Source of the DNA: Phycisphaerae bacterium
GTDB taxonomy: Bacteria > Planctomycetota > Phycisphaerae > SM23-33
DNA: 55,996 bases
Reading direction: 5' to 3'
Assembly: GCA_011050235.1 (NCBI GenBank)
Contig: DRGC01000063.1
Coordinates: 1 to 55,996 of the forward strand
Positions 1 through 55,996 of the stretch are shown here, in pieces (positions within the stretch are counted from its first letter, which is position 1; each line of letters begins with the position of its first letter). The notes under the pieces are model-generated. The model was not told the origin of the DNA. It worked only from the letters and a program-made list of their open reading frames with translations, and ran no database searches. A program made the translations under genes and the position numbers.

Positions 1-1
1 G

Positions 2-337
2 ATCGTCGATGTGCGCCTCACCCGCCGCATCATCGCCGATGCGGTCATGATTCGCCTGGATGCCGTTCTTCCCGACGAGACGGGCCACCTCGTCTACGTC
101 GTCATCGACGGCCTGGCCAAGCGCCGAGCGGTGTCGCTCGGTATCTTCCAGGGCAATCTCGTGCAGATCGTCTCGGGCCTGTCGGCCGGCGATCAGCTGA
201 TCGTCGAGAATCACCAGTACGTCGCCGAAGGCCAGACCGTCCAGGTCGGTCCATCGTTGGAGCAGTTGCTCCGGGCTGAGCAGTCCCCCACGTCCAAACC
301 GGCTGGCGACCAGATGTCCCCGGGAGCCTTGCCGTGA
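2..337 (+). CDS. RND efflux periplasmic adaptor subunit, C-terminal fragment
   Basis: This open frame runs in from the left edge, so only the last 111 residues of the protein are present. The segment has the look of the end of a HlyD/AcrA-type membrane fusion protein: a beta-rich stretch with 'GLAKRRAVSLG', then 'GLSAGDQLIVENHQYVAEGQTVQV', which matches the membrane-proximal domain that ends such proteins, and a short polar tail. The stop codon overlaps the start of the RND pump gene by four bases (GTGA), so the two are probably translationally coupled and form an inner membrane pump with its periplasmic adaptor. The family call rests on this fragment plus the neighbour. The GTG at 11 is an internal codon, not a start. 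Confidence 0.75.
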   Translation: MVDVRLTRRIIADAVMIRLDAVLPDETGHLVYVVIDGLAKRRAVSLGIFQGNLVQIVSGLSAGDQLIVENHQYVAEGQTVQVGPSLEQLLRAEQSPTSKPAGDQMSPGALP

Positions 338-3300
338 TCCTCACCGACCTTGCCGTCAACAACCGCACCACGGTAGGCGTGCTGGTGATGCTGATCGTCG
401 TTGCCGGCGTGATGAGTTACGTGCAGCTTCCGCGGGAAGCATTTCCCGAAATCGAGCAGCCCATTACCCAAATCACGACGACTTACGAAGGCGCCTCGCC
501 CGAGGAGATCGAAGAGCTCGTCACGATCAAGATCGAGAACAAGCTCAGCGGCCTGAAAGGCCTGAAGAAAATCCACTCCATCAGCCGTGAGGGCGTCTCG
601 CAGATCACGGTCGAGTTCTTGCCCAGCGTCGATATCGACAACGCCCTGCAGCGCGTCCGCGACAAGGTCGAACTGGCCAAAGGGGACGACTTCCCCGTCG
701 ATGCCGACGAGCCCGTCCTCACCGAACTGTCCTTCTCCGAGTTTCCGGTCCTGATGATCAACCTCTTCGGGACGATCGAGCCGGCGCGGCTGAAGGACAT
801 CGCCGACGAGTTGGAGGACACCTTCGAAGCCATCCCCGGCGTGCTCAACAGCGACGTGCTGGGCGGACGCGAACGGGAGATCCGGATCGAAATCGATCCC
901 GACCGCGTCGCGTCGTACGGCCTGACGGTCGGCGAACTGATCCAGGTGATCCCCGCCGAGCATGTCAACACGTCCGTCGGCGGGCTGGAGACCGGCCGGA
1001 CCAAGTTCAACATCCGTGTGCCCGCCGAGTTCGACGACCCGGCGCAGATCGACACGATCGTCCTGGCCATGCGCGACGGCAAGCCCATCTACCTGACCGA
1101 CGTCGGGAGGGTTCGCGACACTTTCGAGGACGTCGAGAGCATTTCGCGGCTGAACGGCCAGCGAAGCATCACGGTCACCATCCAGAAACGCGCCGGCGCC
1201 GACATCATCCCCATCAGCCGCGCCGTCAAGGCCGCCCTCAGCGAGCTCCAGCAGGTCTTCCCCAAGGGCCTGCAGTACGAGATCACCATGGACATCTCCA
1301 AGATCACCCGCCTGATGGTCAAGGATCTGGAGAACAACATCCTCACCGGACTGATCCTGGTGATGCTCGTGATGGTGCTATTCACCGGGCTGCGGACCAG
1401 TCTGATCGTCGCCCTGGCGATCCCGCTGAGCATGCTGATCAGCTTCACGATCATTCAATTGCTGGGCTACACCCTCAACATGATCGTCCTGTTCAGCCTG
1501 ATCCTGGCGCTGGGGATGCTGGTGGACAACGCGATCGTCATCGTGGAGAACATCTATCGCCACATGCAGATGGGCCGAGGCCGGATCGAGGCCGCCATGA
1601 GCGGCGCCAGCGAGGTCGCCTGGCCTGTGATCGCCTCGACGGCCACCACCATCGCGGCCTTCGGCCCGCTGGTGTTCTGGCCCGGGATCATGGGCGATTT
1701 TATGAAGTATCTGCCCGTCACCGTCATCGTCACGCTGACCAGTTCCCTGTTCGTGGCCATGATTATCAGCCCGGTCGCCTGTTCGATCATCGGCGGCCAC
1801 GGCCCCCGCAAGCGCGAGGGCAAGCACTGGTTCATCCGCGGCTACCAGGTCCTGCTGCGCGGCGCGCTGGCGCACCGCTTTATGACGCTCACCGCCGGCG
1901 CAGGGCTGCTGATCGGCATGGTCGCTCTGTACGGCCGGTTCGGAAGCGGGCTGGTCGAGTTCCCGGCTATGGACCCCGAGCACGCCATCATCAGTGTCCG
2001 CTGCCCGCAGGGAACCAGCATCCACCACACCGACCGGATCATCCAACTGATCGAGAAACGCCTCGAGCCCTGGCGACGCAGCGGCGAGTTGAAGTATGTC
2101 GTCGCCACCGTCGGGGCCGGTGGCGAGCAGACCTTCGAGGGCGCCAGTTTCGGCCCGCACGTCGGCAATGTCACGTTGACGTTCCAAGCGTTCAATGATC
2201 GCCTGCGCCCGACCCAGCAGGCCCTCGACGAGATTCGCGAGGTCCTCACCGATATCCCCGGCGCGGAGATCAAGCTCGAAGGCGAAAAGGCCGGCCCCCC
2301 TACCGGCGAGGTGGTCACCATCCGTATCAGCGGCAAGGATTTCAACGAACTCGAACGACTCAGCAAGCAGCTCGTCCAGGTGATCAAGCCTGTGCCCGGC
2401 CTGGTGAACGTGCGAAGCGACTATGAGGCCGCCTTGCCCGAACTGGCCTTTCGGGTCGACCGCCGCCGCGCGAGCATGGCCGGCGTGAACACCGCGCTGA
2501 TTGGCCGCTACCTCAAGACCGCCATCTACGGGCGAAAGGTCGGCAACTTCCGCCAGTTCAACGAGGAGTACGATATCACCATCCGCCTGCCCGCCAGCGA
2601 GCGAAGCCGGATCGAGGACCTTTTCCGCCTGCACATACCGAACACCGCCGGCCGGGCCGTGCCGCTATCCACGCTAGGCCGGTTCGAGTACACCGGCGGG
2701 TATGGCACGATCAGCCGCATCAATCGCAAGCCCGTGATCACCCTGACCGGACGAGAACAGGGACGACTGGCCAACGACGTCGTACGCGACGTCAAGGCCG
2801 TCATCAAGGATGCCATCGCCGGCGGTGCGATCGCGCTGCCGCCCGGCTACAACATCGAGTTCGCCGGCCAGGACGAAGAGCAACAAGCGAACATGATCTT
2901 CCTGTTCGGCCAGGCCCTGCCGTTTGCCTGCCTGGTGATCTGCCTGATCCTGGTCATGCAGTTCAACACACTGTCGGCCCCGTTGATCATCATGAGCACC
3001 GTCGTCCTGTCGATGGTGGGCGTCCTGGGCGGGCTGCTGATCTGCAACTTGCCCTTCAGCGTCATCATGACGGGCCTGGGGGTCATCTCCCTGGCCGGCG
3101 TGGTCGTCAACAACGCCATCGTCCTGCTGGACTACACGCGAAAGCTCCAGCGCCGCGGCCGAGACGTCATCGCCGCCGCCCTCGAAGCCGGCGCCACGCG
3201 CCTCCGCCCGGTGCTGCTGACGGCCATCACCACCATCGTGGGCCTGGTCCCGATGGCCACCGGCATGAGTTTCGATTTCCACACCATGGTCTGGACCACC

Positions 3301-3495
3301 CGCAGCGAATCCAGCCAATGGTGGGCGTCCCTGGCGATTGCCGTGATCTTCGGCCTGGCGTTCGCTACGCTGCTGACGCTGGTGGTCGTGCCGACACTGT
3401 ATGTATCCCTGTACCGCATGGCGGCCCGGTTCGGCCTGGGCGGCCTGGAGCGCGGCGAGGCGGCCGGTCGCCACGTGGAACTGGCCGATTACTAA
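334..3495 (+). CDS. RND-family efflux pump, AcrB/HAE-like permease
   Basis: The product has 1053 residues, the usual size for this family. It is an inner membrane, proton-driven exporter. The sequence shows one N-terminal membrane helix (about 11-30), a large periplasmic loop, a block of membrane helices around 335-490, a second periplasmic loop, and a final block around 855-1030. The central helix carries 'VDNAIVIVEN' near residue 398. AcrB has two adjacent aspartates here and this protein has Asp-Asn, as many RND pumps outside the AcrB subgroup do. The start is the GTG that overlaps the adaptor stop. Substrate cannot be told from sequence. An outer membrane factor is not in the window and may lie upstream. 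Confidence 0.93.
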   Translation: MILTDLAVNNRTTVGVLVMLIVVAGVMSYVQLPREAFPEIEQPITQITTTYEGASPEEIEELVTIKIENKLSGLKGLKKIHSISREGVSQITVEFLPSVDIDNALQRVRDKVELAKGDDFPVDADEPVLTELSFSEFPVLMINLFGTIEPARLKDIADELEDTFEAIPGVLNSDVLGGREREIRIEIDPDRVASYGLTVGELIQVIPAEHVNTSVGGLETGRTKFNIRVPAEFDDPAQIDTIVLAMRDGKPIYLTDVGRVRDTFEDVESISRLNGQRSITVTIQKRAGADIIPISRAVKAALSELQQVFPKGLQYEITMDISKITRLMVKDLENNILTGLILVMLVMVLFTGLRTSLIVALAIPLSMLISFTIIQLLGYTLNMIVLFSLILALGMLVDNAIVIVENIYRHMQMGRGRIEAAMSGASEVAWPVIASTATTIAAFGPLVFWPGIMGDFMKYLPVTVIVTLTSSLFVAMIISPVACSIIGGHGPRKREGKHWFIRGYQVLLRGALAHRFMTLTAGAGLLIGMVALYGRFGSGLVEFPAMDPEHAIISVRCPQGTSIHHTDRIIQLIEKRLEPWRRSGELKYVVATVGAGGEQTFEGASFGPHVGNVTLTFQAFNDRLRPTQQALDEIREVLTDIPGAEIKLEGEKAGPPTGEVVTIRISGKDFNELERLSKQLVQVIKPVPGLVNVRSDYEAALPELAFRVDRRRASMAGVNTALIGRYLKTAIYGRKVGNFRQFNEEYDITIRLPASERSRIEDLFRLHIPNTAGRAVPLSTLGRFEYTGGYGTISRINRKPVITLTGREQGRLANDVVRDVKAVIKDAIAGGAIALPPGYNIEFAGQDEEQQANMIFLFGQALPFACLVICLILVMQFNTLSAPLIIMSTVVLSMVGVLGGLLICNLPFSVIMTGLGVISLAGVVVNNAIVLLDYTRKLQRRGRDVIAAALEAGATRLRPVLLTAITTIVGLVPMATGMSFDFHTMVWTTRSESSQWWASLAIAVIFGLAFATLLTLVVVPTLYVSLYRMAARFGLGGLERGEAAGRHVELADY

Positions 3496-3515
3496 CCCAC
3501 ATCGTCGGCGCCGGC

Positions 3516-3544
3516 TTGCATGCCCGCGGGCTTGGGTCGACAAT
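3516..3544 (+). promoter_or_regulatory. possible promoter of miaA (TTGCAT-N17-GACAAT)
   Basis: TTGCAT (3516-3521) and GACAAT (3539-3544) are 17 bases apart. The -10 box ends seven bases before the miaA ATG, so a transcript would begin at the start codon. No ribosome binding site precedes that ATG. Both boxes match consensus only partly. Confidence 0.3.
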
Positions 3545-3550
3545 CGCCGC

Positions 3551-4483
3551 ATGGCCAAGGTCACCTTCATCGTCGGCTGCACCGCCTGCGGAAAGAGTTC
3601 CGTCGGCCAACACCTTGCGCGCCGACTCGGCGGACAGATTCTCAGCGTCGATTCGATGAAAATCTATCGACGCATGGACATCGGAACGGCCAAGCCCTCG
3701 CCCGACATCAGGGCGAAGATCCCCCACCACGGCATCGACCTGGTCGAGCCGTCCGAGAGCTTCTCGGTCGCTCAATACGTCCAGCACGCAGACGCCGCCA
3801 TCGAAATCATCGGCGCCACCGGGGCGGTCGCGCTGGCTGTCGGCGGCACGAGCTTGTATATCAAGGCCCTTTCCGAAGGCCTTTTCGAAGGCCCCTCCGC
3901 CGATCCTGCCATCCGCGGCGCCCTCAAGGCGCGCGCCGCCAACGAAGGCCTCGACGTGCTGCACCGCGAACTGGCCGACGTCGACCGCCAGGCCGCCGCA
4001 CGCATCCACCGCAACGACCAGCGACGCATCGTCCGGGCATTGGAGGTCTTCCAGATCACGGGCACGCCCATCAGCCAACTGCAGCAGCAGTGGGACGCCG
4101 GCCGGCGCCGCTATGAATGCGTGTTCATCGGCCTGCGGCGCGACCGCGCCGATCAGCATCGGCGGATCAACCAGCGCGTCGGGCGAATGATGGCCGCCGG
4201 GCTGGCCGACGAGGTTGCCGCACTGCTGGCCGAGCCGGACGGCCTGTCGCCTCAGGCATCGGTGGCGGTGGGGTACGCCGAACTGATCTCGCATTTCCGC
4301 GGCGAGTTGACCGAAGACCAGGCCGTCGAACGGATCAAGATCAACACCCGCCACCTGGCCAAGAAACAACGCACGTGGCAGCGGCGTTTCGCCGACGTGC
4401 ACTGGTTCGATCTGGCCGACGACGAGCCCCCCGAAGCCGTCACCGAAAGACTCCTGGCGACGATTTCCTTTGACACGCCCTGA
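3551..4483 (+). CDS. miaA: tRNA dimethylallyltransferase
   Basis: The 310-residue product transfers a dimethylallyl group to N6 of adenosine 37 in tRNAs that read codons starting with U. The length is typical. It begins with a P-loop 'GCTACGKSS' (residues 8-16), then 'DSMKIYRRMDIGTAKPS', the near-invariant MiaA signature that binds substrate, and later 'GGTSLYIKAL'. The C-terminal part has the 'INQRVGRMMAAGLADEV' and 'TRHLAKKQRTW' segments of the family. The P-loop has Cys where most MiaA proteins have Pro. The ATG at 3551 was chosen because the protein then starts exactly as the family does; longer in-frame extensions run back into the RND gene. It is followed 22 bases later by the next gene. 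Confidence 0.95.
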   Translation: MAKVTFIVGCTACGKSSVGQHLARRLGGQILSVDSMKIYRRMDIGTAKPSPDIRAKIPHHGIDLVEPSESFSVAQYVQHADAAIEIIGATGAVALAVGGTSLYIKALSEGLFEGPSADPAIRGALKARAANEGLDVLHRELADVDRQAAARIHRNDQRRIVRALEVFQITGTPISQLQQQWDAGRRRYECVFIGLRRDRADQHRRINQRVGRMMAAGLADEVAALLAEPDGLSPQASVAVGYAELISHFRGELTEDQAVERIKINTRHLAKKQRTWQRRFADVHWFDLADDEPPEAVTERLLATISFDTP

Positions 4484-4505
4484 GCCCGCCGCCTAAGAGA
4501 GCCCC

Positions 4506-5183
4506 ATGACCGTCGAATACAGAATCATCAGCATCGGCGCCCTTTCGCACCATCGTCTCTGGGGCGAAGGCGGCTCGGTGCGAACCGCCCATGCCACCAC
4601 CACGCTGGTCAGCGACGGCGATCGCCGGATCCTGGTCGATCCGTCCCTGCCGGCAGTCGCCCTGGCTGCGCGGTTCAACGAACGAACGGGCAAGACGCTC
4701 GCCGACGTCACCGACGTCTTCTGCACGACCCTTCGCCCCGTGCACCGCCGCAGTATCGACGCCCTTCCGCATGCGGCCTGGTGGGCAAGCGAGGCGGAAC
4801 TGGACGCCTACACCCGACGCCTGGAGGAGATCGCCCAGACCGCCGACCGGCTGGGCGACGACAGCGAGAGTGTGGCGGCGGAGTTGGCGTTGGTCCGGCG
4901 CTTTCGGCCCGCGCCGGAAACATTCGCCCCGCAGATTCACTTCTACCCGCTGACCGGGCCTTCGCCCGGCTCGGCCGGGCTGCTGCTGACGCCCGCCACA
5001 CAGACCGTCCTGATCGCCGGCGACGCCGCCCTCACGCGCGAGCACGTCCAGGCCGGACAGATCTGGCAGGGCTGCGCCGACACGGCCGCCGCCATGGAAG
5101 CCTTCACCGACATGCTCGAGGTCGCCGACGTGATCGTGTGCGGCCACGACAACCTGATGATGCTGGGGCGCAAGTGGCTCTAG
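4506..5183 (+). CDS. metallo-beta-lactamase-fold protein lacking the HxHxDH motif
   Basis: The 225-residue product looks like a small metallo-beta-lactamase-fold protein: 'TTLVSDGDRRILVDPSLP' is the early beta-strand region with its Asp-Pro, 'VTDVFCTT' is the strand before the usual metal motif, 'VLIAGDAAL' matches the later metal-ligand strand, and 'VIVCGHDN' matches the last histidine. Where the family has THxHxDH, this protein reads 'TTLRPVHRRSID', so most of the metal ligands are missing. It could be a non-catalytic relative or use another metal site. The gene starts 22 bases after miaA with a purine-rich 'AAGAGAG' ahead of the ATG and is probably in the same transcript. Substrate unknown. 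Confidence 0.7.
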   Translation: MTVEYRIISIGALSHHRLWGEGGSVRTAHATTTLVSDGDRRILVDPSLPAVALAARFNERTGKTLADVTDVFCTTLRPVHRRSIDALPHAAWWASEAELDAYTRRLEEIAQTADRLGDDSESVAAELALVRRFRPAPETFAPQIHFYPLTGPSPGSAGLLLTPATQTVLIAGDAALTREHVQAGQIWQGCADTAAAMEAFTDMLEVADVIVCGHDNLMMLGRKWL

Positions 5184-5197
5184 AGCGCCGGTGACGA

Positions 5198-5203
5198 TAT
5201 AAT
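5198..5203 (+). promoter_or_regulatory. candidate -10 box TATAAT
   Basis: A perfect TATAAT lies between the MBL-like gene and the DUF21 genes. No good -35 is visible 16-18 bases upstream. It could drive the DUF21/CBS pair with a leader of about 90 bases that contains the 33-codon frame beginning at 5212. Confidence 0.45.
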
Positions 5204-5211
5204 CCGAGGCG

Positions 5212-5313
5212 ATGAGCAAATCGGCCGCACAAGCCGACGATCCCGACGATCCCGACGGCCCACGACGGGACGATCCGGCATCCCCAGCCTGGCGAGGTCG
5301 CCATGGGCGATAG
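5212..5313 (+). CDS. possible 33-residue leader ORF
   Basis: An ATG follows the TATAAT box by eight bases and opens a 33-codon frame rich in Asp, Pro and Arg ('DDPDDPDGPRRDDP'). It ends at 5313, eleven bases inside the next gene, so it could couple translation to it. There is no recognisable domain and no ribosome binding site. It may be chance: GC-rich sequence often stays open over this length. Confidence 0.2.
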   Translation: MSKSAAQADDPDDPDGPRRDDPASPAWRGRHGR

Positions 5314-6574
5314 CCTTCTTGCCGGACATCTCTGGCAGGTCCTGGTCATGGCAGGCCTGCTGGTCGGCTCGGGCTTTTTCAGCGGCACAGAAACCGCCCT
5401 GTTCAATCTAACAGCCGGCCAGTTGCACCGTCTTCGCCGGCGCGGCCGCGGTGGGCGAACCGTCGCCCGCCTGCTCGCTCGCCCCCAGTCGACGCTCAAC
5501 CTGTTGCTGCTGGGCAACATGATCGTCAACGTCGCCTTCGCCGCCATCGCCGCCGTGCTGGCGCTGGACCTGCGGGCTGCGGGCGGGGCCGCCTGGCTGG
5601 TGGCGGCCGTGCCGATTGTCGCACTGTTGACGCTGATCCTGCTGGGCGAAGTAGCTCCCAAGATGCTGGCCTACACCGTCTCGCAGCGATGGGCCCTGGT
5701 GACCGCACGACCGGTGGTCCTAATCGCCGCGGTCCTCGGGCCGCTGCTGTGGGTGCTCGAAACGCTTCTGGTAACGCCCCTGGTAACCATCCTGGCCCCC
5801 CGGCCCGCCCGCGATCCGGCCATCTCCGCCGACGAACTGGACGCCCTGCTGGACCTGTCGACCAAACACGGACTTCTCGAGGACGATGCCCACGCCCTGC
5901 TGCACGAGATCGTGCAGTTGTCGCGTCTGCGCGTCGCCGATGTGATGGCCCCGCGCGTGGACATGGTCGCCTTCGACATCGACCAGCCCCGCCAGCATCT
6001 CGTCGATCTGGTCAAGGCCCAGCGACTGCGACGCGTGGTCGTCTACGAAGGCGACATCGACCACGTTCTGGGGCTCGTCCACTCCAAACAGCTGTTGCTG
6101 TCGCCCCGCGCGCCACTGCGGCAGCTCGTGGCGCCCGTACCGTTCGTGCCGGTGATGGCCAACATCGAACGCGTGCTGCTGCAGTTTCGCACGGCGCAGC
6201 GACAGGTCGCCGTAGCTGTTGACGAATACGGCGGCACGGCCGGGCTGATTACGTTGGAGGATATTCTCGAGGAGATCGTGGGCGATATTCCGCGCGGCGA
6301 CGATCGCGGGCGCGGCCCGGCGGTCACGCGGCTCGGCGAGCGCGAATATCTGGTCGATGCCGACTTGGCCATGCACGAATGGGCGGACGTGTTTCATATG
6401 GACCTGCAAGGTGGGCGAATCAGCACCATCGGCGGGTTCGTCACGTCGCTGCTGGGCCGCATTCCCACCGTCGGCGATACGGCCCGCTACCGCAATCTCC
6501 AGTTCACGGTGCACATGATGCGGGGCCGCCGCGTGGGCACGATCAGGCTGGACCTGCTGGAGGAGACGGTCTGA
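5303..6574 (+). CDS. CNNM/CorC-type transporter: DUF21, CBS pair and CorC_HlyC domain
   Basis: The 423-residue membrane protein belongs to the CNNM/CorC ('hemolysin-like') family linked to divalent cation, mainly magnesium, export. It has an N-terminal DUF21 region with about four hydrophobic helices (roughly 10-165, including 'GFFSGTETALFNL' and 'LLGNMIVNV'), a linker 'LDALLDLSTKHGLLEDDAHALL', a CBS pair (about 210-335) with 'RVADVMAPRVDMVAFD' and 'TAGLITLEDILEEIVGDI', and a C-terminal CorC_HlyC domain ('GGFVTSLLGRIPTVGD'). All three domains are complete. The stop overlaps the ATG of the next gene (TGATG), so the two related proteins are made together and may pair. Confidence 0.9.
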   Translation: MGDSLLAGHLWQVLVMAGLLVGSGFFSGTETALFNLTAGQLHRLRRRGRGGRTVARLLARPQSTLNLLLLGNMIVNVAFAAIAAVLALDLRAAGGAAWLVAAVPIVALLTLILLGEVAPKMLAYTVSQRWALVTARPVVLIAAVLGPLLWVLETLLVTPLVTILAPRPARDPAISADELDALLDLSTKHGLLEDDAHALLHEIVQLSRLRVADVMAPRVDMVAFDIDQPRQHLVDLVKAQRLRRVVVYEGDIDHVLGLVHSKQLLLSPRAPLRQLVAPVPFVPVMANIERVLLQFRTAQRQVAVAVDEYGGTAGLITLEDILEEIVGDIPRGDDRGRGPAVTRLGEREYLVDADLAMHEWADVFHMDLQGGRISTIGGFVTSLLGRIPTVGDTARYRNLQFTVHMMRGRRVGTIRLDLLEETV

Positions 6575-7575
6575 TGCCGGCGTCACTCACCTCCACCTAT
6601 GTCGCGTGGTCGATCGTGATCGCGGTCTGTGTGGCCCTCGATGCGGTCTACTGCGGGCTGGAGAGCGGCGTCTATCGCCTCAACAAGATTCGCCTGGACC
6701 TGCACGCCGACCGCGGCCGGCCCGCCGCCGTCGCGCTGCAGAAGCTCATGGGCGATTTCAATCACCTCCTGGCGGTGCTGCTGATCGGCACGAACCTCGC
6801 CCGGTTCACGATCACCTTCGCCGTCAGCGCACTATTCGTAACGGCCGGCCTGGGCGACAAGGCGGAGTGGCTCACACTGGCGATTGTCACCCCTGCGCTG
6901 TTCGTCGTCAGTGACAGCGTGCCCAAGGGTGTCTTCCAGCGCCTGGCCGAAACGCTGGTCTATCGGCTGGTCTGGATGCTGCGGGCTACCAGCGCAGTAC
7001 TCCGCCTGTGTGGGCTGGCCCCGCTGGTCAAGGGGTTCTCGCTGGGCCTGCTTCGGCTGCTCGGGGCCGATACCCGCGGCGGGATCGCGCTGGGACATCG
7101 CGGGATCGAGAGCATCGTCGCCGAAGGTCGGGCCAGCGGCCTGTTGACCGACTACCAGTCGGCGATGGCCGACCGGGCCGTCCGCCTCGCCGACGTTCGC
7201 CTGCGGGATGTCATGGTCCCGCTCGCCCAGGCCGTCGCCGCCCAACGAAACATCTCACGTGACGGTCTGCTGTCCCTCATCCAGCGTCACCCCCACTCGC
7301 GCCTGCCCCTGCTCGGCGCCGACGGTCAGGTCGCCGGCGTGCTGGACGTCTTCGAGCTGCTCATCGCCGACGACAACGCCCGGCCCGCTGATCTGATGAC
7401 GCCGCCGCTGGTGCTGCCCCAGCATCACAGCCTGCCCCAGGCCCTACTGGCCATTCAGCGGGCCCGGGCCGTCCTGGCCGTTGTCGCCTCCGAGACGGGA
7501 CAACACGTTGGAATCGTGACGGTCAAGGATATCGCCGAGCAGATCGTCGGCGACCTGGCCGACCGGGACGAATGA
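6574..7575 (+). CDS. DUF21/CBS-domain membrane protein, partner of the preceding gene
   Basis: This 333-residue paralogue of the preceding protein has an N-terminal DUF21 region with about four membrane helices ('LDAVYCGLESGVYRL', 'LLIGTNLARF', 'VVSDSVPKGVFQRLAET') and a CBS pair ('RLRDVMVPLAQAVA', 'HVGIVTVKDIAEQIVGDLAD'). It stops right after the CBS pair and has no CorC_HlyC domain, so it is about 90 residues shorter than its neighbour. The start overlaps the previous stop by one base. A tandem of one long and one short CNNM-like protein suggests a hetero-oligomeric cation transporter, with the short subunit lacking the acidic C-terminal domain. It ends one base from the convergent dacB-like gene. 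Confidence 0.85.
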   Translation: MPASLTSTYVAWSIVIAVCVALDAVYCGLESGVYRLNKIRLDLHADRGRPAAVALQKLMGDFNHLLAVLLIGTNLARFTITFAVSALFVTAGLGDKAEWLTLAIVTPALFVVSDSVPKGVFQRLAETLVYRLVWMLRATSAVLRLCGLAPLVKGFSLGLLRLLGADTRGGIALGHRGIESIVAEGRASGLLTDYQSAMADRAVRLADVRLRDVMVPLAQAVAAQRNISRDGLLSLIQRHPHSRLPLLGADGQVAGVLDVFELLIADDNARPADLMTPPLVLPQHHSLPQALLAIQRARAVLAVVASETGQHVGIVTVKDIAEQIVGDLADRDE

Positions 7576-7576
7576 C

Positions 7577-9061
7577 CTACCGCCCGTCGACCGAGTCGAC
7601 CAGCATGCGGCAGATGGCATCATGGAGGCGATGGGCGACTGGGCCGCGCCCGCCGGGAACGCCGTTGACCAGAATCGAATAGGCCAGGACCGGCCGGTTG
7701 TCGGTATCCATCACATAGCCGCTGAGGCACTGGGCCCCGTAGATGTAGCCCGTCTTGGCCAGCACGCGCCCGCGATACGGCGGCTGGGCCAGGCGATTCC
7801 TGACGCGACCTTCGACGCCGGCCAGCGGCAGCGAGTTGACGAACACCGCCCAATCGTCGCGACCGAGCATCTGCGTCAGCAGATCGGTAACGGCCTCCGG
7901 TGCGGCGCGATTGCCCGCCGACAAGCCGCTGCCGTCACTGACGCGAAAGCTCTCGGCCTCCAGCCCATAGTCGGCCATCAGCGATTCGGTCATCGCCTTC
8001 GCGCTGCCGGCCCAGGTCCCGTCGCCTGCCCGGAGCAGGACGCTCTCGGCCGTCATGTTCATGCTGTACTTGTTCATCCGCCACATGGCCGCCCGTAGCG
8101 GCCGGCGGGTCCGACTCAGCAGCGTGGCCGTCGACAGATCGACCGCGGAGGTGGCCTCTTGGGCGAATGACCCGGCGAATGGCACGCCATGCCGCGCCAG
8201 GCGGCCGGCCAGCACACGTCCCAGCAGCATCGGCGGATTGTCGATGGCCGTGGGGAGCTGCTCGCCGGCCGAAGCCACCACCGTGCCGCGCAGGGTCACC
8301 TCCGACATGTCCTTGGCCCCCCTGAGAGACCACCGGTTCCGACTGCCCACGTTGAGCCTGTTGACGATGCGGATGTAGCGGCTGGTCGGCGTGAGCGTGG
8401 GGCGGACCTTGCCGGAGCGGACATCGAAGACGGTCCCAATGCAGTTGTTCGCGAAGTTCAGCGAACAGGCCGGCGCCGCGAAGGGGCTCTGGTGCTCGCG
8501 CTGGGGCCAGTCGGGATGGCGCATCGCATTGGTCTGAGCGTCGACAAGCAGGCGGATCCGCCCGATGGTTCGGTCCTGAAAATGCTCCTTGGCCGCCGCC
8601 GCCCAGTTGTCCAGATCGGTGTAGATGCTCCGGCCGGCCGCTGCGGCCAGAACGGGATCGCCAAGCGTCGGATCGAAATCGCCGACGATGACCAGGTCGC
8701 TGTCTTTGGCGTAGACGCGAACGTCGAAGCGGAAGTCGCCTCCCAGGGCCGCCAACACAAACGCGCTGGTCAGGATCTTCTGGTTGCTGGCGGGCACGAA
8801 CAGCCGGCCGCTGCGCAGGCCCACAATCTGCCGGCCGGTGTCGCACCGCCGGACCGACACGCCCACGATACCGTTGGGGGATGTCTTCCCCTCATACGTG
8901 CCGACCAGATCGGTGATTCTCTGCTGGAGTGTGCTCGGGCCCGTCGTCGGACGGGGGGCGGTGGCGGGCTGGGTCTGCCCGGCCGCCATGGACGCCCACA
9001 GCAGCACACACATCCCGACTGCTATGCCAATACTGTTTGGTACGAATCGCCGACCGGACAT
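7577..9061 (-). CDS. dacB: D-alanyl-D-alanine carboxypeptidase/endopeptidase, PBP4 (S13) family
   Basis: The 494-residue product is an exported peptidoglycan hydrolase of the S13 serine peptidase family, which trims or opens peptide cross-links. An N-terminal signal peptide (about 1-29, ending 'AAG') is followed by the catalytic motif SNQK (residues 92-95, 'PASNQKI'), the second motif 'SMN' in 'NKYSMNMTAES', and 'KTG' in 'LAKTGYIYG'. All three motifs are intact and the large insertion typical of PBP4 lies between the first and second. It starts 15 bases after pfkA and is probably cotranscribed. A functional cross-linked wall fits current views that Planctomycetota have peptidoglycan. Confidence 0.9.
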   Translation of the reverse strand: MSGRRFVPNSIGIAVGMCVLLWASMAAGQTQPATAPRPTTGPSTLQQRITDLVGTYEGKTSPNGIVGVSVRRCDTGRQIVGLRSGRLFVPASNQKILTSAFVLAALGGDFRFDVRVYAKDSDLVIVGDFDPTLGDPVLAAAAGRSIYTDLDNWAAAAKEHFQDRTIGRIRLLVDAQTNAMRHPDWPQREHQSPFAAPACSLNFANNCIGTVFDVRSGKVRPTLTPTSRYIRIVNRLNVGSRNRWSLRGAKDMSEVTLRGTVVASAGEQLPTAIDNPPMLLGRVLAGRLARHGVPFAGSFAQEATSAVDLSTATLLSRTRRPLRAAMWRMNKYSMNMTAESVLLRAGDGTWAGSAKAMTESLMADYGLEAESFRVSDGSGLSAGNRAAPEAVTDLLTQMLGRDDWAVFVNSLPLAGVEGRVRNRLAQPPYRGRVLAKTGYIYGAQCLSGYVMDTDNRPVLAYSILVNGVPGGRGPVAHRLHDAICRMLVDSVDGR

Positions 9062-9076
9062 ATGCGCGGACCCTCG

Positions 9077-10171
9077 TCAGTCACCAAAGCTCGTGCCGAC
9101 GGCCCGCGCCGCCTGAAGGGCCGGACAATCCGGCGGAACGGTGCGGACTTTGTCGGCTACCTCGGCCAGTTCCACCGAATCGAACCGTCCTTCCCGCTGA
9201 ACGACGAGACGGCCGAACTGCCCGGCCTCGAGCAACTCGAAGGCGTGATGGCCGAACATCGTCGCCAGGATGCGGTCAAACGCCGTCGGCGTGCCGCCCC
9301 GCTGCACGTGGCCGAGAACGATGGCCCGGCTGTCCAGGTCGGTCATCTGCTCGATCCGGTCGGCGACATACTTGGCGACGCCGCCGAGGCGGATCGGATC
9401 GGGCGAATCCTCGACGACGTGGTCGACGATCGCCTCGCCGCCGACGGGCATGGCCCCTTCGCCGGCTGCAATGATGGTGAAACCTTTCCCGACGTCGCGA
9501 CGCTCAATGCATCGCCGGGCGACCTTCTCCAGGTCGAAGGGGATCTCGGGGATGAGGATCACGTCGGCGCCGCTGGCCAGTCCGGCGTGCAGCGCCAGCC
9601 AGCCCGCATAGCGGCCCATCAGCTCGACGACCATCACACGGTGATGACTGGCGGCGGTCGTATGGATCTTGTCCAGCGCATCGGTGGCGGTCGCGACGGC
9701 CGTGTCGTGGCCGAAGGTGACGTCCGTGCCCCACAGGTCGTTGTCGATGGTCTTGGGCACGCCGATGATCTTCACGCCGCGATCCGTCAGCGTGTGGGCC
9801 CCGCTCATGGTGCCGTCGCCGCCGATGACGACCAGCGCGTCGAGTTTCGCCTGGTGATAGTGCTCGACGACCTGGTCGCGCACGTCGTGGTAGACCCAGC
9901 GGTCGCCCTCGCGGACGGCGTAGCGAGAGGGATTGGCCTTGTTGCACGAGCCGAGGATCGTTCCGCCCAGTGTGAGAATGTTGCTGACATCGCGCCACCC
10001 CAGCGGCTGCAGGCGGTTCTCGATCAGGCCCAGATAGCCGTCGGCGATGCCGATCACCTCCAGCCCGCCGTTCATCGCCGACTTGGCCACCGCGCGGATC
10101 ACGGCGTTGAGGCCGGGGCAATCGCCCCCGCCGGTCAGGATTCCAATGCGTTTGATCGTTTCGGCGCCCAT
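9077..10171 (-). CDS. pfkA: 6-phosphofructokinase
   Basis: The 364-residue cytosolic enzyme phosphorylates fructose 6-phosphate in glycolysis. It starts with the nucleotide loop 'GILTGGGDCPGLNAVI', and has 'IGGDGTMSGA' (117-120 is GGDG), 'GVPKTIDNDL' with the catalytic Asp at 143, and 'VELMGRYAGWLAL'. In this family Gly in GGDG favours ATP whereas Asp (GGDD) favours pyrophosphate; a Lys before TIDND (here Lys140) is common in pyrophosphate enzymes. The protein therefore has the ATP-type residue at one discriminating site and the pyrophosphate-type residue at the other. AAGGAG lies just upstream of the ATG. The divergent promoter region with the PilZ gene lies at about 10219. Confidence 0.93.
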   Translation of the reverse strand: MGAETIKRIGILTGGGDCPGLNAVIRAVAKSAMNGGLEVIGIADGYLGLIENRLQPLGWRDVSNILTLGGTILGSCNKANPSRYAVREGDRWVYHDVRDQVVEHYHQAKLDALVVIGGDGTMSGAHTLTDRGVKIIGVPKTIDNDLWGTDVTFGHDTAVATATDALDKIHTTAASHHRVMVVELMGRYAGWLALHAGLASGADVILIPEIPFDLEKVARRCIERRDVGKGFTIIAAGEGAMPVGGEAIVDHVVEDSPDPIRLGGVAKYVADRIEQMTDLDSRAIVLGHVQRGGTPTAFDRILATMFGHHAFELLEAGQFGRLVVQREGRFDSVELAEVADKVRTVPPDCPALQAARAVGTSFGD

Positions 10172-10218
10172 GGGGCAGCTCCTTCAATTCGTTCGTTCAA
10201 AACCGCAGCGTCGGCGGG

Positions 10219-10227
10219 TACTATAAT
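10219..10227. promoter_or_regulatory. overlapping divergent -10 boxes for pfkA and the PilZ gene
   Basis: On the plus strand TATAAT (10222-10227) lies 47 bases before the PilZ ATG. On the minus strand TATAGT (10224-10219) lies 48 bases before the pfkA ATG. The two boxes share bases, so the two directions may compete. I see no convincing -35 for either. Confidence 0.45.
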
Positions 10228-10273
10228 CCATTCGAGCCGTTTTTCCGATACCCCGGATAGCGGACCTGCGAGC

Positions 10274-10606
10274 ATGGTTTCTCCGTCGCCGACAGAACGC
10301 CGCGCACACGAGCGACACGTCGCTACATCCAGCGTCGAGCTGGACCACACGCCGTCGCATCGGCAGTTCCCAGCGCGCTGTCGCAACATCTCGCGCGGCG
10401 GCATGCTGCTGGCCGTGCCGGCGCTGACCCCCGTTCGCAAAGGCCAAACCATCCACGTCTGCATCGACAGCCTGCCCCAGCCGAACCTGGCGGACCTGGC
10501 CTCTCGCCGGTTGCAGGCAACGGTCACGCGCGTCGACCGCGACGAGCTGCTATCGACGGGCCAGTTGGCCGTGGGCGTGCAGTTCGCCGCCCCGGCGTCC
10601 TCGTAG
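10274..10606 (+). CDS. PilZ domain protein, single domain
   Basis: The 110-residue product is almost entirely one PilZ domain, the small beta-barrel that usually binds cyclic di-GMP. It has the arginine motif near the N terminus ('ERRAHERH', residues 7-14) and the second motif 'NISRGGM' (about 39-45), matching RxxxR and N/DxSxxG. The end 'TGQLAVGVQF' is the last strand of the barrel. The longer in-frame extension upstream crosses the pfkA promoter and is a shadow of that gene, so the ATG at 10274 is used. With no partner domain it may act as an adaptor; its target is not evident. Confidence 0.85.
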   Translation: MVSPSPTERRAHERHVATSSVELDHTPSHRQFPARCRNISRGGMLLAVPALTPVRKGQTIHVCIDSLPQPNLADLASRRLQATVTRVDRDELLSTGQLAVGVQFAAPASS

Positions 10607-10626
10607 GCCTATCCCCCTCAGCCGCC

Positions 10627-11748
10627 TTACTTGACGTAGACGGCCTCCTTGCCAGTGGCCGGACGGGTGGGATGGGGCGGGCCCGAAGGGAATGCATAGG
10701 TCCGGAGCGTTCGGCGGATGCTGGCGTATTGGGCCTGCCAAGCCCCCTTGCTGTAGCCGCCGCCCAACACCATGACAACCGGCAGGCCGCGCCGAACGCA
10801 TTCGTCGATGACCATCGCATCACGTGCGACGAGCCCCTCGTCCGTCATGGCCACCGACGCCAACGGGTCGCTGGCCAGCACGTCACAGCCAGCCTGCAGG
10901 AACACGATGTCCGGCCGAGCCCTGTCGATGACGGCGGGCAGGTGTTTGCCCAACAGGCTCAGGTAGGTCCGGTCGTCCGTCCCCCCGGCCAGTTCGACGT
11001 CCAGATCGCTGGTCGCCTTGGGGACCGGGTAGATGTTCCCCTGATGCATCGAGAACGTGAACACCTCGTCATCGCCCCCAAAGATCTCGGCCGTGCCGTT
11101 GCCTTGATGGACGTCCAGATCGACAACGAGCGCCCGGCGAATGAGGCCCTCTCGTCGCAGGACACGAATGGCGATGGCCAAGTCGGCGTAGATGTTGAAG
11201 CCCTCGCCGTGATCGGGCATGGCGTGGTGGTAGCCGCCGGCGAGATTCACCGCGATCCCGTACCGCAGGGCCAATCGGCCGGCCTCGATCGTGCCGCCGG
11301 TGGCATAGCGAAAAGCGTGCAGAATGCCTGCATCGATCAGGAAAGCCGGGGCCTTGCCGATCAAAGGCATCTCGAGATAGCGGGCGACCGTGTCCGAGTT
11401 GCCGAGGCTGGCGAGAAACTCATCCGTGTGGACGAGCAGGACCTGCTCATCGGTTACGGCCTCGGGGACGAACACGTCTGCGGGCAGGATGTATCCGTCG
11501 GTGTTGAGCGCCAGGAAGATCTTCGCGTACTTGCGGATGTCGAACGGATGAAGCCGCTCCGCGCCGCCCATGTTGATCTGGTAGTGTTTCGAGTAGACCA
11601 AAGCGACCCGGCCGCCAAGCGCTCGCCCGGTTCGCGGCTGCTTGGTAGCCCGAAACGATCTGGGTGGGATGCATCCGCTCCTGAGCACAACACCACACAC
11701 CAACACCCCCAGACCGGCCAATATGATGAGTTTGCGTTGTCGGCTCAT
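10627..11748 (-). CDS. histone-deacetylase-like amidohydrolase with N-terminal membrane anchor
   Basis: The 373-residue product belongs to the arginase/deacetylase fold family that includes histone deacetylases, acetylpolyamine amidohydrolases and AcuC. The catalytic core is complete: tandem histidines in 'GGYHHAMPDHGEGF' (174-175), zinc ligands in 'DLDVHQGNGT' (Asp212, His214), a further Asp in 'QAGCDVLASDPL', and the tyrosine of 'GGGYSKG'. Unusually, residues 5-23 ('LIILAGLGVLVCGVVL') form a hydrophobic segment after a basic start, so the enzyme is probably membrane-anchored with its catalytic domain outside the cytoplasm. The ATG at 11748 follows 'GGTGGG'; a GTG at 11766 would add six residues. 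Its substrate is unknown. Confidence 0.85.
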   Translation of the reverse strand: MSRQRKLIILAGLGVLVCGVVLRSGCIPPRSFRATKQPRTGRALGGRVALVYSKHYQINMGGAERLHPFDIRKYAKIFLALNTDGYILPADVFVPEAVTDEQVLLVHTDEFLASLGNSDTVARYLEMPLIGKAPAFLIDAGILHAFRYATGGTIEAGRLALRYGIAVNLAGGYHHAMPDHGEGFNIYADLAIAIRVLRREGLIRRALVVDLDVHQGNGTAEIFGGDDEVFTFSMHQGNIYPVPKATSDLDVELAGGTDDRTYLSLLGKHLPAVIDRARPDIVFLQAGCDVLASDPLASVAMTDEGLVARDAMVIDECVRRGLPVVMVLGGGYSKGAWQAQYASIRRTLRTYAFPSGPPHPTRPATGKEAVYVK

Positions 11749-11846
11749 TGCCCACCAGATGCCCACGTTGTGGGCTTCCTTCCGTCGGCAACAGCATATC
11801 TTGTCTTCATGCGAGCAGGCAAGGTCCGAGATGACGGCTCAATGGG

Positions 11847-11852
11847 TATAAT
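11847..11852 (+). promoter_or_regulatory. -10 box of uvrC, probably giving a leaderless mRNA
   Basis: A perfect TATAAT ends seven bases before the GTG start of uvrC. A transcript would start at or next to the start codon, and there is no Shine-Dalgarno sequence. No clear -35 is seen. Confidence 0.5.
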
Positions 11853-11858
11853 GGCGGC

Positions 11859-13235
11859 GTGACCAAGCGTGCGGGCATCCTGGCTGACCTTCGGGAGAAG
11901 ATCGGCGATCTGCCGGCGACGCCCGGGGTGTACCTGTTCAAGGACGCCAAGGGCGTCGTGCTCTACATCGGCAAGGCCAAGACCCTTCGCTCGCGCGTGG
12001 CCAGCTATTTTCAGCCCAGCGCCGATCTGGCCGCCACCCGCGGGCCCGAGATTCAGCGTATGATCGAACGGCTGGTCGTCGACGTCGACGCGCTCGAATG
12101 TGACAGCGAGGTCGACGCCCTGCTGCACGAGAGCCGGCTGATCAAGGACATTCAGCCGCGGTTCAACGAAAAGCAGAAGGACGACAAGTCCTTCCCTTAC
12201 CTTCAGATAACAACCCGCGAGGATTTCCCCCGCGTCACGATCACGCGCCAGCCGCAGACCAAGGGCGTTCGGCTGTTCGGGCCCTTTGTCTCGCCGATGG
12301 AGTTGCGGGCGGCCCTGCCGTTGATGCAGCGCGTGTTCAAGTTTCGCACGTGCAAGCTGGACATCGACGCCGCCGATGAGGCCCGCCGCCACTTCCGCCC
12401 GTGCATTCTCTACAGCATCAAACAATGCACCGCGCCGTGTGCGGCCAGGATCGGCAAGGACGACTACGCCGAGCGGATCGCCGACCTGACGGCGTTTCTC
12501 AACTCCAAGGCGTCGAAGGTGCGACGCCGCCTGACAGCCGAGATGAACGAGGCGGCCAAGAAGCTCGAGTTCGAGCGGGCGGCGGCCCTGCGCGACGAAC
12601 TCAACGCGATGGAGGGGCTGCAGCGCCGCGGGCTGGCCAGCCAGCACGTCCAGCCGGAGGTGTTCTACGTGGACCCCGCCGAAGGGCTGGCGGCCCTGGC
12701 GACGGTGCTGTCGCTGTCGGGGCCGGTGCGAACGGTCGAGGGAGTGGACATCGCGCATCTCGACGGCGGCGAAATGTGCGGGGCGCTGGTGACGTTCATT
12801 GACGGCAAGCCGTTCAAGAGCGGCTACCGGCGATACAAGATCAAGACGGTCGAAGGCAACGACGACTTCGCCTGCATCCGCGAGGTCGTCTGGCGGCGGT
12901 ACAAATACGCGGGGATGAACGAGGGATTGTTCCCCGACGTGATCCTGATCGACGGCGGCAAGGGCCAACTGTCCGCAGCCTACAGCGCGTTCGACGAGAT
13001 GGCGTTCCCGCCGCCCATGTTGGTATCTCTGGCCAAGAAGAACGAGGAATTGTTCGTTCATGGCCAACCCAATGCGATCCGGCTGTCACGACACGACGCA
13101 GCCCTTCGGCTGCTGCAATCGGTCCGGGACGAAGCCCACCGGTTCGCCCAGCACTACCATCACATCCTGCGCCGCCGGGCTACGCTGGACACCGAGCCGA
13201 CCAAGCCCCCGCGCCGCCGATCGAAAAAGCCCTGA
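11859..13235 (+). CDS. uvrC: UvrC-like excinuclease subunit without the C-terminal HhH domain
   Basis: UvrC makes both incisions beside a DNA lesion in nucleotide excision repair. This 458-residue version has the N-terminal GIY-YIG nuclease ('GVYLF' at 23-27, 'LYIGKA' at 35-40), four cysteines at 165, 182, 190 and 194 matching the iron-sulfur-cluster region, a UVR helical hairpin at about 220-252 ('AAKKLEFERAAALRDEL'), and the RNase H-like nuclease with 'GVDIAHLDGGEMCG', 'LIDGGKGQL' and 'DEAHRFA'. Typical UvrC proteins are about 600 residues and end in two helix-hairpin-helix motifs; here the sequence ends in a short basic tail ('KPPRRRSKKP') instead. The start is GTG. Confidence 0.9.
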   Translation: MTKRAGILADLREKIGDLPATPGVYLFKDAKGVVLYIGKAKTLRSRVASYFQPSADLAATRGPEIQRMIERLVVDVDALECDSEVDALLHESRLIKDIQPRFNEKQKDDKSFPYLQITTREDFPRVTITRQPQTKGVRLFGPFVSPMELRAALPLMQRVFKFRTCKLDIDAADEARRHFRPCILYSIKQCTAPCAARIGKDDYAERIADLTAFLNSKASKVRRRLTAEMNEAAKKLEFERAAALRDELNAMEGLQRRGLASQHVQPEVFYVDPAEGLAALATVLSLSGPVRTVEGVDIAHLDGGEMCGALVTFIDGKPFKSGYRRYKIKTVEGNDDFACIREVVWRRYKYAGMNEGLFPDVILIDGGKGQLSAAYSAFDEMAFPPPMLVSLAKKNEELFVHGQPNAIRLSRHDAALRLLQSVRDEAHRFAQHYHHILRRRATLDTEPTKPPRRRSKKP

Positions 13236-13265
13236 CCCCCTCCCCCGTCATCGGTCGATCGATTG

Positions 13266-15158
13266 TCATCGACCTTTCTGCGCCGGCTGATTCAGGCTCG
13301 ACGGCCGCGGGAACGCTCGGTCAAAATCGTAGCCGTAGCGCTCGCACTCAGCGCGAAGGTTGCGGGCGATCGAATCGTAGATCGCCGCCTGCAGGCCGGG
13401 CAGGACGTTTTCGATCTCGTTGTACAGCCGCGAGCGCTCAGCCAGAGATAGATCCACGCCCACGATCTGCGGGCGGATCAACAGCTCGCGGACGCGCTCG
13501 GCCACGATGAGTTCGAACCTCGCCAGTTGGATCCTCTTCTGTGCGCGCTGTTGATATGTCCGATAGACCGTGTTCAACGCGTAACCGTAGCTCTCGCGGA
13601 ACGCCGTCCGCCGCTCGGTCGCCAGGTGCGTCAAGGCGGCCATCACGGCTGCGTTGACCTGACTTCGGGCGACGTCGGGGGTGAGCTTGCCGGGCTGATT
13701 GAGTTCGAAGATGACGAACTCCTCGACATCCGCGACGACCCACTCCGGACCGGCCGGCTTGTAGGTGTCTCTCATCCAATCGTACAACTTCTGCGCCTCG
13801 CTACGGCGATAGCCGACGTACAGCATCGGAATGACGTCTTTGAGGAAGCTCATGTGGCCGTTCCGGAAGATATTGTCCTGGAACGCCCGCGGGTCGTTCT
13901 GCCGGCCCGCCACGGCGATCAGATCCTCGACCGAACGGACATACTCATCCTGTGTCGCCATGACGTAGCGGAAGTCGGACAGATACTGAAGCCACGGGGC
14001 ATCCGGGTCGTCGGGGTTGTCCAGATAGACCAGCCGCCCTCCCCAGATCAACATCCGCAGGCAGAACATCGCGATCCGCTCGGTATTGATGGTCGTGATG
14101 TCGTCGAGCCCTTTCGCCTCGGAGATGTGGATGCCGTAGGTGATCCAGTACAGTCCGTGCGGCCAGACGATGCGCCAGTCGAAGGGAGCGTTGTATCGCT
14201 CCATCAGGTCCAGCATCCACTGCGGGTCCATCTTGTAGTGGTTCCACAGAATCTGGGCCCGCACGAACGCCAGCATTTTGCCGCGGGCGACGGCGTGCTT
14301 GGGGTCGTTGATCAACTCCGACAGGTCTCGATCCTCTCGAAGCGACAGCTTCGGCGGCGCCGTCCGGACCGAGGCGACGCTGCTGTCGAGGCTCAAGCGG
14401 TTGTAGGCCGCCAGCAGCGAGGCATCGATATGGACGTCGTGGTCGGCCAGCAGCTCGGCGTAGGCCATCACGGCCGGGTCTTCTCGCAGCTTGTCGTGCT
14501 GGTCCGGCTGAATGTCCCACTCGCCCTGGCGGGTGGTTGTCTTGTCCAGCGGGGCCTCAGCGATAGGCCGAAACGCGGCGATGACCTCCGCGGTTGTTCC
14601 GAACCCGGGCGCGCCCAGCAGGTGCTGCATCTCGGAGGCCCAGCGCCGCTTGTAATAGACGTGCATGTCGTCGAGCGACTGGCCCATTTTGAAAAAGAAG
14701 ATCCACCCCAACTCCTTGTACAACAGCAGGGCCTTGCGGTTGTGCGGGATGGCCTCGTCTCGCAGCAGCGTCAGGCCCTGATGAACCCAGTGCCATCGCT
14801 CCTCGTTCGTGTGGGTCGTCACAGAGATGTTCCAGGCCATGTTCCAGGCATGGAACGCCCAGACCCCGGGGAAGGAGGGCATCAGTTGACAAGCCAACGA
14901 CGCCAATTGTCGCGCGTCGTAGTGTCGGCCCGCCTGGTGCTGCTGCTGTGACCGCATCCAGACGTAGTTGAACGCCAGCGCCCGCAGCCCGCCGGGCAGG
15001 AGCCTGATCGTCGCCATGTCGACCTGTCCGGCCGAGGCGATGTACAAGTCGTGCTCGCCGCCCAGCCGGTCGAGACTAGGCTGGAGCATGCCGCCGCCAA
15101 CCAACAGGCCGGCCGCAACGATCAGCCAAACGATCTGTCGAACTCGAAGCGACTGCAT
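13266..15158 (-). CDS. unrecognised membrane-anchored alpha-helical protein, last gene of the SPFH/ABC run
   Basis: I do not recognise a named family. The 630-residue product has one N-terminal membrane helix (about 7-26, 'IVWLIVAAGLLVGGGML') and then a long, mostly helical soluble part rich in Trp, Tyr and His ('AFHAWNMAWNISV', 'LLLYKELGWIFFFKMGQS'). Segments such as 'YDARQLASLACQLMPSFPGVW' resemble TPR-like repeats but are poorly conserved. A later stretch reads 'RRSEAQKLYDWMRDTYKP'. The soluble part probably lies outside the cytoplasm. It starts 24 bases after the ABC permease with AGGAT before the ATG, so it is probably cotranscribed and may work with the exporter. Confidence 0.75.
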   Translation of the reverse strand: MQSLRVRQIVWLIVAAGLLVGGGMLQPSLDRLGGEHDLYIASAGQVDMATIRLLPGGLRALAFNYVWMRSQQQHQAGRHYDARQLASLACQLMPSFPGVWAFHAWNMAWNISVTTHTNEERWHWVHQGLTLLRDEAIPHNRKALLLYKELGWIFFFKMGQSLDDMHVYYKRRWASEMQHLLGAPGFGTTAEVIAAFRPIAEAPLDKTTTRQGEWDIQPDQHDKLREDPAVMAYAELLADHDVHIDASLLAAYNRLSLDSSVASVRTAPPKLSLREDRDLSELINDPKHAVARGKMLAFVRAQILWNHYKMDPQWMLDLMERYNAPFDWRIVWPHGLYWITYGIHISEAKGLDDITTINTERIAMFCLRMLIWGGRLVYLDNPDDPDAPWLQYLSDFRYVMATQDEYVRSVEDLIAVAGRQNDPRAFQDNIFRNGHMSFLKDVIPMLYVGYRRSEAQKLYDWMRDTYKPAGPEWVVADVEEFVIFELNQPGKLTPDVARSQVNAAVMAALTHLATERRTAFRESYGYALNTVYRTYQQRAQKRIQLARFELIVAERVRELLIRPQIVGVDLSLAERSRLYNEIENVLPGLQAAIYDSIARNLRAECERYGYDFDRAFPRPSSLNQPAQKGR

Positions 15159-15182
15159 CGTGTCATCCTATGCCGCGGGGCC

Positions 15183-16852
15183 TCAGGTCTGCACACGGGC
15201 CAACTCCCGCCGCCGGAAAATCATACACCCAACCGCCAACGCCAGACTCGTGCGGATCAGCACAGTCCACAAGACAGTCTTGCCCACGAACCGCCACGGA
15301 ATGGCCATGCCGTCCACGAACCACGGGCCGGGGGCGGTGCTCTCGAAGTCCGGCAACAGCGCGCCCATCACGTGGACGATGTAGTAACTGACAATCAGCG
15401 GCCCGGGCAGGAATTCCGGATTGACCGCGTCGCGAAGAAACGTCCCCGCCACGCTGAACGGCAGGAGCGAAAACACCAGCATGCACCCCACCGGGAAAAC
15501 CAGAAAGCTTCCCGCCAGCACACCCACCGCCGCCAGGTACGCCAACTGCGCCATCAGCAGCACGGCGCCGCGGAGGAAGTTCCACCCGAAGCTGCCCACG
15601 CGAAACAGGATCGCCACGTCCTCCGGCAGGATCCGCACGGTATACCATTCGCCCGTCCGCCGGTGCGGCTGGCTGAGGAACGTCACCGTCGTTCGCCCAT
15701 CGTCGCTGACGACCCAGGCGGGAATCGTCATCGTCGCCGGGCTTCGGTTCAGGTCGTGTCGCGGCACCAGAAGCTGAGCGGCCGTGCCGGTGGCCTCGAA
15801 CCGCCACAGGCTCGTGATCTGCCGGTCGCTGGTCCGCTGCGACAGCTCGGCCTTGTAGGTCAGTTGGATCGTCGGCTCGGCCGTCACCGACACACTGCCG
15901 TCAGCGGCGAGCCGTTGGATCGCCGGCTTGAGCATGTCCTCCAGCATCATGGACACTTCCACGACGTCGTCGCGGATGGTGATGACCGTGCCTTCCACGT
16001 CGTTGAGGCGAACAGGCCCGCCATAGACCAGGCGTCCCTGCACGGCCGGCGGGGCCTGGATCCACAGACGGCTGGACTCGTTGTCCACGCGAATGACCCG
16101 CCCGGCGCCCGTCACCGACCGGCCGCGATGGTCAATACCCTCGAACCGCCACGTCTTGGACTCGCGCGGCTTGATCGCGAACAGCTTGCCGGTGATGTTT
16201 TCGCGGACCTCGGCGATCAGCAATTCCTGAGCCTCGGCCTCGTCGCCGCCCGTGCGGGCCTTGAAGGCCTCCAACGCATCGGCGTACTGGCCCGTTCGCT
16301 GCATCTCCGCGATCCTGTCGGCGATCTTCTCTTGGACGTTCTCCGAGGCCGGGCCGACCCTCGTCCGCGCGGTGAACACCTGGGTTTCGACGGCGACACG
16401 GTCCTGCGGGTTGGCCTCCGGCGAGATCGCTCCCGAGCGAAGGTATTGGGCCAGCGCAAAGACCCCCGCCGCTGCGACCGCCAGCAGGCCCGCGCTGAGA
16501 ATGCACACGCCCAGCCAACGGCCAAGGATGTACTGCCATCGCGCGAGCGGCTTGGCGATGACGCCGTAGATCTGCCGTGTGCGAATGTCCTCGCTGACCA
16601 CCCAGATCGACAGGAACACCGTCAGAACGCTCAGCACCACCGACAGCATCGCCATCGAATACGACAGGAAAGTCTTCGACCGACCCGCCAGCGTGCCGTC
16701 GCCGCTGATGGCGAACGGCATCGCTCCCAGCAGCAGGCCGAGGATCACAATCGTCGCCCCTACGACCTTCATCCGAAGACACTGCACCACCGTGTGTCGA
16801 GCGACCGAGGTAAGCCCTCCCAGCGCGGTCGACACACCGGACGGGCCGGCCA

Positions 16853-16856
<4 letters not shown>
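15183..16856 (-). CDS. ABC-2-type exporter permease with large extracytoplasmic domain
   Basis: The 557-residue membrane protein has two membrane helices near the N terminus (about 30-50 and 60-85), a third near 115-135, a long soluble region (about 140-430), and further helices at 430-510 ('GAVLLMAQLAYLAAVGVLAGSFLVFPVG') and at the C terminus. The motif 'EDIRTRQIYGVIAKPLARWQYILGRWLGV' is typical of ABC-2 permeases. The soluble region contains beta-rich stretches ('RLVYGGPVRLNDVEGTVITIRDDV'). Its ATG overlaps the stop of the ATPase gene by four bases (ATGA), so the two are coupled subunits of one transporter. Transported substrate unknown. Confidence 0.85.
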
Positions 16857-18070
<1,214 letters not shown>

Positions 18071-18079
18071 ATCCGGCGG

Positions 18080-19438
18080 TTACGGCGGCGAGCCGCCCGC
18101 CGCCTCTTTCAGCAATCCCTCACGAACTTGCTTCACGACGTCCGGGTGGCGGTCGAGCTTGATGACGAGCTTCCCGTCACCCGGCGAGAAATAGTACTTC
18201 TCGATGGTGGCGCTACTCAGGATGGCGTCGCGTGCGTCGGCCCAGAGGCGCTGGATCACGAACTCCCGATTGCGGCGATATTCGGGCAGCAGTTCCCTGA
18301 AGCGCGTCACCCGCCCGTCGAGAGCATCGAGCATGGCGTAGGTCTTGGCCTTGGCGTCATCGATGATGGGGCGGACCTGCCCGGCGATCTGATCGCTGAC
18401 CAGCACACGCTGGATTTCCGCAAGGCGCTTGGCGGCTTGGTCGGTTTGGCCGGCGGCGAGGGCGTCGGCATACAGGGCGATCAGGCCCGGCCCGGCGTCT
18501 TGATCGGATGTGTCGCCGTGATGGCCGTCCCCGCCGGTTTTGCCTACGAGCAGCCAGTATTTGTCGCCGGCGGTCTGGACCAGGACGCTTTTGGCCTCGG
18601 CAATGGCGGCGTTGAGTTGCTTCTCGGCCTCTTGCCGGGCTTTGGTGGCCGCCTCGACCTCCGGCAGAACCCGCAACGGCCAGGTGAACTCCATCGTCAG
18701 CAAGTTGATTTTGATGCCCGTATCCAGATCACTGAGGACGTCCTGGGCGCCCTGGTGGACCACCCCCCAGAACACCTCCTGGTTCCGACGGATGCTCTCA
18801 GCCGTCTGGCCGGCGGCCGTCCGAATGGCCGCCTGGCAGATGACCGACCGCAAGAGGTCCTTCGTCTGGGCGCGATCTTTCAGGTCCAGATCGTTGACGT
18901 TGTATTTGTGGTCGAGCAGCAGGCTTTCATCGGGGTCCATTCCGTTTTCGGACCCAATCTGGTAATTGCACTCGAACCGGACGTGAATGAGATTGCCGTC
19001 TCCCGTCACCAGCGCCCCGTCCCACCCGGGCTGAAGCCCATCGTTGCGGACCTGGCGGTCGATCAGGCGTTCGACGGTCTTGTCCTCGGCGGTTTCAGCC
19101 ATCCAGAAGTCATCGACCCGCAAGTCCTTCGGCGAGATATCGACCACCTCGATGTCGCCGATCGGGAACGGCCAGGCGTAGCACAGCCCTCTGCCGACGA
19201 CGTCCACGATTCGCCCGAAGCGATAGATGATGCCGGCCTGCCCGGGCTTGATCTGGCGGATGCCTGTCAGCAGGAACGCCACAACGATCACGATCATGAT
19301 GACCGTCAACAGGCGAAAGCTCAGGTGCAGCGCGTGGGCGAGGCTCTCGGCGGCCGGGTCGCGCGGGGCGCGGTCCGGCCCCGCCGGGTTGTCCTGGCGG
19401 GCCGTCGTCGCCGAATCGTTGTGTGTCTTGTCAGCCAT
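18080..19438 (-). CDS. SPFH-domain membrane protein, HflK-like
   Basis: The 452-residue protein has a soluble N-terminal segment of about 40 residues, one membrane helix (about 43-62, 'TVIMIVIVVAFLLTGI'), then the SPFH start 'QIKPGQAGIIYRFGRIVDVVGRGLCYAWPFP' and 'EVVDISPKDLRVDDFW'. The later part is helical ('AATKARQEAEKQLNAAIAEAK'), as in HflK, which forms ring-like membrane cages with HflC and modulates FtsH. It is the third of three SPFH genes in a row. It starts 25 bases after the HflC-like gene with GGAG before the ATG. No ftsH gene is in the window. Confidence 0.85.
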   Translation of the reverse strand: MADKTHNDSATTARQDNPAGPDRAPRDPAAESLAHALHLSFRLLTVIMIVIVVAFLLTGIRQIKPGQAGIIYRFGRIVDVVGRGLCYAWPFPIGDIEVVDISPKDLRVDDFWMAETAEDKTVERLIDRQVRNDGLQPGWDGALVTGDGNLIHVRFECNYQIGSENGMDPDESLLLDHKYNVNDLDLKDRAQTKDLLRSVICQAAIRTAAGQTAESIRRNQEVFWGVVHQGAQDVLSDLDTGIKINLLTMEFTWPLRVLPEVEAATKARQEAEKQLNAAIAEAKSVLVQTAGDKYWLLVGKTGGDGHHGDTSDQDAGPGLIALYADALAAGQTDQAAKRLAEIQRVLVSDQIAGQVRPIIDDAKAKTYAMLDALDGRVTRFRELLPEYRRNREFVIQRLWADARDAILSSATIEKYYFSPGDGKLVIKLDRHPDVVKQVREGLLKEAAGGSPP

Positions 19439-19463
19439 GCTGCGGTCTCCGTCGACTGGACGT

Positions 19464-20384
19464 TTACCGGCCCTTGGAGGGAACGGCCGGGCCCTTCTGG
19501 AAGAACTTCACCGCCTCGATCTTCGATCCATCCAGCAGGATCACCGTCTGGCTGGCCAACTCACGTCGCAACGATTCCAGCGACCGCAGGAACATGGCGA
19601 ACTCAGGATCCTGGCCGTACTGTTCGTAGCGCCGGGCGGCCTGGCCGTAGCCTTCCGTCTTGATGTTCTCAGCCGTGAAAAGCGCGAACGCGAGAATCGT
19701 GTCGCTGTCCGACTTGGCGCGGCTTTTGATGGCCTCGGCCATGGCCTTGCCGTCGGCGTCATACATCTCGATCTCTTCCTGACGGTCTTCCTTCATCACT
19801 TCGATGACGGTCTCGGTGACGGATTCCGGCAATCCCAACGCCTTGACGCCCACCATGACGATCCGGACGCCGTAGGTTTCGTCCATGACCTCTCGCAGGC
19901 CGTCGCCGATTTCCTCTTCGATCTGGGTGATCTTCATGCGCGACGGGTCGGTGTTGATGAAGTCCTCCATGTCGTAGCGCCCCATGACGCCGCCCTTGAT
20001 CGACCGAAGCGTCCGGCGGATGTTGCCTTCGGCGCTGGCGATGCTCTTGGTCTTGGCGTAGAAACGCACGGCGTCGGCCACCTGCCACTGGCAGAACACG
20101 GTAATCAGGATGTTCTGCTCGTCTCGTGTCTGGATTTCGCTGAGCGTATCCTCGAACTGGAACACCCGCGCGTCGTAATGGACGTGCTTCATCCACGGCC
20201 ATTTGAACTTCAGCCCGGCCTGGCCCGGCAACCGGCCGTCATAGACGGCGCTGCGGTCCACCTTGCCGCCCAGCGTCAGCACCAGCGACAGGTCGGTCGA
20301 CTCGACGCGATAGCTCACCATATAGGTCAGCAGCCCCAGGACAACCAACACGGCCAACACGATCAATCCCATGTGCTTTTTCAT
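19464..20384 (-). CDS. SPFH-domain membrane protein, HflC-like
   Basis: The 306-residue protein has the size and layout of HflC: N-terminal membrane helix (about 5-25, 'MGLIVLAVLVVLGLLTYMV'), then 'LSLVLTLGGKVDRSAVYDGRLPGQAGLKFKWPW', the SPFH core with 'ILITVFCQWQVADAVRFY', and a helical segment 'MKEDRQEEIEMYDADGKAMAEAIKSRAKSD' like the EEA-type repeats that form the coiled-coil cage wall. AGGAAG precedes the ATG. It is flanked by two HflK-like genes and is probably part of one mixed SPFH assembly that faces the periplasm. Confidence 0.88.
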   Translation of the reverse strand: MKKHMGLIVLAVLVVLGLLTYMVSYRVESTDLSLVLTLGGKVDRSAVYDGRLPGQAGLKFKWPWMKHVHYDARVFQFEDTLSEIQTRDEQNILITVFCQWQVADAVRFYAKTKSIASAEGNIRRTLRSIKGGVMGRYDMEDFINTDPSRMKITQIEEEIGDGLREVMDETYGVRIVMVGVKALGLPESVTETVIEVMKEDRQEEIEMYDADGKAMAEAIKSRAKSDSDTILAFALFTAENIKTEGYGQAARRYEQYGQDPEFAMFLRSLESLRRELASQTVILLDGSKIEAVKFFQKGPAVPSKGR

Positions 20385-20424
20385 AATTCGTCTTCCTACA
20401 ACACAACTCTCTGCCGACTCGTCG

Positions 20425-22746
20425 TTACGGCTGGTCGCCGCCGCCGGCGGCGCTGAAATCGATCTTCTGCTGAAAGCTCTTTCCCTGCTCCAGATTCAAC
20501 CACGGTTCGACCCGATCGGGATCGATCCCGATGACATACTTCGGTAGGGAGGGCAGGACCTTGTCCCACACATCCAGGTAACGGTCCAGCATGTAGACGC
20601 CCGGCGAGGCCCGATACGCCTCCAGTTGCGCCGGGAACGCGGCCGCACGCCCGCGCTCGGCCAACTGGAACGTCCACCCCTGAGCCCGCGCCTCGGCTAC
20701 CAGCCGGGCCGGCTGACCGGAGGTCCGTTCGAAAAGCTTACTGACCGTTCTGTCCGCCTCGGCAACAGCCTCGGATAAATCGATGGACTGGCGGGCCTGC
20801 TCGGCCGAGCGGATCTGCTCGAGCTGCTCGGCGTAGGCGTTGAGCGAGCGACGAACTGTCGCTGTCGTCGTTAGCTCGCCGGGGCGGCTCTTGCCAAGGA
20901 GGGCTTCACGGAGGATGCTCTTGTCCAGGTCGTTGAGATCTCTCTGCACGCGTCCAAGGATGCTGTCAATGTGCGGGGCGAGCTTGCCGCCCTGCCGCTG
21001 GATGGCCGAAAGCAGGGCCAGCCCTTTGGCCCGGCGAAGCGCAATCGCCAGAAGCTGCGCGTCGCCCGGCTGGCTGGCCAGGCTGAAATATCGCCGGCTG
21101 GCGAACGCCTGGGCCTCGAACCGCGCGGTCTCCCGTCCCAGCCTCGCTTGGAGCACCTGCTGATAGGCGTCCGCAGCCTGGGCCGGCGGATGGACCGCCC
21201 GGAAGTTCAGGGAGACGATCTCGACCCCTAAGTCCACCTGCCCGCCGGAAACAGCCGTCCGCACACGATCCAGAAGCTCCCGCACCAGCCCCTGGCGGCC
21301 GTAGGTCATGATCGCCTCGGGACGATCCGCCTGCCCCTGGCCCGCCGGCTTAAACAGCGTCGCACTGGAACAGTAACGAACCATCTCGCGGTGGACGATA
21401 TCCTGCAGGACGGCCTCGGCGTCGACGTATTGGTAGCCGAACTTGTAGGGGTCCTCGATGCGGTACTGCAGCGACCCGATCAGGCGAATGATGTTGACGG
21501 CAGGCACTTTGCCGCCTCTCTCCTCGGTCGATTTGCGATGACGGGGTGGAACAGCGACCAGAAAGTCCTTTTCCTCGAACTCGCCGTGCTCGTCCGTCCA
21601 CAGCGCCAGCTCGCGCCCCTCGAACGTGCCGCCCTCGACCGTGTCGCCGTGCGCATCGCGGGCCTTGCCCGCGCCGATCTGTATCGAGCGGATGCGCGTA
21701 TCGAAGTGGCGGGCCGTGTCGATAGGCCAGGGCCACTTCAGATGCAGCCCCGGGCCCAGGGGCCCCGAAGCCGAGTCGGTATTGCCCCAGTGCGACACGA
21801 CGCACAGCTCGCCTTCATCCACGACCACGACCGAACTCATCAGGAGCATCACGGCCAGGCCTGTCAGCAGCAGCGGCAGGGCCGCCCGTGAGAGCAGGTG
21901 GAAGAACCACGTCTTGGAGACCTCGAAGCCAAACTGGTAATTGAGCGTCTCGGCGATGGATCGGCCGATGTGCTGCGGCTGGGCGACCAGACCGAACAGG
22001 CGCGAGTCATACATCAGCCGATCTTCGGCCCCCGGCATGCGGGGGCGATACAGGTCCAGCACGAAGTTGACGGCCAGCTCCAGCGCCAGGATCGCCATGC
22101 CGATCGGGATCGCATAGGCAACGACACGGTCGACGGCGGGGTATTCCTGCCACGCCGCCACTAGCGCCGCCAGCACGCCCGCAACGGCCCAGACGCACAC
22201 AGCCAGATACCCCGCCGGCGCCCGCAGAAGTCGCCAAGGGCCCTGGCGACTCATGCCCAGCGCATACGCGCTGAACAGGAACGCCAGGAACCCCACCAGC
22301 ACCGCAAACAGCGACGCGGGCGCCGCGTTGGCCGCCAGTAACTCGCCAGCGCGACGGGTCCACTGCAGCATCGTGTAGGCGGCCGCCGCGTTGCCCGCCG
22401 CCCACAGCAGCGTGAAAATCGGCACGACCCAGCGATACACGAACCGCACGCGGGCGGCCGCCGCCCGGTGGGCGTCCAACTGCTCGCCTTCGAAAATCGT
22501 CCCGGCCGCCCCGCCCTCACCCGCCAGGTCGTCCAGTTCCGCCGCCTCGCGACGCTGGAGCTGCTGGCAGTAGAACACCACCACCGTCATCAGCCACACC
22601 GGCACCCCGGCGGCCAGGATCCACACGCACGCCAGGGCGGCCGCCGAGCGGGTCCATGATGCGATGATGAGCATCACCACCACAAACACCGTCTGCAGGC
22701 CCGCCCCCAGGAGGGCGACGTTCTTTCCACGTTTCTGTTCGGTCAT
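20425..22746 (-). CDS. SPFH-domain protein fused to a polytopic N-terminal membrane domain
   Basis: At 773 residues this is about twice the length of ordinary HflK. The N-terminal 310 residues hold about seven hydrophobic helices (near 10-30, 36-58, 104-126, 142-165, 180-200, 208-232 and 285-310). An SPFH domain follows directly ('VVVVDEGELCVVSHWGNTD', 'GPGLHLKWPWPIDTARHFDTRI', 'SLQYRIEDPYKFGYQYVDAE'), then helical regions ('LDRVRTAVSGGQVDLGVEIVSLNF', 'EQIRSAEQARQSIDLSEAVAEAD') and a C-terminal part. It is the first gene of the six-gene minus-strand run. The polytopic extension sets it apart from single-pass HflK and could bind a lipid, a cofactor or another membrane protein. Confidence 0.82.
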   Translation of the reverse strand: MTEQKRGKNVALLGAGLQTVFVVVMLIIASWTRSAAALACVWILAAGVPVWLMTVVVFYCQQLQRREAAELDDLAGEGGAAGTIFEGEQLDAHRAAAARVRFVYRWVVPIFTLLWAAGNAAAAYTMLQWTRRAGELLAANAAPASLFAVLVGFLAFLFSAYALGMSRQGPWRLLRAPAGYLAVCVWAVAGVLAALVAAWQEYPAVDRVVAYAIPIGMAILALELAVNFVLDLYRPRMPGAEDRLMYDSRLFGLVAQPQHIGRSIAETLNYQFGFEVSKTWFFHLLSRAALPLLLTGLAVMLLMSSVVVVDEGELCVVSHWGNTDSASGPLGPGLHLKWPWPIDTARHFDTRIRSIQIGAGKARDAHGDTVEGGTFEGRELALWTDEHGEFEEKDFLVAVPPRHRKSTEERGGKVPAVNIIRLIGSLQYRIEDPYKFGYQYVDAEAVLQDIVHREMVRYCSSATLFKPAGQGQADRPEAIMTYGRQGLVRELLDRVRTAVSGGQVDLGVEIVSLNFRAVHPPAQAADAYQQVLQARLGRETARFEAQAFASRRYFSLASQPGDAQLLAIALRRAKGLALLSAIQRQGGKLAPHIDSILGRVQRDLNDLDKSILREALLGKSRPGELTTTATVRRSLNAYAEQLEQIRSAEQARQSIDLSEAVAEADRTVSKLFERTSGQPARLVAEARAQGWTFQLAERGRAAAFPAQLEAYRASPGVYMLDRYLDVWDKVLPSLPKYVIGIDPDRVEPWLNLEQGKSFQQKIDFSAAGGGDQP

Positions 22747-22786
22747 CCCAGGTGCGCCATCCTTGTCGGCGCGTTCGGCATCGCTC

Positions 22787-22816
22787 TTGTCAGCGGCCAG
22801 CGCGCGTCGCTACAAT
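22787..22816 (+). promoter_or_regulatory. promoter of the divergent ABC-2 permease (TTGTCA-N18-TACAAT)
   Basis: TTGTCA (22787-22792) and TACAAT (22811-22816) are separated by 18 bases. Each differs from consensus by one base. The leader to the ATG at 22896 would be about 70-75 bases. Confidence 0.55.
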
Positions 22817-22895
22817 TCGCCATCGAAAGACTCAACCGAATGGACTGTCGAGCCGTAGTATTTTTACAGGCCCAACGCCGCGACGGATAAACCTC

Positions 22896-24308
22896 ATGAT
22901 CCAACTGCTCGCCATCTGCCGCAACACGTTCCTTCAAAGCATCCGCCAGCCGATCTTCAGCATCCTGATCCTGCTGACGTTCGTGTTTCTGATTTTCAAC
23001 GTCCCGCTGAGCGGGTGGACGATGTCGCCCACCGGCGAGCACAAGGAATCCGACCAGCGGCTGATGAACAACGTCAGCCTCTCGACGATCCTGGCGATGG
23101 GGGTGTTCGTGGCGGCGTTCATCGCGTCCAGCGTCCTGTCGCGCGAGATCGAGGACCGAACGGCCCTGACGGTGATCGCCAAACCCGTCAGCCGGGCCAC
23201 GTTCGTGCTGGGCAAGTATCTGGGCGTCGCTGCCGCCGTTGCGATGGCCTTTTACCTGTGTTCGCTGGTGTTCCTGATGACGGTCCGCCACGAGGTGATG
23301 CCCACCGCCAGCGACCAGATCGATTGGCCCGTGATCGTGCTGGGCGGATCGATGTTCGCATTGGCATTCGTGATCTCGGTGGGGGGCAACTTCGCGTTCG
23401 GCTGGCCGTTCACATCGACGATGGTCTGGGCGTGTACATTGCTGATGACGGTGGCGATGGCGACCATCGCGGCCGTCGGCAAGGGCTGGACGTTCGTGCC
23501 GTTTGGCCAGGGCATCAGCGGGCAGTTGCTGATCGCTCTGGGGCTGATCTTCGTGGCGGTGATGTTCTTCGCCGCCGTCGCCGTGGCGGCCAGCACGCGG
23601 TTGGGGCAGATCCCCACGCTTCTGGTCTGCATCACCGTCGCGGCCTTGGGCGCGTACCATCCCCTGCTGTTCAGCGAGAGCGCCCGCGACAACGTGATGA
23701 TCAACGCGCTGGCGTGGATTATGCCCGACACGCGCTACTTCATGATGATGGATGCGCTGGTCCAGGACCATGGGGTCCCGTTGGAGTTCGTCGCCATCAG
23801 CACCGCCTACGGGCTGTGCTTCATCGGCGCGTCGCTGGCGATCGGAATCGCGCTGTTCCAGACGCGTCAACTTCAGGGAGGCGGCACGACCAGCAGCGTT
23901 CCCACCGCCATCGGCGCGTTGGCCTGGGTTGGCCGGGCCGTGGCCGTCGCGTGCCTGCTGGCGGGGCTGATCCTGCCTGCCTGGCCGCAGTTCCAGCAAT
24001 GGTCGGGGTTGCTGACGGCCGGGGCGCTGCTGGCCGGCGGCGTGCTGGGTTGGCTGCTGTGGGGCTTTTTCGCTCGCGGGGCCGCCTGGAGCTATTGGCT
24101 GGTCGCCGCCGCAGCGACGGTGAGCGTGCTGGCCGCACTGGCCGCCCTGCTGCTGCCCGAGCATGCGGCATTTCTGCGCCTGTCGACAAGCGACACGGGC
24201 CTGTCCATCCGCGCCCTGGCCAGCGCGACGGTCGTGTTGATCTGCATATTGCCCAGAACGCGTCGTCATTTCAAACATACTCATCCATCCGTCATCGCCG
24301 GCGGCTAG
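22896..24308 (+). CDS. ABC-2-type permease, transcribed away from the SPFH/ABC run
   Basis: The 470-residue membrane protein begins 'MIQLLAICRNTFLQSIRQPIF' with a first helix at about 20-40, then 'SREIEDRTALTVIAKPVSRATFVLGKYLGV', the same ABC-2 permease motif as in the gene at 15183-16856, here followed by at least eight more hydrophobic helices to the C terminus. No ATPase gene adjoins it. It may share the ATPase of the divergent run or use one elsewhere. The ATG at 22896 follows 'CGGATAAACC'. In-frame extension upstream overlaps the promoter and is not used. Substrate unknown. Confidence 0.82.
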   Translation: MIQLLAICRNTFLQSIRQPIFSILILLTFVFLIFNVPLSGWTMSPTGEHKESDQRLMNNVSLSTILAMGVFVAAFIASSVLSREIEDRTALTVIAKPVSRATFVLGKYLGVAAAVAMAFYLCSLVFLMTVRHEVMPTASDQIDWPVIVLGGSMFALAFVISVGGNFAFGWPFTSTMVWACTLLMTVAMATIAAVGKGWTFVPFGQGISGQLLIALGLIFVAVMFFAAVAVAASTRLGQIPTLLVCITVAALGAYHPLLFSESARDNVMINALAWIMPDTRYFMMMDALVQDHGVPLEFVAISTAYGLCFIGASLAIGIALFQTRQLQGGGTTSSVPTAIGALAWVGRAVAVACLLAGLILPAWPQFQQWSGLLTAGALLAGGVLGWLLWGFFARGAAWSYWLVAAAATVSVLAALAALLLPEHAAFLRLSTSDTGLSIRALASATVVLICILPRTRRHFKHTHPSVIAGG

Positions 24309-24328
24309 CTGGGCCGGCCGGCCGATGA

Positions 24329-26302
24329 CTACGTCACCGCCACCGCCTCGACGTTGGCCGGTAGGCGCGGCGCTTCTTCGGTCTCGTCACCATGCAACTG
24401 CTCGCCGAACCGCACGAGTCGGGCGCTGTTGAAAATCACGAACGCCGCCGCCACCATGTGCAGCATCGCCCCAACGACGGGGGTCACAAGGCCCAGGCTG
24501 GCCAGCACCAACAGCATCACGATCACACTAACGCCGAACAGCAGATTCTGGTGCACCACGCCGATGGCCCGGCGGCTTAGGTGAATCAGGAACGGCAGCC
24601 GTCTCAGATCGTTATTCATCAGCACAATCGTGGCCGCGTTGATGGCCACGTCGCTGCCGGCGGCGCCCATCACGATCGACAGGTCGCCCGCCGCCAGGGC
24701 CGGCGCGTCGTTGACGCCGTCGCCCACGACGGCGACCTGATGGCCCTGCCGCCGCAGCGCGCCGACCAGATCGAGCTTGTCTTCGGGCAGGACCTCGGCC
24801 TGCACGTCGGTGCAGCCCATCTCGCGGGCGACGCGGTGGGCCACGCTGCGCCGGTCGCCGGTGACCATGACGAGTTCACGGATGCCGGATGAGCGAAGCT
24901 CGTCGATGGCCGCCCGGGCCTCAGGGCGCGTGCGGTCTTCCAAGCCGATCCAGCCCAGCAACTGGCCCCCGCGGGCCACGTGCAGGACGCTCAGGCCTTC
25001 CGGCTCGTCGTATTTCGGGTCGCTCATGGTCGAGAAGTCCACGCCCTGCTCGCCCAGCCACGACCGCCGCCCAACCAGCACGGGCGTCCCATCGACCTCG
25101 CTGCGCACGCCCCGGCCGGAGATTTCCTCGAACTCGCTCGGATCGGACAGCGTGAGCCGGGCCTTCTCGGCCACGGCCACAACGGCCTGAGCGACCGGGT
25201 GGCGCGACCGATGCTCGGCCGAGCCGGCCGCGGCCAGCAGGTCGGCCGGATCGACATCGGGGGCCGGCCTGATCTGGGTGACCGACAGTTCGCCGGTGGT
25301 CAACGTGCCGGTCTTGTCGAACACGAACGCCGTCAGCGACCGCGCCTGTTCGATGTTGGAGACGTCCTTGATCAGAATGCCCAGCCTCGCCGCACACGAC
25401 AGGGCTGCGACCATGGCCGTCGGGACGGCCAGCACCAGCGCACACGGACAAGCGACGACCAGAATGGTGATAACGCGACTCATGTCGCGAGTGAAGAACA
25501 GCACCGTGGCGGCCAGCATCAGGATCGTGGGCGTGTACCAGCCCGCGTAGCGGTCGATCAGCCGCATGATGGGGATCCGCGTCTGCTCGGCCTGGAGGAT
25601 GAGCTTGCGCACCCGGCCGAGGGTGGTGTCCTCGCCCGCGCGGGTCACCTTTATGTCGATCGCGCCGGCGAGGTTGCTCGTGCCGCTGAAGACCTCATCG
25701 CCGGCGGTCTTGTCCACGGGCAGCGACTCGCCGGTGATGGTGGCCTGGTTGACCGAGGAGGTCCCGGAGACGACCTCGCCGTCGGCGGGGATATCGTCGC
25801 CGGGCCTGACGCGGACGAGGTCGCCGGGCTGGAGGTCGCGCGGGTCGACGGGCTCTTCGCCGCCGTCGGGTATCAGCCGATTGGCCTTGCGGGGGGAGAG
25901 CTTCAGGAGTTCCTCGATGCTCGCGCGGGCGCCCAGGGCGGTGCGGGTTTCGATCAGGTTGGCCAGCAGCAGGAAGAACGCGACGATGCCGGCCTCCTGG
26001 TACTTGCCGCCGGCGATGGCGGCGATGACGGCCAGGGCGACCAGCTCATCCATGTGCATGTGCCCGCGGGTCAGAGTGCGGGCGGCGTGGATGACGATGG
26101 GCGCCCCTAACAGGACAGCGCCGGCCAGCGCGAGCATGTCGCTGTAGAGACGGTTGCCGGCGAACAGTGTTTGGCTGACGGCCGGTATGCTGGCGGCGTA
26201 AGAACAAAGCACCAGCACGCCGCCGAGTAGGATGCCGACGATCAGCATGCTGGCGCGGCCGGTCTGTTTGGCTATCGAGTCATGCAGGACGTCATGCGCC
26301 AT
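24329..26302 (-). CDS. P1B-type heavy-metal-transporting ATPase without N-terminal metal-binding domain
   Basis: The 657-residue inner membrane pump exports a transition metal using ATP. It has the actuator loop TGES (190-193), the metal-binding CPC (285-287), the phosphorylated Asp329 in 'DKTGTLTTG', the P1B 'EHRSRHPVAQA' histidine-proline motif, and 'GDGVNDAPAL'. There is no N-terminal CxxC domain. In the last helix, where zinc/cadmium pumps such as ZntA carry an Asp and copper pumps a Met-Ser pair, this protein reads 'AMLHMVAAAFVIFNSARL', closer to the CtpC-like group, so the metal is uncertain. The ATG at 26302 is preceded by GGAG; an upstream ATG at 26374 would add 24 residues. Confidence 0.9.
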   Translation of the reverse strand: MAHDVLHDSIAKQTGRASMLIVGILLGGVLVLCSYAASIPAVSQTLFAGNRLYSDMLALAGAVLLGAPIVIHAARTLTRGHMHMDELVALAVIAAIAGGKYQEAGIVAFFLLLANLIETRTALGARASIEELLKLSPRKANRLIPDGGEEPVDPRDLQPGDLVRVRPGDDIPADGEVVSGTSSVNQATITGESLPVDKTAGDEVFSGTSNLAGAIDIKVTRAGEDTTLGRVRKLILQAEQTRIPIMRLIDRYAGWYTPTILMLAATVLFFTRDMSRVITILVVACPCALVLAVPTAMVAALSCAARLGILIKDVSNIEQARSLTAFVFDKTGTLTTGELSVTQIRPAPDVDPADLLAAAGSAEHRSRHPVAQAVVAVAEKARLTLSDPSEFEEISGRGVRSEVDGTPVLVGRRSWLGEQGVDFSTMSDPKYDEPEGLSVLHVARGGQLLGWIGLEDRTRPEARAAIDELRSSGIRELVMVTGDRRSVAHRVAREMGCTDVQAEVLPEDKLDLVGALRRQGHQVAVVGDGVNDAPALAAGDLSIVMGAAGSDVAINAATIVLMNNDLRRLPFLIHLSRRAIGVVHQNLLFGVSVIVMLLVLASLGLVTPVVGAMLHMVAAAFVIFNSARLVRFGEQLHGDETEEAPRLPANVEAVAVT

Positions 26303-26470
26303 CGGATGGCTCCGTCGGCGGCCGTTGGCTTGGACGCCGTCGCGCGCAGCGGGCGAGGGACCAACGGCCGCCATGTGCAGCCGCTGGAGATAACTTCACA
26401 TACGGACAGAAGTTCTCGCTTGAGTTTCTACGAACGCGGCCGGCAGGCGGTTCACAAAGATTTGCGGGAC

Positions 26471-26499
26471 TTTATATCGATTCAGCCCCCAGATTGCAA
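26471..26499 (-). promoter_or_regulatory. promoter of the metal ATPase (TTGCAA-N17-TATAAA)
   Basis: Read on the minus strand, TTGCAA (26499-26494), a 17-base spacer and TATAAA (26476-26471) form a good sigma-70-type promoter. The leader to the ATG at 26302 would be about 160 bases. I see no metal-sensor operator palindrome in it. Nothing else was found between 26303 and 26530. Confidence 0.5.
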
Positions 26500-26530
26500 C
26501 CGAAACCCCCGTCCCCACAGCCCGCGGCGG

Positions 26531-27556
26531 TTACCGCTGCGACCAGGCTGTCCACAATTCGGCGTCGTTATTGCCCGTCTCCGGGCGAATGTCCTCGAGT
26601 TTGGCTGAGAACACGGCCCCGTCGGTCATGGCGATGTTGGCCTTGCCCAGGTGACGAGCAACGGCGTCGTCGTCCCAGTTGGACCTGGCCTCCGGGATGT
26701 TGCCGCCGGCGTAGATGACTCTATTGGTGTAATCCATCGCCAGGATCTTGTGCATGCCTATCCCGAGCCTGCTCACTTGCCAGTTCACGCCATAGCTGGC
26801 GCCTTCGGCGTGCATCCTCAGCGGGCCGATCGTTCCGCCCACCTCGCGGGTCTCCACACCATCCGAATCGACGATGCCGAAGTTGTAGCCGGCATTTCCG
26901 TGAAAACCTTCCGCGTCGTAAAGACCACCACCCAGATCCGTCAGCTTGACGTCGAAGTCGTTGAAGTCCTGGTCGCCTTGGGCGTATTGGTGCTCGTCGC
27001 CGTAGCGTTGGTCCTCGATGGCCCACCACGAGACCTTCGGGTTGCTTCCGGGGGTGTACTGGGGCATGTTATAGCGGTCGAAGTTCCCGCCGTTATAGAC
27101 ATCGTCATTCACGCGCCACATGCCGGGCTTATCCGGAAGAAAATCGTTGTGGGCGCCCTCTAACCAGTAGGGATCCGAGTCGAACAATTGAATTTCATAC
27201 AGGAGCGAGCCGCCGTCGTAGACCCGGATGCTGGCGACGGGCATCAAAGACCACGGGAACCTATCTTCCGGACACAAGAAGACTCCCGTGTGGTTTGCCA
27301 GGAACACCCTCAGATCAGAGCGCCACGTTTGGGCGCTGAACTGCCGCTCGACCTGGTCGGCGACTTCGGCCGATCTGTAAGCGGTGTAGCCCTGGGCGAT
27401 GGCGTGCAGATTGCTCTGGCACTCGGCCGAGCGGGCGACGGCCGCCAGACGCATGCCGGAGGGGATGACGATGGCGCTCAATAGGCTGATCACCACCAGG
27501 ACGATCAGGACTTCAGTTAGACTAAAGCCCCGCAACGTTGTGCGTCTTGTGATCAT
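26531..27556 (-). CDS. pilin-like protein with N-terminal methylation motif and H-X9-DG motif
   Basis: The 341-residue product starts with a type IV prepilin-like leader 'MITRRTTLRGFSLTEVLIVL': cleavage is expected after Gly10, before Phe, with Glu at +5. A membrane helix follows (about 12-32). Near the C terminus 'HLGKANIAMTDG' fits H-x9-DG, the motif that defines the large family of planctomycete and related pseudopilin-like proteins of unknown role. The middle is rich in Asp, Gly, Asn and Tyr and may be the exposed domain. The ATG at 27556 follows AAGGAAG; in-frame codons further upstream are rejected for this reason. Only one copy is present here. Confidence 0.88.
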   Translation of the reverse strand: MITRRTTLRGFSLTEVLIVLVVISLLSAIVIPSGMRLAAVARSAECQSNLHAIAQGYTAYRSAEVADQVERQFSAQTWRSDLRVFLANHTGVFLCPEDRFPWSLMPVASIRVYDGGSLLYEIQLFDSDPYWLEGAHNDFLPDKPGMWRVNDDVYNGGNFDRYNMPQYTPGSNPKVSWWAIEDQRYGDEHQYAQGDQDFNDFDVKLTDLGGGLYDAEGFHGNAGYNFGIVDSDGVETREVGGTIGPLRMHAEGASYGVNWQVSRLGIGMHKILAMDYTNRVIYAGGNIPEARSNWDDDAVARHLGKANIAMTDGAVFSAKLEDIRPETGNNDAELWTAWSQR

Positions 27557-27627
27557 GGCATCTTCCTTGATAACAATCGGCACGCGGGCCTGGAGACGCA
27601 AACTCAAAAGCTGACTGTCTCCTCGCT

Positions 27628-27649
27628 TGCGGCCAACACGTGGGCCGCA
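27628..27649 (-). other. hairpin in the leader of the pilin-like gene
   Basis: TGCGGCC and GGCCGCA form a perfect seven-base stem around an eight-base loop. No T-run follows on either strand, so it is unlikely to be a simple terminator. It lies in the predicted leader of the pilin-like gene. Confidence 0.35.
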
Positions 27650-27676
27650 GAGCGCCCACCCGCCCGCTCATCCTAT

Positions 27677-27706
27677 ACTATACGCTGAAATACCCCCTGC
27701 CGTCAA
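27677..27706 (-). promoter_or_regulatory. promoter of the pilin-like gene (TTGACG-N18-TATAGT)
   Basis: On the minus strand TTGACG (27706-27701) and TATAGT (27682-27677) are 18 bases apart, each one base from consensus. The leader to the ATG at 27556 would be about 115 bases. Confidence 0.6.
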
Positions 27707-27766
27707 CGACAACTCGTCCGTTATGTAACGGCTGCGAAAAGCCAAGACTTGGCCGGGGTTTGCACG

Positions 27767-27772
27767 TATAAT
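27767..27772 (+). promoter_or_regulatory. -10 box of the threonine operon
   Basis: A perfect TATAAT lies 46 bases before the hom ATG. There is no good -35. The leader of about 40 bases is too short for a riboswitch or a classical attenuator. Confidence 0.45.
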
Positions 27773-27818
27773 CCGCCTCCGTAATGCCCAAACAGCACCG
27801 GACAGACAGGAGCATGTC

Positions 27819-29147
27819 ATGACTGAAACGCCGACAGTGGGTGTCGCCCTGGTCGGTTGCGGCACGGTCGGCAGCGCCGTCGCCCGGGGCCTGCTCAGCG
27901 ACCGCGACCTGCTGAGAGGCCGAAGTGGGCTGGACCTGGAGCTTCGACACCTGGTCGATAAGGACTTCTCGCGCGCTCGACAGATCGGCGTCGACAAGGC
28001 CATCTGCCGCAAGACGCTCGACGAGGCGCTGGGCGACGCCGACACGCAGATCGTCGTCGAGCTGGTCGGCGGGGACACCTTCGCCAAGCAGTGCGTCGAG
28101 CACTCCCTCCGCGCCGGCAAGAGCGTGGTCACCGCCAACAAGGCGCTGCTGGCCAAGCACGGGGCCGAGCTGTTTGCGCTGGCCCGCGCCAACGGCGTCT
28201 GCATCGCCTTCGAGGGCAGTTGCCTCGGCGGCGTGCCCGTGATCGGTTCGCTGCTGAACGGCCTGATCGCCAACAACGTCGAGGCGCTGGTCGGCATCGT
28301 CAACGGGACGTGCAATTACATTCTCACGAATATGTCGCGCCACGGCGCCGACTACCGCGCGGTGCTCCGGGAGGCCCAGCAGACGGGCCTGGCGGAGATG
28401 GACCCCACACTGGACGTCAGCGGCGGGGATTCCGCCCACAAGCTGGCGATCCTGGCGGCGCTGGCGTTCGGGCGGCGGGTCGATCTGGAGACGATCACGG
28501 TCGAGGGCATCGAGTCGCTGCAGGTCGAGGACATCCGCTTCGGCGACGAGCTGGGCTACGTGGTCAAGCTGCTGGCGATCGCCTCACGGCAGGGCGAGGC
28601 CATCAGCCTGCGCGTGCACCCGGCCTTTATTCGGCGGGACCATCCGCTGGCCCGCGTGGACGGGCCGTTCAACGCCGTGTGCATTTACGGCCACGTCGTC
28701 GGGCATACGATGACCTACGGCCGGGGCGCCGGCGGGCCGGCAACGGCTTCGGCAGTGGTGGCCGATATCGTCGACGTCGCCCTCGGCAACGCCCAGCGGC
28801 GGTTCGAACACCTGGGCGTGTGGCCCGACCTGTGCGAACCGGCCAAGGTCGTCCCCAACGACGACATCCGCAGCCGATACTACCTGCACGTGACCTGCGC
28901 CGATTCGCCCGACGTGCTCGCGCAGATCGCCCACGTGCTGGGCGCGCACGACATCGGCATCGCCAGCGTCCTGCAGCACGAGCCGCTCACGCCCGGCTCG
29001 CAGGCCGTGCCGCTGGTCATCACGACCTATGAAGCCGCCGAAGGCAACCTCACAGGGGCCCTGAAGGAAATCGACGCCCTGCCGGTCACCAAGCGGCGAA
29101 CGTTCTTTATTCGCATCGTGGACGAACACCCCGAGCCGCAATTCTGA
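27819..29147 (+). CDS. hom: homoserine dehydrogenase
   Basis: The 442-residue enzyme reduces aspartate semialdehyde to homoserine. It has the dinucleotide-binding loop 'VALVGCGTVGSAVARGL' (about 6-22), 'VVTANKALLAKHG', 'GIVNGTCNYILT' and 'AGLAEMDPTLDVSGGDSAHKLAILAALAFG' in the order expected for the family, with the catalytic Asp/Lys region around 'DVSGGDSAHKL'. The C-terminal 90 residues ('YYLHVTCADSPDVLAQIAHVLGAHDIGIASV') form an ACT domain, which usually senses threonine. AGGAG lies seven bases before the ATG. The next two genes complete the path to threonine. Confidence 0.96.
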   Translation: MTETPTVGVALVGCGTVGSAVARGLLSDRDLLRGRSGLDLELRHLVDKDFSRARQIGVDKAICRKTLDEALGDADTQIVVELVGGDTFAKQCVEHSLRAGKSVVTANKALLAKHGAELFALARANGVCIAFEGSCLGGVPVIGSLLNGLIANNVEALVGIVNGTCNYILTNMSRHGADYRAVLREAQQTGLAEMDPTLDVSGGDSAHKLAILAALAFGRRVDLETITVEGIESLQVEDIRFGDELGYVVKLLAIASRQGEAISLRVHPAFIRRDHPLARVDGPFNAVCIYGHVVGHTMTYGRGAGGPATASAVVADIVDVALGNAQRRFEHLGVWPDLCEPAKVVPNDDIRSRYYLHVTCADSPDVLAQIAHVLGAHDIGIASVLQHEPLTPGSQAVPLVITTYEAAEGNLTGALKEIDALPVTKRRTFFIRIVDEHPEPQF

Positions 29148-29169
29148 CCGGGCCGGTGAGATTCCAGCC

Positions 29170-30354
29170 ATGAAGTACGCCATTGTCATTCCCGACGGCG
29201 CCGCCGACCGTCCGCTGGCTGAGCTGGACGGGCGAACGCCGCTGCAGGCGGCCGACAAACCCACGATCGATTCACTGGCGGCGACGGGGCGCGTGGGGCG
29301 CGTGAGCAACGTGCCGCAAGGCTACCCCCCCGGCAGCGACGTGGCCATCCTCTCGCTGTTCGGCTACGACGTGACGGAGTGCTACACCGGCCGGGCCCCG
29401 CTGGAAGCCGCCGCCCAGGGCCTGACCGTCGCCGACGACGAGTGGGTGTTCCGCTGCAACCTCGTCACGCTGGCCGGCGGCACGATGGTCGACTACTGCA
29501 GCGGCCACATCTCCACCGACGAAGCCCGGCCCATCATCGAATCGCTCAGCGCCCAACTCGCCGGCCATGGCGTGCGGTTTCACGTCGGCGTCGGCTATCG
29601 CCACCTGATGATCTGCACCGGCCAGTTCGACCTCGAACTGACACCGCCACACGACATCACGGGCAAGCCCTTCGCGCCGCATCTGCCAAAGGGCCTGGGC
29701 GGCGAGCAGTTGGTCACACTGATGCAAGCCAGTCAGGCCGTCCTGGCCGACCACCCCGTCACCGCCGCGCGGCAAGCCGCCGGCAAGCACACCGCCACCA
29801 GCATCTGGCTGTGGGGTTACGGCAAGATGCCCACGCTCCAGCCGTTCGCCGAGCGGTTCGGCGTTTCGGCGGCTGTGATCACGGCGGTCGACCTGGTGCG
29901 CGGCATCGCGACGTTGACGGGCATGGACCGTATCGAGGTCGCCGGGGCGACGGGTTACATCGACACCGACTACGCGGGCAAAGGGGCTGCCGCCGTCGCC
30001 GCCCTGGACGACCACGACCTGATCATCGTCCACGTCGAGGCGCCGGACGAGTGCGGCCACAACGGCCTGGCGGCCGAGAAGACCGACGCCATCGGCCAGA
30101 TCGACCGCCACGTGGTCGCCCCGCTGCTGAAGCGACTGCAAGGCGAGCCGGGCGGATGGCGGATGGCCATTCTGCCCGACCACCCGACACCGTGCGGCAT
30201 CAAGACCCACACGGCCGACCCCGTGCCGCTTGTGCTGGCCGGCAGCGACGTGGGGACTGACGCGTTGACGACATTCGACGAGGCCGCGGCGGCCGCGAGC
30301 GACCTGGCCATCGGCCCGGGTGAACTGATGGGCATGCTGCTCAAGACACGTTAA
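29170..30354 (+). CDS. ApgM-like alkaline phosphatase superfamily enzyme, probably homoserine kinase
   Basis: The 394-residue protein has the layout of archaeal-type cofactor-independent phosphoglycerate mutase (ApgM): '[16 protein letters not shown]' with an early metal-binding Asp, '[16 protein letters not shown]' with the active-site Ser, '[12 protein letters not shown]' and '[20 protein letters not shown]' with metal ligands. It lies between hom and thrC, and no classical thrB is present. A branch of this family is known as a proposed homoserine kinase (TIGR02535), with genetic support reported in other bacteria. I therefore infer that it phosphorylates homoserine rather than acting in glycolysis. 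The gap to hom is 22 bases with GGTGAG before the ATG. Confidence 0.85.
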
Positions 30355-30364
30355 GATGGTAACC

Positions 30365-31744
30365 ATGGCCGACAAGCCCGCCCACCAACAGTGCATCAAC
30401 GTCCGCTGCCAAGCGACCTTCGATATCGCCGAAGCGCTGGTGGCCTGTCCCACGTGCGACAGCCTGCTGGACGTGAAGTACGACTGGGACAAGGTGCACC
30501 TGCCCAAGACTCTTTCGGACTTCAACAAGCGATGGGCGAGGCGCGACAGGATGCTGGACTTTTCCGGCGTCTGGCGGTTCCGCGAACTGCTGGATTTCTG
30601 CGACGACCGCTACAAGGTCTCCCAGGGCGAAGGCCAGACGCTGCTGCAGCGCTGCGACGGCGTGGGCCAATACGTTGGCCTCAAACAAGGCGGCCTGTTC
30701 CTGCAATACGAGGGGCTCAACCCGTCGGGGTCGTTCAAGGACAACGGCATGACGGCTGCCTTCAGCCACGCGTCCATGATTGGGGCCAAACGCGTCTGCT
30801 GCGCATCGACGGGCAACACGTCGGCATCGCTGGCGCGCTACGCGTCGGCGGCGGGAATGGAGGCGATCGTGTTCGTCGGCTCGGGGCGGATCGCCTTCGG
30901 CAAGCTGGCCCAGGCCCTGGATTACGGGGCGCGGACGTTCCAGATCGCCGGCGATTTCGACGACTGCATGGCCCGGGTCAAAGAGGCGACCGCGGCGCTG
31001 GGCCTTTACCTGGTCAACAGCGTCAACCCGTTCCGCCTGGAAGGCCAAAAGGCCATCATGCTCCGCGTGCTGGAGGGGCTGGGCTGGGACGTGCCCGACT
31101 GGATCGTCGTGCCTGGGGGGAACCTGGGCAACAGCTCCAGCTTCGGCAAGATGTTCGGCGAACTGAAGGAACTGGGCCTGATCCCCCGCATCCCGCGGCT
31201 GGCCGTGATCAATTCGTCCGGCGCGCCGACGCTGGATCGACTGGTCAACGAGAAGAAGCTGACCTACAACGGCGGCGAGTTCGACCGGCAGGTCATTGTC
31301 GACGACTTCAAGTGGCAGGACGACACGAACACCAAGCCGCACACCATCGCCAGCGCGATCGAGATCTCCAAGCCCGTCAACACCACCAAGTGCCTACGGG
31401 CGCTGGAGATTTGCGACGGCGTGGTGCGTCAGGTCCCGGACTTCGAGATCATGGACGCCAAGGCCCAGGTCGGCCGGCATGGGCTGGGCTGCGAACCGGC
31501 ATCGGCGGCCTCGGTAGCTGGCGCCCGGCTGCTGGTCGAACAAGGTGTCATCGACCGCGATGCCCGCGTGGTCTGCATCCTGACCGGCCATCCGCTGAAG
31601 GACCCCAACGCCTCGGTCGGCTACCACACAGGCCAGTACGATCCGGACCACCAAGTCGAAGGCGAGCGCCTCTACGCGAACATGCCGATCCCGGTCGCCA
31701 ACGACCTGGACAAGATCGTCGAGGCCATTGAGACGAAGGCGTAG
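30365..31744 (+). CDS. thrC: threonine synthase
   Basis: The 459-residue PLP enzyme converts O-phosphohomoserine to threonine. An N-terminal zinc-ribbon-like segment has cysteines at 10, 15, 28 and 31 ('[10 protein letters not shown]', 'VACPTCDSL'). The PLP lysine is Lys125 in '[11 protein letters not shown]', followed by '[16 protein letters not shown]' and the phosphate-binding '[16 protein letters not shown]'. These match the threonine synthase family. It starts 10 bases after the kinase-like gene. An in-frame ATG at 30356 would add three residues; 30365 has better spacing to 'GATGG'. It closes the operon, and the convergent protease gene begins 35 bases later. Confidence 0.95.
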
Positions 31745-31779
31745 ACCAAGAAGTGCAGAGCGTCAGGGGGCGTTTGGCC

Positions 31780-32652
31780 CTACGGGCGTCTGGCGCGACG
31801 TCGTCGCAGCACGGCCACCCCGCCGATCAGCAGCAAGCCCAGCGTCGCCGGCTCGGGGGTGGGGTAGGCATCGCCGTCGATGGCGCGAAACATGGCGTGA
31901 CGCTCCATGAAGCCATAGAGCGAGTACCCGTAGCCGCTGTCGCCCCAGTCGGTGCCCCAACTGTTTTTGACGATCCAGTAGCCGCCGGCGTTGAGGGAGG
32001 GGTCGTCGACAAAGCCCACGACCGCGACCGCATGGTCCACCCAACTCCACTCGGGCAACTCGGGCTCGACGTCGCCGGGGAACCAGAAATCCTCGTCAAT
32101 GGTCAGGGCCGCCGTTAAAGGCCCATACAGTTGCAGCATCACCTTGAGCATGGGGGTGCTCGTGCTGGGGCTGCCTTCATAACTGGTGATCCCATACGTG
32201 CGGTTCTCCCAGCCGGGCGTCAACGGCCAGCCTTCGGAAGGGGCTTCCTCACCGGCGTAGGGAAGCTCGGCCTCGGTGACCACGCCGGTGTCCTGGAAGA
32301 ACTGAAACGAGTCCACCGGCCAGCCACCCGTGATGTCGCCCCCGCCGTTGGGGTCGGAGACAAGGTGCTGCTCGGACAGGTCAGGGTTCCAGTCGGGATT
32401 GTCGGCGGAGATTTCGAGTTTGGCCTCCAGCGCCCCGATGGCGGCGAACGCCCAGCACGTCCCGGCCGGCCCCTGGTTGCGGATCGGCGTGGTGTAGTCC
32501 TTACCGTCCACGTCGCGCCAGTCGAACGTCCCATCAAGGATCCAGCCAAAGGCGAACTGGCACGGCAGCGCGACAGTCAGCACAACCGCGCAGACCGCCA
32601 GCGCACCAGCAAAACGCGCAGAACAGCAACGAACGACGTTCGACTGTTTCAC
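31780..32652 (-). CDS. papain-like (C1) cysteine protease with PEP-CTERM tail
   Basis: The 290-residue product has an N-terminal signal peptide (about 12-36), then a C1-family core: Gln60 and Cys66 in 'IRNQGPAGTCWAFAAIGALE', 'LSEQHLVS', His207 in 'WVDHAVAVVGF', and Asn230 in 'YWIVKNSWGTDWGDSGYGY'. The catalytic set is complete and no propeptide is visible between signal and core. The C terminus 'PEPATLGLLLIGGVAVLRRRRARR' is a PEP-CTERM signal: Pro-Glu-Pro, a membrane helix and an arginine cluster, which exosortases recognise and process. The start is GTG with AGGAG nine bases ahead. A protease anchored or released by sorting could process surface proteins. Confidence 0.92.
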   Translation of the reverse strand: MKQSNVVRCCSARFAGALAVCAVVLTVALPCQFAFGWILDGTFDWRDVDGKDYTTPIRNQGPAGTCWAFAAIGALEAKLEISADNPDWNPDLSEQHLVSDPNGGGDITGGWPVDSFQFFQDTGVVTEAELPYAGEEAPSEGWPLTPGWENRTYGITSYEGSPSTSTPMLKVMLQLYGPLTAALTIDEDFWFPGDVEPELPEWSWVDHAVAVVGFVDDPSLNAGGYWIVKNSWGTDWGDSGYGYSLYGFMERHAMFRAIDGDAYPTPEPATLGLLLIGGVAVLRRRRARRP

Positions 32653-32754
32653 CAGCCCAACTCCTCAATCGAGCAGGCCCTCCCGGATCCCGCCGCCTGC
32701 CAACGCACACGTTGGCCGACAGCACATTGGCCTGCAACCACTTGGGTACTTCGT

Positions 32755-32783
32755 ATTATCCGCTATTACCCCCTTTTTGTCAA
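32755..32783 (-). promoter_or_regulatory. promoter of the PEP-CTERM protease (TTGACA-N17-GATAAT)
   Basis: On the minus strand a perfect TTGACA (32783-32778), a 17-base spacer and GATAAT (32760-32755) form a strong promoter. The leader is about 95 bases. Confidence 0.65.
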
Positions 32784-32865
32784 TGGTTATCGCCTTCGAG
32801 GCGAGCCGGTTCGCCGACGACAGGGCTTGTATCAACGAGGCTCGACCGCTGCGGCGGGCGATGCG

Positions 32866-33639
32866 TCAGGCCTCGTCCCACTGCCGGCGGAACTCGGCCA
32901 GCGATGCGGGGGCCTCGGCCTGCATGTCGCCCCAGCCGCACTCGAGGCTGATCGCGCCGTCGTAGCCGATGTCCTTGAGCGCCTTGAGGACCGGGCGGAA
33001 GTCATCGCCGGCGGCGCCGGGGGCTGTGCGCTCTTGCTTCTCGGCGGTGTGGCAGTGCTGCAGCAGATCGCCCGCCTGGCGGATGGTGTCGGGCGACTCG
33101 CCGTCGCAGGCCATGTGGTAAAAGTCGGCCAGCACGCGGACGTTGGGGTGATTGACCGCCCGGGCGAGATCGGCGCCTTCGGTGACGGTGTTGATGATGT
33201 TGCACTCGGCGACCTGCAACGGCTCGATGACGATCGTCACGCCACAGACATCGGCGATGGGCCCCCACCGCTTCAGGTGCGCGGTCAGCTGGTCGAAGGC
33301 GGCGGCCTTGTCGAAACCGTCCGGCACGCCTCGCGAGCCGCCCGAGCCAAACACGATGATCTTGATGCCGACGCGCTGGGCCCGGGAGAAGACCGTCCAG
33401 ATGTACTCGTCCAAAGCGGCCCCGTCCACGTCAGGCCCGGTGGATTTCAGATCGCCGGGGATAAAGCAGTTGGCGGCGATCACGGGCGCGACGGCTGCGG
33501 CGCACTTGGCCAGGGCCGCCTCGAAGGCCGCCTCGTCCTGGCGCGGGCACAGGGCCCCGCCGACGGATTCCTCGATGTAGTCCAGCCCCTCCGGCAGCGC
33601 GGACAGCGCATCGGCAGCGGTGCAGATTCCGAGCTTCAT
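32866..33639 (-). CDS. sugar phosphate isomerase/epimerase-like TIM-barrel protein
   Basis: The 257-residue protein fits the xylose-isomerase-like TIM-barrel family (AP endonuclease 2 fold). It begins 'MKLGICTAADALSALPEGLDYIEESV', has 'VFGSGGSRGVPDGFD', the metal-ligand Glu in 'VTIVIEPLQVAECNIINTV', 'VRVLADFYHMACDGE', the His in 'LQHCHTAEKQER' and a last Glu in 'GAISLECGW'. These are the usual metal positions for this family. The gene lies 32 bases downstream of a UroD-like gene on the same strand and is probably cotranscribed. The substrate is probably a sugar or polyol but cannot be specified. Confidence 0.85.
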   Translation of the reverse strand: MKLGICTAADALSALPEGLDYIEESVGGALCPRQDEAAFEAALAKCAAAVAPVIAANCFIPGDLKSTGPDVDGAALDEYIWTVFSRAQRVGIKIIVFGSGGSRGVPDGFDKAAAFDQLTAHLKRWGPIADVCGVTIVIEPLQVAECNIINTVTEGADLARAVNHPNVRVLADFYHMACDGESPDTIRQAGDLLQHCHTAEKQERTAPGAAGDDFRPVLKALKDIGYDGAISLECGWGDMQAEAPASLAEFRRQWDEA

Positions 33640-33671
33640 GGTCGCGTCCTCGTGCAGGTGCCGGCCGCCTG

Positions 33672-34802
33672 TTACAGCCAGCCTGTCATTTCAGCCAGCA
33701 GCTTGCTGTAGTGGAGAAAGTTCGGCCAGGAGATATCGTGCGGCACGCCGTGGTCGCAGCCGGGGATGAACCCGCCGTCGCGGACGACCGGCTCGATGCG
33801 GCGCAGCTCGTCCTCGATCACCTTGCCGCCCTTGGCGATGCAGCGCTTGTCCACGCCGTTGCTGAAGGCGATATCGTGGCCGAATGTCTTGCGGTATTCG
33901 TTGATGTCATTTCCGGCGGCGACTTCCATGGGCGAGTTGACATTCACGCCGGCCTCGACCCACAGGGCCAGCAGCTCGGCGACGTTGCCGTCGCTGTCGA
34001 CTTCGATAATCTTGGCGCCGGCCTGGATGCACTCTGTGGCCCAGCGCGACCATGCGGGCATGAGGTGCTCCCGGCACATGGCCGGCGAGATCATGCACTT
34101 TTCCTTGTAGGCCATGTCTTCACAGATGAACAGGTGGTCGACCACCCCGGCGTCCAGCGCGGGGGCCATGACCTTGGAAACAAAGTCCGTCCAGAACGCC
34201 GCCATCTCGGCGACGAACTCGGGATCGTCGATCGTCAGCATGCACAGGCCTTCAAAGCCGCACCATTCCCGCAGCTGCCAGAACGGTCCGTGGACGGCCA
34301 GGGCGATGGCGTAATCGCGCTGTTTCATGATCTTGACGCGATCGTCGAAGTCGTCGGGGCAGCGCGTCGGATCGTCGAGACGGTATCGGGTCTTCATGTC
34401 CTCCCAGTCCTCGTGTGTTTCAACGGGACACTTGATCCACCGGCGCGTGACGAAATCCTTCGCCGAGCGCAGATACGACACGTCGAACTCATCGGAAATT
34501 TCGCAGATGTTGCCCTTCCAGTCCTGGCAGATGTAATGTCCGTTCTTATGCTCGAGGACTTTCTCCTCGAACATCGGGTTCATCAGGAAGTTCAGGTCCG
34601 GCCCGGAGTGAGGGACGCCGCTTGGGGCCTCCTGCTCGACGCCGATCTCCTCGCACATGACGTCGAACCAGGCGCGGTCTTCGGGCAGGCCTTCGCTGTG
34701 CCAACGTTTGAGGGTGGACTCCCGCGGGCCGCCTGGGAAAAACGGGATCTTGTCGGGCTTGCCGAACGTCAGGGCTTCGATATAGCGTTCTCTGGAGTTC
34801 AT
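33672..34802 (-). CDS. UroD/MtaA-family protein, first copy
   Basis: The 376-residue protein has the uroporphyrinogen decarboxylase fold but is not a heme enzyme by context. It starts 'MNSRERYIEALTFGKPDKIPFF', has 'CEDMAYKEKCMISPAMCREHLMP' and ends 'GGFIPGCDHGVPHDISWPNFLHYSKLL'. In methyltransferase members such as MtaA, zinc is bound by His-x-Cys and a later Cys. Here the equivalent of His-x-Cys-Gly reads 'EVDSDGN', so the first two ligands are lost, while the later Cys is kept in 'GCDHGV'. Such proteins are common in planctomycetes near sugar genes; a role in handling methylated or sulfated sugars is only a guess. Confidence 0.85.
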   Translation of the reverse strand: MNSRERYIEALTFGKPDKIPFFPGGPRESTLKRWHSEGLPEDRAWFDVMCEEIGVEQEAPSGVPHSGPDLNFLMNPMFEEKVLEHKNGHYICQDWKGNICEISDEFDVSYLRSAKDFVTRRWIKCPVETHEDWEDMKTRYRLDDPTRCPDDFDDRVKIMKQRDYAIALAVHGPFWQLREWCGFEGLCMLTIDDPEFVAEMAAFWTDFVSKVMAPALDAGVVDHLFICEDMAYKEKCMISPAMCREHLMPAWSRWATECIQAGAKIIEVDSDGNVAELLALWVEAGVNVNSPMEVAAGNDINEYRKTFGHDIAFSNGVDKRCIAKGGKVIEDELRRIEPVVRDGGFIPGCDHGVPHDISWPNFLHYSKLLAEMTGWL

Positions 34803-34920
34803 TCACGCCGCCTCAGGAAGTTATCGGATCACGCGTCCTCGCGGGCCGTTCGCTTGGCGCGCAGTTGTCCGTCCGAACGGCCATTCGGCCCTGTTCAATA
34901 ACGCCACAACGCTAGAAAAA

Positions 34921-34949
34921 CAACCACCTTTCACGCGGCGCGGTGGTTG
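34921..34949 (-). terminator. intrinsic terminator reading on the minus strand
   Basis: CAACCACC and GGTGGTTG form a perfect eight-base stem, and on the minus strand it is followed by TTTTT. It lies between the UroD-like gene and the decayed TPR gene. No gene on this strand ends just before it, apart from the PEP-CTERM gene that already has its own terminator at 35320. Confidence 0.6.
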
Positions 34950-34981
34950 ATGCCGATACAGTCTGGCCGGCGGTGGAGTGC

Positions 34982-35304
34982 TATCGGCACTTCGGGCGAG
35001 GTGACGTTCTCAGACAGGAGGGGCGGTACGAAGAGGCGACCGCCGAGTTTCGCAAGGCCCTGTCCTGGCAAGACAAGGCCAACTGGACCAGGCCATCACA
35101 CACTGGCAACGAGCCGTTCAAGCCGATCCGGACCAGGCCACTACGCACACCAGCCTGGGGACCGCCCTGGCCAGACAGGGCCAATCCGGGGCCGGCGCCG
35201 GTGACCTGACCACCCGCCAAGACCCAGCCCACACCAGATCACGGCGGCTGCAATCCGACGGGGGTGGATACGCGGCGGGGCATCTGAGGCAACCCGCTCG
35301 ATGA
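34982..35304 (+). pseudogene. decayed TPR-protein fragment with a frameshift
   Basis: Two pieces of TPR repeat lie in different frames. The first (from 34982) reads 'FGRGDVLRQEGRYEEATAEF' and runs on to 'RKAL'. The second, in the previous frame from 35065, reads 'LARQGQLDQAITHWQRAVQA' then 'DPDQATTHTSLGTALARQGQ', and ends at a stop at 35304. About 15-20 residues expected between them are missing, so both a deletion and a frameshift are present. No start codon with a binding site is evident. It is probably the remains of a larger TPR gene, perhaps like the one at 42188. Confidence 0.7.
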
Positions 35305-35319
35305 GTTCGAAAAAGACAA

Positions 35320-35346
35320 CGGGCGGTCTCTCTCCGAGACCGCCCG
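35320..35346 (-). terminator. intrinsic terminator of the PEP-CTERM gene at 35413-36492
   Basis: CGGGCGGTCTC and GAGACCGCCCG pair perfectly over 11 bases with a five-base loop. On the minus strand the stem is followed by TTGTCTTTTT. It lies 67 bases past the stop codon of the gene. Confidence 0.85.
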
Positions 35347-35412
35347 CTGGTTCTCTACAGTCGGATGCATCCGCTGAAAATACTCAGCCAGCGGCACTCT
35401 CCATCCCTCTAC

Positions 35413-36492
35413 CTACGCCCGTCGACGCAACAGCGCCAGACCGCCCAGGGCCAGCAAACCAATGGTGACAGGCTCTGGTACAGCGGGGTCGGCGATGAAG
35501 CCGAAGTTCGTCTTCAAGATCGCCAGGTCCGTGCCGTCGACGAAAAGGTCGGGGTTGGCGTTGCCGTCCGCATAGCCCATGCCCGGCTGGCCGAACGCGG
35601 TCTTCATCAGCGCCAGGTCCGTGCCATCCACGAAACCGTCCAGATTGAAGTCGCCTCGCCTCGTGCCGAGACGTCCCGAACCATCGGTCAACTCGACGAG
35701 GTTCTCGACGTGCCAAATCATGTCGTCTTCATCGACGTCACCATCGCCATCGGCATCGTAGGTGGCCGGGTCGCCGCCCATGTTGGCGCGGAGAAGGTCG
35801 ACATCATCGGCGTCAACATCCCCATCGTCATCGTAGTCGCCGGGGGTCGTGGCGAGAATTGCCGGGCCGAGGACCGTGCCGTTGGACTGCCCCACGCGGC
35901 GGAGGCTGAGGAGCGTCCAGTTGATGGGGCCGGGCGCGTATGGGTGGACGATACGGAAGGTGAGCAGCAGGCCCTCTACGACCCGGTTCTGAGCGTTGGA
36001 GATGAAGGCCAGGCTCTCACCGTCATCGGCGACCTTTCCTGCCCACATGAACGCCGGGAACGGGCCGTCTGCAACGTACTCGCTGGGTGCATGCCAGGGG
36101 TTGTCCATGGACCAGTCATTGCCTTCCAATATCCAAGGTCCCGTGCCACCGACGGCGTAGGAACCGTAAGCATAACGCTCGTAATAGACGGGCTCATGCG
36201 CTACGTGGAAATCCCACTTCTGGCGCAGCGATCCGGTCCTGCCCCACCCGGACCAAGGCCATTGGTTTTCGATCGCGCTGGCGTCGAAGCCGCTCAGGGT
36301 TACTCTGTCGACCGGAGAAGCATCGCCGTAGACATCGTAAACGTACTCCCACATGCCGGGAAAATCGGCGCCATCGCCCAAGAACGTTGGGTCCTCGGCC
36401 AGCACAATGGTCCCAGGAGAAGCGCCCAAGGCGGCGCCACCTGCGATGGCTAGTGTCGCCAGTACCAGTAATGTCAGAAGTTGTCGTTTCAT
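35413..36492 (-). CDS. exported protein with dockerin-like repeats and PEP-CTERM tail, first copy
   Basis: The 359-residue product has a signal peptide (about 1-24), an unrecognised N-terminal domain rich in Trp, Tyr and Gly ('DFPGMWEYVYDVYGDASP'), and four Asp-rich calcium-binding-like segments in the second half: 'GDYDDDGDVDADDVDLL', 'YDADGDGDVDEDDMIWHVE', 'GDFNLDGFVDGTDLALMKTA', and 'ADGNANPDLFVDGTDLAILK'. These resemble type I dockerin repeats. The end 'VPEPVTIGLLALGGLALLRRRA' is a PEP-CTERM signal. The ATG at 36492 is preceded by AAAGGG. The C-terminal coding DNA is almost identical to that of the gene at 38930-40345, and the N-terminal domains are also related ('GDDFPGMWEYAYS' there). 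Confidence 0.9.
   Translation of the reverse strand: MKRQLLTLLVLATLAIAGGAALGASPGTIVLAEDPTFLGDGADFPGMWEYVYDVYGDASPVDRVTLSGFDASAIENQWPWSGWGRTGSLRQKWDFHVAHEPVYYERYAYGSYAVGGTGPWILEGNDWSMDNPWHAPSEYVADGPFPAFMWAGKVADDGESLAFISNAQNRVVEGLLLTFRIVHPYAPGPINWTLLSLRRVGQSNGTVLGPAILATTPGDYDDDGDVDADDVDLLRANMGGDPATYDADGDGDVDEDDMIWHVENLVELTDGSGRLGTRRGDFNLDGFVDGTDLALMKTAFGQPGMGYADGNANPDLFVDGTDLAILKTNFGFIADPAVPEPVTIGLLALGGLALLRRRA
35444..35544. repeat. 101 bp near-identical block, copy 1 (with 38970-39070)
   Basis: This block matches 38970-39070 with a single A/G difference. It encodes the last dockerin-like segment and the start of the PEP-CTERM tail of two neighbouring genes. The genes differ much more outside it. 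Confidence 0.9.
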
Positions 36493-36606
36493 GATGATAG
36501 TCCCTTTGCCGTAAGCATCTCCATTTCGGATAGACGTGCGTGCGATGACCTTCCTCATATCTTCTGGTAGGCGCGCAGCAGGGACTGTCAGTCCCCATGA
36601 CCTGCC

Positions 36607-36635
36607 AGTGTATCAGGATACTTCCGTCCCGTCAA
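36607..36635 (-). promoter_or_regulatory. promoter of the first dockerin/PEP-CTERM gene (TTGACG-N17-TACACT)
   Basis: On the minus strand TTGACG (36635-36630), a 17-base spacer and TACACT (36612-36607) precede a leader of about 108 bases. A small palindrome GGGACTGTCAGTCCC (36581-36595) lies early in that leader. The promoter sits in the end of a decayed SGNH gene. Confidence 0.6.
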
Positions 36636-36770
36636 CCATGGGCAAAAAGAAGATACTGTGGCCAATGCCGTCAAGTTGACCGGCGAACGAATCGCCAAAG
36701 GCGCCCGACTGATCCCTCTTGGGAAGAAGCACATGCCAAACCGCGGGGTGAGGTCCATCTGCTGTGACAC
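36613..36770 (-). pseudogene. decayed N-terminal piece of an SGNH/TPR gene
   Basis: The minus strand reads 'RFGMCFFPRGISRAPLAIRS', close to 'RFGWRFFPRDISRAPLPIHL' of the intact protein at 42188. A shifted frame then gives 'FAGQLDGIGHSIFFLPMVDG' in place of the intact 'KPDGAYRIFVMGGSAA' region of the paralogue at 44909, and ends at a stop. So this is a frameshifted relic of the same family. The rest of the gap to the next gene (36771-37022) shows nothing recognisable. Confidence 0.65.
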
Positions 36771-37022
36771 AGCGGCGCCAAGGAGCCCGAAAGGGGGCGT
36801 CGCGACCGTCCATAGTCCGCCGTAATCGTTGCAATCAGAGCCTTTGCGCTCCCCAGGGGCCGATTCGATCGTGCAAAATAAAGTTGCTACGACGGGTATC
36901 TTGCTCCGATAATCAGCTGTCGGAGGCCCCCAGGCCGGGCGGCTTTCCAGACATAGGATATTCTTGAGGCGGTCCTCGAGCCGGCCGTTGTCGGCGCAGA
37001 TCGCTTCAACCAGGTGTCATTG

Positions 37023-38132
37023 ATGCCCATCGATATTTGCAGTCTCGACTCCGCTGACGTCGCGGAGGTCTACCTCACCGCCGCGCCCACGCCCGGCGGC
37101 GCCGACCAGCAAGCGCCAGAGGTCTTTGGCGCCATAGCCTCGGCGCTGCGCGACATCGGGGCGACGATGATCAATGAGCGGGTCTTCTTCGCCCCCAACT
37201 GCGCCAAGGTCGTCGCCGCCGCCAGGGCCGACGCCTATGGCGATCTCGACGACGGCGTTCGCCCGTCGCTGCTGCACATCGCCGGCAATGCCAACGGCCC
37301 GTTGGGTGGCGTCCAGATACACGCCGTTGTCGGTGATGTATCCATCGATGGGCTTGAAGTGGACGGCAACCGGTGTGGCCGGCTCGTTCGTTGCGGCGAC
37401 CGGGGTCTGTTGACCGTATCCGGCCTGACCGCCCCGCAGGCGGGCTCGGCGGTCGATCAGGCCCGCGCGATGCTGGCAGCGGCCGAAAACTTCGCCCACC
37501 AGGCCGGTGTCGACATGTTCGCCGTCCCGCGAACGTGGATCTGGCTGGCCGACCTGCTGGCGTGGTATGACGACTTTAACGCCGTTCGCAACGACTTCTT
37601 CCGCCAGCGCGGCCTGCTGAGCGATTCGGCGGGCCACCAGCTGCCCGCCAGCACCGGCATCAGCATCGGCCCGGCCGACGGCGGACACTGCGCGATGGAC
37701 ATGGTTGCGGTGGCCGGTGACAACAAGATCGTCGAGCGATATCTTGCCGGCGGCGATCAGAACTCGGCCTTCGATTACGGGTCGGCATTCTCGCGAGCCG
37801 TGCGGGCTGAGACGCTCGCCGGCAGCACCGTGTACGTTTCTGGAACCGCCGCCATCAACGCCGAAGGCGCCTCCGAACACATCGACGACGCTGCCGCCCA
37901 GATCGCCGATACCATCGGCCACGCCCGAGCGGTCCTGGCCGACGCCGACTGCGGCGACGACGACGTGGTCCAGTCGATGATCTACTGCAAGACGCCCGAG
38001 GTCGAACAGGAGTTCCACAGGCAGTTCGGCGATTTGTGCTGGCCGCAGATCATCGCCGTCTGTGACATCTGCCGCCACGATCTGCTGTTCGAGGTCGAGG
38101 TCACCGCTTGCCCGGGCGCCAAGAAGCTCTGA
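37023..38132 (+). CDS. RidA/chorismatase-like protein
   Basis: The 369-residue protein has a C-terminal RidA-like (YjgF) domain: 'STVYVSGTAAINAEG', 'IDDAAAQIADTIGHARAVLADA' and 'LLFEVEVTACPG'. The N-terminal half contains 'LLHIAGNANGPLGGVQIHAV' and 'AVPRTWIWLADLLAWYDDFNAVRNDFFRQRG', which recalls the conserved 'RTW' segment and arginine-rich stretch of chorismatases of the FkbO/Hyg5/XanB2 group. Such enzymes split chorismate into pyruvate and a benzoate. Whether the active site is intact cannot be settled here. The ATG at 37023 has AGGTG upstream; GTG 37014 and TTG 37020 are in-frame alternatives. Confidence 0.65.
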   Translation: MPIDICSLDSADVAEVYLTAAPTPGGADQQAPEVFGAIASALRDIGATMINERVFFAPNCAKVVAAARADAYGDLDDGVRPSLLHIAGNANGPLGGVQIHAVVGDVSIDGLEVDGNRCGRLVRCGDRGLLTVSGLTAPQAGSAVDQARAMLAAAENFAHQAGVDMFAVPRTWIWLADLLAWYDDFNAVRNDFFRQRGLLSDSAGHQLPASTGISIGPADGGHCAMDMVAVAGDNKIVERYLAGGDQNSAFDYGSAFSRAVRAETLAGSTVYVSGTAAINAEGASEHIDDAAAQIADTIGHARAVLADADCGDDDVVQSMIYCKTPEVEQEFHRQFGDLCWPQIIAVCDICRHDLLFEVEVTACPGAKKL

Positions 38133-38277
38133 TCCCTCCGGACCCATGGGGGAAGAACGCGCCGTCGGCCGTTATGGCGACTCAGTGGCGTCCAGTCCGA
38201 CCAACGGCTTGTGACGTCGGTACTGGCTTGAGATGCCGGCGGCCTCTTCTGCCTCATCCAAATCGCCCCGATGCTGC

Positions 38278-38587
38278 GGCTCAACTCTCGCGGAAAGAAC
38301 CGCCACCCGAATTGCGCGTTGCTCTCAAGGAATTCGCCGTTCTTGACAAAAAAGCTGGTCGAGTACCCATATCCAAGCACTCGCAGCGATCCCTCCAGAA
38401 GCCCCAAGAGCACACCAGGCACGACCAACCCGAGGATCAAGGCGGCGATCGCCCTGCGCAGGCGACTGCGCTTCTTCTTCGGCAACGGTATGCCATTCTT
38501 CGGCGAGGGCTTGGCGTCTTTCTGCGAGGGCCCGGCGTTCTTGGGCGAAGGATTGGCAGGTTTCGGCTTTTTCGAGCGTGAGGCCAT
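38278..38587 (-). pseudogene. truncated SGNH/TPR gene, N-terminal part only
   Basis: From an ATG at 38587 the minus strand encodes about 103 residues that match the start of the SGNH proteins at 42188 and 44909: a basic Lys/Pro-rich head ('KPSPKNGIPLPKKKRSR'), a membrane helix ('ALILGLVVPGVLLGLLEGSL'), 'RVLGYGYSTSFFVKNGEF' and 'FGWRFFPRELSR'. Homology then stops, and the open frame runs on without meaning into the antisense of the RidA-like gene, ending at 37982. The catalytic SGNH domain is absent. It has the same orientation as the relic at 36613. Confidence 0.7.
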
Positions 38588-38869
38588 CCTAATCCGTTGT
38601 CCCGTCGCTCGCTGGGTCGCGCCGGCGACAATGGACCTGCGGCCCACAACTGTTACGGGCCGACGTCAACCTCCATCTTATCCCCCCACCATACCGACGG
38701 CAACGGCCTTGGGGCCTTCTCGATCACCGCAAGAAGCGTCGAGTGACTCACCCTCTGAGCCACCAAGGACCCCGCCGTTGATGTCACCGTGAATCTCTCG
38801 GCGTCCAAGCCTTGAGAACGTCAGTCGCAATCCGTTACACTCGCCTGCCCACGGCGAACTCACCAAAGA

Positions 38870-38903
38870 AAGCGGGCGGCGGCCTGATGACCGTCACCCG
38901 CTT
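38870..38903 (-). terminator. probable terminator of the gene at 38930-40345
   Basis: On the minus strand AAGCGGG and CCCGCTT pair, with a further CGG/CCG pairing inside, and TCTTTGG follows. It lies 27 bases past the stop codon. The T-run is poor. The rest of 38588-38929 shows nothing recognisable. Confidence 0.5.
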
Positions 38904-38929
38904 GTCTACGTTGAAGCGCTTGGTTGCTG

Positions 38930-40345
38930 CTAGCTCTTGCGACGCCGTCTGGCCATCAGGCCTGTTGCTCCCAGGGCCAGCAAACCAATGGTGACAGGCT
39001 CTGGTACAGCGGGGTCGGCGATGAAGCCGAAGTTCGTCTTCAGGATCGCCAGGTCCGTGCCGTCGACGAAGGCGTCGCAGTTGGCGTTGCCGTCGGCATA
39101 GTTCTGGTCCGGCAGGCCGAAGGCGGTCTTCATCAGCGCCAGGTCCGTCCCATCGATCAGGCCGTCGAGGTTGAAGTCGCCGCGCTTGGTGCCCGCGCGA
39201 ACGCCATCGGTCAGCCCGACGAGGTTCTCGATCAGAAAGATCATGTCGGCCTCGTCGGCGTCGCCGTCGCCATCCAGGTCGTAGGCCGCATCACCCAGGT
39301 TGGCGCAAAGCTCAGTGATATCATCGGCATCGACAAAGCCGTCGCCGGTGAAGTCGCCGAGGACGCCCACACTTGGTTCCGGGCCAAGGAGCGTGTCCGT
39401 GACTCTTTGACCGCCGGTGTGGTACGTGCCGCCGGTAATCTCGCCGGGGGAGTCGGAGGAGACGATTCGGACGGTCATGAAAAGGCCCGTAGAGCCAAAG
39501 TAATTCAGGATGCCGGAGGTATTTTCGAACCACACTTCATCGGTGTTGTGGTCGCTGACGTAGTAGGTGTAGAAGTCATCGTCAACGTAGGTGTCATCTT
39601 CGTTATCCGGGATGCCATCCGGTCCGGGATCGACCGATACCGGACCTACAATGCCGTCTGCGCCAGAATTGACCCACTCCTGCGTTCGGGTGCTGTGGGA
39701 CACGCCGCCCCTGGGGAAGAGGATGTTGCCTTGCCCGTAGGCGGTGCCGGCGCGCCACTCGTTGTCGTAGGCCCAACTGGTGCTGTCCCAACTGGGATCG
39801 GTGGGCTCGATCCACGCGCCGATCAACGGGCCGCCGGGGAAGGCCTCTTCCTGGCCCCACGTGGATGGCCATAGCTGGGGGTAGAGCCCGCCGCCCCACT
39901 GCCTGGGGATGCCAGCCGAGTTGGCGCACCAAATCTGCCGGACCCTGTAGTTCCAGGAGTCGGTGGCGGTGGCGGGGTCCCAGAGGATGGGATCAGCGAC
40001 ATAGTAGTCGTCACGGCTGCCAAAGGGGTCACCGAGGTCATCCACGACGCCATCGGGATTGTACCAGCCGGGTGATTTCCAGCGGTTGACGATGTTGTCC
40101 ACGTTCAGGCCGTTGAGGTAGCCATCACTAAAGTGGGTGTAGTTGCTGCCTCCGGCATCGGTCGTGCCGACGGCGGAGTAGGCGTATTCCCACATCCCGG
40201 GGAAGTCGTCACCTGGGCCCAGTAGGCGATAGTCATCCAGTACCATGACGGTGTCGCCGGGGACCGATGGGCGGTCCGCCGAAGCAACATTGGCCGTGAC
40301 CATCACCAGCGCCGCGACGGCGATTGTGATTCTGCCTAGTTTCAT
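38930..40345 (-). CDS. exported protein with dockerin-like repeats and PEP-CTERM tail, second copy
   Basis: The 471-residue product has a signal peptide (about 1-24), a first domain that resembles its neighbour's ('VMVLDDYRLLGPGDDFPGMW'), a longer middle with 'GGTYHTGGQRVTDTLLGPE', then Asp-rich repeats: 'GDFTGDGFVDADDITELC', 'YDLDGDGDADEADMIFLIE', 'GDFNLDGLIDGTDLALMKTA' and 'NCDAFVDGTDLAILKTNFGF'. It ends in 'VPEPVTIGLLALGATGLMARRRRKS', a PEP-CTERM signal. The ATG at 40345 follows AAAGGA. It is about 110 residues longer than the first copy, mainly in the middle. It is presumably sorted to the cell surface by an exosortase, which is not in this window. Confidence 0.9.
   Translation of the reverse strand: MKLGRITIAVAALVMVTANVASADRPSVPGDTVMVLDDYRLLGPGDDFPGMWEYAYSAVGTTDAGGSNYTHFSDGYLNGLNVDNIVNRWKSPGWYNPDGVVDDLGDPFGSRDDYYVADPILWDPATATDSWNYRVRQIWCANSAGIPRQWGGGLYPQLWPSTWGQEEAFPGGPLIGAWIEPTDPSWDSTSWAYDNEWRAGTAYGQGNILFPRGGVSHSTRTQEWVNSGADGIVGPVSVDPGPDGIPDNEDDTYVDDDFYTYYVSDHNTDEVWFENTSGILNYFGSTGLFMTVRIVSSDSPGEITGGTYHTGGQRVTDTLLGPEPSVGVLGDFTGDGFVDADDITELCANLGDAAYDLDGDGDADEADMIFLIENLVGLTDGVRAGTKRGDFNLDGLIDGTDLALMKTAFGLPDQNYADGNANCDAFVDGTDLAILKTNFGFIADPAVPEPVTIGLLALGATGLMARRRRKS
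38970..39070. repeat. 101 bp near-identical block, copy 2 (with 35444-35544)
   Basis: Second copy of the block described at 35444. The near identity against a diverged background points to recent duplication or gene conversion. Confidence 0.9.
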
Positions 40346-40382
40346 AATATCCAATCCTTTCTGAATGCCCATGTCGCTCTCA

Positions 40383-40406
40383 CACGATTGAACCCACGAT
40401 TGAACC
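40383..40406. repeat. tandem 12 bp repeat (two copies)
   Basis: ACGATTGAACCC occurs twice without a gap in the leader of the second dockerin/PEP-CTERM gene. It could be a binding site or a slippage product. Confidence 0.6.
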
Positions 40407-40513
40407 CAGGGCTTGGACGTTCGATCAGCCGCCACGTAGCTCTCCCACACTTGCCAGTGCAAAACCAATACAGGCAGACAGCCGGCCGAAAGTCCGAACA
40501 CATTCCAATGTCA

Positions 40514-40543
40514 ATTGTACCAGAATGTAGCCGTGAGGAACAA
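40514..40543 (-). promoter_or_regulatory. possible promoter of the gene at 38930-40345 (TTGTTC-N18-TACAAT)
   Basis: On the minus strand TTGTTC (40543-40538) and TACAAT (40519-40514) are 18 bases apart. The -35 is weak. The leader would be about 160 bases. Confidence 0.4.
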
Positions 40544-40578
40544 CCGAAATAAGGCAAAATACCTACGAAAAACTGTGC

Positions 40579-40611
40579 GGGTGACTGAGGACCATCAGGC
40601 CTCAGTCACCC
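40579..40611 (-). terminator. intrinsic terminator of the gene at 40657-41430
   Basis: GGGTGACTGAGG and CCTCAGTCACCC pair perfectly over 12 bases around a nine-base loop. On the minus strand GCACAGTTTTT follows. It lies 46 bases past the stop codon. Confidence 0.85.
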
Positions 40612-40656
40612 CCACAGGGGTTTCACATCACCCTACTCCGTTCCGTGCCTGGGGTT

Positions 40657-41430
40657 CTACTTCCTCTTGCGACGGATCAGAGCAGCGATGCCACCAAGGG
40701 CCAGCAGGCCCATCGTGGCGGGCTCGGGAACGACGGTGATGATCATCGAGAAGTCGGCTTGCCCAGCGCTAAGCCAGTCAGTGCCGTGCTCATTGCCGGC
40801 CTCGGTTAAGGCTGAACTCCAGCCGCCGCCACCCCACGGACCTGAGCTGGTCACGTTGACGTCGAAACGCGTCGTGGAACCGACTACGGCGTCAGAACGA
40901 ATCGGGACCCAGAAACCAGCGACGATGCCGCCGCTACCGAACGCGGACAGATAGTCAGCAACGCTGTAGCCTTCGATCGGCACACCGCCGGGATCGCCGC
41001 CGTTGAAAATCTGGTACATATACAGGTTCGACGGCCCGTTGTAGTCGATGTTCAGGGTGTCGAAGCTGCCACCATAGGTGACGATCTCGTTGCCTTGGTA
41101 GGACGTGCTCTGGTAGTCACGCGGCATCATGTACGATGCCACGTCGACGGTCACATAACCGCCAGGCGCCATGGTCGTGTCCACGACGGCGATGTCCCAA
41201 TCGGCATTCAGGAAGTAATTCACGCCGTTGCCCTGGTTCGACGTGCTGTTCACCATCAACTGGATGAACACCGTCTCGCCGGGAGCTGCATCGACGCGCG
41301 AATCATTCGGGGCGCCAGACAGGTCACGCCAATACAACCGCATGGTGCCGGGGAGGACATTGGCGTTCGCCGATACGCACAGCGCAAGAACCACCACTAT
41401 CCCAAAAATCCTCTTCAAAATCTTCTTCAT
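40657..41430 (-). CDS. exported PEP-CTERM protein, no other recognised domain
   Basis: The 257-residue product has a short signal peptide ('MKKILKRIFGIVVVLALCVS', cut near 'ANA'), a beta-rich middle of about 200 residues with 'GETVFIQLMVNSTSNQGNGV', 'LNADWDIAVVDTTMAPGGYV' and 'GIVAGFWVPIRSDAVVGSTT', and a PEP-CTERM end 'VPEPATMGLLALGGIAALIRRKRK'. The middle could be a cohesin-like or Ig-like beta domain of the kind often found in PEP-CTERM proteins, but I cannot name it. AAGGAG lies upstream of the ATG. Promoter and terminator are both readable, so it is a single-gene unit. Confidence 0.88.
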   Translation of the reverse strand: MKKILKRIFGIVVVLALCVSANANVLPGTMRLYWRDLSGAPNDSRVDAAPGETVFIQLMVNSTSNQGNGVNYFLNADWDIAVVDTTMAPGGYVTVDVASYMMPRDYQSTSYQGNEIVTYGGSFDTLNIDYNGPSNLYMYQIFNGGDPGGVPIEGYSVADYLSAFGSGGIVAGFWVPIRSDAVVGSTTRFDVNVTSSGPWGGGGWSSALTEAGNEHGTDWLSAGQADFSMIITVVPEPATMGLLALGGIAALIRRKRK

Positions 41431-41609
41431 TATTCTGCTCCTTCCACTCTCCAGAAAGTGTCAGTATCGCGTTGGTCAGACACGCGCCGTTTCCAACTCC
41501 GATACCTCACCAACCTTCCAACTACGCTCTTCCATTCCTACTTCGAAGCCCAACGGTGGATGCGGCCCGACTGGGCCAGAGCCTCAGTTCAGTAAGATAT
41601 GACCATGTG

Positions 41610-41639
41610 AGTATAAACCAGGTGGGCGTATCTAGTCAA
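41610..41639 (-). promoter_or_regulatory. promoter of the gene at 40657-41430 (TTGACT-N18-TATACT)
   Basis: On the minus strand TTGACT (41639-41634) and TATACT (41615-41610) are 18 bases apart, each one base from consensus. The leader to the ATG is about 173 bases. Confidence 0.65.
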
Positions 41640-41714
41640 CAGAAAACCGCCCTATCATTGCCTTTTCCAGAAAAAAAAGCGACGCCAACAACGATAATGC
41701 GCATCTCCTTATCA

Positions 41715-41746
41715 ATTAGTCGATTATATTATTAGTCGATTATATT
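41715..41746. repeat. AT-rich tandem 16 bp repeat (two perfect copies)
   Basis: ATTAGTCGATTATATT occurs twice in direct succession. The stretch is strikingly AT-rich for this DNA and lies in the 757-base gap upstream of the SGNH module. It contains several possible -10 boxes on both strands and may be a promoter or regulator site. Confidence 0.75.
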
Positions 41747-41752
41747 TATATT

Positions 41753-42187
41753 ATGATACTGCACGTCTCGCTGCAGAGGCCCTTGTCTTGCGTCGTTATC
41801 GGCGCGCCCCGCAAACATTTGACCAACACAGGAGATATGTCAATCAAGCAGGCGCGAGCGAGATGGGCCCGGTTCTGCTTCCTGGAGGGGGGAGAACCCC
41901 GGAGGGTAAAATTACGGCGTTCACCTGATCGGTGGGCCCTGTTGGGCTTGGTTATGTCTGGAGAGGATAGCCTGTCGTCGGCGGAGGCCCTTGCCGACCT
42001 ACACGCGTCAAGAGCGCTCGCGGCGATCGGCCTGGCTGCCCGCGGCGTTCGGTTGGCAATCGCAGGTGCGGACACGCCCGCACTAACGAGATTGACACTG
42101 GCATGGGGTAGATCGGGCCTCTATGATCCGCACGCGCGGCCGCCACCACGAAGGCCGGCCCGTTCTGCAGGCAACAGGGAGAGCTGA
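41753..42187 (+). CDS. doubtful 144-codon open frame before the SGNH module
   Basis: The frame begins at an ATG inside the AT-rich region and stops one base before the SGNH gene start (TGA followed by ATG). A second ATG at 41837 has AGGAG only three bases ahead, which is too close. The product is Ala/Arg-rich with no recognised domain and no signal peptide. Its last codons lie in the block repeated at 44873, where no such frame ends in the same way. I think it is probably not a gene; otherwise 41431-42187 holds only the repeats and the promoter of the PEP-CTERM gene. Confidence 0.2.
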   Translation: MILHVSLQRPLSCVVIGAPRKHLTNTGDMSIKQARARWARFCFLEGGEPRRVKLRRSPDRWALLGLVMSGEDSLSSAEALADLHASRALAAIGLAARGVRLAIAGADTPALTRLTLAWGRSGLYDPHARPPPRRPARSAGNRES

Positions 42188-42340
42188 ATGAACTCGGACT
42201 CTGACAGCCCGGACGCTTGCAACCCCGCAGCGGGCCCCGCACACGAGGGCACGCGTCGCCCCAAGCCGCGACGGCGGCGGCGACGTTGGCGGTTCTACCT
42301 TATGACCGTGGTGGTCGTGCCGGCGCTGCTGCTGGGCCTG
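42152..42340. repeat. 5'-end block shared by the two SGNH genes, copy A
   Basis: This 189 bp block is matched by 44873-45058 (186 bp) with three substitutions and one three-base gap. It covers about 36 bases before the ATG and the coding region for the head and most of the membrane helix. Weaker similarity continues for another 30 bases. Confidence 0.9.
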
Positions 42341-44860
42341 CTGGAGGGGGGGCTGCGGATAGCGGGCTACGGGCATCGGCTGGGCTTCCTTATCAAGGCC
42401 GGCGATTTCTACCAGAGCAATCCGCGCTTCGGCTGGCGGTTCTTCCCGCGCGACATCAGCCGAGCGCCGTTGCCCATTCACCTGTCGATAGACAAACCGG
42501 CGGGGACTTACAGAATTGTCGTCGTCGGCGGGTCGGCCGCCATGGGCTACCCAGACGAGGCCTTTTCATTCTCCAGGTACCTGGAGGCGATGCTGCGGGA
42601 CAGCTACCCGGCGATTCGTTTCGAGCTGGCCAATGCGGCGATGACCGCGGCCAATTCTCACATGATGGTGCCCGCAGCCCGTGACTGCGCCAAACTCAAG
42701 CCGGACCTGCTTATCATCTATATGGGCAATAACGAAGTTGTGGGCCCCTACGGACCAGGCACGGTGTTCGCCGGGCCGTCGGCCAGCCTGCCGGTAATCC
42801 GCATGGGTCTGTGGGTCAAGGCCGCGCGTGTGGGACAACTGGTGAGCAACACGGTCGGCGTGGTGTCCGGCGGCAAAGGCTCGGCGGAATGGCGCGGGAT
42901 GACGATGTTCATGGAGAACCTCGTTCCGGCCGATGATGCCCGTCTGGCCGATACGTACCGCCACTTCCGCCGCAACCTGCAGGATATCTGCCGAGCGGGC
43001 GCCGACGTCGGAGCGGGCGTGATTATCTGCACCGTGCCGGTGGACGTGCGGCACTGTGCGCCATTCGCCTCGACGCACCGCGACGGGCTAGGAGCCGAAG
43101 ACCTCATGCGATGGCAGGGCGCCTACGAGCAAGGCGTTACCCAGGAGCGCGCCGGCTTGTACGAGCAGGCCCTCAAACACTTCGCAGAGGCCATGGCCCT
43201 GGACGACCGCAGCGCGGATCTGCACTTCCGTCTGGGGCGGTGTTACGTTGAACTGGGCAAGCCTGGTGAAGCATTCGAGCACTTCAGGCAAGCCAGAGAG
43301 CTGGACGCGCTTCGGTTCCGGGCTGATGCGACGATCAACGACACGATTCGCCAGGTAGCCCGGGACTCCGACGGGCAGGTGACGCTGGTAGACGCCGAGC
43401 GGGCGTTCGGGACACTCGCCGACGTGGCGGGCAGCCCGGGCGAGGAGCTTTTTCTCGACCACGTCCACCCCAACTACCGCGGCAGCTATGAGCTGGCTCG
43501 CAGTGTCTTCCAAGCCGTCATGACGCAGTTGCCCGCGGGGGCCGGAGGCGACGGGAACGTCGAGGCGCCAACCTTCGAGCGATGCAATGACCTGCTGGCG
43601 CTGACCCACTCGGATCGCCTTCGACACGCCGCCTCCCTGTGGCAACTCACACGGGGGCCGCCATTCACCAATCAACTGAATTACAAGGACGTGCGCGGGC
43701 GAATGCTGGCCCGCCGGGAGGCCCTGTGGGCGAAAACTGTCCCAGAAGCCGACATGTTGGCCACCTACGATTCGGCATCCGCAGCCGCCCCCCAAGACGC
43801 GACGCTGCACATCTTTGCCGCCACCATCCATGGCAAGAGGCGGAACTTCCCCGTCGTCGCCCAGCACCTAGCCGAAGCCAAACGCCTGCGGCCCAACGAG
43901 GCGCAAATTTACTTCCTCGAGGCAACGATGTACCTGGACCAGGGCGACCTGCCTGAAGCTGAACGAGCCGTGGGCGCGTATCTGGACCTGCTGGACCACT
44001 CCCTGCCTAGTTATATCGCGGCGGTCAATCTGTTCGGGGCCTTCGGCAACCCCGTCAACGCGGAGGCGTATGCCCGCCAGGTCGTCCGCCGCATGCCCGA
44101 GCACGCGGCCGCATTGACGCTGCTGGCGAAGATCATCAAGTACCGCCTTCGCGTCGATCAAGCGGAGTACCGGCAGGGCCTGGCCGAAGCGGAGAACCTG
44201 CTGACCCAGGCTATTGGCCTCCAGCCGGAGTACCCCAACGCGTGGCTCCAGTTGGGCGAGGCCCAGCGGGCCACCGGCAGACTGTCAGAAGCGTCGGCGT
44301 CTTTCCGCCGTGCCGTTGAACTGGACCCATCCTTATCAGGGGCCTACGTGGGGATGGGCATGATGCTCTTCCGCCAGGGACACGTGCAGCAGGCCAAGGC
44401 CTGGCTGGCAAGAGCTGTCGAGCTGTCTCCCGACGACCTGTCGACGACGGCCAAGTATGCCGAACTGTTGTGCATGGACGGCAGCATTCGCCAGGCGGCG
44501 GCGTTGTTGCGGCGGGCGCTGCGGATCAGCCCGGACCTGCCGCCGATCACGGGAAAGCTGGCGTGGGTGTTGGCCACCTCAGCCGATCCGCAACTGCGCA
44601 ACGGCCCGGAGGCCGTCCGCCTGGCTGAGAGCGCCTTGGCCAAGAGCGAGGGGCGCCCTTCAACGATGCTGGTCTTGGCGGCGGCATACGCAGCCGACGG
44701 GCAGTTCCCCAAGGCCATCGCCATGGCGAACCAGGCTCTTGATAGGGCGCATGTCATTGGAAATGCAGCGCTGGCAAATCGCCTAGAGGATCATCTCGCC
44801 CGCTACGGCAGGGCTCAGGCCCTCAGTCTTGACAGCTACGACCGCCTCGAAGGCTGGTAG
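42188..44860 (+). CDS. membrane-anchored SGNH-hydrolase-like protein with C-terminal TPR repeats
   Basis: The 890-residue protein has a basic, polar head, one membrane helix (about 36-52, 'YLMTVVVVPALLLGLLEGG'), then an SGNH/GDSL-like domain: Ser116 in 'VVVGGSAAMG', 'ELANAAMTAANSHMM', Asn in 'LLIIYMGNNEVVGPYGPG' (181-183), and Asp424/His427 in 'LFLDHVHPN'. So Ser, Asn and the Asp/His pair of the fold are all present. A TPR pair (about 315-375) is inserted before the last block, and residues 550-890 hold at least seven more TPR-like repeats ('GEAQRATGRLSEASASFRRA'). The active part is probably outside the cytoplasm. The ATG follows GGGAGAG. Substrate is unknown; an ester or acetyl group is typical of the fold. 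Confidence 0.8.
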   Translation: MNSDSDSPDACNPAAGPAHEGTRRPKPRRRRRRWRFYLMTVVVVPALLLGLLEGGLRIAGYGHRLGFLIKAGDFYQSNPRFGWRFFPRDISRAPLPIHLSIDKPAGTYRIVVVGGSAAMGYPDEAFSFSRYLEAMLRDSYPAIRFELANAAMTAANSHMMVPAARDCAKLKPDLLIIYMGNNEVVGPYGPGTVFAGPSASLPVIRMGLWVKAARVGQLVSNTVGVVSGGKGSAEWRGMTMFMENLVPADDARLADTYRHFRRNLQDICRAGADVGAGVIICTVPVDVRHCAPFASTHRDGLGAEDLMRWQGAYEQGVTQERAGLYEQALKHFAEAMALDDRSADLHFRLGRCYVELGKPGEAFEHFRQARELDALRFRADATINDTIRQVARDSDGQVTLVDAERAFGTLADVAGSPGEELFLDHVHPNYRGSYELARSVFQAVMTQLPAGAGGDGNVEAPTFERCNDLLALTHSDRLRHAASLWQLTRGPPFTNQLNYKDVRGRMLARREALWAKTVPEADMLATYDSASAAAPQDATLHIFAATIHGKRRNFPVVAQHLAEAKRLRPNEAQIYFLEATMYLDQGDLPEAERAVGAYLDLLDHSLPSYIAAVNLFGAFGNPVNAEAYARQVVRRMPEHAAALTLLAKIIKYRLRVDQAEYRQGLAEAENLLTQAIGLQPEYPNAWLQLGEAQRATGRLSEASASFRRAVELDPSLSGAYVGMGMMLFRQGHVQQAKAWLARAVELSPDDLSTTAKYAELLCMDGSIRQAAALLRRALRISPDLPPITGKLAWVLATSADPQLRNGPEAVRLAESALAKSEGRPSTMLVLAAAYAADGQFPKAIAMANQALDRAHVIGNAALANRLEDHLARYGRAQALSLDSYDRLEGW

Positions 44861-44872
44861 GATCCGCCAGGC

Positions 44873-45058
44873 AGGCCGGCCCGTTCTGCAGGCAACAGAG
44901 AGAGCTGAATGAACTCGGACTCCGACAGCCCGAACGCTTGCAACCCCGCAGCGGGCCCCGCACACGAGGGCACGCGTCGCCCCAAGCCGCGGCGGCGGCG
45001 ACGTTGGCGGTTCTACCTTATGACCGTGGTGGTCGTGCCGGCGCTGCTGCTGGGCCTG
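44873..45058. repeat. 5'-end block shared by the two SGNH genes, copy B
   Basis: Second copy of the block at 42152, with the ribosome binding region, ATG and membrane anchor of the second SGNH gene. Three bases of a CGG run are missing compared with copy A. Confidence 0.9.
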
Positions 45059-46495
45059 GCGGAGGCGGGCCTGCGGATAGCGGGCTACGGATACGACGTG
45101 CGTTTCTGGGTGAAGGACGAAGCCGCCGGGCGGCATGTGGTCAACGAGGACTTCGGTCTGCGGTTCTTCCCGCCATCGCTAGTGCGGGTGCCCTTCCCAG
45201 TATCTGTGGCCAGCGAGAAGCCCGACGGCGCCTACCGCATCTTCGTCATGGGCGGCTCGGCGGCCCAGGGCATACCGGACCCGAGCTTCAGTGTCGGGAG
45301 CATCCTGGAGACCATGCTCGCCGAGACGTATCCCGACGCGAGTTTCGAGGTTGTCACCGCCGCGATGACGGGCATTAACTCTCACGTTGTGCTTCCCATC
45401 GCGCGTGATTGTGCTCGGCGCGAGCCAGACCTGTTCATCATCTACTTGGGCAACAATGAAGTCGTCGGGCCGTTCGGCGCCGGGACGGTTTTCGCCGGCT
45501 ACTCGCCGAGCTTGTCGATGATCCGCGCCAGCCTTGCAGCCCGGACGATCAAGCTGGGCCAGTTGGTCGAGGACCTCGCCCGCAAGGCGCCCGGCAAGGA
45601 GAGCCCCAAGGAATGGGCCGGCATGGAGATGTTCATGAGCAACGTCGTGTCGGCCGACGACCCAAGGCTCGACGGCGTCTACAGCCATTTCCGGCAGAAC
45701 CTACGGGACATCTGCCGGGCCGGGCGCCAGGCGGGCGCCGACACGATTCTGTGTACGGTGGCGGTCAATCTGCGAGACTGCTCGCCGTTCGCCTCGACCC
45801 ACAAGGCGGGCCTGAGCGAGGCGGAGCTGGCGCAGTGGGAGCAGGGCTTCGAGGCGGGGATCGAACGGGCGGATGCAGGCGACTGCGAACAAGCCATCGG
45901 GCACTTCCTCACAGCGGCCGCCATTGACGACCGGTATGCCGAGCTCCAGTTCCGTTTGGGCCAATGCTACCTTGCCGAGGGGCAAGAGCAGCCGGCCCGC
46001 CACGCCTTCTTCGCTGCTCGTGAACTGGATGCTCTGCGGTTCCGGGCGGATTCCCGGATCAACCGGATCATCCGCGAGGTCGCCGACGAAGAAGGCGCGG
46101 GCGTGCACCTCGTCGACGCTGAGCGGGCGATGAGCAAGTCGGACAAGTCGGTGGCGGGCCTTGCTGGCGAGGAGTTCTTCTTCGAGCATGTTCACATGAC
46201 CTTCGACGGCAACTACGAGGTCGCTCGGGCTATGTTCCCCGTGGTCGTCGGGCTTCTTCCCGATGCGATTCGCGCCAAGGGCCCGGAGTCACCCACCCCG
46301 CCGACGAGGGCCCAAGCCGCCAAGGTGATGGGGCTGACCGCATGGCTGCAGGCGCAGATGTTCTCCTACATGCTCCAGATGACCGAACACCCGCCGTTCA
46401 CGGGGCAGTTCGATCACGCCCAGCGGCGCGGGGCCTTGAAGGAAATGGTTCGCCGATTCGAATCGCAAGACGACGCGCGCGGCGAAGTGAGGTAG
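44909..46495 (+). CDS. membrane-anchored SGNH-hydrolase-like protein, shorter paralogue
   Basis: The 528-residue product repeats the head and membrane helix of the preceding protein almost exactly, then diverges. The SGNH motifs are Ser117 in 'FVMGGSAAQG', 'VVTAAMTGINSHVVLPIARD', 'DLFIIYLGNNEVVGPFGAG' and, in the last block, 'FFFEHVHM', where the usual Asp of DxxH is Glu. A TPR-like pair is again inserted before that block ('GDCEQAIGHFLTAAAIDD'). The long C-terminal TPR region of the first protein is missing: the protein ends about 70 residues after the catalytic domain. It starts 48 bases after the first gene and is probably in the same transcript. Confidence 0.8.
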   Translation: MNSDSDSPNACNPAAGPAHEGTRRPKPRRRRRWRFYLMTVVVVPALLLGLAEAGLRIAGYGYDVRFWVKDEAAGRHVVNEDFGLRFFPPSLVRVPFPVSVASEKPDGAYRIFVMGGSAAQGIPDPSFSVGSILETMLAETYPDASFEVVTAAMTGINSHVVLPIARDCARREPDLFIIYLGNNEVVGPFGAGTVFAGYSPSLSMIRASLAARTIKLGQLVEDLARKAPGKESPKEWAGMEMFMSNVVSADDPRLDGVYSHFRQNLRDICRAGRQAGADTILCTVAVNLRDCSPFASTHKAGLSEAELAQWEQGFEAGIERADAGDCEQAIGHFLTAAAIDDRYAELQFRLGQCYLAEGQEQPARHAFFAARELDALRFRADSRINRIIREVADEEGAGVHLVDAERAMSKSDKSVAGLAGEEFFFEHVHMTFDGNYEVARAMFPVVVGLLPDAIRAKGPESPTPPTRAQAAKVMGLTAWLQAQMFSYMLQMTEHPPFTGQFDHAQRRGALKEMVRRFESQDDARGEVR

Positions 46496-46508
46496 ACGCC
46501 CACGGCGG

Positions 46509-46528
46509 CGTGGGAGGACGTTCCCACG
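46509..46528. other. hairpin after the second SGNH gene
   Basis: CGTGGGA and TCCCACG form a perfect seven-base stem 13 bases past the stop codon. A G-run and then CTCCTTTGG follow rather than a T-run, so termination is uncertain. Confidence 0.35.
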
Positions 46529-46639
46529 GGGGGGCTCCTTTGGCTCAGGGGCGGATGTGCCCCGTGCCGATAAATCGGTTGTCGGACGAACGGAGTTCAC
46601 GTCCACATCGGCTAGCGGACCGCATCTCCGGTCCACAGG

Positions 46640-46668
46640 TGACGGCCCCGCCGCCCAAAGGGCCGTCA
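46640..46668. other. hairpin before the polytopic protein gene
   Basis: TGACGGCCC and GGGCCGTCA form a perfect nine-base stem with an 11-base loop, ending 28 bases before the ATG at 46697. It could affect mRNA processing or translation of that gene. Confidence 0.4.
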
Positions 46669-46696
46669 GACAATGCGATCAGGAGAACACCGACAG

Positions 46697-48604
46697 ATGT
46701 CCCCAGCAAGAGACACCGACCAATCCCCCGACGCCCCTTCACCGCAGACGGATTCTTCAACGGACAAGCAGACCGTTGCGACCGGCCGCCGCCGGAAAGC
46801 GCTGACGGTGCTGTTCTTTGGGCTGCTGGTGGCTCACGTGGCGGGCAACATCGACCCACAAGTGCTCTACCAGGGAGATGAGGTGTTGACCGCTGACAAA
46901 ACGATCCCCGTCTTTCCCGCCTATCTACGGGGCAGGGACTTTCTGGCGCCTTTCCTCGCTGTCTCCGGCGGGCTGACCGACTACGTCGGCGCCAACGTCA
47001 GCCAGTACTTCAGCATCCCGTATGGCGGCGCAGCCGTTCTGGCGGCGGTGGCGCTGGTGGCCTTCCTGGCTACGGGCAGTATCATGTCGCTGGCAGGCGA
47101 CAAGGCCGAGAGCCTGCTGCGGTTTGTCCCGCCGATCCTGCTCGTGATCATCTGGAACCGCTACACATTCGTTCTGGCCGACCAATTGGCGTTGCTGGCG
47201 GCCCTGCTGGTTGTGTGCCTCTACTTCCGCTTGCCGAACAGGGCTCGCCTCAGAGCGGCTGTCGCCCTACCGGCAATCCTGGTCTTCTATTACCTGGCCG
47301 GTGGGCTGTGCATGCTGGCGGCGGCGATGTGCGGGCTATATGAACTGCTCGCCAAGCGGCGGAAGGTCGGATGGGCGTACCTTGTGGTTGGGGCGATAAC
47401 GCCTCTGGTGGTGGGCTCGTTGCTGGGCGACACGTTCGCACAGCCTTACCTGCGGCTGACAGGTCTCTCCGGCGGCCTGGTGGCGACGGCCGCGTGGATG
47501 GGGTTGTACGGGTTCTTCCTCGTCCTGATGGCGGCTCTTGCTATCGGCAGCCGGCTGGGGTCGGCTGAGGAGAAAGCGGGGCAGGCGCGCGCTACGGGCG
47601 GGTTCGTGGCGATGTTGGTGGCGGCGATTGTTCTGTCGCTGGTGACATTGGATCGAGATGTCCGCACGTTCCGAAGACTGTGCTACTTCAACCAGGCGCA
47701 GCGCTGGCGTGAGGTCATCCTGCAGGCTCGCAAGCTTGTCATGGAATCGCCTGGGGAGTTGTACTCCGGCAGCACATGCAGAATGCTCAATCGAGCGTTG
47801 TTCGAGAGGAGACGCCTCGGCGTGAGAATGTTCGCATACCCCCAGGCGCGCTTGGGCGGTTTGTTGCTCGGTCGAGCAATGGACGAGCCGTACAAGTCCG
47901 ATTCACTGCTGCAATTGGGGGCCGTCGATCTTGCCGAAAGCCTGGCGCGGGAATCCCAGGACCGCTGGCCCGACAGGCCGTTCGTGCTGCGGCTGCTGGT
48001 AAAGATTGCCCTCGTCAAAGGGGACATGGCTGCGGCGAGAGGTCACTTGGAAACGCTGAGCAAAGATATCATCCACGGCCAGTTCGCCAAAGAGTTGCTG
48101 GCCAAGATCGACGGCGGCTACGACTTCGCGCGAGATGAGCAGATCGCCCGCATTCGCTCGTTCATGATCACCGCGAGGCCCCCAGGCCCGATGTCGTTAC
48201 GGGGAATGCTGGAGAAACTGGCGGACAAGAACCCGGATAACCGGATGGCGTTGGAGTACCTCCTGGCCTACGACCTGCTCAACCGGCAACTGGAACCGTT
48301 CGTTGCACGAGTCAAACAGATAGGGCGGTTCGATTATAGGTATCTCCCCCCCCATTACGCCGAGGCGATTCTGTTGCGCGCCGCCCGAACCAATCAGCGG
48401 CCCAACTTTGACGGACTGCCCGAGAAGGATCCGAGCATTCTGATCTCCGGGCCGATGTTCGTTCGCCTCTACGAGCAGCACAAGGCCGACCTGCCGGCCC
48501 TGCAGGCGGCGCTGGCCCGCGAGTTGCGGGGCAGCTACTACTGGTACTACTTCACGGCCATGCTGCAAGAGTCCAAACTCGCCGAGCAGTCGTCCGACAG
48601 ATAA
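46697..48604 (+). CDS. polytopic membrane protein with TPR-like C-terminal part
   Basis: The 635-residue protein has a polar N-terminal stretch of about 30 residues, then about nine hydrophobic helices up to residue 335 (for example 'ALTVLFFGLLVAHVAG', 'AAVLAAVALVAFLATGS', 'LLRFVPPILLVIIWN', 'ALPAILVFYYLAGGLCMLAAAM', 'GGFVAMLVAAIVLSLVTL'). The C-terminal 300 residues are helical and TPR-like ('QAQRWREVILQARKLVMESP', 'RGMLEKLADKNPDNRMALEYLLAYDLL', 'YYWYYFTAMLQES'). The layout recalls DUF6057 proteins, which I name with caution. It is the third plus-strand gene of the SGNH module. AGGAG precedes the ATG by 11 bases. Confidence 0.75.
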   Translation: MSPARDTDQSPDAPSPQTDSSTDKQTVATGRRRKALTVLFFGLLVAHVAGNIDPQVLYQGDEVLTADKTIPVFPAYLRGRDFLAPFLAVSGGLTDYVGANVSQYFSIPYGGAAVLAAVALVAFLATGSIMSLAGDKAESLLRFVPPILLVIIWNRYTFVLADQLALLAALLVVCLYFRLPNRARLRAAVALPAILVFYYLAGGLCMLAAAMCGLYELLAKRRKVGWAYLVVGAITPLVVGSLLGDTFAQPYLRLTGLSGGLVATAAWMGLYGFFLVLMAALAIGSRLGSAEEKAGQARATGGFVAMLVAAIVLSLVTLDRDVRTFRRLCYFNQAQRWREVILQARKLVMESPGELYSGSTCRMLNRALFERRRLGVRMFAYPQARLGGLLLGRAMDEPYKSDSLLQLGAVDLAESLARESQDRWPDRPFVLRLLVKIALVKGDMAAARGHLETLSKDIIHGQFAKELLAKIDGGYDFARDEQIARIRSFMITARPPGPMSLRGMLEKLADKNPDNRMALEYLLAYDLLNRQLEPFVARVKQIGRFDYRYLPPHYAEAILLRAARTNQRPNFDGLPEKDPSILISGPMFVRLYEQHKADLPALQAALARELRGSYYWYYFTAMLQESKLAEQSSDR

Positions 48605-48675
48605 CACCCATCACACCCCATGGGCATGGAGCAAGGTCGATCCCCCCCCGCGGCCGCGATCAGACAGCCCTTTCG

Positions 48676-50121
48676 TCACGGCTTGCCCGGCTTGCAGAAC
48701 AGGGCCTCTGGCGGGATGGCGCGTTTGGCGATCTCGGGCCCCTCGTAGAACACCTCGAGCGATTGCCCGCCGGCATCCTCGAAGAACGTCACCGTGATCG
48801 GATGGAGGCCCTTGGCCAGGCGGATCAGCCCCTTGGTTTCGACGGCTCCGTGCAGGCCGTCGTTGTCAACCACCAGATCGTCGCCGATGTAGAGCTTCGT
48901 CCCGTCGTCGCTGCGGGTCGAGAAGGTGTACAACCCGTCGGCGGGGACCTCGACGAAGCCCGTGAACTTGAGCCCGAAGTAGTCGCTCACCTTGCCCTGT
49001 ACGAATAGACCGAAGCTCGGCACAACCCCCGAGGAGATCGGCTCAAGCTGATCGAAGTCCGGCAGCAGTCGCCACTGGCCCACATACGCCTGCAACATGA
49101 CGCCCTGGGTCAGGCCCTTCGCCTTTACCGCCGGTCGCGGCGGGACGGCCTGCAGGGCTGGGGCGACTGTGACCGTCTCCGATCCCCGCTGCAGGACCAT
49201 CGGCAGGGGCTGGCCCCCCTGGCGATCCACCAGGGCCAGGTAGAAGTGCACGCCGTCGGTAATCGCCATATCGGCGACCTTGGTCACCACGTCGCCGACC
49301 TGCACGCCGGCGGCCTCGGCCGGCAAGTCGGGCTCGACGGCCGTCACCTTCGCCTCGCCCAACGTGTCCACCGTCATCCCAAGCCGAAATCCATATCGCC
49401 GCTCGGCGGACAGCATCGCCGGCAGGACCTTGCGGAAACGGTCGATCTGAATGGCAAAGCCCAACCCCTCGACGCCCGTTTTCTTGGACTCGACCACGCC
49501 GATCTGCTGGCCCAGGGCGTTGATCAGCGGCCCGCCGGAATTGCCGCCATTGATGTTCGCATCGGTCTGGATCATTCCCGTCAGCGCCTGCGCGCCGTTG
49601 CCGCCGACGCGGTCCGTGCCCGTGATGATGCCAATCGACACCGTGTGCATCAGCCCACCGGGGTTGCCGATAACAACCACCGGCTCGCCCAGCATCAGAT
49701 CGTGACTACGGCCGAGCGCCATCGCCGTCAGCGGCCGGTCGGGGTGGATGCGAATGACGGCCAGGTCCTCCTGCTCGCTGGCGGCCACGACCGTGTAGGG
49801 GTACTGGCGGCCGTCCTGGAGCACGACGATCTGCTTGCCCTCGGTGTTGGCCACGTGATCGTTGGTCAGGATGAAGCCCGTCTCGTGCAGGACCGACCCG
49901 CTGCCCAACGACCGCGCAAGGCTGCCCGGATGGTCAGGGATCGGCACGTAGCCGATGAGATTGACCGCCGCCGGGGCGCACCTCTCGATGAGCTTCACCA
50001 GTTCGGTTCGGCGCGCCGACGATAATGCGCCGTCGTCGGCCGGCAACTGGATGGTCGCCGACACTGTCACTGCAACCGCACACCACAGGCCCATCAGAGT
50101 TCGACGATTCACGGTGAACAT
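48676..50121 (-). CDS. HtrA-like serine protease with PDZ domain and C-terminal PA14-like domain
   Basis: The 481-residue product has a signal peptide (about 5-28), a trypsin-like domain with the full triad His89 ('LTNDHVAN'), Asp119 ('EQEDLAVIRI') and Ser195 ('NINGGNSGGPL'), and a PDZ domain (about 245-320, 'VEPDLPAEAAGVQVGDVVTKVADM'). The last 125 residues ('FTGFVEVPADGLYTFSTRSDDGTKLYIGDDLVVDND') look like a PA14 beta domain, which often binds carbohydrate. HtrA proteins act on misfolded or surface proteins; the PA14 part may tie this one to cell-surface glycans. The ATG at 50121 has a perfect AAGGAGG seven bases upstream; the GTG at 50127 is an in-frame alternative. Confidence 0.9.
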   Translation of the reverse strand: MFTVNRRTLMGLWCAVAVTVSATIQLPADDGALSSARRTELVKLIERCAPAAVNLIGYVPIPDHPGSLARSLGSGSVLHETGFILTNDHVANTEGKQIVVLQDGRQYPYTVVAASEQEDLAVIRIHPDRPLTAMALGRSHDLMLGEPVVVIGNPGGLMHTVSIGIITGTDRVGGNGAQALTGMIQTDANINGGNSGGPLINALGQQIGVVESKKTGVEGLGFAIQIDRFRKVLPAMLSAERRYGFRLGMTVDTLGEAKVTAVEPDLPAEAAGVQVGDVVTKVADMAITDGVHFYLALVDRQGGQPLPMVLQRGSETVTVAPALQAVPPRPAVKAKGLTQGVMLQAYVGQWRLLPDFDQLEPISSGVVPSFGLFVQGKVSDYFGLKFTGFVEVPADGLYTFSTRSDDGTKLYIGDDLVVDNDGLHGAVETKGLIRLAKGLHPITVTFFEDAGGQSLEVFYEGPEIAKRAIPPEALFCKPGKP

Positions 50122-50133
50122 AGTCACCTCCTT

Positions 50134-51282
50134 CTACATCGCGTAGAGACCAAACGGCAGGTACACGGGCATCCGCAGCAGCGGCCGAAGCGGCGAGTCG
50201 GCCGCCAGACCCGGCAAGGCCACATCCAGCGACAGCGGGCTGAAGACCACCTCGGACAGTTGGATGGTCGTCAGGTCGCGCACGTCTCGGCCGGGCTGAT
50301 TATCGACCGACAGCTTGCCGTCGCTGCACACAATGCGGACGGCCTGGCCGGTGTCGGTATTTCGCAGCGACAATTCATCGCTGCCGCCAGCCAGCGTCGG
50401 CTCGACGATGCGGCAGGCCCGCTGGAAGTAGCCGGCCATGTCACACAGCCGAAAACCGCCCACCTGCTGCATCTCCATCGTCGAATAGTAGGTCATCGCC
50501 ACCCGCGATAGCGAACTCTCGTGCGGCCCTGCCTCGAAGCCGACGGTCCCTTCGGGGTCCTGCTCGTCGGTCCCCTGCCGCCCCAGGTGCGCCAGCAGCA
50601 GCGCGATGCTCTCGGTCGGCCCGTCGGCCAGCAGGACCCACGCCCGCTCCGGCGAGCCGCGAAAGACCACCCATGCGTCGTCGCCGACCACGCCGCCGAC
50701 GTCGCCGATGGACAGCAACTGATCGAACTGGCGACGATCGAAGCCGATCCCATAGGGCATCGCCTGCGCATATCGCCAGATCATCTCGCCGTCGCGATCG
50801 GGCGCCATCGGCCGGACCGTCGATGGATCGGGCGGGTCGGGCAGGTAGGCGACATTGGTCTTGAAGCAATGCTTCACCCCACCAAACGCCCAGCCGTAGC
50901 GGCCATACCGCCTTCGGGCCCCGCCCAGCCAGGTGAAGTCGTAGGCCGTGTCCATCACCGCCGTGACACGCCTCAGGATCGCCGACATCACGCCTCGCCC
51001 GCGATCGTCCGGCAGCGTCGCAACCTGCCCCACGCAGCACGAGCGGAAACTCACGCCCCCCAGTTTCACCTCCAGCGGGTACGCCCCCACCACGCCCACC
51101 ATCCTGCCGTCATCGAAGCACGCCCAGGTGTCGCCAATGCGGTCGTCGTTCCATACGTAGGGCAAATTGCGCCCGAAATTCAGCTTGGCCTCCATGCCGA
51201 AACCAAAGGCCTCGTTGCACACATCGATCGCTCGCTCCCGCTCGTCGACCGTAATCGGACGAACTTCGAATGCATCCGTCAT
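50134..51282 (-). CDS. GNAT acetyltransferase with C-terminal SCP2-like domain (Eis-like)
   Basis: The 382-residue protein has an N-terminal GNAT domain with 'VGVVGAYPLEVKLGGVSFRS', 'CVGQVATLPDDRGRGVMSAIL' (acetyl-CoA loop) and 'YDFTWLGGARRRYGRYGWAFGG', then a second GNAT-like part and a C-terminal sterol-carrier-like domain of about 110 residues ('AVRIVCSDGKLSVDNQPGRD'). This order is that of the Eis family of amine acetyltransferases. It ends in 'MPVYLPFGLYAM', and a free C-terminal carboxylate at this position has a catalytic part in Eis. AGGAAA precedes the ATG. It is 12 bases upstream of the HtrA gene and may be cotranscribed with it. Confidence 0.82.
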   Translation of the reverse strand: MTDAFEVRPITVDERERAIDVCNEAFGFGMEAKLNFGRNLPYVWNDDRIGDTWACFDDGRMVGVVGAYPLEVKLGGVSFRSCCVGQVATLPDDRGRGVMSAILRRVTAVMDTAYDFTWLGGARRRYGRYGWAFGGVKHCFKTNVAYLPDPPDPSTVRPMAPDRDGEMIWRYAQAMPYGIGFDRRQFDQLLSIGDVGGVVGDDAWVVFRGSPERAWVLLADGPTESIALLLAHLGRQGTDEQDPEGTVGFEAGPHESSLSRVAMTYYSTMEMQQVGGFRLCDMAGYFQRACRIVEPTLAGGSDELSLRNTDTGQAVRIVCSDGKLSVDNQPGRDVRDLTTIQLSEVVFSPLSLDVALPGLAADSPLRPLLRMPVYLPFGLYAM

Positions 51283-51298
51283 TGCTGGTTTCCTGTGC

Positions 51299-51327
51299 TT
51301 GATCCGCGTCGCCGTCGCGTCTACTCT
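51299..51327 (+). promoter_or_regulatory. possible promoter of the second UroD-like gene (TTGATC-N17-TACTCT)
   Basis: TTGATC (51299-51304) and TACTCT (51322-51327) are 17 bases apart in the gap between divergent genes. The -10 matches consensus only in part. Confidence 0.3.
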
Positions 51328-51374
51328 ACGCCATTCGCAGCATCCTATCGTCTGCGGAGGTGGAGGCAAAGAGC

Positions 51375-52343
51375 GTGACGCCAAAAGAAAACTTCCTGCG
51401 AGCGATCCGGCACGACAACCCCCAGTGGGTGCCCGTCCACGCGGGCGTGATCGTCTGGATCGGCCCGCCAATTACCGAACGCCCGGGCGAACCGATCAGA
51501 GACGACTTCGGCGTCCTGTGGGATCTCCAAGAGGGCGCCCAGGGCGGCACCTACCCCGCCCACGGCGGCCATACGATCACCGATCTGGCCAAGTGGCGCG
51601 AGCAGATCACCTGGCCCGATGTCGACGGCGCCGACTGGCCCGGCGTCGCCGAACGCGTCGCCGAGGTCGATCGCGAGACGACCTTGATCCAGGGCTCGGT
51701 GGAGTTCGGCCTGTTCGAGCGGTCCTGGCTGCTGCTGGGCATGGACGAGGCCTTCATCAGCTATTTGACCCAGCCCGAACTCATGGAGGAGATGATCTCG
51801 GCGCTGGCCGATTACAAGATCGAGGTCATCCGCCGATTCCATGAAGCCGCCGGCGGGGCGCTGGACATTCTCTGGTACGGCGACGATTGGGGCACCCAGA
51901 GCCAGCTCTTCCTCCCGCCGGAGGTCTGGCGGCGGATTATCAAGCCCCACACCGGGCGGATCTACGACTGCATCCACGAGCTGGGTATGATCATCGACCA
52001 GCACACCTGCGGCAAGATTGACGAGATCTTCGACGACATGGTCAAGATGGGCTGTGACATGTGGAATCCCTGTCAGCCGTGCAACGATCTGGCCGGCATG
52101 AAGAGACGCCACGCCGGCAAGATCGCGTTTTCCGGCGGGATCGACAGCCAGTTCGTCCTGGACCGACCGGGCGTGACCACCGACGACGTCCGCGCCGAGG
52201 TCCGCCGCCGCATCGACGAACTGGCCTACGGCGGCGGCTACATCGCCGGGCCCAGCCACGGTGTGCCCTACGACGAAGATCTCATCAACGCCATGGACGA
52301 CGAGATCGCCACCTACGGACGGGCATGCTACGCGAAAGAATGA
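51375..52343 (+). CDS. UroD/MtaA-family protein, second copy
   Basis: The 322-residue protein starts 'VTPKENFLRAIRHDNPQWVPVH' (GTG start) and has the UroD fold: 'DILWYGDDWGTQSQLFLPPEVWR', 'IDQHTCGKIDEIFDDMVKMGCDMWNP' and 'GGGYIAGPSHGVPYDEDLINAM'. 'HTCG' matches the zinc-binding His-x-Cys of MtaA-type methyltransferases. The later zinc Cys is replaced by Ser in 'GPSHGV', the opposite pattern to the copy at 33672. GGAGG lies eight bases before the GTG at 51375; the GTG at 51360 is an in-frame alternative. The GH127 gene follows after 110 bases, which suggests a link to sugar breakdown. Confidence 0.83.
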   Translation: MTPKENFLRAIRHDNPQWVPVHAGVIVWIGPPITERPGEPIRDDFGVLWDLQEGAQGGTYPAHGGHTITDLAKWREQITWPDVDGADWPGVAERVAEVDRETTLIQGSVEFGLFERSWLLLGMDEAFISYLTQPELMEEMISALADYKIEVIRRFHEAAGGALDILWYGDDWGTQSQLFLPPEVWRRIIKPHTGRIYDCIHELGMIIDQHTCGKIDEIFDDMVKMGCDMWNPCQPCNDLAGMKRRHAGKIAFSGGIDSQFVLDRPGVTTDDVRAEVRRRIDELAYGGGYIAGPSHGVPYDEDLINAMDDEIATYGRACYAKE

Positions 52344-52349
52344 TAGCGC

Positions 52350-52373
52350 CACAGAGACACAGAGGCGCAGAGA
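52350..52373. repeat. three degenerate 8 bp tandem units, dispersed-repeat-like
   Basis: CACAGAGA, CACAGAGG and CGCAGAGA follow one another. To my knowledge similar 'cacagagacacagagg' stretches are scattered between genes in many environmental bacteria. It starts seven bases past the UroD-like stop codon. Confidence 0.55.
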
Positions 52374-52392
52374 AAGAAGAGAGGTATCAAAG

Positions 52393-52413
52393 CCCAGGCA
52401 CTGCGTGCCTGGG
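52393..52413. repeat. REP-like palindrome before the GH127 gene
   Basis: CCCAGGCAC and GTGCCTGGG form a perfect nine-base stem with a TGC loop. It begins AAGCCC and ends GGGACAA, like the palindrome at 54470 on the other side of the GH127 gene. Confidence 0.6.
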
Positions 52414-52453
52414 ACAACATACGTAAGAATTGACAACAAGAGGAATCTCTCTG

Positions 52454-54367
52454 ATGCCCCGCAAACCACTCACCCCCGTTTCCTTCACCAACGTCACATT
52501 CGACGACGTGTTCTGGAAACCCCGCGTCGAGATCAACCGCACCAACACGCTACCTATCGAGCATCAGCAGCTCAAGGCGTCCGGCCAGCTCGCCCAGTAT
52601 CGCTGGAAACCGGGCATGCCGGGCATGCCGCATATCTTCTGGGACAGCGACGTCGCCAAATGGCTGGAGGCGGCTGCGTATTCGTTGGCCACCCACCCGG
52701 ACAAGAAGCTGGCCAAGCAGGTCGACGCCGTCGTCGACGACATGGCCGCCATCCAGGGCAAGGACGGCTACCTCAACACCCACTACCTGCTCGTCGAGCC
52801 CAAGAAGCGATGGAGCGACCTCCGCGGCTGCCACGAGCTGTACTGCGCCGGGCACCTGATGGAGGCCGCCGTCGCCTACGCCGAGGCCACCGGCAAGACG
52901 AAGTTCCTGGACATGATGTGCCGCTACACCGACACCATCCGCAAGGAGTTCGGCCGCGGTAAAGGTCAGAAGCGCGGCTACCCCGGCCACCAGGAGATCG
53001 AGCTGGCGCTGGTCAAGCTGTTCCGCGCGACCGGGAAGAAGGATTATCTGGACCTCGCCAAGTTCTTCGTCGACGAGCGCGGCCGCAAGCCGCACTACTA
53101 CGACGCCGAGGCCAAGGCCCGCGGCGAAGAGTCCCATAGATGGCACTTCGGCGCCGCCTACGCCTATTGTCAGGCCGACAAGCCCGTCCGCGAACTGGCC
53201 GAGGTCACCGGTCACGCCGTCCGGGCGATGTACCTTTACGCCGGCATGGCCGATGTGGCCGCCCACACCGGCGACAAAACGCTGCTGCCCGCCCTGCGTC
53301 GCCTGTGGAAAAGCACCACGCAGCGCCGCATGCACGTCACGGGCGGCATCGGGCCGACGGCTGCGAACGAAGGCTTCACCTTCGACTACGACCTGCCGAA
53401 CGAGTCGGCCTATCTGGAGACCTGCGCCGCGGTGGCGCTGGTGTTCTGGGCCCATCGCATGCTGCATTTGGATAAGGACGCCAAATACGCCGACGTGATG
53501 GAGCTGGCGCTCTATAACGGGGCGCTGTCGGGCATCAGTTCAGATGGCAAGCGGTTCTTCTACGAGAACCCCCTGGCCGCCCACCCCGGCGCCCCCTCGG
53601 GCCGCCGCGAGCCGGGCACGCACCATCGTCGCGTCGGCTGGTTCGGCTGCTCGTGCTGCCCGCCAAACATCGCCCGGCTGATCGCATCGATCGCCGGCTA
53701 CGTGTGCTCGTCGGACGACAAGAGCCTATGGGTCCACCTCTACGCCGGCGGCTCGGCCGAGGCCCAGATCGGCGGGCAGACCGTCAAGCTCACCCAGCGG
53801 ACCAGGTATCCGTGGGATGGCAAGGTGTCGATGACCCTTCGCCCGGAGACAGCCGCGGAGTTTACGCTCGCCCTGCGGATCCCAGGCTGGTGCCGCAAGG
53901 CCGCGCTGAAGGTCAACGGCAAGACGGTCAGCCTCCAGGCCGTCACCAAGAAGGGCTACGCCCACATCAAGCGCACGTGGACCAAAGGCGACCGCGTGGC
54001 GTTGGACCTGCCCATGCCCGTCGAGCGCATCGAGGCCCACCCCAACGTCCGCCAGGACACCGGCAAGGTCGCCCTCAAACGCGGGCCGATCGTCTACTGC
54101 TTCGAACAGGTTGATAACTTCAAGAACCTTCACGACATCGCCCTGCCCGCCGATGCCAAGCTGCAGACGACGTTCGACGCGAAACTGCTGGGCGGCGTGT
54201 GCGTGATTACGGGCAAGGCCAAAATGCGCGTGGTCGAGGGGTGGGGCGACGAGCTGTTCTCCGCCGACGCCACCAAGGTCAAGACGGTCGCCATCAAGGC
54301 CATCCCCTACGCCCTCTGGGCCAACCGAAAACCAGGCGAAATGCGCGTCTGGCTCAACGCGCGGTAG
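52454..54367 (+). CDS. GH127-family glycoside hydrolase (beta-L-arabinofuranosidase-like)
   Basis: The 637-residue protein matches the GH127 (former DUF1680) layout: an alpha/alpha barrel (about 10-420) followed by beta-sandwich domains. The zinc and catalytic residues of HypBA1-type enzymes are all found: Glu306 ('AANEGF'), Glu322 and Cys324 ('NESAYLETCA'), and Cys401/Cys402 ('WFGCSCCPPN'). 'WHFGAAYAYCQADKPV' and 'YLNTHYLL' also fit. There is no signal peptide, so it acts inside the cell on imported oligosaccharides. The substrate may be beta-L-arabinofuranosides or a related sugar, since the family is broad. AGAGGAA lies before the ATG. It sits between two similar palindromes. Confidence 0.92.
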   Translation: MPRKPLTPVSFTNVTFDDVFWKPRVEINRTNTLPIEHQQLKASGQLAQYRWKPGMPGMPHIFWDSDVAKWLEAAAYSLATHPDKKLAKQVDAVVDDMAAIQGKDGYLNTHYLLVEPKKRWSDLRGCHELYCAGHLMEAAVAYAEATGKTKFLDMMCRYTDTIRKEFGRGKGQKRGYPGHQEIELALVKLFRATGKKDYLDLAKFFVDERGRKPHYYDAEAKARGEESHRWHFGAAYAYCQADKPVRELAEVTGHAVRAMYLYAGMADVAAHTGDKTLLPALRRLWKSTTQRRMHVTGGIGPTAANEGFTFDYDLPNESAYLETCAAVALVFWAHRMLHLDKDAKYADVMELALYNGALSGISSDGKRFFYENPLAAHPGAPSGRREPGTHHRRVGWFGCSCCPPNIARLIASIAGYVCSSDDKSLWVHLYAGGSAEAQIGGQTVKLTQRTRYPWDGKVSMTLRPETAAEFTLALRIPGWCRKAALKVNGKTVSLQAVTKKGYAHIKRTWTKGDRVALDLPMPVERIEAHPNVRQDTGKVALKRGPIVYCFEQVDNFKNLHDIALPADAKLQTTFDAKLLGGVCVITGKAKMRVVEGWGDELFSADATKVKTVAIKAIPYALWANRKPGEMRVWLNAR

Positions 54368-54469
54368 CTCGCCGCGACAGGACAAACACCGATTCAGTTC
54401 TAAGCAAGGACGCACACAACGCGCAGAATACAAAACCGCGCCCACCCCACCCAACCGCCCCCCCCCAAG

Positions 54470-54491
54470 CCCGGCCACTGCGGTGGCCGGG
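54470..54491. repeat. REP-like palindrome after the GH127 gene
   Basis: CCCGGCCAC and GTGGCCGGG form a perfect nine-base stem with a TGCG loop between two convergent genes. Its flanks AAGCCC and GGGACCA match those of the palindrome at 52393. No T-run follows on either strand. A run of about nine C precedes it. Confidence 0.6.
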
Positions 54492-54503
54492 ACCACCACC
54501 CCA

Positions 54504-55977
54504 CTACCGTCGCCCGACGGCCTGCAGGATGTTGACAAAATCGTCGGTCCAGAGCGATATGTTGGCCCGAGTGTTCTCTCTGACGTCGTCGCTGGTTGTG
54601 ATAAGGACATCGCTCCTGACGTTCCGACGTCGTGTCACCACCACCCATGTCGAAGGAGATTCGCCTTTCTTTCTCAAGGCCTCCGCCGACAGGCGAGAGC
54701 TGCTGAGGAGATAGGCGGGCCATGCCAGCTCGTCAGCCACCCGAAAAGCAATGGGTCCGAGCGACAGAAAGTTATTGGTCAGGTGCAGGGCCAGGATGCC
54801 GTCGGGCTTGAGCCGGTCCAGGTAGATCTCGAAGGCCTCCTTCGTCAGAAGGTGGACCGGAATCGCATCGCTGTTGAAGGCATCCACAACGAGCACGTCA
54901 AACGTTCCCGACGGGACCTTCTCCACCGACAGCCGGCCGTCCCCCAGAACAACGGGCGTCTCGGCCTCGCTTTCGGCAAGATAGTAGAACTGCTCCTTGG
55001 CCAGCCGCTCGACCTGGGGATTGATCTCATAGAAGTACATCACGTCGCCGGGCCTGCCGTAAGCGGCGATGGTGCCCGTCCCCAGGCCGATCACGCCAAT
55101 GGTGCGGTTGGACCTGTGTTCCATCAGACGCATCGCCAGGCCGATCCCGCTGTTGGGGCCGTAGTAACCGGTCGGCAAGGAGCGAAGGAAGGTGGGCTGA
55201 ACGAACTGGAACCCGTGCACCGTCGTGCCATGCCGCATCACGCGACGCGTCGATTTCGGGTTGTCGGGTTCCTGGGCCACCCTTAACACGCCGTAGAAGT
55301 TTCGGCCCATGAAAATGGAGTCAAAGCCCGATGTCGTGAACGCCGGCGCCACAAGCGCCACGATCATCGCCCCCACAGCCGCCACCGTCGACCCATAGCG
55401 GACAGCCGCCGGGAGGGCCTTGGGCCTGACCCACATCGCCAGCATCAGGCACACAGGCAGCGCCAGATAGACCTCCAGGTAATCCGACAACACCAGCGGG
55501 GCCACGACCGCCACCGCCACTCCGCCCAGCGCCCCGCCCAGGGCGATCGACAGGTAGTAGCCCGTCAGCCTCTTGGCCGGCGGGCGCAGACGAAACACCT
55601 CGCCGTGGCAGATCATACACCCCACGAACATCGCCAGAAGGTACAGCCCCGTCCGCATCGGAATCGAAATCGGAATATCCCTCATGCTGTATCGAACATA
55701 GAACACCCCCGCCCCCACCAGCACCAACCCGATCAGCATCCGCCCCCGCTGGTAAAAGTTCTCCTGATGGAAGCACAAAACGAACGTCAACAGGTACAGG
55801 GCCAGCGGCGCGATCCACAGAAACGGCACGGGCGCCAGGTCCTGGCAGACCAGATTGGTCGTCCCCAACAGCAGCACCGACCCCACCGCTGGAAACACAA
55901 TCCACCACCAGCGACCGTGAGAGGCGGAATCATCCCCGCTTCCCTCGTCGACCCGGAGCGCCTCAGCGGCCGGCGGT
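54504..55977 (-). CDS. membrane-bound spermidine-synthase-like protein, 5' end cut off
   Basis: About 490 residues remain of a protein with an N-terminal membrane domain of seven or so helices ('WWWIVFPAVGSVLLLGTTNLV', 'FLWIAPLALYLLTFVLCF', 'GLYLLAMFVGCMICHG', 'YYLSIALGGALGGVAVAVVAPLVL') and a C-terminal methyltransferase fold of the spermidine synthase type: 'TIGVIGLGTGTIAAYGRPGD', 'YFYEINPQVERLAKEQF' and 'DVLVVDAFNSDAIPVHLL'. The pairing of a polytopic domain with this fold is known in bacteria but without a settled function. Before residue 'PPAAEALR' the open frame reads the sequencing adapter, so the true start is missing. It converges with the GH127 gene. Confidence 0.8.
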
Positions 55978-55996
55978 CTGTCTCTTATACACATCT
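55978..55996. other. Nextera transposon-end adapter left on the contig
   Basis: The final bases CTGTCTCTTATACACATCT are exactly the 19-base mosaic end used in Nextera libraries. Read on the minus strand they encode the well-known artefact peptide 'MCIRDR'. This is untrimmed adapter, not genome. Confidence 0.97.

Follow-up and report, generated by a model that had tools for sequence, protein, structure and literature searches.

Two tandem genes for anchored SGNH/GDSL proteins in the window, i.e., the whole stretch of 55,996 nucleotides analyzed here, have a near-identical 5′ end joined to strongly diverged bodies. In our judgment this pattern probably arose by partial gene conversion, that is, by recent copying of a ~220 bp 5′ segment between the two genes, which is also the simplest account of it. 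The features concerned are the following:

42152..42372, plus strand: 5′ block copy 1, 97% identical to copy 2, with sharp limits on both sides
42188..44860, plus strand: gene 1, 890 aa, SGNH/GDSL protein with a membrane anchor and TPR repeats at the C-terminus (above the Pfam cut-off for Lipase_GDSL_2 and for TPR families)
42341..42353, plus strand: mosaic patch, four differences in the 3′ part of the tract (from the alignment and exact-identity runs)
44873..45090, plus strand: 5′ block copy 2, beginning 12 bases past the gene 1 stop codon
44909..46495, plus strand: gene 2, 528 aa, SGNH/GDSL protein with a membrane anchor but no C-terminal TPR solenoid (above the Pfam cut-off for Lipase_GDSL_2)
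46673..48604, plus strand: downstream gene, DUF6057 membrane protein (Pfam PF19529, E 1.5e-72)
38273..38587, minus strand: remnant of a third SGNH gene, with head, anchor and ~40 further residues (tblastn)

Extent and content of the shared 5′ tract

Base-by-base alignment of 42152-42340 (189 bp) with 44873-45058 (186 bp) gave three substitutions and one 3-base gap, exactly the count reported in the first-pass annotation. The substitutions are a G/A difference at 42178 within the Shine-Dalgarno region, a synonymous T/C difference at 42202 and a G/A difference at 42212 (Asp/Asn), whilst the gap sits in a CGG run and corresponds to a whole codon, with the reading frame kept. When the limits of the tract were set by a likelihood change-point fit, 211 of 218 ungapped positions were identical (97%), a match with a binomial probability of 2e-42 at the body rate. 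Identity fell to 0.57 downstream of the tract, over 1387 aligned body positions, and to 0.27, which is the chance level, over 164 positions upstream. The sharp step that had been expected near 42340/45058 does exist, but it lies at 42372/45090; the earlier 3′ limit was ~32 bases short, as the mosaic patch is followed by 20 identical bases (42353-42372) with a common ATA codon, unusual at the local GC content. This succession of a patch of four differences and 20 identical bases indicates a mosaic 3′ end. Over the whole block there are eight differences between the copies, distributed along its length, and the longest exact run in common comprises 69 bases. The two copies form a direct repeat, 2721 bp apart, and a whole-genome search revealed none beyond these two.

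The tract is made up, in this order, of a leader of 36 nt in which the Shine-Dalgarno region lies, the ATG, an Arg-rich head and a single membrane anchor, in line with the ribosome binding region, start codon, basic head and anchor previously assigned to the block. Its 3′ end falls at the family motif LRIAGYG, just behind the anchor, and its 5′ limit is near a GGCCGGCC palindrome, a proximity that may be a coincidence. No promoter-like site was found 5′ of the ATG inside the tract, and the promoter-like match that precedes gene 1 (42098-42127) lies outside the tract, on its 5′ side, and is not common to both copies. The genes are tandem and co-directional, with 48 bases between the stop codon of gene 1 and the start of gene 2; given the closeness of copy 2 to that stop codon, gene 2 would be carried on the transcript of gene 1 and is probably translated from it.

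With regard to domain content and catalytic blocks (Ser116, Asn181/Asn182 and His425 in gene 1 numbering, invariant across 8 homologues), both genes belong to the SGNH/GDSL hydrolase family, and hydrolase activity is predicted. A comparison by sequence with solved structures in the PDB matched the TPR part and nothing else of the proteins, and a literature search for SGNH proteins with TPR in planctomycetes found nothing. Homologues are mostly 669-992 aa long, in contrast to the 528 aa of gene 2 (44909-46495), in which the TPR solenoid of gene 1 and of most homologues is absent; gene 2 may be either truncated or a partner of gene 1 in function. The DUF6057 gene (46673-48604) possibly forms one operon with the SGNH genes; among the fetched SGNH loci, a DUF6057 gene was found nearby at one other locus only (L063). 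At the 3′ end of the contig, positions 55979-55996 read TGTCTCTTATACACATCT, a remnant of the Nextera transposon adapter, and consequently the open reading frame at 54504-55994 (minus strand) starts with an artificial MCIRDR.

Probable recent copying and the kinship of the bodies

Homologues in related genomes were considered together with 80 named contigs (80 of 287 loci taken in) from Planctomycetota, Verrucomicrobiota, Acidobacteriota, Aminicenantes and others. The head was the least conserved part of the family, the anchor/GYG motif being conserved at the protein level throughout. The block was found in 0 of 34 other genomes of the family, none of them from the same genus, where matches were 24-49 bases long and located in GC-rich DNA. 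Among 3741 pairs of 87 homologues, the window pair was unique in combining a near-identical head (identity of at least 0.8) with a diverged body, the DNA identities being 0.948 and 0.621, respectively; in all remaining pairs with a head DNA identity above 0.8, the body exceeded 0.85. Furthermore, of 50 residues common to both proteins in the best segment (residues 6-61), 49 had the same codon, compared to a background of 0.47 (permutation p 0.0005). This synonymous identity, confined to the tract, points to recent copying of DNA and not to protein constraint. A dispersed element carrying the block was ruled out, with two copies in the genome and only the short matches mentioned above in family genomes.

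The pair displays two hallmarks of segmental conversion, namely a sharp-edged tract of near-identity inside diverged homologues (97% falling to 57%) and an identity that reaches synonymous as well as non-coding sites (49/50 codons and the 36-nt leader). The first-pass annotation considered it likely that a 5′ cassette had recently been converted or swapped, a view that the identity step, the codon identity and the hypervariable heads support.

As had been noted from the sequence, the proteins differ greatly past the anchor, where the bodies are 57% identical in DNA and 48% in amino acids. The body of gene 2 is 53% identical to that of L038, a homologue from another genome. Depending on the tree, 1.3 to 1.7 changes per site separate the bodies of gene 1 and gene 2, about as many as separate each of them from homologues of other phyla; an AU test (p 0.355) neither supported nor rejected the two as sisters. 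Neither near-identical genes nor bodies that are clear sisters, as a whole-gene duplication would provide, were observed, and a recent whole-gene duplication alone does not explain the pattern. The earlier reasoning that an old duplication would not leave only the 5′ end alike is borne out by the step and the codon identity; the AU test does not establish the bodies as a simple duplicate pair. Recent import of one body was also rejected, with no compositional signal (GC3 of the bodies 0.79 and 0.83, close to neighbors) and no close donor found. The remnant at 38273-38587, previously described from 38278 as a decayed copy that retains the anchor layout and not the sequence, fits that description: basic head, anchor and GYG are present, the head sequence is its own, and with 43% identity to gene 1 and 37% to gene 2 (tblastn) it is somewhat nearer to gene 1.

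Proposed copying event and alternatives

According to the proposed mechanism, two tandem SGNH/GDSL genes that were long diverged, or separate in origin, would recently have come to share ~220 bp, from 36 bases before the ATG to LRIAGYG, the 5′ end of one gene being copied over that of the other, in either direction, through gene conversion within the chromosome or through a template switch. Copying would have been one-way, with resolution presumably in the short stretch of DNA that is conserved for the anchor/GYG motif and may have offered homology on the 3′ side, and the enzyme domains would have been left as before. The functional effect is probably small, both proteins receiving the same translation start, topology and anchor. 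In principle, the direct repeat could let gene 1 loop out, after which gene 2 would stand behind the upstream region of gene 1. Conversion between genes so unlike would be unusual: in a review of eukaryote systems, gene conversion occurs mainly above 80% identity (PMC3924818), and bodies of ~60% DNA identity are a poor substrate for homologous recombination, which counts against conversion. A phase-variable or shufflon-type 5′ cassette was rejected as well, since the genome holds two direct copies only, the single indel is an in-frame codon, and no inverted copies, silent cassettes or switching repeat tract were detected in it.

That the 5′ ends are alike through conservation was ruled out by the variable heads, the 0/34 genomes, the unique pair and the codon identity. 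In particular, purifying selection on the 5′ DNA or RNA (leader, start region, anchor) since an old duplication could draw on the family-wide protein conservation of the anchor/GYG motif; however, conservation across the family is lowest in the head, relatives lack the block, no second homologue pair is alike and synonymous sites are frozen in the tract only, which makes this explanation extremely improbable. A chimeric join in the short-read metagenome assembly might have created the second 5′ copy, in a genome of 98 contigs where the end of this very contig is an adapter remnant. Nevertheless, the eight differences are spread over the block, the longest exact common run is shorter than a usual read, and both genes are intact and in frame with anchors typical of the family, so that an assembly artefact is improbable.

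Less easily set aside, although still unlikely, is a recent tandem duplication of the whole gene, with one body later replaced through recombination with a diverged homologue, the old 5′ end being kept in both genes. This course of events would yield an identical pattern and is in keeping with the greater nearness of the gene 2 body to L038 than to gene 1 and with the lack of support for sister bodies. It requires two events, though, and both bodies are close to their neighbors in composition and no close donor was found. Partial gene conversion, by comparison, remains the explanation that we consider probable.

Possible exchange of gene ends in other loci, and parallels in other systems

Five other tandem pairs were present among the fetched loci (L049, L051, L064, L066 and L102). 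In L064 (Planctomycetota MAG CSMAG_2034), a tract over the anchor showed 30 of 33 same-residue codons identical, compared to a background of 0.47, with a permutation p of 0.0005, the lower limit that 2000 shuffles allow, and DNA identity dropped shortly past the same GYG motif. L064 resembles the window pair in being a tandem SGNH-TPR pair whose synonymous identity is limited to the anchor, but its tract leaves out the leader and head and its body shows less divergence (69% DNA identity). A weaker internal tract was found in L049 (p 0.018), and no tract in L051, L066 and L102. Patches of 92-95% DNA identity were also observed within the enzyme body at L049:562-5135, which suggests conversion in the enzyme body as well. 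The tracts of the window pair and of L064 indicate that anchor-centered exchange took place at least twice, but six pairs are too few to make it a rule. A phylum-wide search for more tandem pairs found little, and is an under-count, with at most 4 candidates scored per genome.

Segmental conversion with limits ~60-240 bp from the start codon is known from babA/babB/babC of Helicobacter pylori (PMC4552749), in which, as in the SGNH pair, related genes exchange 5′ segments and the variable middle is untouched (PMC4552749). In contrast to the SGNH pair, which shares the 5′ end only, the bab genes also share a conserved 3′ part; phase-variable CT repeats may also be part of the 5′ end that they exchange, whereas no switch was seen here, and they encode outer-membrane adhesins instead of anchored SGNH proteins. 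The SGNH pair is a well-supported new example of this known process and a fairly ordinary case of it.

A further terminal segment is repeated at the 3′ end of genes of this organism, including these copies in the window:

35413-35700, minus strand: dockerin + PEP-CTERM 3′ segment, 288 bp, with 41 genome matches, itself included
38970-39223, minus strand: further copy of the dockerin + PEP-CTERM 3′ cassette

The carriers lie at ~40 places in the genome and have unlike bodies. For 136 pairs of cassette genes, the last 260 bp had a median identity of 0.80, the preceding 200 bp of 0.70 and the sequence further upstream of 0.51, which is about chance for such alignments; single pairs reached 0.97. 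Such similarity in DNA speaks for repeated copying of gene ends that carry signals in this organism, by a mechanism that may differ from that of the SGNH block. A literature search for dockerin with PEP-CTERM in planctomycetes found nothing. PEP-CTERM is known to expand as a module within a species (PMC1569441). That expansion (PMC1569441) resembles the SGNH block as a terminal targeting module within one genome on unlike bodies, but the PEP-CTERM cassette is a 3′ end with dozens of dispersed copies and the SGNH block a 5′ end of two tandem genes. It is a tentative and rather doubtful generalization that signal or anchor gene ends of these planctomycetes are exchanged recurrently as DNA cassettes (5′ in the SGNH genes here and in L064, 3′ in dockerin/PEP-CTERM genes), re-addressing bodies that stay unchanged, and that the 5′ direct repeat permits precise loss of gene 1.

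Localized copying where the remaining DNA is ~60% identical is harder to explain than ordinary conversion. For the SGNH pair, the N-terminal similarity is the strongest between the two genes, yet it is uninformative on their age or kinship. Together, the 5′ tract and the 3′ cassette suggest that signal-bearing gene ends act as units of exchange in planctomycetes, which more genomes can test.
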